Part shown: positions 1 through 28,544 of the stretch, one piece after another
Position numbering within the stretch: the first letter of the stretch is position 1
How the letters are laid out: the number at the start of each line of letters is the position of its first letter
Origin: a virus
IMG/VR virus record: IMGVR_UViG_3300042914_002933
Location: 1-28,544 of that record
Length of the DNA: 28,544 nt
Direction: 5' to 3' (one strand)
The notes under the pieces: model-generated
Seen by the model: the letters and a program-made list of their open reading frames with translations, nothing else
Database searches by the model: none
Told to the model about the DNA's origin: nothing
Made by a program: the position numbers and the translations under genes

Positions 1-1244
1 GCGTATGTCGTTCTCCTGTCAATAAGTGGGGCGCCTGAGTATACCGAGAAACAATATCCCGCGCCCGTTCCTGTTCCTGCGTCTGTATTACGGTGGTCAA
101 ATGCTGAGTATTTCAAATTCACACCTGATGGACTTCCGGAGGTATCAAGATATGTGACAGCAATACCATCAAGAAGCTGGGGAGAGGTAATCCAGTAAAT
201 CCAAAAGGACCATGTGTTACCGCTGGTATTCATGTCGAAGATGCTGGTATCGCTGTTTCCCTCCATGTAGTCGTTCACCCCATCAAACTCGAAGTATCTC
301 CGGCCTCCGCTGGTGGTCCATGTCGGTCCTGTGATTGTGAAGTTGTACCCGCTATTTGAGAGGTCATTCCAAGTGGAGCCACTACCGCTATAACTTTCTG
401 TATTGTAAGCGTCTAAATGTAATTTTAATCCGTCAGTGTTTACTGATTTGCCGTAATTTGATTTTGTTGCATTATAATTTTTGTTTACTTCAGTGGCTGT
501 GAGTGGTCGGTTGTATCGCAATATCTCACCCACCCGGATGTTGTTAAATCGGCCGAACGTGCCGTCGACGTTAATGCACCCCACGGTTGGCTTGCGTGTG
601 ATGTTGGCAGTGGCCCACGTTCCGCTTGAAAGGGTGTGGGCTTCATTGGTTATTTCTGCGCCGTCTTTGTAAATGCGGAAGGTTCCCGTGGTGCTCGTTG
701 AATAAGTCATTGTAAATGTCAACTGAAACCACGAACCAGTCGGGACGGTCTCGGCCTTTGTCGTGTGGTAGGCCGTTGAATTCAGGTACACCCCCATCAT
801 GTAACCCTGTCCGGTACTGCTTGAGTTTCCGCTGTCGTTGCTACGGTTATCCGTGAAAAAAGGATAAGCATAGCTTTGAGCTGCGTACAGGCCCATTCCG
901 ATAATAACATCCGGAAAGGTTACGGCCTGCGAAGCCGGAGCACTCACGTAGTATATCCAAATGCTCCACGTATATCCGGTCGTGCCGATGTTAAAGTCGG
1001 AACTGTCTGTCGCCCCTTCCATCCGGTCGTTCACCCCATCAAACTCAAAGTACCTTCGGCCTCCGCTGGTGGTCCAAGTCGGCCCGGTTATGGTGAAGTT
1101 GTACCCGCTATTCGAGAGGTCCGTCCACGTAGAGCCGGAGCCGCTGTAGCTGTCGAGGTTGTACGCGTCGAGGTACAACTTGAGTCCGTCGGTGATGACG
1201 GGGTATCTTCTTCTTGCCGAAGCAACTGCATTAAGTAACATCAT
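1..1244 (-). CDS. LamG/concanavalin-like repeat protein, probable tail fibre or receptor-binding protein (partial)
   Basis: The minus-strand frame is open from an ATG at 1244 to the left edge, 414 codons without a stop, so the C-terminus is missing. The protein contains two tandem copies of a LamG-like (concanavalin-type beta-sandwich) module. Each begins [20 protein letters not shown] and continues through [20 protein letters not shown]; they start near residues 19 and 263. Such domains in phage proteins usually sit in tail fibres or adhesins and bind glycans. The ATG overlaps the stop of the collagen-like gene upstream (ATGA), implying translational coupling and a shared fibre or tail role. 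The role is inferred from fold and context; no catalytic motif is visible. Confidence 0.72.
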
Positions 1245-3640
1245 ACCAGTGAACGTTCTCCAGTTAAAGTCCAAGTATCTGATGCAACTCTTTTGAGCGC
1301 AATAACACTGTATCGAGCAAATGTCTTCAATGTTTCAGTAGAGTTTATGGTAACACCGCTTGCGGCAGCAATAGTTAATTGACCAGTATTATTTTGCTCA
1401 AAATAAATCTCAGTATCGGCAGCCCACGTTACGCTCGACTGTGCTGGAACGGTTATGGTTACCGCTGTTGTTGATGTCGTCTGTATGTAATATCCAGCGT
1501 CAGAAAGTTGAAGTGTGTAAGACGTTCCGCTTTGAGTTCTTACAACGCTATAACTGCTTCCTCCGCCGCCGCTAACAGTCCCCCAAGAGGTGTCGTAGTC
1601 TGCTGTTGAGTTTTTAATAAGCGCCTGACCTGTAGTCCCACCAGTGGGAACCCCAACACCAGTCGCGCCTGTACCTCCTGTACCTCCTGTTACTCCAGTT
1701 GCTCCAGTTGCTCCTGTAGGACCAGCAGGGCCTTGAACACCCTGAACGCCTTGAACACCCTGAACGCCTTGCGCTCCCGTTTCGCCTGTTGCCCCCGTAG
1801 CCCCCGTTGGACCAGGAACAGTTGAATCAGCGCCAGTGGGTCCTATTGGGCCCTGAATGCCCTGTGTGCCAGTCTCACCAGTCGCACCTGTGGCTCCCGT
1901 AGCGCCAGTCGGACCAGCAACTCCTTGTATTCCCTGAGGACCAGTTTCACCCGTAGCGCCCGTAGGTCCCACAGGTCCTTGTATTCCTTGAGCCCCAGTA
2001 GGTCCCTGAATACCTTGAATCCCCTGCGCCCCCGTCTCCCCTGTTGCCCCAGTAGCGCCCGTAGGCCCAGTGGGACCCGCCACCGTAGATGTAGCCCCTG
2101 TTGCCCCTGTAGCTCCTGTCGGACCCTGAATCCCTTGAATACCCTGGGGACCTGTCTCGCCTGTAGCCCCTGTAGCTCCTGTAGCTCCCGTGGCTCCAGT
2201 TGGTCCCGCTGGCCCTGGTACTGTAGATGTAGCTCCCGTAGCCCCAGTTGGCCCTATAGGTCCTTGAGACCCTGTCTCACCTGTTGCTCCAGTTGGCCCT
2301 GTGGCGCCAGCAACACCCGTGGCCCCAGTAGCCCCCGTAGGTCCAAGCTGAGTGTATGTTACTTGTGTGATACCACAGATAGCAGATGGGGCGGCGGGGA
2401 TGTTGTTAGCGGCTATTGCTTGAAGAGATATGTCTGTAGATTCGGACTGCCAGTATATCTCTATATAATCATTTGCAGCAGTAGATGTACCTACAAATGT
2501 TATAGTTAATGGGGCTTCAGAAGGTTCTGTAGAAGCTTTTCTAGGCTCTTGTGTGGTATGAATGGTAGAGTTAGCGTAATCACTTCCGTTAAGCTTTATC
2601 CAAAATTCACTTTCTTGTACAGCGTTTGAGGCATTTGTTATCTGAATTACACAAGTAAGTGTATATGTTCCTGGGTTAGCAATAACTATCCTTGAATTGT
2701 TTTGAATAGATATTCCGTTTGACGTGTATGTCCCGTTAAACGTAATTGCCTGTGGAGTATTTATAGTGGCGATAGTCTGAGTAGACGAACTATAAAATGA
2801 ACCATAGTAACCTATTGTTCCTCCAGCTCCTGTAACTCCAGTAACACCAGTGGCCCCAGTAGCTCCTGTTGCTCCAGTAACACCTGTAGCCCCAGTTGGT
2901 CCAGCCACGGTTGAAGTAGCACCCGTAGTTCCAGTCGCTCCAGTTGCTCCAGTAGGGCCAGCTACCCCTTGTGGTCCTTGTGGCCCAGTCTCTCCAGTGG
3001 CTCCTGTAGCTCCTGTGGCCCCTGTTGGTCCCTGAACGCCTTGTATTCCCTGTGCCCCCGTACCTCCTGTTGCTCCTGTTGCTCCAGTAGCCCCCGTTAC
3101 GCCGCTTGTCCCTTGGGCACCGGTTTCTCCTGTAGCCCCTGTAGCCCCTGTAACTCCCGTGGGTCCAGCAATCGTTGATGTCGCACCCGTTGCCCCTGTC
3201 GCACCCGTTGCCCCTGTTGCTCCCGTAGGTCCAATCGGACCCTGTACTGTAGATGTAGCGCCAGTGGCTCCCGTAGCGCCAGTGGCTCCCGTAGGGCCAG
3301 TATCTCCCTGTACTCCCTGGATGCCTTGTATTCCTTGAATCCCCTGCGCCCCAGTCTCGCCAGTAGCACCTGTCGACCCCGTAGGACCAGTTGGTCCAAC
3401 TACAGTAGAATCTGCACCAGTGGCACCCGTAGCACCAGTTGGCCCCGTAGCTCCTGTAACGCCAGTCGGGCCTGTAGGTCCCTGAACTGTAGAGTCAGCC
3501 CCTGTAGGACCAGTGGGACCCGTGCCACCAGTCTCGCCCTTGGGTCCGGAGACGGCGGGAACCTGTACATCAACTATATTACTTGATGGTACAGATACCT
3601 CTACGGATAACTGAGCGGGGGATGTTACCTCTACAATCAT
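1241..3640 (-). CDS. Collagen-like fibre protein with internal C1q/TNF-like domain
   Basis: A 799-residue protein dominated by Gly-X-Y collagen triplets, mostly GPT and GAT, so Thr fills the Y position again and again. The N-terminal ~35 residues (motif [18 protein letters not shown]) resemble the start of the second collagen gene at 3793-4668 and may anchor both to the same virion part. Around residues 280-420 the collagen stops for a beta-rich segment ([15 protein letters not shown], then [11 protein letters not shown]) resembling a C1q/TNF-like trimer-forming domain. Collagen then resumes, and a ~100-residue globular C-terminus follows. It is probably a trimeric virion fibre. One base separates its ATG from the stop of the upstream 49-aa gene, and its stop overlaps the LamG gene start. 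Confidence 0.85.
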
Positions 3641-3641
3641 T

Positions 3642-3791
3642 TTAGCTGAGTTCGTTTATTTCTTGCTGGCATGCAGCTATGGCACCATCGTAACCAGACA
3701 CATCAAAATCCATTTTAAACAACAAGTCTTTTGTAATTAAAAGATGTTGTATTTTTTGGTTCAAGCTATCTATTAACTGTTGATTGCTCAT
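3642..3791 (-). CDS. 49-aa protein of unknown function between the two fibre genes
   Basis: ATG at 3791 ([12 protein letters not shown]) to TAA at 3642. It lies one base after the TAA of the collagen-like gene 3793-4668 and one base before the ATG of the collagen-like gene 1241-3640. This exact packing is the main evidence that it is a real gene. The N-terminal half is amphipathic and Gln/Leu-rich, a possible short coiled coil; the C-terminal half reads [18 protein letters not shown] do not recognise it. A fibre chaperone or trimer adaptor is possible from context only. Confidence 0.62.
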
Positions 3792-3792
3792 G

Positions 3793-4667
<875 letters not shown>

Positions 4668-4668
<1 letters not shown>

Positions 4669-5123
4669 TACACAACAGTTATGTCGTCGTTTACAACAAA
4701 CCCTCCTCTAACAATAGTCTTGTACGTTCCGCTCACAACTGATTGAATATCATACACATACCTTCCAGCAGGAACCTGCTTCATAGTGTTATGCGAACCA
4801 GTTATAGTCACATTACCGCTGTCGTCAACCACTATTGGCTCAAACGTAAGGTTTGTCACAGGAGCCTGTCCCTCTTCCTGTCTGGTTTCTTTTGCGTCTG
4901 GAGTGCTTATAACCACAGGCCCTTTCATCAAGGCTGGCTCCACGGAGGCGGGGTCTTGTACTGGCTGTTCTCTGACCTGCATCAAGAACGTGTACCCAAG
5001 GGTAGACAATTCCATGGGGACGCCATCAGAGTCCTTAAGTCTTAGATTAAGCAAGAACGTGTCTCCCTTCTTACAGACTATGTCAAGCTTGTCGGCTGTA
5101 TCTAATGTAACCTTGCTGGCCAT
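4668..5123 (-). CDS. Probable baseplate or tail adaptor protein (BppU N-terminal-like)
   Basis: A 151-residue protein with the pattern [17 protein letters not shown] then [14 protein letters not shown]. This resembles the N-terminal domain of BppU-like baseplate proteins and other phage proteins that open with a beta-sandwich reading 'kGDtf.l.l.lkd.dG.p.dLtgyt..mqvR'. The C-terminal part ([33 protein letters not shown]) is typical of these small structural domains. It sits between portal and fibre genes, in TAATG overlap with both neighbours, which fits a piece joining fibres to the tail. The family assignment comes from motif memory and is moderate. Confidence 0.6.
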
Positions 5124-7519
5124 TATATTATGTTTGATTGTTTACGCTGTTCTATAAGCTTTGACTGTTCTATTGCCTGCTTCGTGACCCTCTCATCCTT
5201 TCTGTTTTCTTTGAAAACCTCTATCTTTTCCTTAAACTCTTTGTCGTCTGTCTTAAAACCAAGCATGGCCTGAGCCTTTAGTAGCTCAATTTGCATTCTG
5301 TTTTGATGTCTTACGGCTTCTAATTGAGCTTCAATCTGAGCCTGCAACTGCATTTTTTGAGCTTCAATCTGAGCCTCCATCTGCATCTCCTGCATCTTGG
5401 CCTGTGAAGTTGCTTGAGCAGACTGCTGTTGTATCTGAGCCTGCATCTGCGAGTTCTGCATGGCCTGCTCCTGAAGCCTCTTCATGCGCTTCTTGCGACG
5501 AGCAATTAACAGCATCTCAGCCTGATTGACGTCCTTCATGTTGCGTATGGCTATGGCATCCTCTATGTCAAGTTCCTTCTGCTGAAGAGAAATCTGTATG
5601 TTCTGCTCAAGATACTGTCTGTCCTTATCCTCCATGTCCTTCACCACCTGCACCCCAAAATTGTACATAGGGAGATTGCTGAATGACGAAAGGACATTCA
5701 TGTTCTCCTTACCTATAGCATTTTCATACACCCTGAAGATGACGGAGTCAGTTGGGAGAATCTGGATACACTTGACAACATCCTCGCACACTTTTTTGAA
5801 CAGAACCATAGAGGCGTTGGTTATGTCGTATATAGCGTTGTTGGCAGCAGCCAGAGCCTGCTCTCTAACCCCGACAAGGGCCTCTCCTTTTGGTGATGAA
5901 GCATCCATTACCTCGTTGATTCCAGTCACATCACGAATCATCCTTAGGTAGTGATTGTATATACCTATGAGTTCGTTTATGTTTCTGATGCTGTTGCCAA
6001 TCTCTCTAATCGGTGGATTCTGGAACCCTCCTTCTGGGTTCTTACTTCTATAGTAGAAAACACCAGTCTGCTCATAGATGTCGTGCAGGTCCAGGGGCTG
6101 TAGCTCACCACCCTTGCCAAGCTGCACATTCTCCAGGCCCTCAATATCTATGATAAGCCCATCAGGCTTTGCCTTGGCTATGGCCTGCTGTATCTTCAGG
6201 TGTGTGAGTTGTAACATATCAGCAAACCCTATACAGCTATCCACCATGCTCTTCGGCATCATCTGCATCAGGTTGGTTGAGATGGCGGAATAAGACATAC
6301 GCGCCTTTGATATGTCGTGTATGTTCTTTGGTATGTTGGTGACCTTTCCGTACCCAAACAAGTAGTCGTCGCAGTCGAGTATGTAGCTGCCCCCGTAAAC
6401 GGTGGCTATAGTCATCATATGAGGTCTGCGCTCATAAACACTACCAGGTCTTTCTTTGTACTCAAATCCCTTGTAGAAGAAGTTCACGTTCCCGTATCTG
6501 TTCTCTTTCTCTTCGAAGTACATATTGTCAACTGAGATAAACTCGAAGTCAAGAACATCTACCATATACTCGTCATAGCCATATATATTCTTCTTAAGTC
6601 TGTCGTCGTATCTGTACTTGTCTATACCAGAAGGGTCATTCCCAGTTCTGTTTTTAACCTTATAGGCAATTTTCTTCAGCGTCTCCTCGTCAATCTCCCC
6701 GTTAGATATTCTTCTAAGTTCATCTATAGAGATTCTCTTTATGCTTCCCGCATAGATGATGTCATCAAAGTTGGGGTCTTCTGTATAGCTGTGAACAAAT
6801 CTTGCTGGGTCCACGTAATCCAGGACTATACCTGTGTTGGGGTCGTTTCTACGTTTCACAACAGCCATGCCTATAGAGGCAAGGTCATTGACGCATCTGC
6901 GGTATGTGCCGTCGTTGAAGTTGTTCCACGACAGCGTCATATTGGTTCCAATCTGTGCAGCAATCTCTGCGTCAGTCTTTATGTTCGTCTCAAGAAGTAT
7001 CTCTGACTCCTCGAGCGTCTCTGGAAGTTGTTCTGGGTCTATGTCAAGCACAACGCCAGTCTGTTGCTTCAGCTGGATGAGTTGCTCTCTGGCCTCTACC
7101 TGCATCTGAATCCTTTTCTTCTGCTCATTTTTTTCAGAAGAAGACAGCGGGTCAACGGCCTCAAGATTAGGGTATGGGTCTCTCGACAGAATCTTGTTGA
7201 CCACGACGCGTACAAACTTCGGCAGTATAGGAACTGGGGTGAAGTCTATGTTTAGTAAGCTACCGTCGTTGCTATTAGGGTCAAGAGTGTGAAGCAGTTG
7301 CTTGTATATGGAGGTGTCCTGAGTTCCGTTGGCATAGTTTCTTGAACGCTCGAACGTAGAGTTTCTCTTGGAGAACAATGAGTTTGTGTCATATATCTTC
7401 CCCCACTGAGACTCTATGGCCTTGGCATACTTGATGCCGTACTCCTTGCTTGCCTTTACAGAGGCATCTGCCAAGGGGTCTGGAAACCCTCCTGTGTTCT
7501 TGTTTTCTTTATTGTACAT
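5123..7519 (-). CDS. Portal protein
   Basis: A 798-residue protein directly downstream of terL with the features of a large portal (head-tail connector). The N-terminal region includes NYANGTQDTSIYKQLL, the central body is mixed alpha/beta, and residues from about 650 onward form a long charged Gln-rich helical segment (QMQAQIQQQSAQATSQ) that would be a coiled coil or barrel. Portals form dodecameric rings through which DNA is packaged by TerL. The length exceeds classic siphovirus portals and is closer to podovirus-type ones. It has an ATG start; a TATATTTG promoter-like box lies 43 bases upstream. The call rests on position, size and general resemblance. Confidence 0.75.
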   Translation of the reverse strand: MYNKENKNTGGFPDPLADASVKASKEYGIKYAKAIESQWGKIYDTNSLFSKRNSTFERSRNYANGTQDTSIYKQLLHTLDPNSNDGSLLNIDFTPVPILPKFVRVVVNKILSRDPYPNLEAVDPLSSSEKNEQKKRIQMQVEAREQLIQLKQQTGVVLDIDPEQLPETLEESEILLETNIKTDAEIAAQIGTNMTLSWNNFNDGTYRRCVNDLASIGMAVVKRRNDPNTGIVLDYVDPARFVHSYTEDPNFDDIIYAGSIKRISIDELRRISNGEIDEETLKKIAYKVKNRTGNDPSGIDKYRYDDRLKKNIYGYDEYMVDVLDFEFISVDNMYFEEKENRYGNVNFFYKGFEYKERPGSVYERRPHMMTIATVYGGSYILDCDDYLFGYGKVTNIPKNIHDISKARMSYSAISTNLMQMMPKSMVDSCIGFADMLQLTHLKIQQAIAKAKPDGLIIDIEGLENVQLGKGGELQPLDLHDIYEQTGVFYYRSKNPEGGFQNPPIREIGNSIRNINELIGIYNHYLRMIRDVTGINEVMDASSPKGEALVGVREQALAAANNAIYDITNASMVLFKKVCEDVVKCIQILPTDSVIFRVYENAIGKENMNVLSSFSNLPMYNFGVQVVKDMEDKDRQYLEQNIQISLQQKELDIEDAIAIRNMKDVNQAEMLLIARRKKRMKRLQEQAMQNSQMQAQIQQQSAQATSQAKMQEMQMEAQIEAQKMQLQAQIEAQLEAVRHQNRMQIELLKAQAMLGFKTDDKEFKEKIEVFKENRKDERVTKQAIEQSKLIEQRKQSNII

Positions 7520-7561
7520 TACGGCAGAGCGTATACTGCGCTATAACACAATATAACTCTG

Positions 7562-7569
7562 CAAATATA
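7562..7569 (-). promoter_or_regulatory. Bacteroidota-type -7 box upstream of portal
   Basis: The minus strand reads TATATTTG, matching TAnnTTTG, in the gap between the terL stop and the portal ATG at 7519. No TTG is found 19-21 bases upstream, so it is a weak or -7-only promoter candidate. It could uncouple portal expression from terL. Confidence 0.4.
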
Positions 7570-7575
7570 AATAAA

Positions 7576-9690
7576 TCAACCCATGACCTTGTATCTACGT
7601 ATAAATCTCTTGTCTTCAAATGACGCCACTGGTTTTTCTTTCGCCTTTTGAGCGGCGAGGAGCGCCAATCCAGAGCTTATGGTCAAGTCAAACTTAGTAC
7701 GCTTGTCAATCTTAAACCCTATCCAGTCCTCCAGGGTTCTATCGAAATACATCTTACCCATCTCCCCAGTCTCGTAGTTTATCCCGACATGGTTGTGGAC
7801 GTAAGACTCTATGGCCTGGGCATGGGCATGTATGATGTCCTGCGAGTTTGATGGGATTCCCTTGGTCTTCACGCTTGTATTAGAACCAGAAATCTTCAGG
7901 TGCTCTGGCCTGTCCATGATGTACCCGTCATAACCCCTCTGCTCAAAGTACCTGACTATACCGTACTTGTTGTTTTCTATAAGCAGCGGATAGCCATAGA
8001 AGAAGGCGCACATAAGCACATCCTCGTAGAATATCTTAGCCATGTCCGGTCGAGAGGCGTACTCCACCACAAACATGTTGGACGGCCTGTTCATGGAGAA
8101 CTTGTTGTACATATGGAGGGCCCCCTTGGAGCCCCTGCCGTCTACAGTAGCGTCGATGTCATAGGAGTCAACCCCACCACACCCATAGTCAGAGAATGGG
8201 GGAACGCGCTTCCCATGGGCCTCTCTTATCACGTTTCGCTCTTCATTAGGGGGCATCCAGCAAACCCTAAATCTTCCGTTGACGTTAGGAGAGAACACAA
8301 CCTTCTTGTCTTTCTCCTCCCACACAAAGTTGCCCTGTACAACAGGGTTGGGGTACAGTTCCTGGTTGTGCTCTATCTGCTCGTAAATTTTCCCTACGTT
8401 AAATATGCTCCCCGACACACTGTCTCTAAACGCCTCGTCTTCGTTGAATGGAAACTGCCTGACTATTTCGTTCATCTCCGAGGAGTCATGCTTCATGCTG
8501 TCTCTCTCGTTTCTCAAGAAGTCTTTGGCGCCTATGGCGGTAGTTCCACCGTCGAGCGTCTCAACTGGTTCTTCTGGGGTCTCTGCTATAGGATTACCAT
8601 AGACATCAAAGAATCCCTCCAGGGCGTCATAGGCAGGAACAAAAATCTTGTACAGTCCGCTCTTGGTTCTTCCGTTGGCATTTCGTTCAAACGGGTTGCT
8701 GTCCTCCCACAACTTCTTGTATTCCTCACCACCGTTCTGCATTGGGTTCACGGTACTGCCAACCAAAGCCTTACCAATCACGTTCTTACCAACGATGAGA
8801 CACGTACGCTCTATCCTCCACGCCTCTCTTATGTCTGACGGGTCCTCCCACTTACCAGCCTCATCCAGGTATAGCATGTGCAGTTTCTCACCGTCGTATG
8901 CGTTGTTGGTGGTGTTCTTCCAGTTGATTATGGTGTTAAGAGCGTCACCAGCATATGTGCTCTTGTTGTTCTTGGTTATCCTCTTGGATGGCTCCCTAAA
9001 GGCCAGTTCCATTCTGGGGTTGGTGGTACCGTCCTGGATAGGCTTGAAGAAGAAAGGGTAGTTTGTAAAAATCTGAACTACCTTCTTCATGAAGATATTC
9101 TCCTGAGCGTCCTTACCCGTCTTGGACTGTATGCCTATCGTCTTGTCCTTGACCTGAGTTCCCTCGTCAACAAGGATAGCAGTGCAAATGTTGGTGTAAC
9201 CAGAACGGCGACACTTAGTATAAAGCTGACCAATACAACGCTCGTCAGCCTCACAAGCAGCAAAATGAAGAAATATCTCACGTTGAAACTGTAGGAAGTA
9301 AGGGTAACCTATGTCAATCTTAGACCACTGGAGAAACATGTAGTGTCTGCCTGTGATATACGTAGGCTCGCCATTGTTATAGAACCACACCCCGTTCCTC
9401 CTCCTTTTGTACTCCTCTTCTATGTACGGGGAAAATGTAGCCCTGAACTCTGGAGACTTTTCCATCCACTCGTCCATGGACCTAATCTTCTCAAGTTCCT
9501 TAGGGACTGGCAACCTTGACCATCGTTGTTCCAGTTTTGGGAACTCGTGAAACAGTATCTCTTTCTTAGATGGCTGTTTGGGTAAAACGACAAGAAGCCC
9601 GTGAAGTTCTATGACTTCGCCGTGGCTTCCGTTTGGGTCTATCTTTATTCCTTTCTCCTTATAGCCCTCTAAGTCAACCAAACAACTCAT
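7576..9690 (-). CDS. terL: Terminase large subunit
   Basis: A 704-residue packaging motor. The ATPase domain shows a Walker A-like loop KCRRSGYTN near residues 159-167 and a Walker B with catalytic acid, LYLDEAGKW, near 273-281, followed by a GSTVNP motif around 311-316 that fits the coupling segment. The nuclease domain shows GVDSYD near 506-511 and IENN near 571-574, consistent with the acidic metal-binding residues of an RNase H-like fold. The protein uses ATP to drive DNA into the prohead through the portal and cuts the concatemer. Its ATG overlaps the thyX stop (ATGA). It ends with a TGA stop. No small terminase subunit is recognised nearby. Confidence 0.92.
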   Translation of the reverse strand: MSCLVDLEGYKEKGIKIDPNGSHGEVIELHGLLVVLPKQPSKKEILFHEFPKLEQRWSRLPVPKELEKIRSMDEWMEKSPEFRATFSPYIEEEYKRRRNGVWFYNNGEPTYITGRHYMFLQWSKIDIGYPYFLQFQREIFLHFAACEADERCIGQLYTKCRRSGYTNICTAILVDEGTQVKDKTIGIQSKTGKDAQENIFMKKVVQIFTNYPFFFKPIQDGTTNPRMELAFREPSKRITKNNKSTYAGDALNTIINWKNTTNNAYDGEKLHMLYLDEAGKWEDPSDIREAWRIERTCLIVGKNVIGKALVGSTVNPMQNGGEEYKKLWEDSNPFERNANGRTKSGLYKIFVPAYDALEGFFDVYGNPIAETPEEPVETLDGGTTAIGAKDFLRNERDSMKHDSSEMNEIVRQFPFNEDEAFRDSVSGSIFNVGKIYEQIEHNQELYPNPVVQGNFVWEEKDKKVVFSPNVNGRFRVCWMPPNEERNVIREAHGKRVPPFSDYGCGGVDSYDIDATVDGRGSKGALHMYNKFSMNRPSNMFVVEYASRPDMAKIFYEDVLMCAFFYGYPLLIENNKYGIVRYFEQRGYDGYIMDRPEHLKISGSNTSVKTKGIPSNSQDIIHAHAQAIESYVHNHVGINYETGEMGKMYFDRTLEDWIGFKIDKRTKFDLTISSGLALLAAQKAKEKPVASFEDKRFIRRYKVMG

Positions 9691-10322
9691 GTAAATTTAA
9701 GTGCAGCTGCCGTTACTGGCAGGTTATCTGCAAAGATATGTTTAATGACTTTTGCCAAATCCTGTATCTCTTTCTGAGCATGTGGGTCGTCACGAATCTG
9801 CAAGAAATGTATCCAAGAGCGTACGCTGCCAGTCATGTGCAGCGTTGTCTTCGTGGCAAGAGGCAGCACAAATCTTGCCGTCTCACGAGACACGCCAGCC
9901 TCAATTAGACCGTTGTATAGCTGCTCACATGCGGCAAACACCATAGCTACCTTGCTATCAAGGACAACAGAGTTCATTGGCTCAACAGACGACTGCCTGT
10001 TTTTTACAGCCTGCCAACGCAACTCCACTGGCTCAAAGATGCTCCCGTCTTTTGACAGGGCATTGACGTCCTGGTATCTCTGGCTAAACTCCTGGAATGT
10101 AAAGCTTCTATGTCTGAGAAGCTGTATGGCTATGGCCTTGCTGGTCTCTATCTCAAACGTAAGGTAGGAGTGCTCGAACGGTGACCAGTGCCCATGAGTG
10201 ATGAGGTACTTTATGAGCGAGCCGTAATCCTCCTTCTTATTCTCACGAGAGCTTGAAACACGTGCAACTTCAACAATATGCTGTTCAGCATTGGGGGTGA
10301 TGGACAATAGTTTTACTTTCAT
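9687..10322 (-). CDS. thyX: Flavin-dependent thymidylate synthase ThyX
   Basis: A 211-residue protein with the ThyX signature RHRX7S: RHR at residues 70-72 and Ser80 in RHRSFTFQEFS, followed by QRYQ. HGHWSPFEH at 43-51 is also typical. ThyX methylates dUMP to dTMP using FAD, NADPH and methylenetetrahydrofolate, and phages carry it to boost dTTP during replication. The length matches the family. Unusually it lies among late genes, in ATGA overlap with terL. The first 21 bases around its start codon are repeated upstream at 10853-10873, suggesting that the gene in between was inserted at the thyX start. Confidence 0.95.
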   Translation of the reverse strand: MKVKLLSITPNAEQHIVEVARVSSSRENKKEDYGSLIKYLITHGHWSPFEHSYLTFEIETSKAIAIQLLRHRSFTFQEFSQRYQDVNALSKDGSIFEPVELRWQAVKNRQSSVEPMNSVVLDSKVAMVFAACEQLYNGLIEAGVSRETARFVLPLATKTTLHMTGSVRSWIHFLQIRDDPHAQKEIQDLAKVIKHIFADNLPVTAAALKFT

Positions 10323-10324
10323 TT
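10304..10324. repeat. Direct repeat copy 1, thyX start region
   Basis: A 21-base segment covering the thyX start codon and first codons (plus strand contains AGTTTTACTTTCATTT). It matches 10853-10873 at 20 of 21 positions. The two copies bracket the unknown gene 10324-10854. Confidence 0.85.
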
Positions 10325-10854
10325 TATTCCCAGTAGATTTCTTCTCCTCTTAAGTAAAGTTTCTTCTCCTCTGCTTTTTCTTCAGATGTAAAGTGTCTGT
10401 CCGTAAACAGACAGTAGTTGTTTGGCATCAAGCAAAACTGACCGCTTTCAAGATTCACAAGATTAAGTGGCTTGTGCTCTTGCGGATACATGCTATACCC
10501 GTCTTTCCAATCAACCATGATGCCTGTGTGTCTTCCTTTGCAAGTCCTGGTTTTTACTTCAAGGCCGTGAAGATAATGAACGTGCCATACATCCATGTCA
10601 TCGCCCATGCACTTCCATGGCATCAGTTCTTCGTGAGTCAGTGAAAAATCTTCTGTAGTGGATACTCCGTGAAGCGGAAGCCCACTCCAATGAGCGCCAG
10701 TTTCAAGGACTACGTGACACAGCAAAACCTGATACTCACGACCATATACAGCGTGCCATATACCCTTTGTAACGCCTTCTGGCATATTCGGACCAAGCAT
10801 CTTGTTATCTACATTTATGTAGAAGTGATGCGGGAGATTTGCGTGTTTGCTCAC
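10324..10854 (-). CDS. Unknown 176-aa protein, possible inserted moron gene
   Basis: The frame begins with GTG at 10854 (SKHANLPHHFYINVDN) and ends with TAA one base before the thyX ATG. The protein is rich in His and Trp (HVVLETGAHWSGLPLHGV, MDVWHVHYLHGLEV); I recognise no family. The cluster of His, Cys, Asp and Glu could bind metal, but that is only a suggestion. The GTG overlaps the TGA of a seven-codon ORF duplicating the thyX 5' end, so translation is probably coupled to that remnant. The flanking 21-base direct repeats support insertion into the thyX leader. Confidence 0.7.
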   Translation of the reverse strand: MSKHANLPHHFYINVDNKMLGPNMPEGVTKGIWHAVYGREYQVLLCHVVLETGAHWSGLPLHGVSTTEDFSLTHEELMPWKCMGDDMDVWHVHYLHGLEVKTRTCKGRHTGIMVDWKDGYSMYPQEHKPLNLVNLESGQFCLMPNNYCLFTDRHFTSEEKAEEKKLYLRGEEIYWE

Positions 10855-10871
10855 AAGAGTTTTACTTTCAT
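10851..10871 (-). pseudogene. Six-codon remnant of the thyX 5' end (MKVKLL-stop)
   Basis: ATG at 10871 encodes M-K-V-K-L-L and then TGA. ThyX itself begins MKVKLLSI with nearly identical codons. The TGA overlaps the GTG start of the next gene (GTGA), giving it a ready-made translation start region. Confidence 0.6.
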
Positions 10872-10873
10872 TT
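10853..10873. repeat. Direct repeat copy 2, thyX start duplicate
   Basis: A 20/21 match to 10304-10324, displaced by 549 bases. One copy is the functional thyX start and this one is the remnant. Confidence 0.85.
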
Positions 10874-10982
10874 GATTTATGACCGTGATGGTTTTTTACT
10901 TCATTGAATCGTTATTGCAGTTATAATGATGCATTTTTGCTTCATTTGCATCAACAATCAGGCATTATGCTCAGGAGTAATT

Positions 10983-11017
10983 CCCGAGTTTGGCGCCGTT
11001 TTACTCCCGAGTTTGGC
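10983..11017. repeat. 12-base direct repeat at the 3' end of the UCA tRNA
   Basis: CCCGAGTTTGGC occurs at 10983-10994 and 11006-11017 on the plus strand. The second copy overlaps the encoded CCA end of the tRNA; the first lies 23 bases further on and also carries CCA-like bases. It may be a trace of recombination at a tRNA 3' end or a processing signal. The rest of 10874-10982 shows no gene. Confidence 0.6.
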
Positions 11018-11088
11018 AGCCAGGGTAGGAGTCGAACCTACATTCAGTGGCATGAAGCCAGCCATTCTACCAGTTGAACTACCTGACT
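11014..11088 (-). tRNA. tRNA with anticodon UCA, Trp-like (UGA-decoding candidate)
   Basis: Folded by hand: acceptor AGTCAGG/CCTGGCT, D stem GTTC/GAAT, anticodon stem GCTGG/CCACT (one C-C mismatch), loop CTTCATG, T stem GTAGG/CCTAC and an encoded CCA. Counting from the D arm puts TCA at 34-36. The A1-U72 pair, discriminator G73 and D-arm sequence match bacterial tRNA-Trp. Base 37 is U, which is unusual. A CAU anticodon would need a badly mismatched stem. It is last in the minus-strand tRNA cluster, next but one to a normal Trp(CCA) gene. Confidence 0.72.
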
Positions 11089-11093
11089 ATTAG

Positions 11094-11166
11094 AGCTTCT
11101 GAAAGGAGTCGAACCCTCAACCTACTGAGTACAAATCAGTTGCTCTACCAATTGAGCTACAGAAGC
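11094..11166 (-). tRNA. tRNA-Thr(UGU)
   Basis: A full cloverleaf: acceptor GCTTCTG/CAGAAGC, D stem GCTC/GAGC, anticodon stem ACTGA/TCAGT with loop TTTGTAC (anticodon TGT), T stem GAGGG/CCTTT with two G-U pairs, discriminator T. CCA is not encoded. It reads ACA codons. Confidence 0.93.
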
Positions 11167-11167
11167 A

Positions 11168-11243
11168 TGGCGCGTCAGACAGGATTTGAACCTGCAGCCC
11201 TCGGTTTTGGAGACCGATGCTCTACCAGTTGAGCTACTGACGT
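11168..11243 (-). tRNA. tRNA-Trp(CCA)
   Basis: Acceptor ACGTCAG/CTGACGC (A1-C72 mismatch at the end pair), D stem GCTC/GAGC, anticodon stem TCGGT/ACCGA with loop CTCCAAA (anticodon CCA), T stem GCAGG/CCTGT, discriminator G and an encoded CCA. It lies one base from the Thr tRNA, so the cluster is probably processed from one transcript. Confidence 0.93.
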
Positions 11244-11277
11244 GTTTTCTTGCGGTCACAAATTGTGACATCAAGAG

Positions 11278-11351
11278 TAGGGGCGACAGGACTCGAACCT
11301 GTGACCTTGATGATATAAGCATCCTGCTCTAACCAACTGAGCTACGCCCCC
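11278..11351 (-). tRNA. tRNA-Ile(UAU)
   Basis: Acceptor GGGGGCG/CGCCCCT, D stem GCTC/GAGC, anticodon stem GGATG/CATCA with loop CTTATAT (anticodon TAT), T stem ACAGG/CCTGT, discriminator A, no encoded CCA. It reads AUA, usually read in bacteria by a lysidine-modified CAU tRNA, and ATA is common in the late genes here. Confidence 0.9.
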
Positions 11352-11419
11352 AGTTAATCGCACCTATTTAATCGTAGAGGTGCAGAACGCGAAATAAAGA
11401 CCAGCAAGTCAAAGAATTG

Positions 11420-11493
11420 TACGCCCGACAGGATTCGAACCTGTGACCCACAGCTTAGAAGGCTGTTGCTCTATCCAGCTGAGCTACGAGCGC
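11420..11493 (-). tRNA. tRNA-Arg(UCU)
   Basis: Acceptor GCGCTCG/CGGGCGT, D stem GCTC/GAGC, anticodon stem ACAGC/GCTGT with loop CTTCTAA (anticodon TCT), T stem ACAGG/CCTGT, discriminator A, no encoded CCA. It reads AGA. Confidence 0.93.
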
Positions 11494-11502
11494 AGATGAT
11501 TG

Positions 11503-11569
11503 AGCCCTGTGCAGGAATCGAACCCGCCGCGTCCGAGTATTAGTCGGGGCTCCCGTGAGCTTACAGGGC
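11503..11569 (-). tRNA. Atypical tRNA or tRNA-like element with minimal D arm
   Basis: A perfect 7-bp acceptor (GCCCTGT/ACAGGGC) and a normal T arm (GCGGG TTCGATT CCTGC), but the D stem GCTC/GAGC closes on a loop of only ACGG, and the anticodon stem keeps four pairs (CCGA/TCGG) around CTAATAC. The U33 rule would give anticodon AAU (Ile), rare in bacteria. At 67 bases it is short. It may be a degenerate tRNA, a tRNA mimic or a processing element leading the cluster. Confidence 0.5.
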
Positions 11570-11590
11570 AAGGCCAGTTAGGCCTTTTTT
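11570..11590 (+). terminator. Terminator-like hairpin between tRNA cluster and small TM-protein gene
   Basis: AAGGCC-AGTTA-GGCCTT is a perfect 6-bp inverted repeat followed on the plus strand by further T residues, so it looks like a plus-strand terminator. On the minus strand it spans the stop of gene 11578-11856 and ends where the first tRNA begins; there it may act as a processing or spacing hairpin. Confidence 0.45.
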
Positions 11591-11856
11591 CTGTCTGGGA
11601 TGATTGCGTTAATCATGGAGTCAAACAGACCGAACACTTTGTTGTCTCTCTCCGTGGGAGTGAGGTTGACAACAATCTTCACCAACGCCAGGAAGACGAT
11701 GAGAAGTTCGGTGATGATTCCAGGAGTGAACCATCCAGACTCAGCGACCGCTTCGTTCGGTGCCGTCTGAGCAACTGTTGCAGAGTCTGCAACGGCTGCC
11801 ATAGTGTCCATCACCACTGGCAATGAATCAACTACAGTTGCAAGGGTATCAATCAT
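11578..11856 (-). CDS. Small one-TM membrane protein, holin-like candidate
   Basis: A 92-residue protein with an Ala/Val/Asp/Thr-rich N-terminal ~40 residues (DTLATVVDSLPVVMDTMAAV), then one hydrophobic helix around 47-63 (ITELLIVFLALVKIVVNL), then LTPTERDNKVFGLFDSMINAIIPDRKKA with a basic end. Small phage proteins with one membrane helix and a charged tail are often holins or spanin-like lysis proteins. The M15 endolysin is about 6 kb away rather than adjacent, so the holin role is unproven. Confidence 0.6.
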   Translation of the reverse strand: MIDTLATVVDSLPVVMDTMAAVADSATVAQTAPNEAVAESGWFTPGIITELLIVFLALVKIVVNLTPTERDNKVFGLFDSMINAIIPDRKKA

Positions 11857-11876
11857 ATCTTAGAGGGTTTCCGTTA

Positions 11877-12104
11877 CTACTTGCTGTTTCTCTTGGCAGG
11901 CCTGTTGTCAGCCCTGTTCTTCGAGGCGCTAATGTAGCCAATAATCTTCCCATTGGAACCATGTGCGGCATCTTTTTTATCGCCGTTCCCATACGTGCCG
12001 TTGTCACGGTTGTATTTGTTCAGTTCCGCACGGTACTTCTTGGCCTCTGGCTTAGACCCATACTTCTCGTACTCTTTTTTGTAGTTACGCTTTTTTGCCT
12101 TCAC
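11877..12104 (-). CDS. HNH-derived small basic phage protein
   Basis: A 75-residue, very basic protein. The start RNYKKEYEKYGSKPEAKKYRAELNKYNRD and the end GDKKDAAHGSNGKIIGYISASKNRA follow the layout of small phage proteins related to HNH nucleases (KKEY...RA.RNKARR...KGDGKDV.H..GN...NL...SKNR). One His is present, but the classic catalytic HH/HN pattern appears degraded, so it may bind DNA without cutting. It starts with GTG at 12104, inside the end of the glycosyltransferase gene, with a TAACTTTG box only 4 bases upstream, so the transcript may be leaderless. Confidence 0.6.
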   Translation of the reverse strand: MKAKKRNYKKEYEKYGSKPEAKKYRAELNKYNRDNGTYGNGDKKDAAHGSNGKIIGYISASKNRADNRPAKRNSK

Positions 12105-12738
12105 CCTGCAAAGTTACGGAATCGCCTCCTTTACTCTGATTGACAAGCCGTATCCACTCAGATATGTCCGCCCTGATTACATCCTTCAGTTCGCTTGAGT
12201 TGGATGAGGACGACATCTCTGTGTACAAATTGAACAACAGGCTCTTTGATGGCCTGCATACCTCTGCAATCCAGTTGTCGCCAAACCAAATCTTAAGCCC
12301 GCTAGGTATGTCGACATACAAGTCCTTGTCTACGAATATGAGGACGCCCCATCCCTGGCCTATAAAGATGTTGTTTACCATCTCAATCGGCCATTTGTCC
12401 TCAGAGTTTATCCCTATGGGATGGACGCCACAGCAGCCATACTCCTTATCCTTCATAAATTCAAGGACAGACGACACATCAAAGCTTATGTCGTCGTTGG
12501 AGATGATGACCTTCTTGTTCTTAGCCATCGAAACTCCGAGATTCCACGAAGGGTTGACATACATGTTGTCGCCTCTGTGTATGACATTTACCTTCTCGTA
12601 GTACGGGAAATCTATGGTCTTGTCTGGGTTGTTGTCCACGAGAAGTATCTCGTCAACAAGTTCGCAGTCGTTGAAGCCCTCTATGAGTTCCACGATACGC
12701 ATGTTCTTCCACATCGTGGGGATGATAACGCTATACAT
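12085..12738 (-). CDS. Family 2-like glycosyltransferase
   Basis: A 217-residue protein opening MYSVIIPTMWKNMRIVELIEGF, the GT-A nucleotide-sugar binding start, with DEILLVDNNPD and then KKVIISNDDISFD where the DXD-type metal site is expected (SNDD, near residues 80-83). FIGQGWGVLIF fits an acceptor-side loop. It should transfer a sugar from a nucleotide-activated donor. It is the last of four consecutive glycosyltransferase genes, its ATG overlapping the stop of the GT17-like gene. Targets could be the Thr-rich collagen fibres or the host surface; the sequence does not decide. Confidence 0.8.
   Translation of the reverse strand: MYSVIIPTMWKNMRIVELIEGFNDCELVDEILLVDNNPDKTIDFPYYEKVNVIHRGDNMYVNPSWNLGVSMAKNKKVIISNDDISFDVSSVLEFMKDKEYGCCGVHPIGINSEDKWPIEMVNNIFIGQGWGVLIFVDKDLYVDIPSGLKIWFGDNWIAEVCRPSKSLLFNLYTEMSSSSNSSELKDVIRADISEWIRLVNQSKGGDSVTLQGEGKKA
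12109..12116 (-). promoter_or_regulatory. TAACTTTG -7 box, 4 bases before GTG of the HNH-like gene
   Basis: The minus strand reads TAACTTTG, a clean TAnnTTTG match inside the 3' end of the glycosyltransferase gene. No good TTG lies 19-21 bases upstream. The distance to the start codon implies little or no 5' leader. Confidence 0.45.
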
Positions 12739-13508
12739 TACAGAAGCATCTTATAGTTTTTGGGAAGGTACGAGTTGTCATTTATGTCTACAAACTCGTA
12801 ATCAATTCCGTCTCGCTTAAACAAGTCCCTGTGATTTGCTATGGCCTCTTTGATGTTCTCTTCGCTGGTAAACTCATCTGTATTAAACTCTTGATGAGCA
12901 AAATGCATCAACTTGTTCTGAATCATCTTTATGTCTCCAAAATAAGAGAAATGCCAGCCTCCGTTTTCAATCGCTTGCGTGGTGTAAGACATCCTTATGT
13001 TTTCAGTTCCTCTATACAATTTAACAAGTTCATATGTGGCCACCTTAGGATGATACCACTTGCTATTAAGCCTAGTGTTTAAATTGTAATAGTACATATC
13101 CTGACGCAACGTAATTGGTTGAAGTATTGCGTAATCAGCAATACCCTTTAAAGAACCTGGGTCTGGTATTTCATCGCAGTCAGTTATAGTCACTATGTCA
13201 TCGCCTTGAAGGTCAAGCAAATCTAGCCCCCTAGATATACAGTTTCGCTGATGTCTTTCTCTAACCCATGCGTCGTCACCTACAGGCATGTCTGTAACTT
13301 GAACATACACGATTTTATCAAGGAACTGCTTTACATCATCCTGCACCTTCAAGAAATTCATTTCCTTATCAGCACCAGCATGTGTCTTGTCAGCCTCTAC
13401 GATTACAAAATGGTCTACGGTGTCATAAAGCTCAGTAAGTCTGAACTTCAGCATGTTGTATTCATTGTAAAACGTAAAACAATCAACTATCTTTCTTTTG
13501 CGTTTCAT
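12738..13508 (-). CDS. GT17-like glycosyltransferase
   Basis: A 256-residue protein with hallmarks of glycosyltransferase family 17 (N-acetylglucosaminyltransferase-like): IVDCFTFYNEYNMLKFRLTELYDTVDHFVIVEADKTH at the N-terminus (residues ~7-43), ITDCDEIPDP around 108-117 as the metal site, and GGWHFSYFGD near 184-193. Bacterial and viral members add GlcNAc-type sugars to glycans. The 5' end overlaps the upstream glycosyltransferase by 26 bases and the stop overlaps the next ATG, so the set is co-translated. GT17 in a phage glycosylation cluster points to a branched or extended glycan; the acceptor is unknown. Confidence 0.85.
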   Translation of the reverse strand: MKRKRKIVDCFTFYNEYNMLKFRLTELYDTVDHFVIVEADKTHAGADKEMNFLKVQDDVKQFLDKIVYVQVTDMPVGDDAWVRERHQRNCISRGLDLLDLQGDDIVTITDCDEIPDPGSLKGIADYAILQPITLRQDMYYYNLNTRLNSKWYHPKVATYELVKLYRGTENIRMSYTTQAIENGGWHFSYFGDIKMIQNKLMHFAHQEFNTDEFTSEENIKEAIANHRDLFKRDGIDYEFVDINDNSYLPKNYKMLL

Positions 13509-14622
13509 TTACTTTGTTTTCGTAGTAAGAAAAGTTCTTTAGCAGCCTAGCTTGCTCTTCTGATGGAACTTCTTTGAATGTGTCAGACTCTATGAACTTC
13601 TTTGCATTCTCGTAGGCCAACTGCGGCTGTCCAACGTAGTACGCAGCCATGCAATACTCGTCCATAAACATCCAATTTTTTATGGGAGCACTTACAAACA
13701 GAACGTCTATCTCTCTATAGTTCTGCGCTGCCATGTTCCCATATGTGAACGCAAGTACGTGTCTGTTGTTCAAACGAAGAAGCCTCATCAAATAGTATAC
13801 TGCCTCAAGTCTATGGGGCCTGCACTCCCAGGCTAAACTATAAGCCTCTATAACTTCTTTGACAGGTCTTTTGGTTTCTTCAAGCAATAGAGCCACCTGA
13901 AGCAAAGAGATGTATACCTCTTCGTCCCATCCTTTCATGTTGGCTCTTTTTCTATAAGCCTTTATTGCTTTCTCTTTCTGCTGAGAATCCCTATAAGACT
14001 GAGCAAGATAGAAGGCGTATCTGGCGTTGTCTGGCTCTTTCTTAAGTGCCTTTTCAAGTATTTTAGCATCGTTTGCATACTTCTCTATAAGAGAGTTTGC
14101 TCGTTTTAGAGGAGATATGTCTGCCTTTATGTAACACTTGGGAATAACGAACCCCCTACGAGAGTTGGCCTCTTCGTCGTCAATATGCGGATATTCGTGA
14201 AGCACTCCCTTAAATACCCAGTCTTCATCTGACTTAAACAAAAAGTTTCTGGTGTACTCAAGGCCTCCAAACTTCAGCAATATGCCATGTGATGATTTCG
14301 TTTTGTCAATTCCTTCAAATGGGTTTACACCTTCGTCTGGAATAAACAAGTCGTCAGCATCCATCATAAATCTGTAGTCGCACTTTCCCAAAGCCAATCG
14401 CAAGGCCTCCGTCCTGTTGTGTGCAAAATCAACCCAAGGCCTCTCATGTACTTCTCCAGGGATTCCAAGTTCCTTGGTTACTTCTTTAATTTTTTGTATC
14501 GTGTTGTCTTTGGAACCCGTGTCTACGATGACGTAGTACGAAATAAAGGGAGCAACGCTCTTGATACATTCCTCTATGCAGGACTCTTCGTCCTTTACAA
14601 TCATATTCAGGCATAGTTCCAT
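13483..14622 (-). CDS. Family 2 glycosyltransferase with helical-repeat (TPR-like) C-terminus
   Basis: A 379-residue protein. The N-terminal GT-A domain shows LCLNMIVKDEE at the start, YYVIVDTGSKDNT (DTGS motif near residues 34-37) and FMMDADDLFIP (DXD near 92-94). AHNRTEAL is typical of this subfamily. From about residue 180 the sequence becomes helical, with TPR-like units (DNARYAFYLAQSYRDSQQKEKAIKAYRKRA). GT2-TPR proteins include peptide glycosyltransferases of the SunS type and others that modify protein acceptors, which would suit fibre glycosylation. That link is inference. Confidence 0.85.
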   Translation of the reverse strand: MELCLNMIVKDEESCIEECIKSVAPFISYYVIVDTGSKDNTIQKIKEVTKELGIPGEVHERPWVDFAHNRTEALRLALGKCDYRFMMDADDLFIPDEGVNPFEGIDKTKSSHGILLKFGGLEYTRNFLFKSDEDWVFKGVLHEYPHIDDEEANSRRGFVIPKCYIKADISPLKRANSLIEKYANDAKILEKALKKEPDNARYAFYLAQSYRDSQQKEKAIKAYRKRANMKGWDEEVYISLLQVALLLEETKRPVKEVIEAYSLAWECRPHRLEAVYYLMRLLRLNNRHVLAFTYGNMAAQNYREIDVLFVSAPIKNWMFMDEYCMAAYYVGQPQLAYENAKKFIESDTFKEVPSEEQARLLKNFSYYENKVNETQKKDS

Positions 14623-14627
14623 TTAAT

Positions 14628-15566
14628 TCAGTTTAAAAACTTTTCTTCAAATCTACGCATTACATTGGCTGGAGAAAACTCTTCGACTATTTTTTTAAAA
14701 TATCCTGGCTCATAATCAAATTTTTTCTTAGACAATATCTGTTTTAGGTAATCTTCATTTGAATACATAAGTCCAGTATGCTCAAGCATCAACCTGTGAT
14801 TCTGGTCATGACCTCCAGTCCAGGCTACCACTGGCTTGTCCATAAATAAAAACTCGCTTATAGCTAATCCAAAAGACTCTCCCATAGCTCTACCGTGAAT
14901 CATAGCATTGCATGTGTTTATGAACTTTACCTTGTACTCAAGGTCATAATTAGGCGGTAGGTGTATAATGTTTGGAAGGCTTTGACAAAACTTATCAGTG
15001 TTCATGAACAAAAAATAAGTGTCTGGGTTTTCAACCGCAGCATGATAAACCGTGCTTATGGTCATGGGCAGGTTGAATTGGCTTTCCCCACCATGTCTGC
15101 CCCACACAAAAGCGTCTCTTGGTATCCCAAGCTCTTCTCTTAAATCTCCTTCTGGATAAGGTAAGTCGACTATGTGAGGAATGTAGTCGTCTGGCTTATT
15201 GTTTACTTCCGCCAGCCACTTTGATATATACATGTATCTGTCTCCATGCGGCTCGTTTATGTTGAAAACGACATGAACAAGGTTTTTTACGTTATTCAAC
15301 AAAAACTCTTCTTCGCCAGAACGACATAGATGTATGTACTCTGCACCAACAGATAGTGCGAAATCATCAAGCTCGTGTACCTCGTCAAAAAGAAAAACTT
15401 CAAATCTATCTGAGAACTTTTTTAGAGTGAACAGGTCCGAGTTTTTTCTTGACGCTATGTATGATTTATTGCCAAGAACTTCTTCATTTGCAACGGCATA
15501 ATCATACATGGCAACTTCGCTTCCACGAACGCTAAGTTGGTTTGAATAAAATATGACTTTTTTCAT
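14628..15566 (-). CDS. GT-B fold (family 4-like) glycosyltransferase
   Basis: A 312-residue protein with an N-terminal half opening KKVIFYSNQLSVRGSEVAMYDYA, a Rossmann start with a GxE-like loop. The C-terminal half contains YKVKFINTCNAMIHGRAMGESFGLAISEFLFMDKPVVAW, the family 4 pattern with the donor-binding E-x7-E region (GESFGLAISE near residues 231-240). It should use a nucleotide-sugar donor and retain configuration. It is the first of the four glycosyltransferases in transcription order, and its ATG overlaps the upstream small gene (ATGA). Confidence 0.83.
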   Translation of the reverse strand: MKKVIFYSNQLSVRGSEVAMYDYAVANEEVLGNKSYIASRKNSDLFTLKKFSDRFEVFLFDEVHELDDFALSVGAEYIHLCRSGEEEFLLNNVKNLVHVVFNINEPHGDRYMYISKWLAEVNNKPDDYIPHIVDLPYPEGDLREELGIPRDAFVWGRHGGESQFNLPMTISTVYHAAVENPDTYFLFMNTDKFCQSLPNIIHLPPNYDLEYKVKFINTCNAMIHGRAMGESFGLAISEFLFMDKPVVAWTGGHDQNHRLMLEHTGLMYSNEDYLKQILSKKKFDYEPGYFKKIVEEFSPANVMRRFEEKFLN

Positions 15567-15856
15567 TTACTAAATTTCTCTGCAAACCCAGCCCTGTAGT
15601 CCTTCTCCTCTTTCATCCCTCCAGTGGCCTGAAGTTCTTTCTTCATGTCGGTGAGTTCTTGGTACTTCTTTATCAGGTCCTGACAGTCTACGGCAGTCTG
15701 CTTCACAGATTGTAGCTCTGCTTTTCTCCCTGCCCCAGAGGCTTCGGGGTCTACTGGGCGCCTGACCTCTTCAATCATGTTATTGATTGCCACCTCCATG
15801 CTCCCCATGAGCCTGTCTATGGCGTCTACAGTGTCAAAGCTCTTCTGTCTGGACAT
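15563..15856 (-). CDS. 97-aa helical protein of unknown function
   Basis: A 97-residue, highly charged and almost wholly helical protein (ELQSVKQTAVDCQDLIKKYQELTDMKKELQ near 48-77 is a likely coiled coil). No family is recognised. It overlaps the 3' end of the GroES-like gene by 23 bases and the start of the family 4 glycosyltransferase by 4, so it belongs to the same operon. A scaffold, adaptor or small terminase role cannot be excluded, but no motif supports one. Confidence 0.65.
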   Translation of the reverse strand: MSRQKSFDTVDAIDRLMGSMEVAINNMIEEVRRPVDPEASGAGRKAELQSVKQTAVDCQDLIKKYQELTDMKKELQATGGMKEEKDYRAGFAEKFSK

Positions 15857-16427
15857 ACATAAGGTCTTCTACGCGGGTTCTGTAGTACTCTATGCCGTCA
15901 ATCTTGAATCTGTAATCGTGGTTCTTCTTGAACCCAACCACGTCTCCCTTCTTCACGCCAATCTCGGATAATTCGTCAGAATCAAACGCCACGACACCTT
16001 TGGTGACGGGAGGTTCATTAAACTCAACAACCTCTATAATTTCCGACATCTTGACCCTGGGCTCCTCGTACGGCGCCAGCACGGACCACTTGTTAAGCGT
16101 GTGGAAGAGTCCCGTGTCCCTGCTCTTGTATCCTATGGCCTGATTATTCGTGGCTATAGATGGGCTAAACTTTACAAGGTAGTGGTCCTTTAAGTCGGCC
16201 AATACTTGTCCGTCGTTCATGACCACGAGGTGGTGGAAATAAAGGGTATCTCCAACCTGTACTGGGGTGTCATACTTAAACGGAACCGATATTACTTCTC
16301 CCTCGTTTACTCGATACTCAAATTCGTTGAATCTCGTGTCCACGTACAACTCAAGTCCATTGGAAAGGGAGATAGTGTCATTAACCCGCTTTGGCAGGTA
16401 GACGACAAAACTGTCGTAAGAACGCAT
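15834..16427 (-). CDS. GroES-like co-chaperonin (enlarged)
   Basis: A 197-residue protein whose C-terminal ~45 residues, GVKKGDVVGFKKNHDYRFKIDGIEYYRTRVEDLMYV, follow the end of GroES (kvGD.Vlf.kyagtevk.dGeeylilrEsDiLav). Near residue 43, EGEVISVP..YDTPVQVGDTLYFHH matches the front GroES strands, and a long insertion separates the halves. Phages use GroES analogues (T4 gp31) to let host GroEL fold the large capsid protein. At about twice the usual length it could carry a larger mobile loop or two barrels. No GroEL is seen here. It may instead belong to a GroES-fold structural family. Confidence 0.62.
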   Translation of the reverse strand: MRSYDSFVVYLPKRVNDTISLSNGLELYVDTRFNEFEYRVNEGEVISVPFKYDTPVQVGDTLYFHHLVVMNDGQVLADLKDHYLVKFSPSIATNNQAIGYKSRDTGLFHTLNKWSVLAPYEEPRVKMSEIIEVVEFNEPPVTKGVVAFDSDELSEIGVKKGDVVGFKKNHDYRFKIDGIEYYRTRVEDLMYVQTEEL

Positions 16428-16585
16428 TACTTCTTTCTATAAGGGAAGATTATATTTAATTTTTCTTGTCTCTTCTTGCACCCACAGTCCTCTCCCGCCA
16501 CCTTCTTGACCACGGATTCTATGCCCGTGGCTTTTGTAATCTTGGCTATGGTGTCGCCAAGGCCCTTGCTTTGTTCGTTTTCCAT
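16427..16585 (-). CDS. 52-aa conserved small phage protein (GLGDTI..ITKATGI type)
   Basis: ATG at 16585, overlapping the TGA of the upstream gene (TGATG), to a TAA that overlaps the next ATG (TAATG). The protein reads MENEQSKGLGDTIAKITKAT, then a segment GEDCGCKKRQEKLN and the end IFPYRKK. This layout, with a CGC doublet and a final Asn-x-x-F-P-Y, is familiar from small proteins in Bacteroidota phages; the function is unknown. The paired Cys could bind metal. Confidence 0.75.
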   Translation of the reverse strand: MENEQSKGLGDTIAKITKATGIESVVKKVAGEDCGCKKRQEKLNIIFPYRKK

Positions 16586-16836
16586 CAGAAGTTCAAATCG
16601 TATTCAACTATACACGGCATGTCGTCTATGGTCTTCCAGAGTACCTGGGTTCCATCTGGTTCCTGCAAATATATGTGGTACCTGGACTTGCTGTGGCGAG
16701 CCATCGTGGCATCATCGTACACTATAGCACTGATGGCGTTCTCTTTCATCTTCCCCACTGGCATCCCCACAAAGTATGCCATGGCGTTAGTTTTCGGCTC
16801 CTGACCGACAATAATCTTTCTTATAAGTCCTTCCAT
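16585..16836 (-). CDS. 83-aa hypothetical protein
   Basis: Starts MEGLIRKIIVGQEPKTNAMA. The central part mixes strands (AYFVGMPVG, SRYHIYLQEPDGTQVLWKTI), suggesting a small beta-rich domain. I do not recognise it. It sits one base after the stop of gene 16838-17170 and overlaps the 52-aa gene by one base. Confidence 0.68.
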   Translation of the reverse strand: MEGLIRKIIVGQEPKTNAMAYFVGMPVGKMKENAISAIVYDDATMARHSKSRYHIYLQEPDGTQVLWKTIDDMPCIVEYDLNF

Positions 16837-16837
16837 T

Positions 16838-17170
16838 TTAATTAAGTGATATAAATCCGTCGAACAGGTCGTCTGTCGCAGACAGTCTATTTTTTTTCTT
16901 AGATTCTTGGTTTTCTTTCTCGTACACCTCCACGGCGTGGGACATCATGTCGAACATCTCCTGCGAGTCTGCCACGTTAAATAGGTACATGGCCTCTATA
17001 TTTGCCTGCTCATCCTCGTCGAAGTCACGTATGACTGAAACTATATTTACAAGGATTACGTCCTGTCTTACGTCGAGGCTATCTGCAAGGTCGTCTATCT
17101 GAGACAGAAGATTCTTGGCCTTAGTCATAAACATATTAAGTTTAATATCACGCTCAAGTCTTCCTTTCAT
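16838..17170 (-). CDS. 110-aa acidic helical hypothetical protein
   Basis: Predicted to be almost all helical and acidic (DVRQDVILVNIVSVIRDFDEDEQANIEAMYLF), ending in a lysine cluster ESKKKNRLS and DDLFDGFISLN. No family is recognised. Its ATG (17170-17168) shares bases with the ATG of the divergent gene at 17169. Downstream genes follow without gaps, so it heads the block that runs on into the GroES-like and glycosyltransferase genes. Confidence 0.68.
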   Translation of the reverse strand: MKGRLERDIKLNMFMTKAKNLLSQIDDLADSLDVRQDVILVNIVSVIRDFDEDEQANIEAMYLFNVADSQEMFDMMSHAVEVYEKENQESKKKNRLSATDDLFDGFISLN

Positions 17171-17594
17171 GGCTACAAAAATAAAGAAACAATTTATGTT
17201 CCGTGAGTTCCTGTATAAAGATAAGGAAACGCGGGAGTCAAACTATCTGAAGTACCACAAGATGGTTAAGAAGTCTGTGGTAGACGAGCACGACATAAAC
17301 AACTCTATCCTGGATTTTTTGGTGTGGGCATATGACATGGAGTTCTTCACCACCAGGCACGTTTGCAAGGACCTGAAGATGCGTCAGAGCAACTACTATG
17401 AGCGGGTGATTATGATTGCCCTACGCAAGGGACTTATATATCATTACTTCAAGCGTATGGAAACCTTCAACACGTTTGAGGGCGCACAGTTTCGGGAGGA
17501 CGGGGGACACAGCTACAGGGTTAGGTACGCCCTTACCCAGCGTGGGAGGATGATTGTAAAGAAGTTCTACGACAGACTTCAGAAGGGAGAGTAG
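17169..17594 (+). CDS. Winged-helix-like DNA-binding protein
   Basis: A 141-residue protein counted from ATG at 17169; ATG at 17196 is an alternative with an A-rich leader. The order is helix (NNSILDFLVWAYDMEFFTTRHVCKDL), helix (KMRQSNYYERVIMIALRKGLIYHYFKR), then strand-turn-strand (GHSYRVRYALTQRGRMIVKKFYDRL). This fits a MarR/PadR-type winged helix ending in 'Y.LT.rGr..v..f', so a transcription factor is plausible. It is one of only two plus-strand genes in the late block. Its promoter must lie inside the opposing gene, and its last 16 bases overlap the 3' end of the M15 gene, allowing antisense interference. Confidence 0.65.
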   Translation: MATKIKKQFMFREFLYKDKETRESNYLKYHKMVKKSVVDEHDINNSILDFLVWAYDMEFFTTRHVCKDLKMRQSNYYERVIMIALRKGLIYHYFKRMETFNTFEGAQFREDGGHSYRVRYALTQRGRMIVKKFYDRLQKGE

Positions 17595-18037
17595 ACGGCA
17601 CGTCCCTTGTGCATCTTGGCACGGAGAACCTGTCTCTTGTTGGAGCCTTCTTTGTACGACACGTGTACCCAGTCTGGGTTGTCCTTGTCCCCAAACTCCC
17701 AAATCAGTTGGTTGAAGTCGAGGTTGTTCTTGATGAAGTCAAAAATCTCTTTGTTTGTGACGCCACCAAAAACATCTCCATCAAGGTCGAGCGCACGCCC
17801 CTCCATATGTTCTGACGTCTTGCTCCCTCCGATGGCTTTGTTGAGGGCGAGGGAGCGAAACCCTGACGTGACTGCAATCGCCACATCGAAGTGGTCTCGT
17901 ACGGGCTGAAATACATGCTGAGCTATAAGTTGTAGGTTACGTGTCTGTACCTGGTTGGGGACGTTCTTTATCCCCAGCCTGGTGGCCACCTGTGATTTGG
18001 TGGCCTCGGCCAGCGTAAGATTCTTGCTCAGCTGCAT
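17579..18037 (-). CDS. M15-type peptidase, probable endolysin (D-Ala-D-Ala peptidase)
   Basis: A 152-residue single-domain enzyme. The zinc motif SEHMEGRALD at residues 75-84 gives His77 and Asp84, and DWVHVSY near 122-128 gives the second His (125). TSGFRSLALNKAIGG at 57-71 is the usual M15_3 lead-in. The family cleaves peptidoglycan cross-links and stem peptides; small phage members act as endolysins. There is no signal peptide, so release would need a holin or similar. It follows the 64-aa gene after one base under a good promoter at 18248-18279. Confidence 0.9.
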   Translation of the reverse strand: MQLSKNLTLAEATKSQVATRLGIKNVPNQVQTRNLQLIAQHVFQPVRDHFDVAIAVTSGFRSLALNKAIGGSKTSEHMEGRALDLDGDVFGGVTNKEIFDFIKNNLDFNQLIWEFGDKDNPDWVHVSYKEGSNKRQVLRAKMHKGRAVYSPF

Positions 18038-18038
18038 C

Positions 18039-18233
18039 TTACTTATTCTTACGCATGTATGCCTCGTAGTCGGATACCAGGAGCTTGTTGTCGTTCAGCT
18101 TCCCAGAAACTATGGGTCCGTACTCCTTGACGTTACGTCCTCTCTGGCTGGTGGCGAAGAGGATGAGTTCCTTCTCGTTGTACCGTGGCCTGGGGGCGGG
18201 GGCGCCAGCTGGCTTGTTCGTAATCGTCTTCAT
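18039..18233 (-). CDS. 64-aa hypothetical protein upstream of the M15 peptidase
   Basis: Chosen start ATG at 18233 (MKTITNKPAGAPAPRPRYNE). An upstream TTG would extend it to 93 aa but lies beyond the promoter's likely start of transcription. The N-terminus is Pro/Ala-rich, then KELILFATSQRGRNVKEYGP and a basic end. I do not recognise it. It is co-transcribed with the M15 gene (one-base gap). Confidence 0.6.
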   Translation of the reverse strand: MKTITNKPAGAPAPRPRYNEKELILFATSQRGRNVKEYGPIVSGKLNDNKLLVSDYEAYMRKNK

Positions 18234-18247
18234 AAGTGGATTTTGAG

Positions 18248-18279
18248 CAAAGATAAAAAATTTTTTCATCCGCACACAA
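18248..18279 (-). promoter_or_regulatory. Bacteroidota-type promoter for the 64-aa gene and M15 peptidase
   Basis: The minus strand carries TTG (18279-18277), 21 bases, then TATCTTTG (18255-18248), a full match to TTG-N19-21-TAnnTTTG, 14 bases before the ATG at 18233. An AT-rich spacer strengthens the call. Confidence 0.72.
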
Positions 18280-18331
18280 TACCGATTGTCGTCCTGCGTT
18301 TCGATATTAGATAAACCCAAAAACCTCTCTC

Positions 18332-18877
18332 ATGAAAACGACAGCTTTGTTTCTCTTGTCGGCCCTGGCGCTGACGTCTTTGGCCTCGGGCCCAGGTAAG
18401 GCACAGTCTAACGTGTCACCTGTGTCCTTCCGTATCATCCTCAACCACGACGGCAACCTGCTCTCAAGCTCTGCCAACGACTCTATCGTGTGGGAGTTGT
18501 GGGTGGAGACGCAGGGAATTCGCGTGTACTCTAACGAGACCTTCGAGGAGCGTGTGACACGCTACGGAATTACTGACGAGTTTATCGAGAACTCCAAACA
18601 AGAGAACGCTCCGTTCATAGCACACAACCAGGGCAGCACCTACTTCACGTACACCACGAACAAGGCTGGGCTGCACCACATCGAGGCATACAACAAGTAC
18701 ACTGGCGAGCTGGTGGGGTACACGGTACTCATGCTCGACAGCTTCTTCACCCTCCCCCACTACAGCGGAAAGAAGACAGAGTGGCCGTTGATTCTGGAGC
18801 GGGGAGGCAAGCTCAACGCCTGGAGCCCATTCACGAATAACACCTACTCAGGACGATTTAAGCTGGGGGTGCAGTAA
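18332..18877 (+). CDS. Secreted protein of unknown function
   Basis: A 181-residue protein with a clear signal peptide (MKTTALFLLSALALTSLASG, cleavage probably near residues 19-25, no lipobox Cys). The mature part is beta-rich (STYFTYTTNKAGLHHIEAYNK), resembling an Ig-like or C2-like sandwich, but I cannot name a family. It is one of two plus-strand genes in the late block and is GC-richer than its neighbours. An independently transcribed exported product fits a moron that alters the host envelope or excludes other phages. That role is inference. Confidence 0.7.
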   Translation: MKTTALFLLSALALTSLASGPGKAQSNVSPVSFRIILNHDGNLLSSSANDSIVWELWVETQGIRVYSNETFEERVTRYGITDEFIENSKQENAPFIAHNQGSTYFTYTTNKAGLHHIEAYNKYTGELVGYTVLMLDSFFTLPHYSGKKTEWPLILERGGKLNAWSPFTNNTYSGRFKLGVQ

Positions 18878-18882
18878 AAGAG

Positions 18883-18904
18883 AAGAGCGGCGATTGCCGC
18901 TCTT
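18883..18904. terminator. Bidirectional terminator between convergent genes
   Basis: GAGCGGC-GATT-GCCGCTC, extendable by A-T pairs, followed by a T run on the plus strand just after the stop at 18877. The minus strand also ends in a T-rich stretch beyond the stem, so it can serve the convergent gene ending at 18910. Confidence 0.8.
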
Positions 18905-18909
18905 TTTCT

Positions 18910-20061
18910 TTAGAACTCAGCTCGTGCTGACTGCTTTTTCCTAAGTAGGTTCATGAGCGGGCTGTAGCTCACGTCGTACAATTCTTTCCCAGCTTTGTCG
19001 TACCCACGGCTTATGACCCTGAAGGGGCTGCTTCTTTCTTCTGTGCGGTAGGCCTGCGCCCTCATGGCGTCGCTAATCTCTGTCTGAACAGGACGCTTCT
19101 TGGGGACCATGCCACCGTTATTGTAGCCTCTCTTCATGGCATTGACTTGCTCCATGGCTCTTCTTATACGCTCATCTGCCTGGGTGCTTCTGCTTTGAAG
19201 CTGTTGCTCTGCCTCCTTTCTCACCATGTCGGCGAAGTATCTGTTGTCCATGCCCCTGGACTCTGCTGGCTTCTCCTGCATCCCAGACCCTTCCATAAAC
19301 GTCTGCACAAAGTCTCTGGCCTCTGGGGTGTCTCTGGTGATGTCTACACCAGCTGACTCTGCCTGTCTTACCAGCTCTGGGATGTCGCCCTCCATAACCG
19401 TGCGTCCACCGACACCTGTCAGGTACTTAGGCAGTGGCTCGCTACGCACCAATCCAGCCTGTCTTACTTCCGCATTGGGGTCGTAGAACGACGCTCTGGG
19501 CATTATCGTCTCACCGAATACCAGGGCCCCATGGAAGTCGCCTATACGCTTGTCGGTCATGAGTCTCTTGGTGGTGGCAAGCTTCTCCTCGTCTGACATA
19601 CCCTTGAGGATAGCGAAGTTGGGGTTGCCTGACTCTATGGCGCCGTTGATAGCTCTGAGTGCCACCCCAGGGTTGTCGTCTATGTAGGAGTTTACTTTCT
19701 GTGCCCAACGACCATACTGCTGGTCTATGTCTGCATTGGGGTCGCTGAGGTACTCTCTTCCGAACTCCGTGTTTCTAAGACGTTGCTTTGTCTCTTCATT
19801 GTAGTCGCTCAGCATTCCAGTGCTGGGGAGTTGGAAGTCATAGACATCTATCCTCCCCTCACCAACAGCCTGTATCATGTTAGGGTTTTCCCTGGTGTAC
19901 TGGGCTGGCTCTATGGTCTGTACTGTCTCATAGTAGTTCCTGGTGTAGTCAGGTCCTGTGACACCACCACCCATCTGGTACATGGGCATCTTGCCCCCTT
20001 GGAGCATCTTGACGACCTTAGAGGCTATGTCCTTAGCCATATTTGATTTTTTGTACTTCAT
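18910..20061 (-). CDS. Putative virion protein, 383 aa
   Basis: The N-terminus is KYKKSNMAKDIASKVVKMLQGG followed by GKMPMYQMGGGVTGP, a helix and then a Gly-rich linker. Later parts are charged and helical (ADMVRKEAEQQLQSRSTQADERIRRAMEQ), and the C-terminus is basic. Gly-rich 'MGGG' linkers like this are common in Bacteroidota phage internal or structural proteins. I recognise no enzyme motif. The ATG at 20061 is 4 bases after the previous stop; an internal ATG at 20040 is an alternative start. It is probably a late structural or ejected protein. Confidence 0.6.
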   Translation of the reverse strand: MKYKKSNMAKDIASKVVKMLQGGKMPMYQMGGGVTGPDYTRNYYETVQTIEPAQYTRENPNMIQAVGEGRIDVYDFQLPSTGMLSDYNEETKQRLRNTEFGREYLSDPNADIDQQYGRWAQKVNSYIDDNPGVALRAINGAIESGNPNFAILKGMSDEEKLATTKRLMTDKRIGDFHGALVFGETIMPRASFYDPNAEVRQAGLVRSEPLPKYLTGVGGRTVMEGDIPELVRQAESAGVDITRDTPEARDFVQTFMEGSGMQEKPAESRGMDNRYFADMVRKEAEQQLQSRSTQADERIRRAMEQVNAMKRGYNNGGMVPKKRPVQTEISDAMRAQAYRTEERSSPFRVISRGYDKAGKELYDVSYSPLMNLLRKKQSARAEF

Positions 20062-20065
20062 GTCT

Positions 20066-20515
20066 TTATACAGATGCTACGAATATCTCTGTTGCACACT
20101 GGCTACCTCCCGTGGCGCCGCCACGAATCAACGACACATCTGTGTACGAGGGCGTGGTGTTTGTACCTGTGGTAGCGTATAGGTCCTTGTTGGAGAGAAT
20201 GAATGACTCACCACCGTCGAGCTTTACGTTGAACTCGCTCGTGGCTGTCTGCACGTTGAGTATAAGTGACGATGGTGGGGAGGCTGTGTCTATATTGGAG
20301 ACACGCAGGTACCTCATGTTGGACGGGGTGAACACAGAGCCCCCTGGTGTGGTATCAAAGGATACTAAGTCTGTCATGCCAAGAGCTACTGATTGTACCG
20401 TGACGGCTCTCTGCATCACGTCATTGACACCAGTTATGGACAGTGTGTTTACAGAGCCCCTGTTGGAGCCATTGAGGTACACCTCCTCTGTTATGCTTAC
20501 TGTAAGTGTGGCCAT
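20066..20515 (-). CDS. Small beta-rich virion protein
   Basis: A 149-residue protein rich in Ser, Thr, Val and Gly (ATLTVSITEEVYLNGSNRGS, then MRYLRVSNIDTAS, then LDGGESFILSNKDLYA). The pattern of strands, with a central 'lrvsN' and 'l..gesfilsn..ly', is typical of small phage decoration or tail-associated sandwich proteins. It lacks Cys except one near the C-terminus. Its ATG overlaps the stop of the 44-aa gene (TAATG). The structural role is inferred from composition and position. Confidence 0.62.
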   Translation of the reverse strand: MATLTVSITEEVYLNGSNRGSVNTLSITGVNDVMQRAVTVQSVALGMTDLVSFDTTPGGSVFTPSNMRYLRVSNIDTASPPSSLILNVQTATSEFNVKLDGGESFILSNKDLYATTGTNTTPSYTDVSLIRGGATGGSQCATEIFVASV

Positions 20516-20649
20516 TACTTGTTTTTCTTGGCTTTAGATATTTCTATGGCTATAAGCTGTTTCTGAGCCCTGTCCTTGGTGGGGTGTGTCCCCAACAGCT
20601 TACCCTTGCTGCTGCGTACCTGGTACTGGCTACCCTTCTTTATAATCAT
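20515..20649 (-). CDS. 44-aa conserved small basic protein (GTHPTKDRAQKQL type)
   Basis: ATG at 20649 to TAA at 20515. The protein starts MIIKKGSQYQVRSSKGKLLG, continues GTHPTKDRAQKQLIAIE and ends in a lysine tail. This 'qV.s..GK.LGtHpTk..A.kQL.AIe' pattern occurs in short phage proteins or domains found among structural genes; the function is not known. It is the first gene of the leftward late block, with a TATATTTG box only 4 bases before the ATG. Confidence 0.72.
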   Translation of the reverse strand: MIIKKGSQYQVRSSKGKLLGTHPTKDRAQKQLIAIEISKAKKNK

Positions 20650-20653
20650 ACGG

Positions 20654-20661
20654 CAAATATA
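20654..20661 (-). promoter_or_regulatory. TATATTTG -7 box directly before the first late gene
   Basis: The minus strand reads TATATTTG, then CCGT, then ATG. The -33 region is poor. If used, transcription would begin at or next to the start codon. Confidence 0.42.
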
Positions 20662-20840
20662 ACACAACAAAATACACAGGCCTTTGAGGCAAAAGGAAAC
20701 ACATACATGCCCATACCTATAGGAGACTGTTGTCTGTCTGCTTTATCTATCTTTTTTTTTTGGGTATAGCTATCCCTTCATACAGACTAATCACAGGCGA
20801 CCTCCACACTCACTGACTCACTTACTCAATGTTTGCCCAG

Positions 20841-20864
20841 TGGGGGCCCTCAAGCGCCCCCCAA
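20841..20864. other. G/C-rich hairpin in the late leader
   Basis: TGGGGGC and GCCCCCCA arms surround CCTCAAG-type loop bases, giving a very stable stem. It lies downstream of the minus-strand promoter at 20909-20939 and before the first late gene, so it would form in the late leader RNA; no strong U tract follows. Confidence 0.5.
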
Positions 20865-20908
20865 AAGGCAAACGACTGCCTGTTACTGTATCTCCCTGAA
20901 GGGCGTAG

Positions 20909-20939
20909 CAAAGTTACAGACTTTTTTGGCAAAAGTCAA
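20909..20939 (-). promoter_or_regulatory. Consensus Bacteroidota promoter for the late block with operator-like dyad
   Basis: The minus strand has TTG (20939-20937), 20 bases, then TAACTTTG (20916-20909). The spacer is almost filled by an inverted repeat, GACTTTT-N5-AAAAGTC (20919-20937), in the right place for a dimeric repressor or activator. A leader of about 250 bases would precede the first late gene at 20649. Confidence 0.72.
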
Positions 20940-21083
20940 GTGGCGAAATGGGTTGTAAACCACAGTTTTAGGAATTTTGTGAATGGCAAGTTTATGAAAT
21001 TAACACTTGTTAACAATTAGCAGGGCTCATGGGGGTCAATTAACTGCCTCATGTACCACAGTAACCAAGGAGCGTATAATTCG

Positions 21084-21139
21084 ACGAGGGCAAAAAATTA
21101 TAAGATTTACTCTCGTTGGGTGAACGAGGGCAAAAATTA
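21084..21139. repeat. Direct repeat pair ACGAGGGCAAAAA with central dyad
   Basis: ACGAGGGCAAAAAATTA at 21084-21100 recurs as ACGAGGGCAAAAATTA at 21124-21139, 40 bases apart. Between and overlapping them, CTCGTT-GGGTG-AACGAG (21112-21128) forms an inverted repeat. These are possible binding sites for a replication or control protein. Confidence 0.65.
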
Positions 21140-21274
21140 CCGAGTTATATAGGGGTAGGGGATTATATATAATTACGGACGTACGCGGGTGGGGTCCGGA
21201 ACGCAAATGCGCGACCCCGTGGGTACGCACGCACGCGCAGTCGCGGCATCTTTTTACCTTTTGGATTTCCCGGC

Positions 21275-21400
21275 ATTGCTAATGGTAACAAGACCGCAGA
21301 TTGTGTTAGTATTTGTGTTTGGACGCAATACAAATTGCAAGTAAATCGATGAGGGAGATGCAATTGCAAATGTAACTCGCTGATTGCTAATAGCAACAAG
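21275..21400. repeat. 18-base direct repeat pair ATTGCTAATrGyAACAAG
   Basis: Copies at 21275-21292 and 21383-21400 match at 16 of 18 bases, 108 bases apart. The second contains the dyad TTGCT-AAT-AGCAA. Candidate operators. Confidence 0.6.
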
Positions 21401-21466
21401 GCAGGATTGTCCCCTCCCCATCTCTTCACAACCTTTAACATACCTCACATACGAGAACACGACATG

Positions 21467-21562
21467 GCTGCGTTGCGCGTGCCCGTGTGCGCGTAGCGCG
21501 TATCGCGTGTGCATGCGTAGCGCATGTGCGCGATGCGTGCGCATGTCGCGCGGTGCCTATCC
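21467..21562. repeat. GC-rich alternating purine-pyrimidine block
   Basis: About 95 bases of mostly alternating purine and pyrimidine (GCGCGT, TGCGCA types) with short dyads CGCG-TAG-CGCG (21490-21500) and CATGCG-TAG-CGCATG (21512-21526); GCGTAGCGC occurs at 21491 and 21515. Such DNA favours the left-handed Z form under supercoiling and stem formation. ORFs through it are composition artefacts. Confidence 0.55.
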
Positions 21563-21774
21563 TGCGAGATGCGTCTGTGGCGCTGTGGGCGCTGTGGAAT
21601 GCCTGCAAACAGCGAGCAGGTCTGTTAACGGATGTTAAAATCCACTTTGCAACCATCTGGTTTTCAGCCAGTTGAAAAAAACTTTCATGGGGCACATACC
21701 AAAGGTCCATGCCTTGACGTCATATCAGCAGACGGGGAGGACGAGCCAAACCGCACACCACACACACAGACAAC

Positions 21775-22116
21775 ATGTCTAACAAACTCCACACCAACTA
21801 CGTCAAGCTCACGGGACGTGAACTGACCATTCTCGACGAGATGACCAACTTCATGGGTCAGCGCATCCTGCTCGTAGAGCACCCCATCCATGGGGATGAG
21901 GCACCCGTCATCGCAATCTGCCGCGAGCACATGATGAAGGTAGGTCCGCTCGAATACGTCTACGGAGCGGCGGCGAACACGGATTTCTTCGACACCGACG
22001 ACATGTACGAAGGCAGTGACTACGAACCTCTCTTCATCGGCGACAAACTAACCTACCGCTACGTTATTGACAACTACGACAAGCTCCACATCTCCCCATT
22101 AGGCGGCGAACTCTGA
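21775..22116 (+). CDS. 113-aa hypothetical protein, first early gene
   Basis: MSNKLHTNYVKLTGRELTIL opens an acidic, mixed alpha/beta protein with two Asp-rich stretches (FFDTDDMYEGSDYEP). No family is recognised. The start follows a CA-rich leader (ACCACACACACAGACAAC), the usual leader style of this block, but without the GTTAA box. It is the first gene on the plus strand after the control region. Its 3' end is followed by the first of two identical hairpins. Confidence 0.65.
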   Translation: MSNKLHTNYVKLTGRELTILDEMTNFMGQRILLVEHPIHGDEAPVIAICREHMMKVGPLEYVYGAAANTDFFDTDDMYEGSDYEPLFIGDKLTYRYVIDNYDKLHISPLGGEL

Positions 22117-22126
22117 ACCCATCATC

Positions 22127-22151
22127 GGGGAGCGGGAACCGCTCGCTCCCC
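22127..22151 (+). other. 25-base dual-stem hairpin, copy 1
   Basis: GGGGAGCG ... CGCTCCCC forms an 8-bp outer stem with a 9-base loop. The same bases can instead form GAGCGG-GAA-CCGCTC (6 bp, 3-base loop), excluding the outer stem. No T run follows, so it is not a standard terminator. An identical copy is at 22422-22446. Confidence 0.7.
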
Positions 22152-22178
22152 ACCATCACCCTCAAACACACACACACC

Positions 22179-22412
22179 ATGTCCACCACATCAATCTCCC
22201 GCCGCTCTCCCGTCATGCTCACATTCAGTGACGGAACCTACATGTTGTCCATTCGGAAGCACATCCAATTTGGCCACTACATCGTGGAACTGCGGGACCC
22301 CGATAACATAGCGATTCACGAGCAAAGGTTCGAATCGATGGCCGATGCATGCGGGTTCGCGGAACGTTTGGGAGGCGGAACATTCCAAGTAATCTGCAAC
22401 ATCCAACTCTGA
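22179..22412 (+). CDS. 77-aa hypothetical protein
   Basis: MSTTSISRRSPVMLTFSDGT, then strands (YMLSIRKHIQFGHYIVELRD) and a helix (RFESMADACGFAERLGG), a small alpha/beta domain ending in strand TFQVICNIQL. No known family. It is preceded by a CA-rich leader and flanked on both sides by the identical dual-stem hairpin, so it could be a separable unit. 'l.gg.y.v.c' endings are common in small early phage proteins of unknown role. Confidence 0.65.
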   Translation: MSTTSISRRSPVMLTFSDGTYMLSIRKHIQFGHYIVELRDPDNIAIHEQRFESMADACGFAERLGGGTFQVICNIQL

Positions 22413-22421
22413 ACCCATCAC

Positions 22422-22446
22422 GGGGAGCGGGAACCGCTCGCTCCCC
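22422..22446 (+). other. 25-base dual-stem hairpin, copy 2
   Basis: Identical in all 25 bases to 22127-22151, again just after a stop codon and before a CA-rich leader. The surrounding ACCCATCA is also shared. Identity beyond what pairing needs suggests recent duplication or a sequence-specific reader. Confidence 0.7.
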
Positions 22447-22471
22447 TTCATCACCCATCAAACACACACCC

Positions 22472-22570
22472 ATGCTCTACACAATGGAATCCTACGCATC
22501 GCTCATGTTCCCAACAATGCTGTGCATCTCTGCTGTCTTGTTGTTAATCTATGAGCGCAAACAACAATAA
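22472..22570 (+). CDS. 32-aa single-TM microprotein
   Basis: ATG at 22472 after a CAAACACACACCC leader. The peptide is MLYTMESYASLMFPTM, then the hydrophobic LCISAVLLLIY, then ERKQQ: one membrane helix with a charged C-terminal cap. It ends CAA-TAA, which forms the first box of the next gene's two-box element. Short TM peptides among early genes can act on host membrane proteins, but the role is unknown. Confidence 0.62.
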   Translation: MLYTMESYASLMFPTMLCISAVLLLIYERKQQ

Positions 22571-22611
22571 TCCAAACATCTCTCACGTTAACCCATCAAA
22601 CACACACAGCT
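22565..22611 (+). promoter_or_regulatory. Two-box element 1 (before gene 22612)
   Basis: CAATAATC at 22565, GTTAA at 22587 (22 bases start to start), then CCCATCAAACACACACAGCT and ATG 25 bases after box 2. Box 1 includes the stop codon of gene 22472-22570. Confidence 0.75.
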
Positions 22612-22791
22612 ATGAATAGAGTGGAAATCGTCGGCACGAAGTTCAAGGTATTGATTGACTTCTTACCAATTACGAATCAGTACTACGTTTCTGTCATCAG
22701 CGTCAAGCACGACCTGCTCATCGGCACAACGCAGTACGGCACCCATGAGGAGGCGTACGCATTCGTGGGAAACGTCATGGACATCCAATAA
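22612..22791 (+). CDS. 59-aa hypothetical protein
   Basis: ATG at 22612 (MNRVEIVGTKFKVLIDFLPI), TAA at 22789-22791. A small alpha/beta fold is likely: strands KVLIDFL and YYVSVISVKHDLLIG, then a helix THEEAYAFVGNVMD. The 'gth.eA..fv' ending resembles short early phage proteins of unknown function. The two-box element, the CA-rich leader and the packing support it as real. It ends D-I-Q, with CAATAAAC across its stop. Confidence 0.68.
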   Translation: MNRVEIVGTKFKVLIDFLPITNQYYVSVISVKHDLLIGTTQYGTHEEAYAFVGNVMDIQ

Positions 22792-22822
22792 ACCATCATT
22801 ACCCATCAAACACACAGAAAAC

Positions 22823-23122
22823 ATGTCATCATACATCTCAACCATCTACGTGTTCGACACGCTGTCCATCGCAGGATGCTACCTTCCTGCTCTCATCAAC
22901 GGAGATGCATCGGGCATCGACGACAACGAATTCGCTGAACTCGACAAGTTCCTGATGGAACTACGCAACAGAATTCGTGAGCGCCACGATGCCGACGAGG
23001 AGATTAGCTATGACCTTGTGGTGACAAGTGACGAGTCATTCATAGGCATGTGCGAAGTTAGTGGGCTGTACTCTGACTGCCACGATGTGAATGTGATTGC
23101 ACATGTATCTCGTCGGTCATAA
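22823..23122 (+). CDS. 99-aa acidic hypothetical protein
   Basis: Start at 22823 (MSSYISTIYVFDTLSIAGCY) chosen for its CA-rich leader; in-frame ATG codons further upstream overlap the previous gene. Asp/Glu-rich centre (IDDNEFAELDKFLMELRNRIRERHDADEE) and strands near the C-terminus (SYDLVVTSDESF). Phages often make acidic early proteins that mimic DNA or titrate host factors; this is only a thought. The leader has a CAATAAAC-like box but no GTTAA. Confidence 0.66.
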   Translation: MSSYISTIYVFDTLSIAGCYLPALINGDASGIDDNEFAELDKFLMELRNRIRERHDADEEISYDLVVTSDESFIGMCEVSGLYSDCHDVNVIAHVSRRS

Positions 23123-23140
23123 AAAAGTTGCATCAGCACA

Positions 23141-23186
23141 CAATAAACAGATTCCTCATAACGTTAACCTATCAAACACACACACC
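23141..23186 (+). promoter_or_regulatory. Two-box element 2 (before gene 23187)
   Basis: CAATAAAC at 23141, GTTAA at 23163 (22 apart), ATG 24 bases after box 2 behind ATCAAACACACACACC. Here the upstream stop lies well before box 1, so the box exists independently of a stop codon. Confidence 0.8.
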
Positions 23187-23336
23187 ATGAACAATCAAGA
23201 GATGCTGTTTTACGCACACAATTTCAAGGGATTTGCGGTTTCCGTTCGAGCAAGGAACGAAAGAGATGCAAGAGAATTCTTCCGCAATCACTTTGCAGTG
23301 AAGACATTGAGAGGATTCGAAATTTGGAGAGGATAA
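23187..23336 (+). CDS. 49-aa basic hypothetical protein
   Basis: Start at 23187 (MNNQEMLFYAHNFKGFAVSV) set by the two-box element. The remainder RARNERDAREFFRNHFAVKTLRGFEIWRG is basic with a helix A-R-E-F-F, typical of a small 'vrAr.e.dAreffr.hf.v' domain. Many Arg residues suggest nucleic-acid contact, without proof. Confidence 0.68.
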   Translation: MNNQEMLFYAHNFKGFAVSVRARNERDAREFFRNHFAVKTLRGFEIWRG

Positions 23337-23340
23337 CACA

Positions 23341-23386
23341 CAATAAACAGAAATCACTACACGTTAATCTATCAAACACACACACA
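23341..23386 (+). promoter_or_regulatory. Two-box element 3 (before gene 23387)
   Basis: CAATAAAC at 23341, GTTAA at 23363 (22 apart), ATG 24 bases after box 2. It is nearly the same as element 2 apart from the 14-base spacer. Confidence 0.8.
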
Positions 23387-23644
23387 ATGGAAACTAACAT
23401 TCAAAAATTTCTCGCCGAGAACTTCGATGCAGTTCAGGTGAAGCGGTCAGTGCAGGACGATGAATACGTCATCCTATGCACCTTGCCAACTCTGCTCGAT
23501 GTAGCTAAAGTTCAGTTCGGGAGCGAGGAGTACCACGAATTGTTCGATGCCATGCAGGAACTATTCGAATGCCCAGTATTTGTCAGCGACTACGACGATG
23601 TGGTAGCCGTAAGTGAAGATTTCTTTGAAAATTACTACCAATAA
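23387..23644 (+). CDS. 85-aa acidic hypothetical protein
   Basis: METNIQKFLAENFDAVQVKR opens it; it continues as alternating strands and helices (EYVILCTLPTLLDVAKVQF, EEYHELFDAMQELFECPVFV) and ends in an acidic DYDDVVAVSEDFFENYYQ. No family is recognised. It ends in Gln (CAA TAA); the two-box element of the next gene starts a few bases later. Confidence 0.68.
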   Translation: METNIQKFLAENFDAVQVKRSVQDDEYVILCTLPTLLDVAKVQFGSEEYHELFDAMQELFECPVFVSDYDDVVAVSEDFFENYYQ

Positions 23645-23647
23645 GCA

Positions 23648-23693
23648 CAATAAACATCAATCACCACACGTTAACCTATTAAACACACAGACC
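23648..23693 (+). promoter_or_regulatory. Two-box element 4 (before gene 23694)
   Basis: CAATAAAC at 23648, GTTAA at 23670 (22 apart), ATG 24 bases after box 2 behind ATTAAACACACAGACC. Confidence 0.8.
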
Positions 23694-23936
23694 ATGAAAG
23701 TTCAAGATTTGATTTGCTACCTTGACCTGAATCCGAAATACGAATGGGTTGAGATGGAATTCTTTGGCCGAAGAGTACTTGACTGGGCATTCCTCGGGAA
23801 AGAAGGAGCAATGGATTTCTTGCATGGCATTGAACCACAACGCCACGAGTCCATGTCTTTCCACATCGTCGGAACAAAGGATGGAGACGTATTAAGAGTT
23901 GATGTGGTAGAGAAAAAAAACAACGTCACACAATAA
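23694..23936 (+). CDS. 80-aa hypothetical protein
   Basis: MKVQDLICYLDLNPKYEWVE, then MEFFGRRVLDWAFLGKEGAMDF and strands ending GTKDGDVLRVDVVEKKNNVTQ. The opening 'mkvqdLi..L...p.y.v' is common in small phage proteins that begin with a helix and a Pro-containing strand. The function is unknown. Its last codons ACA CAA TAA make up part of the next gene's first box. Confidence 0.68.
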   Translation: MKVQDLICYLDLNPKYEWVEMEFFGRRVLDWAFLGKEGAMDFLHGIEPQRHESMSFHIVGTKDGDVLRVDVVEKKNNVTQ

Positions 23937-23978
23937 ACAGATTCCCTCTCACGTTTAACATTCAAACACACACACACA
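23931..23978 (+). promoter_or_regulatory. Two-box element 5 (before gene 23979)
   Basis: CAATAAAC at 23931, GTTTAA at 23953 (22 apart), ATG 26 bases after box 2. One extra T in box 2 and a longer CA run. Box 1 contains the TAA of the preceding gene. Confidence 0.78.
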
Positions 23979-24281
23979 ATGAACACGATTCTTTTCGAAA
24001 CAGAAGCAAACAAGCGTGCGTCAGACGCACGATTGGCCAAGTCAAAGAAGCAGGTTGTTGACTACATGGTCATCCTCGTAGAGGAACTGGAGTCCTTGAA
24101 CGAAGAACTGCTACGAATCAAGGCATTGCAACAGATGAATGCCATGTGCGTCTTGAGCGGCAGTGAGTCAGCGCCAACAGAAGAAGTTGAGTCCCTTGAT
24201 AAACGGGAGCAAGAAATTCGCATGGAGATTACGAACAAGAAGAATTACCTCATCGTCCTCATCGAATCTCAAGCACAATGA
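23979..24281 (+). CDS. 100-aa coiled-coil protein
   Basis: MNTILFETEANKRASDARLA begins a protein that is nearly all helix. KSKKQVVDYMVILVEELESLNEELLRIKALQQ and EEVESLDKREQEIRMEITNKKNYLIVLIES form two long heptad-like segments joined by a short Ser-rich turn, an antiparallel helical hairpin or dimeric coiled coil. No family is recognised. Its TGA overlaps the next ATG (ATGA), one of the few coupled pairs in this block. Confidence 0.7.
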   Translation: MNTILFETEANKRASDARLAKSKKQVVDYMVILVEELESLNEELLRIKALQQMNAMCVLSGSESAPTEEVESLDKREQEIRMEITNKKNYLIVLIESQAQ

Positions 24282-24445
24282 TTAACGCACTCTTGACCTT
24301 CAGGAACTCTGCCGGACGCACCTTCGGTAGCCCAAAGAACTTCTCTGACCAAACGCACATCGATAACTACATCAACTTCATGATGCGTAAAGGACACAAG
24401 TTCGTGGACATCTTCTACGCAGACGACAACGATGCACCACAATAA
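24278..24445 (+). CDS. 55-aa hypothetical protein
   Basis: ATG at 24278 overlaps the TGA of the coiled-coil gene. MINALLTFRNSAGRTFGSPK, then HIDNYINFMMRKGHKFVDIFYADD and the end NDAPQ. The pattern 'sD..hi.nYi.fm...GhK.vd.f' looks like a short helical motif conserved in small phage proteins. The final Gln plus stop supplies the next CAATAAAC box. It has no leader element of its own and is probably co-translated. Confidence 0.68.
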   Translation: MINALLTFRNSAGRTFGSPKNFSDQTHIDNYINFMMRKGHKFVDIFYADDNDAPQ

Positions 24446-24485
24446 ACGCACCCAGTCAAACGTTAAACAATAAACACACACAGCT
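24440..24485 (+). promoter_or_regulatory. Two-box element 6 (before gene 24486)
   Basis: CAATAAAC at 24440 (includes the upstream stop), GTTAA at 24462 (22 apart), ATG 24 bases after box 2. Confidence 0.8.
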
Positions 24486-24722
24486 ATGATTACGACATCA
24501 AATTCAAAGGTCTCTGTTTCGGACATCATCCGTTACGAGGAAGGGGACATGACCGTACGGGAGATGGTATACTTCTTCTCCCTGCTCATCAGGTCAGGCA
24601 TGTTGAACAGGATGCAGGGTTCATACGGACGTATGGCATCGCAGATGCTCCAGTACGGATTGCTCGATGCGAGCGGTCAGGTGAACCGCGATAACCTCGA
24701 AGAGTTTATCAGCAGATTTTAA
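24486..24722 (+). CDS. 78-aa small phage protein with Q-G-S-Y-G-R motif
   Basis: After MITTSNSKVSVSDIIRYEEG comes DMTVREMVYFFSLLIRSGMLNRMQGSYGRMASQMLQYGLLD. The order 'dii.yE.Gem...e...ff..Li.sG....lQG.YGR.a..li..GLl' recurs in short phage proteins, often from Bacteroidota phages. The function is not known; the helical build would suit a protein-protein adaptor. The start is fixed by two-box element 6. Confidence 0.75.
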   Translation: MITTSNSKVSVSDIIRYEEGDMTVREMVYFFSLLIRSGMLNRMQGSYGRMASQMLQYGLLDASGQVNRDNLEEFISRF

Positions 24723-24727
24723 CATCT

Positions 24728-24751
24728 GTTAACACAACAAACCCACACACA
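24728..24751 (+). promoter_or_regulatory. Single GTTAA box (before gene 24752)
   Basis: GTTAA at 24728 with the ATG exactly 24 bases later and a CA-rich leader, but no CAATAAAC 22 bases upstream (TTATCAGC is there instead). A half-element and a natural test of whether box 1 matters. Confidence 0.6.
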
Positions 24752-25201
24752 ATGTCAGTTCAATCAATCTCCAACCTGATGCCGAGCAAGGCATACTTGG
24801 ACACCATTCGTAACGGCGGCATCTCCGTCAACCACAGAGGAGAGACACCCCCATCCACGGGATTCATGGTAGGCGGTGCTGACGAGGACAGCGAGAGCCA
24901 CATCGTACAATTCACGGATTTCTATGAGTTCTCCCGTGTGTTCGAACAACTGCTCACAAAGTTGAGCAACCTGCCGGAACCGGAGCGCGAATGCATGTAC
25001 GTTGGCACGTGGTTAAACAACAACTTTGTTGACCAATCACGTCCATCGCCGCTCACTATCATCGAGTTGGAGTTGTCTATGCACATCTCCTCACTTGAGA
25101 AAGCCATGAAGCTTGGCAAGGCGTTCAATCAGTTGTATATCTATGACCTTGCGGAAGGCAAGAGCATCAAGGTAGAAAAAGATGTGCCTCAAGCACAATA
25201 A
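24752..25201 (+). CDS. 149-aa hypothetical protein
   Basis: MSVQSISNLMPSKAYLDTIR opens a mixed protein with an acidic middle (GGADEDSESHIVQFTDFYEFSRVFEQLL) and a helical second half (LTIIELELSMHISSLEKAMKLGKAFNQL) before a strand pair YIYDLAEGKSIKVEKD. No family recognised. It ends A-Q, with CAATAAAC across the stop. Confidence 0.66.
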   Translation: MSVQSISNLMPSKAYLDTIRNGGISVNHRGETPPSTGFMVGGADEDSESHIVQFTDFYEFSRVFEQLLTKLSNLPEPERECMYVGTWLNNNFVDQSRPSPLTIIELELSMHISSLEKAMKLGKAFNQLYIYDLAEGKSIKVEKDVPQAQ

Positions 25202-25241
25202 ACCATTCAGGTAACCCGTTAATTAAGAAACACACACAGCC
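25196..25241 (+). promoter_or_regulatory. Two-box element 7 (before the FISUMP pair)
   Basis: CAATAAAC at 25196 (includes the upstream stop), GTTAA at 25218 (22 apart), ATG 24 bases after box 2. It probably drives both FISUMP genes. Confidence 0.8.
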
Positions 25242-25769
25242 ATGAAAACAATTCAAATCGGTTCACAAGTGTGGACTACAAAGAACCTGCGAGTATTCAA
25301 GTTTCGCAATGGAGACCCCATCCCGATTATTCAGGACAACGAGGAGTGGAGCAAACTCGAATCACCTGCCATGTGCATCAACCCTGACAACGGAGAATGT
25401 TACTACAACTGGTACGCAGTCAACGACTCGCGATGTCTTGCACCTATAGGATTCCATGTGCCTTCAAATGACGAGTGGCAACAGCTTGTTGACTACTGCG
25501 GTGGTAATGAGAAAGCGGGCAACTTGTTGAAATCGACGAAAAAGTGGGATGGCGCAGGAGCCTCCAAAGGATTCAATGCTATCCCTTCAGGCTTCCGAGC
25601 CCACTACAACGGGAACTTCTACGACCAAGGCAACAACGGGCATTGGTGGTCTTACTCCCCGAGTGGAGCAGACGCTTGGTATCGCTGGCTGTGCTTTGAA
25701 GACCCGTATGTCTTCCGTGACTACTCCAACCAACGAAACGGCTTCTCTGTACGCTTAATCAAAGATTAA
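25242..25769 (+). CDS. FISUMP-domain protein, copy 1
   Basis: A 175-residue protein matching the Fibrobacter succinogenes major paralogous (FISUMP) domain along its whole length: IGSQVWTTKNLRV (residues 5-17), GECYYNWYAV (51-60), APIGFHVPSNDEW (67-79), FNAIPSGFRA (111-120), HWWSYSPSG (134-142) and the end NGFSVRLIKD (166-175). The fold is C-type-lectin-like, used for ligand binding in surface proteins. Oddly there is no signal peptide, so it may be an intracellular or virion binding protein. Copy 2 follows after 11 bases. Confidence 0.88.
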   Translation: MKTIQIGSQVWTTKNLRVFKFRNGDPIPIIQDNEEWSKLESPAMCINPDNGECYYNWYAVNDSRCLAPIGFHVPSNDEWQQLVDYCGGNEKAGNLLKSTKKWDGAGASKGFNAIPSGFRAHYNGNFYDQGNNGHWWSYSPSGADAWYRWLCFEDPYVFRDYSNQRNGFSVRLIKD

Positions 25770-25780
25770 AACACCCAACT

Positions 25781-26320
25781 ATGAAAACTATTCAAATTGG
25801 TTCACAAGTGTGGACAAGAAAAAACCTCCGAGTGTTCAAGTTCCGTAACGGAGACCCTATCCCAATCATTCAGGATTCCGACGAGTGGGCATTATCTCAA
25901 GAAGCCGCTATGTGTATCAACCCTTACAATGGAGAATGCTATTACAACTGGCATGCTGTCGCTGACAAACGAGGTCTTGCCCCCAAGGGATTCCACGTTC
26001 CGTCAGATATGGAGTGGTATACGTTAATCAAAGTATACGATGGTTTTGATGTCGCGGCTAAATTGTTGAAGTCCCCTAAAAAGTGGGATGGCGCGGGAGT
26101 CCCCAAAGGATTTAATGTCAAAGGATTCGATGCCATTCCAAGTGGATACCGCACACACAATGGCGACATCATCACTCGCGAATACAGCGGGTTTTGGTGG
26201 ACTTCCACTCCATGTGGTTCAGAAGCATTTTGCTACTACATGTTCTCTGGGGTCTCGATTGCACACCGAGATAGCGGCACCTTTCGAAACGGCTTCTCTG
26301 TCCGCTTAATCAAAGATTAA
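25781..26320 (+). CDS. FISUMP-domain protein, copy 2
   Basis: A 179-residue paralogue of the gene before it: same start (MKTIQIGSQVWT), same motifs (GECYYNWHAV, APKGFHVPSDMEW, FDAIPSGYR, FWWTSTPCGSEA) and the same end NGFSVRLIKD. The segment between the WW motif and the end differs strongly (YYMFSGVSIAHRDSGTFR here against YRWLCFEDPYVFRDYSNQ), where ligand contacts are expected in this fold. It has no two-box element of its own, only AACACCCAACT before the ATG, so it is probably co-transcribed. No signal peptide. Confidence 0.88.
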   Translation: MKTIQIGSQVWTRKNLRVFKFRNGDPIPIIQDSDEWALSQEAAMCINPYNGECYYNWHAVADKRGLAPKGFHVPSDMEWYTLIKVYDGFDVAAKLLKSPKKWDGAGVPKGFNVKGFDAIPSGYRTHNGDIITREYSGFWWTSTPCGSEAFCYYMFSGVSIAHRDSGTFRNGFSVRLIKD

Positions 26321-26331
26321 AATACACAGCC

Positions 26332-26559
26332 ATGAAAATCTACGTTCAAGCAAACAGCAAGAAAGAAGTGAACAACTGGCTCGCTTCAGGAATCCACATC
26401 TACGGATATAACTATTCGATGTTCGAGGATGCAGGATGGCACGACATCTCAAACCTGAACGATGGGGATGTAGTGGCCATCTTCTCCAAGACGATGAACG
26501 GCTCCCCAGTCCCAAAGTCATGGGGTTCCTATGATGCCAAGAAGAACAGATTAAAGTGA
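26332..26559 (+). CDS. 75-aa hypothetical protein
   Basis: MKIYVQANSKKEVNNWLASG, then IHIYGYNYSMFEDAGWHDISNLNDGDVVAIFSKTMNGSPVPKSWGSYDAKKNRLK. The GWHDI...L.dGDVVAIFSK segment suggests a small beta domain. The leader ATCAAAGATTAAAATACACAGCC nearly copies that between the two FISUMP genes, so this is the third member of that transcription unit. The function is unknown. Confidence 0.68.
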   Translation: MKIYVQANSKKEVNNWLASGIHIYGYNYSMFEDAGWHDISNLNDGDVVAIFSKTMNGSPVPKSWGSYDAKKNRLK

Positions 26560-26567
26560 TGGGCGCA

Positions 26568-26613
26568 CAATAAAAGACACACGACACACGTTACATAATA
26601 AACACACACAGCA
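26568..26613 (+). promoter_or_regulatory. Two-box element 8 (before gene 26614)
   Basis: CAATAAAA at 26568, GTTA-C at 26590 (22 apart), ATG 24 bases after box 2. Both boxes deviate by one base, and it is the last copy in the window. Confidence 0.7.
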
Positions 26614-26853
26614 ATGTCACAAGAAAAGAAATACCCCAACGGACTGCGAGAGTACCTTGAGACACTCGTCATGATGTCAGTTGAACTGGAGGCAAGAGAC
26701 CTGCCCATGCATCTCATCAACTACATAGACCATGCTATCGATTGGTCGGAAGAGTTTGAGAAGATGTACAGCGGCAGAAACATGAGGATATGGGATGGTG
26801 ATTGGTTGGATGCAATCCAAGAATTTGTAGATAAAAAGATTTCAGAATCATGA
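26614..26853 (+). CDS. 79-aa hypothetical protein
   Basis: MSQEKKYPNGLREYLETLVM starts an acidic, helical protein (LVMMSVELEARDLPMHLINYIDHAIDWSEEFEKMY) ending in DWLDAIQEFVDKKISES. Trp residues in the second half could pack a small helical bundle. No family is recognised. Its TGA overlaps the next ATG. Confidence 0.68.
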   Translation: MSQEKKYPNGLREYLETLVMMSVELEARDLPMHLINYIDHAIDWSEEFEKMYSGRNMRIWDGDWLDAIQEFVDKKISES

Positions 26854-27023
26854 ACGAACTGCCTGAAGATGAGTTGATTGAGTTGGCCGAAGGCCCCAAC
26901 AACGACATAGCTAACGCCGCTATGAATGAGCTACGCAGACGATTCGATGCATCATACGGATGGTGCCCCGAACTTGACTACGCAGTTGTCAAACGAGAAG
27001 AGTGTGAGAAACTAACCCAATAA
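26850..27023 (+). CDS. 57-aa hypothetical protein
   Basis: ATG at 26850 overlaps the previous TGA (ATGA). MNELPEDELIELAEGPNNDI, then ANAAMNELRRRFDASYGWCPELDYAVVKREECEKLTQ. The first half resembles the short helical repeat 'dLi.lA..pn..a..Am.eLrrRf' seen in phage and sigma-like proteins. It ends T-Q. The coupled start is good support for a real gene. Confidence 0.68.
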   Translation: MNELPEDELIELAEGPNNDIANAAMNELRRRFDASYGWCPELDYAVVKREECEKLTQ

Positions 27024-27033
27024 TAAAAAAGAA

Positions 27034-27270
27034 ATGAAGCAGACAGCAGTAGAGTGGTTATGGGACGCTTTAGACAATATTCTTGAGTTATACCCCAGCG
27101 AATGGGAAAAAATAAGTAAGGTAGTAGAGCAGGCCAAAGAGATGGAGAAGGGGCAGATTGAACAGGCATTTAATGAAGGAAGAGAAGAAAGAGATTACAA
27201 TGGTAGTATCTGGGAATGTAAAAGTGGATTAGAGTACTTCAACCAAACCTTTAACACTGAAGAGAAATGA
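27034..27270 (+). CDS. 78-aa conserved small phage protein (AVEWL / AKEMEK type)
   Basis: MKQTAVEWLWDALDNILELY, then EWEKISKVVEQAKEMEKGQIEQAFNEGREE and a C-terminal YFNQTFNTEEK. The 'tAVEWL.......i..QAKeME..QI..A...G' layout is very widespread among Bacteroidota phages and prophages; the function is unknown. Its stop overlaps the next ATG (ATGA). It helps to fix the host group of this sequence. Confidence 0.82.
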   Translation: MKQTAVEWLWDALDNILELYPSEWEKISKVVEQAKEMEKGQIEQAFNEGREERDYNGSIWECKSGLEYFNQTFNTEEK

Positions 27271-27485
27271 AAACCCCAGTCGAACAACTGATTGAGAACA
27301 TTCGGCAACGTGCCACACTTCTGAAAGAAGGAAATAAAACAGAACGACACAATAGTAGGATTCTGTTTAACGTTGCAAGTACAGCAAGACGGTTCCTCGA
27401 AATCGAACGAGAGTTCATCGAACAGGTCCGAACGGGTATAGATGCGCCCGAAAAGGATGAAACTATACCCGATAGCGCCCAGTAA
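27267..27485 (+). CDS. 72-aa helical hypothetical protein
   Basis: MKTPVEQLIENIRQRATLLK opens it, followed by NSRILFNVASTARRFLEIEREFIEQV and a charged tail ending P-D-S-A-Q. Likely two helices. The ATG overlaps the previous TGA, so it is co-translated with the AVEWL-type gene. No family is recognised. Confidence 0.68.
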   Translation: MKTPVEQLIENIRQRATLLKEGNKTERHNSRILFNVASTARRFLEIEREFIEQVRTGIDAPEKDETIPDSAQ

Positions 27486-27512
27486 TAATCAATCGCCCCT
27501 AAAATTCACGTC

Positions 27513-27815
27513 ATGGGAATGCACAAAGAAACCAAGGACAAGATAACAACGCTAACTGAATGCTTTGAGTTAGTGATTTGGATGGCCATCAGATATGCAG
27601 ATGGTCGCCATACCTACGCACCGGGAGATGTTAGGCATGCAATCAAGATGTTCCAAAGTGTGTACCCATCGTGGAAGCCACAGACAGACATCACGATTAA
27701 GAAACCAAACCTCACGGATGAACCCGAACTCTTCTACGAGTCAGACCACTTGTGGGATTTAGTAAACAACGAAAATGAACGAAACCAAGAAGACGTACAA
27801 GGAGATGTACCTTGA
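27513..27815 (+). CDS. 100-aa hypothetical protein
   Basis: The start at 27513 (MGMHKETKDKITTLTECFEL) or the ATG two codons later (27519). The first ~50 residues form helices (ITTLTECFELVIWMAIRYADG, DVRHAIKMFQSVYPSW); the rest is polar and acidic, ending QEDVQGDVP. No family is recognised. The last 41 bases overlap the next gene in another frame. Confidence 0.64.
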   Translation: MGMHKETKDKITTLTECFELVIWMAIRYADGRHTYAPGDVRHAIKMFQSVYPSWKPQTDITIKKPNLTDEPELFYESDHLWDLVNNENERNQEDVQGDVP

Positions 27816-27996
27816 GCAGAACGAGGAACGTAACCTCGACGGATACCTGAAGGGCGACCTTGCCATCCTGTTCGACATCATCCACCCCTACCAAATGTGG
27901 AGCGAACTGGACAACACCAAGTTCAGCATGAAGGTGTCCTTCAAGGAACGATACGAACCACAACTGCATCTCTTTTTTGATAACCCTGTAACCTGA
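27775..27996 (+). CDS. 73-aa hypothetical protein
   Basis: MNETKKTYKEMYLEQNEERN, then LDGYLKGDLAILFDIIHPYQMWSELDNTKFSMKVSFKERYEPQLHLFFDNPVT. Opening helices then strands. It overlaps the previous gene by 41 bases, more than other pairs here; an internal start is possible but no better ATG is seen. The function is unknown. Confidence 0.62.
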   Translation: MNETKKTYKEMYLEQNEERNLDGYLKGDLAILFDIIHPYQMWSELDNTKFSMKVSFKERYEPQLHLFFDNPVT

Positions 27997-28008
27997 ATTA
28001 AACAAGTT

Positions 28009-28016
28009 ACTATATT
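28009..28016 (+). promoter_or_regulatory. Weak -7-like box before gene 28023
   Basis: TATATTCG, one base from TAnnTTTG, a few bases before the ATG at 28023. This start lacks the two-box element. No convincing -33 TTG was found at the expected distance. Confidence 0.3.
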
Positions 28017-28022
28017 CGCCAC

Positions 28023-28259
28023 ATGATTGCAGATGTGGTATTTAAGAACGCATACGGGGCAGATGTCTGCCTCACCATCCACGATGTTAACGACAGCGAC
28101 AACTGGCACTTCGTTACATCCTCAATAGACAACCAATCTTATGCCATCAACATCTTCAGAGAGTCAGAGTCAATGCGATGCTACGTCCACTACGTCTACG
28201 GAGCAGACGACATCGACCATCTCAAGCGATTCGAACCCGAATCATTTTCAATCGTTTGA
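28023..28259 (+). CDS. 78-aa hypothetical protein
   Basis: MIADVVFKNAYGADVCLTIH, then NDSDNWHFVTSSIDNQSYAINIFRESESMRCYVHYVYGADDID and the end FEPESFSIV. Alternating strands suggest a small beta sandwich. No family is recognised. Its 3' part overlaps the start of the frame that encodes the DnaA domain IV-like protein. Confidence 0.64.
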   Translation: MIADVVFKNAYGADVCLTIHDVNDSDNWHFVTSSIDNQSYAINIFRESESMRCYVHYVYGADDIDHLKRFEPESFSIV

Positions 28260-28544
28260 CGAGACCCTCGCCAACTACGAGCAGGAACTTCACAAACGTG
28301 TGTGTTTCAATCAGATAACTGCTGTACGAAATACTTTCTACGCAATTACTGGGCACCACGACAATAAAAGCAGGAAGGAGTACGTTGTTAAACCAAGGGC
28401 GGCACTGCTCTGCGCCTTGTCCACCAAGTACACACTAACTGACGTGGCAAAGGCGTTTGACATACACCACGCCACGGTGATTCACCACCGCAAGCACCAC
28501 GAAGGAAACCTATCAGCATGGAAGGGATACAAGGAAATCTTTGA
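28141..28544 (+). CDS. Stand-alone DnaA domain IV-like protein (partial, runs off right edge)
   Basis: From about 28306 the frame reads ITAVRNTFYAITGHHDNKSR, then VVKPRAALLCALSTKYTLTDVAKAFDIHHATVIHHRK. This follows DnaA domain IV, with the basic loop K-S-R, the PR that opens the next helix, and a signature like '.l.dVa..F...H.TViH..rk' that contacts the DnaA box. No AAA+ domain precedes it. The start is uncertain: the first in-frame ATG (28141) would add a Ser/Thr-rich stretch overlapping the upstream gene by 119 bases; GTG at 28300 is an alternative. It may bind DnaA boxes to control replication or transcription. Confidence 0.72.
   Translation, partial: MPSTSSESQSQCDATSTTSTEQTTSTISSDSNPNHFQSFDETLANYEQELHKRVCFNQITAVRNTFYAITGHHDNKSRKEYVVKPRAALLCALSTKYTLTDVAKAFDIHHATVIHHRKHHEGNLSAWKGYKEIF

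Follow-up and report, generated by a model that had tools for sequence, protein, structure and literature searches.

Gain of single genes by illegitimate recombination is known from mosaic phage genomes, in which a "moron" appears as one foreign gene between otherwise collinear genomes, with its junctions at gene boundaries, and is spread by homologous exchange. A classical moron carries its own promoter and terminator. Here we analysed a complete virus record of 28,544 bases (IMGVR_UViG_3300042914_002933, hereafter the window) in which a gene for a 176-aa protein precedes thyX. The locus resembles a moron in the features listed first; unlike a classical moron, the newcomer follows the former leader of thyX, with only 1-2 bases left between its stop and the thyX ATG. 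PMC2884548 discusses homology-facilitated illegitimate recombination, citing studies of Acinetobacter and Pneumococcus. That process is similar in combining one homologous with one nearly homology-free junction and in having short repeats that flank the variable segment, but concerns transformation of bacterial chromosomes, whereas here the exchange would be between phages and is read from sequence only. The free-standing homing endonuclease genes of T4-like phages (PMC2988022) are likewise present or absent beside a nucleotide-metabolism gene in close relatives; in contrast to them, no nuclease signature is found here and a short flanking duplication stays at the filled site. No description of the present case was found in the literature. 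Each of the processes is of a known kind, and what is new is that the steps are so completely recorded and that an uncharacterised family is linked to thymidylate genes.

The duplicated thyX start and its leader

On the minus strand of the window, which carries thyX, the 176-aa gene and both repeat copies, the order is leader, mini-ORF, TGA GC... of the 176-aa gene, TACTGGGAATAAA and the thyX ATG (Table 1). The preliminary description had claimed a 21-base repeat on both sides of the gene, an upstream copy encoding MKVKLL and then a TGA overlapping a GTG start, and an intact thyX, and all three are borne out. The thyX gene starts at 10322 with ATG AAA GTA AAA CTA TTG TCC. The two starts are identical at 20 of 21 bases, the first 18 bases of thyX being duplicated, and the repeat reaches 25 nt at 92% identity. 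When up to three mismatches are allowed, the window contains the 21-mer AAATGAAAGTAAAACTATTGT at these two places and nowhere else. The TGA (10853-10851) overlaps the GTG (10854-10852) as GTGA. This GTG is the first start codon past an in-frame stop, no other in-frame start lies upstream of it, and in relatives the N-terminus MSKHANLP of the family begins at its position. The thyX product matches Pfam Thy1 at 1.2e-48 and PHROG 85 at 7.9e-69.

Table 1. Features of the thyX locus in the window and corresponding sites in related contigs
Feature	Position	Strand	Basis or members
Conserved thyX leader	10874..11013	-	19 loci aligned, both occupied and empty; thyX follows immediately in empty relatives
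Upstream repeat copy, 21 bases	10853..10873	-	Remnant of thyX start; 1 mismatch
Mini-ORF ATG AAA GTA AAA CTC TTG TGA (MKVKLL, stop)	10851..10871	-	Sequence
Inserted 176-aa gene, GTG start, PHROG 3704	10324..10854	-	ORF and profile match
Downstream repeat copy, true thyX start	10304..10324	-	Exact
thyX, flavin-dependent thymidylate synthase, 211 aa, intact	9687..10322	-	Pfam Thy1, PHROG 85
Filled loci besides the window			L107, L109, L112, L113, L114, L118, L121
Empty loci, first leader search			L106, L111, L115, L116, L117, L119, L120, L122, L123, L124, L126
Empty loci, second leader pattern			L211-L214

The leader contains two CCAAACTCGGGA boxes (10982-10993 and 11005-11016) a TGATGCA/TGCATCA inverted repeat and the sequence ...GGTCATAAATCAA. 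A strong RNA fold is predicted for it from sequence (z -3.2), and a sigma-70 promoter scan gave results no better than shuffles. The leader may have a regulatory function and be exchanged as one unit. A thyX leader of about 110-140 bases (10874-11016, minus strand) is common to phages with different upstream genes.

Translation of the 176-aa gene would start from this former thyX leader, with ribosomes either initiating directly at the GTG or restarting after the mini-ORF. Restart is plausible from the sequence, and direct initiation is as possible. The overlap of an upstream stop with the next start that characterises termination-reinitiation is present as GTGA, and such coupling would be ordinary in this genome, given that neighbouring structural genes overlap by 1-4 bases. 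Read-through of the mini-ORF TGA by the upstream tRNA with anticodon TCA was rejected, as only about 12 further residues would be added before the next stop, and it is also disfavoured by the anticodon TTA of this tRNA in several scar carriers. The tRNA in question adjoins the leader (11014-11088, minus strand); its anticodon TCA is opal-reading, while L002/L003 have the ochre-reading TTA, ARAGORN classifies it as SeC or Stop, and its position 37 is an unusual T. A cluster of six tRNAs lies upstream of the site. Both TGA and TAA are common stops in this genome, ending 17 and 16, respectively, of the 35 ORFs regarded as genes.

The terminase is nearest to that of an uncultured Caudoviricetes record and then to those of Flavobacterium and Cellulophaga phages, so that a Bacteroidota host is likely. 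Elsewhere in the window, many plus-strand genes between 21750 and 26620 are preceded by a similar AAACACACACA leader, apparently a recurring start signal, and two adjacent genes (25242-25769 and 25781-26320, plus strand) have near-identical starts (MKTIQIGSQVWT...), a tandem duplication.

Empty, filled and scarless sites in related phages

When IMG/VR was searched with the leader-start sequence, seven further filled and 11 empty loci were obtained; with those of a second leader pattern, 15 related contigs are empty, a single copy of the thyX start directly following the same leader. Filled or empty status was read directly at the junctions; both groups include several near-identical loci, and the independent phages are fewer than the loci counted. 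The nearest thyX relative lacking the gene (L026) also has the same leader directly followed by thyX. The search with the second leader pattern returned thyX or the 176-aa gene only, and no other gene at the site. The single-copy empty site predicted in the preliminary description thus exists in 15 relatives, and together with the scar at the filled sites it agrees with the proposed gain of a gene at the thyX start. The newcomer's place after the former thyX leader is likewise supported, the leader of the filled sites being the one that precedes thyX in the empty relatives. By this comparison, the newcomer appears to have taken over the thyX leader.

All filled sites, in seven contigs and the window, read ...AAAACTC TYG TGAGC, and the recurrence of the junction in the seven other contigs led us to reject an assembly error of the window record. 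The CTC codon is private to the scar, the thyX starts examined having CTA, CTG or CTT. The mini-ORF is open in 8/8 scar carriers, where it encodes MKVKLL, MKAKLL or MKAKLS, and its ATG, frame and GTGA overlap are kept. The same junction with the private CTC in every filled site makes a single origin of the scar likely. A-rich starts of the form MKxKL are common, and the resemblance of the two copies could be due to chance or convergence; the scar copy indeed differs among phages (GTA or GCA, TTG or TCG). However, 100 dinucleotide shuffles of the window gave no match to the 21-mer at up to three mismatches, and the leader and repeat of the filled sites equal the leader and thyX start of the empty sites base for base. 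Such a coincidence is therefore extremely improbable.

Two more distant relatives, L006 and L009/L134, carry the gene and thyX side by side and have no upstream repeat copy. In L006 and L134, the gene begins with TTG right after a tRNA-Arg and a 14-base leader, and the GGGAATAAAATG join between gene and thyX is the same as at the scarred loci. In three further loci (L027, L029 and L030), a tRNA-Arg and a short leader of similar kind lead straight into thyX. The preliminary description had considered that close relatives with the gene but no repeat would speak against its reading. Taken literally, L006 and L009/L134 have the gene without the repeat, but their upstream context, a tRNA-Arg leader, is different, and they look like the donor type. 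The presence of the same join in scarless L006/L134 indicates that it is older than the scar and that only the left (upstream) junction is new, and the target duplication proposed earlier, in the sense of a transposon-like event, is not supported. At the new left junction, direct reading finds only 1-2 nt shared with the known donor-type loci, which points to an illegitimate step there. No exact donor was found.

Spread of the scarred cassette and a probable mechanism of gain

The gene is 92-98% identical between scar-carrying phages whose thyX genes are 72-78% identical, and across thyX clades its identity is 92-95% and its dS 0.2-0.4, against a dS of 1.1 to saturation for thyX in the same phages. 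Scar carriers occupy three separate places in the thyX tree, two of them beside empty relatives (filled L133 is sister to empty L111, and filled L121 groups with empty L119, L211 and L214), and a single clade of scar carriers is rejected on this tree (p-AU 1e-57). In pairs matched by thyX identity, L133 and L111 reach 97% and L121 and L119 94%; moreover, L133 and L111 are fully identical over a 60-base stretch of the leader (-90 to -30). Between L006 and empty L212, thyX identity is 75% in its first 60 nt and rises to 97-100% in the following 300, a jump that documents a crossover near the thyX start. These comparisons show that the scarred cassette, likely of one origin, has spread between thyX alleles via the conserved leader and thyX start.

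It is also conceivable that an ancestor had both scar and gene and that the empty phages arose by slippage between the 18-base copies, restoring thyX precisely. The 549-base spacing of the two near-perfect copies suits such a deletion, deletion is commonly linked to repeat-flanked variable segments in bacteria (PMC2884548), and reversion of L133- or L121-like phages could have given rise to L111 or L119. Loss leaves unexplained, however, why the mini-ORF resembles the thyX start. Moreover, GTA and CTT are found in 15/15 empty sites and a GCA/CTC hybrid in 0/15, and the dS of the gene, far below that of thyX in the same phages, implies that the gene was not inherited along with thyX. We consider this explanation unlikely.

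The probable course, in our opinion, is that the gene was gained when an empty phage underwent an unequal, illegitimate crossover with a donor that carried gene and thyX together, and that the scarred cassette spread later; this is suggested by the left junction alone being new and the gene-thyX join being older. The recipient would have had the leader followed by thyX, and the donor the gene already joined to thyX. One unequal, nearly homology-free crossover would have placed the recipient leader and the first 18-19 bases of thyX onto codon 1-2 of the donor gene. Downstream, the existing join of the gene to a complete thyX would either have persisted or have been restored by homologous recombination within the first ~60 bases of thyX. 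What looks like a duplication would then be two overlapping thyX starts, each contributed by a different parent, and homologous exchange in the conserved leader and thyX start would subsequently have carried the scarred cassette from one thyX allele to another. We infer the order of the crossovers and the identity of the donor. Three points weigh against the crossover: the upstream junction shares so few bases with the donor-type loci, among which there is no exact donor; the right-hand exchange into an L121- or L133-type thyX would have to fall in about 17-20 identical bases, which is short; and tree counts cannot tell gain from loss, and deletion between the copies could have re-emptied some sites.

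The gene might instead be self-mobilising, the 176-aa protein or a nuclease acting in trans cutting the thyX start with a long stagger so that the gene inserts like a free-standing homing endonuclease gene or a transposon. Its occurrence at the thyX start in two upstream contexts and its polymorphic presence among close phages would fit, as would the single-copy empty site at 15 loci, which is expected of a transposon-type insertion. On the other hand, the insert is a single ORF with neither a transposase gene nor terminal inverted repeats around it, the inverted repeats of the region not bracketing it, and none of 65 family members has a Pfam or PHROG nuclease or transposase match. Furthermore, L006 and L134 have the identical gene-thyX join and no duplication, and a fresh double-ended insertion is not needed. 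Self-mobilisation is accordingly quite unlikely.

The 176-aa protein and its link to thymidylate genes

The window protein matches PHROG 3704 over residues 27-160 (E 1.5e-12), and this profile is matched by 65/65 aligned family members. Between gene variants dN is far below dS. Pfam gave no match to the window protein up to E 0.1 and no family for the 65 members. The PHROG 3704 label "ferredoxin" is not supported, Fer2_2 being matched by 1/65 members at E 0.24 only and the alignment having no invariant cysteine, nor is PurM, the label of distant relatives in cyanophage records, since no member has a PurM/AIRS Pfam domain and the length is 176 aa. No Pfam signature of homing endonucleases of the HNH, GIY-YIG and LAGLIDADG types was found in the 65 members. 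A gene resembling those for GIY-YIG/NUMOD homing endonucleases (L146:5304-6005) shares a few bases with the start of a PHROG 3704 member. The confident AlphaFold model (pLDDT 88.9) had no Foldseek match in the PDB at E<=0.001; the best VIA hit (Z 6.6) was to common SH3/tudor-like arrangements, and BFVD returned unnamed or uncharacterised relatives only. No relative was found by sequence search of the PDB, and a search of a genome collection gave only two matches, both short MAG contigs.

In another lineage, with thyX only ~30% identical, the order is thyX, family gene and tmk (L145, L156, L160 and L172, to which L166, L168 and L173 are related), while L187 and L189 have dUTPase, family gene, a SET-like gene and dCMP deaminase. 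Within two places of a family member, 14/125 genes match Thy1, thymidylate kinase, dCMP deaminase or dUTPase, and four to six places away dTMP-pathway families are matched by at least 3 among 145 genes (among the matches listed); several loci share descent, and these counts are suggestive and carry no formal test. In two phage lineages, the gene that immediately follows the PHROG 3704 gene encodes a small SET-domain protein (L187:6545-6925 and L168:6545-6946). The position of the family gene beside thyX and tmk, or beside dUTPase and dCMP deaminase, in two other lineages suggests a role of the 176-aa protein in thymidylate supply as the best current guess. More tentatively, and with some doubt, the family could be a new accessory protein of the dUMP-to-dTMP pathway, traded as a single-gene cassette that the shared thyX-start sequence targets to the front of thyX, the six-codon remnant serving as a leader that sets the expression of newcomer and thyX together.

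Phage mosaicism is usually inferred from old and blurred joints. In the present case, public contigs contain every stage, from the empty site and scarless loci of donor type to the scarred product and its later spread over different thyX alleles, making the gain of a single gene readable base by base. In addition, the locus offers two natural leaders with which restart from a six-codon ORF can be measured, and an uncharacterised phage family gets a testable pathway, that of thymidylate supply.

Follow-up and report, generated by a model that had tools for sequence, protein, structure and literature searches.

A fixed-spacing two-box element, probably a promoter, precedes small genes of an Elemovirus-like podovirus

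Eight copies of a short two-box element with an exact internal spacing stand directly ahead of start codons in one block of small genes in the window, the stretch of 28,544 nucleotides analyzed here. The window is a genome fragment of an Elemovirus-like podovirus, and its nearest named relatives are Elemovirus and MW202828. The viruses that share the element are uncultured, belong to Bacteroidota hosts, and have host-type promoters at their structural genes. Judged by its sequence, the element is most likely a clade-specific promoter with a geometry like that of −35 and −10 boxes. We consider it probable that each copy serves as a transcription promoter, one that is not of the host sigma-A type and whose candidate readers are discussed below. 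Very little is known about transcription initiation in Bacteroidota phages, and here a well-delimited signal shared by several lineages divides the genome between a late strand with a host-type promoter and a presumed early block with a different one. The element could also serve as a precise DNA bait with which to isolate its reader protein, and as a short promoter part for driving genes in Bacteroidota.

Eight Class I Elements Precede Genes of a Plus-Strand Block

The eight sites lie where the initial annotation placed them, with its second box (GTTAA) beginning exactly 22 bases after the first, and its distances from the start of box 2 to the ATG are correct (24 bases in six of the eight, and 25 and 26 bases in the other two). 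Its consensus for box 1 holds for the CAATAA core but not for the AC that follows, which is not conserved in relatives; the bases right after CAATAA can be AC, GC, CA, CT, TA, or TC. The near-invariant core of these sites, here called class I, is CAATAA...CGTT with starts 21 bases apart. A third fixed block that had escaped the initial annotation, ATCAAAC (or AATAAAC or ATTAAAC), follows at a constant 8 bases from the start of GTTAA. The features of this region are as follows.

22612–26853, plus strand: block of small genes holding the class I elements
22565–22591, plus strand: class I element 1, CAATAA-N15-CGTTAA; ATG of next gene at 22612
22786–22822, plus strand: degenerate ninth copy, box 1 and ATCAAAC leader kept, box 2 lost; ATG at 22823
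23141–23167, plus strand: class I element 2; ATG at 23187
23341–23367, plus strand: class I element 3; ATG at 23387
23648–23674, plus strand: class I element 4; ATG at 23694
23931–23957, plus strand: class I element 5, box 2 is CGTTTA; ATG at 23979
24440–24466, plus strand: class I element 6; ATG at 24486; stop codon of preceding ORF within box 1
25196–25222, plus strand: class I element 7; ATG at 25242; stop codon of preceding ORF within box 1
26568–26594, plus strand: class I element 8, box 2 is CGTTAC; ATG at 26614

The degenerate copy, newly added here, is 11 bases shorter than a full element, and the matching leader in the near relative G028 (site 926) has both boxes. To judge from gene order, the genes of the block are presumably early, and almost every early gene with a real gap to its neighbor has its own copy of the element. 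It is therefore possible that genes are gained and lost along with their promoter, and the block would offer a clear example of such joint movement.

Chance does not account for the pattern. The motif CAATAA-N15-CGTT followed by A or T occurs eight times in the window, compared to a mean of 0.02 and a maximum of 1 in 200 order-3 Markov resamples; when only the early region (6 kb) is resampled, 0.002 are expected. When distances from 5 to 60 were scanned in four genomes, exact pairs of CAATAA and CGTTA numbered 24 at distance 21 and at most four at every other distance; distance 20 has four, three of which belong to a second class of sites described below. All copies are on the coding strand ahead of start codons, and no comparable site was found on the opposite strand.

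The Spacing Is Conserved in Divergent Relatives

The element is also present in G028 and in two further lineages (G029/G003 and G031/G032). In these separate lineages the distance from CAATAA to CGTTA stays at 21 while the spacers diverge, and a matrix built from one lineage recovers the sites of another, mostly far above background; the matrix trained on G003 missed G028 site 2556. CGTT is kept in 22 of 22 aligned class I sites and also in class II, and element 5 (23931) has the same spacer sequence as its orthologue at G028 1291. No match above background was found in the distant relatives G006, G008, G010, G011, MW202828, and elemoA.

The initial annotation further held that the distance between boxes is steadier than that from box to ATG. 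In the window alone this is weak, as the ATG lies 46, 47, or 48 bases from CAATAA, but it is clear across the 31 sites of five genomes, a count that includes orthologues. Here the boxes are 21 apart in every case, a value set partly by the search rule, although the other distances were scanned and are empty for class I, whereas the ATG lies 44 (2 sites), 45 (1), 46 (16), 47 (6), or 48 (6) bases away.

Two wider searches yielded only chance-like results. An 18-base pattern, searched for in case this were a widespread host promoter, matched bacterial genomes totaling 257 billion bases at 10 single places, roughly the number that chance would supply, and many of these matches fall inside genes. 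A first search of viral contigs with CACAATAAAC-N14-CGTTAA returned 24 single matches in unrelated contigs.

The repeats might instead be recombination linkers, kept only through homologous exchange of gene cassettes at their borders. Consistent with this, at one place G032 carries two additional genes relative to G031, both with an element of their own, and the join lies inside an element; G028 and the window share a common element before different genes; and two elements of G029 are identical across 43 bases. However, homologous exchange needs identical stretches, and what is kept here is short boxes at a fixed distance between differing spacers. Moreover, no cassette surrounds the 18277 site, a single site that is conserved in its orthologues. 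We give this explanation the least credence of those considered, and cassette exchange may rather be a consequence of the repeats.

A Second Class of Sites Favors a Promoter over an RNA Signal

In G029, four places carry a class II form, CAATAA-N13/14-GCGTTATA, with starts 19–20 bases apart, start codons 45–83 bases on, and spacers that are not A/C-rich. The window contains one such site, absent from the initial annotation.

18277–18301, plus strand: class II element (CAATAC-N14-CGTTT), box starts separated by 20 bases; g2 and G029 have orthologous sites
18332–18877, plus strand: lone plus-strand gene (181 aa) within the late region, preceded by the class II element

Homologues of this gene in g2 and G029 are 34% identical and stand behind the same class II element. 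At the site itself, CACACAATA and CTGCGTT are kept in all three genomes, as is the 14-base length of the gap, but not its sequence.

These sites bear on the possibility that the block is transcribed as one long RNA in which the element, at each gap, helps to load ribosomes or directs RNA processing and is recognized by a protein bound to single-stranded RNA. Several features of the block would fit such a signal: the distance to the ATG is itself nearly fixed (44–48), the leaders are A/C-rich and unstructured, and box 1 often overlaps the previous gene's stop codon. The nearly fixed ATG distance and the A/C-richness from box 1 to the ATG, which an RNA leader might show, also count against a promoter. 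Yet class II keeps the boxes with start codons 45–83 bases away, and the gene behind the 18277 site is isolated, runs opposite to its neighbors, and has no upstream block transcript. Box 1 of the block elements is 46 bases from the ATG, and the footprint of normal initiation does not reach that far upstream. In addition, genes 22179 and 22473 in the block have a CA leader without any box, so boxes and leader are separable, which counts against the promoter reading as well. An RNA-level signal therefore seems unlikely.

The promoter reading gains support from several of these results, namely the spacing that holds in divergent relatives, class II with its 19–20 spacing and widely varying ATG distance, the conservation footprint of the orthologous single site in three genomes, and leaders that lack RNA structure. 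A hairpin or other structure at the elements was rejected: seven of the eight fold at −1.0 kcal/mol or weaker and one at −1.8, and no z-score is below 0.

As a promoter, the element would have box 1 (CACAATAA) as the counterpart of a −35 element and box 2 (CGTTA, or GCGTTATA in class II) as that of a −10 element, with a gap that is fixed in the gene block (starts 21 apart) and 19–20 at single sites. Transcription would start in or just after ATCAAAC; for genes of the block, this start would fall some 10–13 bases upstream of the start codon. The resulting leaders would be short, unstructured, and A/C-rich, properties suited to Shine-Dalgarno-free translation in Bacteroidota, while the same phages would use the main sigma-A promoter type of the host before late-strand genes.

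Host-Type Promoters Are Found on the Late Strand

Boxes of the host sigma-A type are found at three places in the window.

7562–7569, minus strand: host-type sigma-A −7 box TATATTTG; precedes the portal gene (late strand)
18248–18255, minus strand: host-type box TATCTTTG; pointing away from the 18277 class II element; also conserved in g2
20654–20661, minus strand: host-type box TATATTTG; late strand

The portal genes of G032 and G029 are also preceded by a host-type sigma-A box. TAnnTTTG lies near 5 of 28 and 9 of 49 late-strand gene starts (null means 1.5 and 1.6), and near 0 of 27 plus-strand gene starts in the window and 1 of 32; the two-box element has the reverse distribution. The earlier statement that the element is not the Bacteroidota TAnnTTTG promoter is confirmed, and this box is absent from the block leaders. 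Reading the boxes antisense as a Bacteroidota promoter fails on inspection of the sequence, as neither order nor distance fits. Matches to the Escherichia coli sigma-70 type (TTGACA/TATAAT, spacing 16–18) number six in the region versus 9.3 expected, with none at the elements.

An operator, too, could occur as numerous dispersed copies of an asymmetric site that all point the same way. A repressor or activator bound there would control promoters elsewhere or block transcription in each gap, in the manner of mycobacteriophage L5 stoperators, and a constant gap of roughly two helical turns fits a dimeric protein. We regard this as highly unlikely. The boxes are unlike in sequence and form no palindrome, every copy is directly ahead of a start codon, the block yielded no promoter of another type, and no obvious regulator gene was found. 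One candidate for a regulator limited to element-bearing genomes (G029 5113–5646) was discarded, its composition not being that of a real gene.

Candidate Readers of the Element

The promoter would most likely be read by host RNA polymerase carrying either an alternative sigma factor of the ECF type, a type that favors CGT in the −10, or an unrecognizable specificity factor supplied by the phage. The phage-specific factor suggested in the initial annotation has so far found no support: no sigma factor or RNA polymerase was recognized in the proteins of the 65-kb relative, the 73 predicted proteins of G029 containing no Pfam polymerase or sigma domain. A host ECF-type sigma factor is an equally good candidate because CGT is likewise conserved in the −10 region of a Flavobacterium motif of the ECF type (PMC9723704). 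An AAC-type −35 at a fixed place was not found, the −35-like box being different.

A virion-size protein of about 2950 aa has LPD38 as its sole match, resembles no solved structure, and lacks a conserved DxDxD; a very diverged enzyme is conceivable. Matches of the terminase and portal had raised the idea of a crAss-like phage with a virion RNA polymerase, which was dropped because the nearest named relatives are Elemovirus and MW202828 and the giant LPD38 protein has no polymerase motif. One G029 protein matches the crAss muzzle domain, and kinship with crAss phages in some virion parts is possible. We speculate, with considerable doubt, that a diverged enzyme or factor borne in the virion reads the early block at CAATAA-N15-CGTTA while host sigma-A serves the late genes, which would be the strategy of phage N4 reached independently.

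Comparison with Known Systems

Phages T4 and N4 have many individual early promoters, as suggested here, but those of T4 resemble host sigma-70 promoters. In N4, a virion polymerase transcribes the early genes and the late ones are left to host polymerase, which matches the split between promoter types proposed for these phages (PMC4496689). However, N4 virion-polymerase promoters contain a hairpin, whereas none is predicted in this element and no polymerase gene was recognized.

The Bacteroidota sigma-A promoter has TTG at −33 and TAnnTTTG at −7, and F. psychrophilum has the alternative motifs SM4–SM6 (PMC9723704). These promoters are two-part, as is the element, which consists of CAATAA and CGTTA without TAnnTTTG or the usual ECF AAC. 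By its description, SM6, ascribed to ECF sigma factors, shares with box 2 a conserved CGT in the −10 region (PMC9723704).

Cluster K mycobacteriophages likewise place one short asymmetric motif before many small genes of different families (PMC3203893). Their start-associated sequence, GGGATAGGAGCCC, lies 3–8 bases from the start codon; half of the copies have a second conserved part further upstream, a 17-base inverted repeat at a variable spacing, and their function is unsettled (PMC3203893). The element described here does not belong with them, as it has two unlike boxes of different sequence, a fixed gap, and no inverted repeat. Repeated intergenic sequences also precede many genes of halovirus HF2 and are conserved in related viruses (PMC8707807). 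HF2 is an archaeal virus with long repeats of 58 and 29 bases, whereas here two short boxes are kept; nine of the HF2 repeats were tested and had promoter activity (PMC8707807).

Genome Context

The 28.5-kb fragment derives from an uncultured podovirus. Matches to PHROG families 6547 and 6681 were obtained for its portal and terminase proteins. The terminase shares 47% identity with the one encoded by MW202828 (the complete genome of a Manatee Spring podovirus) and 40% with those of Flavobacterium Elemovirus phages; genome size is ~60 kb in both. Structural genes occupy the minus strand from position 1 to ~21.7 kb; from 21.8 kb onward, the plus strand carries a block of small genes. Given this gene arrangement, and the continuation of the block in the near relative G028 into ERF, exonuclease, primase/helicase, and ribonucleotide reductase genes, we infer that the plus-strand genes are “early” genes. 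All genes are mechanical open reading frame (ORF) calls, and none of the genome records is certified complete.

Several other features were observed. The tandem genes 25242-25769 and 25781-26320 are mutually similar and both homologous to one gene of G035, which belongs to a separate group, and the first matches Pfam Fib_succ_major. At the window end, the product of 28141-28544 weakly matches the C-terminal (DNA-binding) part of DnaA; this protein is complete in G028 (L119:3896-4594). G028 also carries a single ORF of ~2961 amino acids with an LPD38 domain (L120:946-9828), which is matched by similarly placed large proteins in relatives as far as Elemovirus. Between the late and early blocks of the relative G003 (L116 ~6780-6830) are tandem copies of gttatagagagtgg-like sequence, possibly a control region.

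The Class I Element and Its Distribution

All eight two-box elements reported in the initial annotation are real and precisely placed; the window contains 8 matches to the class I pattern, whereas 0.02 would be expected. The fullest description is C-A-CAATAA, 15 bases, CGTTA(A), 3-4 bases, ATCAAAC, a CA-rich leader, and ATG. Among 22 aligned sites from three genomes, CGTT is invariant and CAATAA almost so, and the 15-base gap is low in information. There is also a ninth copy, at 22786, from which box 2 has been lost; the matching G028 leader retains this box. Upstream of the block's two genes with a CA leader and no boxes (22179 and 22473), a strong G+C hairpin that lacks a T run occurs twice (22136-22160 and 22432-22456), the first copy folding at -20.9 kcal/mol (z -3.9).

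When 2.9 million viral contigs were scanned for the pattern, three in addition to G003 proved to contain the repeated element: G031, G032, and G029, a 65-kb contig from the same virus as G003. A fifth contig, G030, has one match only, inside a long open frame. G028 and G027, whose close relationship to the window is seen in the early genes, carry five copies each. A fixed spacing, as claimed initially, holds in every element-bearing relative, with the starts of CAATAA and CGTTA 21 bases apart on the coding strand. The tally of 31 sites includes orthologous sites, so it does not represent 31 independent events.

In the matrix scan of relatives envisaged in that annotation, the window-trained matrix gives its nine highest scores to the nine G003 sites (16.3-33.5; next score 13.1). 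Conversely, the G003-trained matrix gives its highest window scores to seven of the eight sites (16.3-41.4, followed by 7.1), missing 25196, and finds four of five in G028, missing 2556, with its lowest hit (10.5) close to background (9.9). More distant relatives gave no score above background. In G033 and G035, a separate group, the genes orthologous to 26332 and 26614 of the window belong to a compact operon whose gene starts overlap, and the element is absent there. This indicates that the element belongs to the clade rather than to the genes.

Comparison of G031 with G032 reveals the gain or loss of ~0.9 kb (L187, G032, 17737-18646, relative to L186, G031) carrying two genes and their respective elements, and the join falls inside an element. 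One element common to G028 and the window stands ahead of different genes. These two cases indicate that block genes move together with their probable promoters, a process that the repeats may facilitate.

A Second Element Class

Scanning G029 at other box distances uncovered four class II sites, CAATAA-N13/14-GCGTTATA, with starts 20 apart in three and 19 in one. The ATG lies 45, 51, 62, or 83 bases from box 1, and the spacers are not A/C-rich. One site precedes a lone plus-strand gene inside the late region, and both are represented in the window:

18277, plus strand: class II element CAATAC-N14-CGTTT, before gene 18332-18877
18332-18877, plus strand: orthologue of the G029 lone plus-strand gene (34% identity)

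The orthologous site is also present in another relative, g2. When the window, g2, and G029 sites are aligned, CACACAATA, CTGCGTT, and the 14-base distance are kept, but the 14 bases are not. This alignment provides the clearest evidence that selection acts on box-to-box geometry and not on the leader.

Host-Type Boxes on the Late Strand

TAnnTTTG is the Bacteroidota sigma-A -7 box (PMC9723704). In the window, 5 of 28 minus-strand genes have this box near their start (null mean 1.5), as do 9 of 49 in G029 (null mean 1.6); in 200 random placements, the G029 count exceeds the maximum of 7, and the window count equals the maximum without exceeding it. Near plus-strand gene starts it is found in 0 of 27 (window) and 1 of 32 (G029) cases, whereas the two-box element is confined to the plus strand.

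7562-7569, 17176-17183, 18248-18255, 20654-20661, minus strand: examples of host-type TAnnTTTG boxes close to where late genes begin; relatives retain several of them

G032, g2, and G029 have several late sites in identical form (TATATTTGC ~12 bases upstream of ATG, or ahead of the portal gene). Leaders of transcripts from the window's late boxes would be very short. The two putative promoter types are arranged back to back at 18248-18301.

Recognition of the Element

The two-box element is, in our view, probably a promoter, as judged from its sequence. Two unlike boxes separated by 13-15 bases, A/T-richness from box 2, a single orientation, and a nearby start codon constitute bacterial-promoter geometry, in keeping with the promoter originally proposed. 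Transcription is predicted to start within ATCAAAC, which would leave a short leader, mostly A and C. Folding of the elements revealed no structure. In Flavobacterium, translation initiation is helped by A at -3 and -6 and by lack of structure (PMC6847099).

With regard to the phage factor or modified host polymerase proposed as a possible reader, no sigma or polymerase family was recognized among 73 predicted G029 proteins, and a ~2950-amino-acid protein yielded LPD38 only, with no similarity to a solved structure. If the element is a promoter, its more likely reader is host polymerase carrying a specificity factor that is either alternative or phage-given, rather than a polymerase encoded by the phage itself.

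As first noted, the element is distinct from the Bacteroidota TTG/TAnnTTTG promoter; it is of neither sigma-A nor sigma-70 type. The CGT of box 2 resembles ECF-sigma promoters, a trait shared by Flavobacterium psychrophilum motif SM6 (PMC9723704), but the fixed AAC of those promoters is lacking in box 1.
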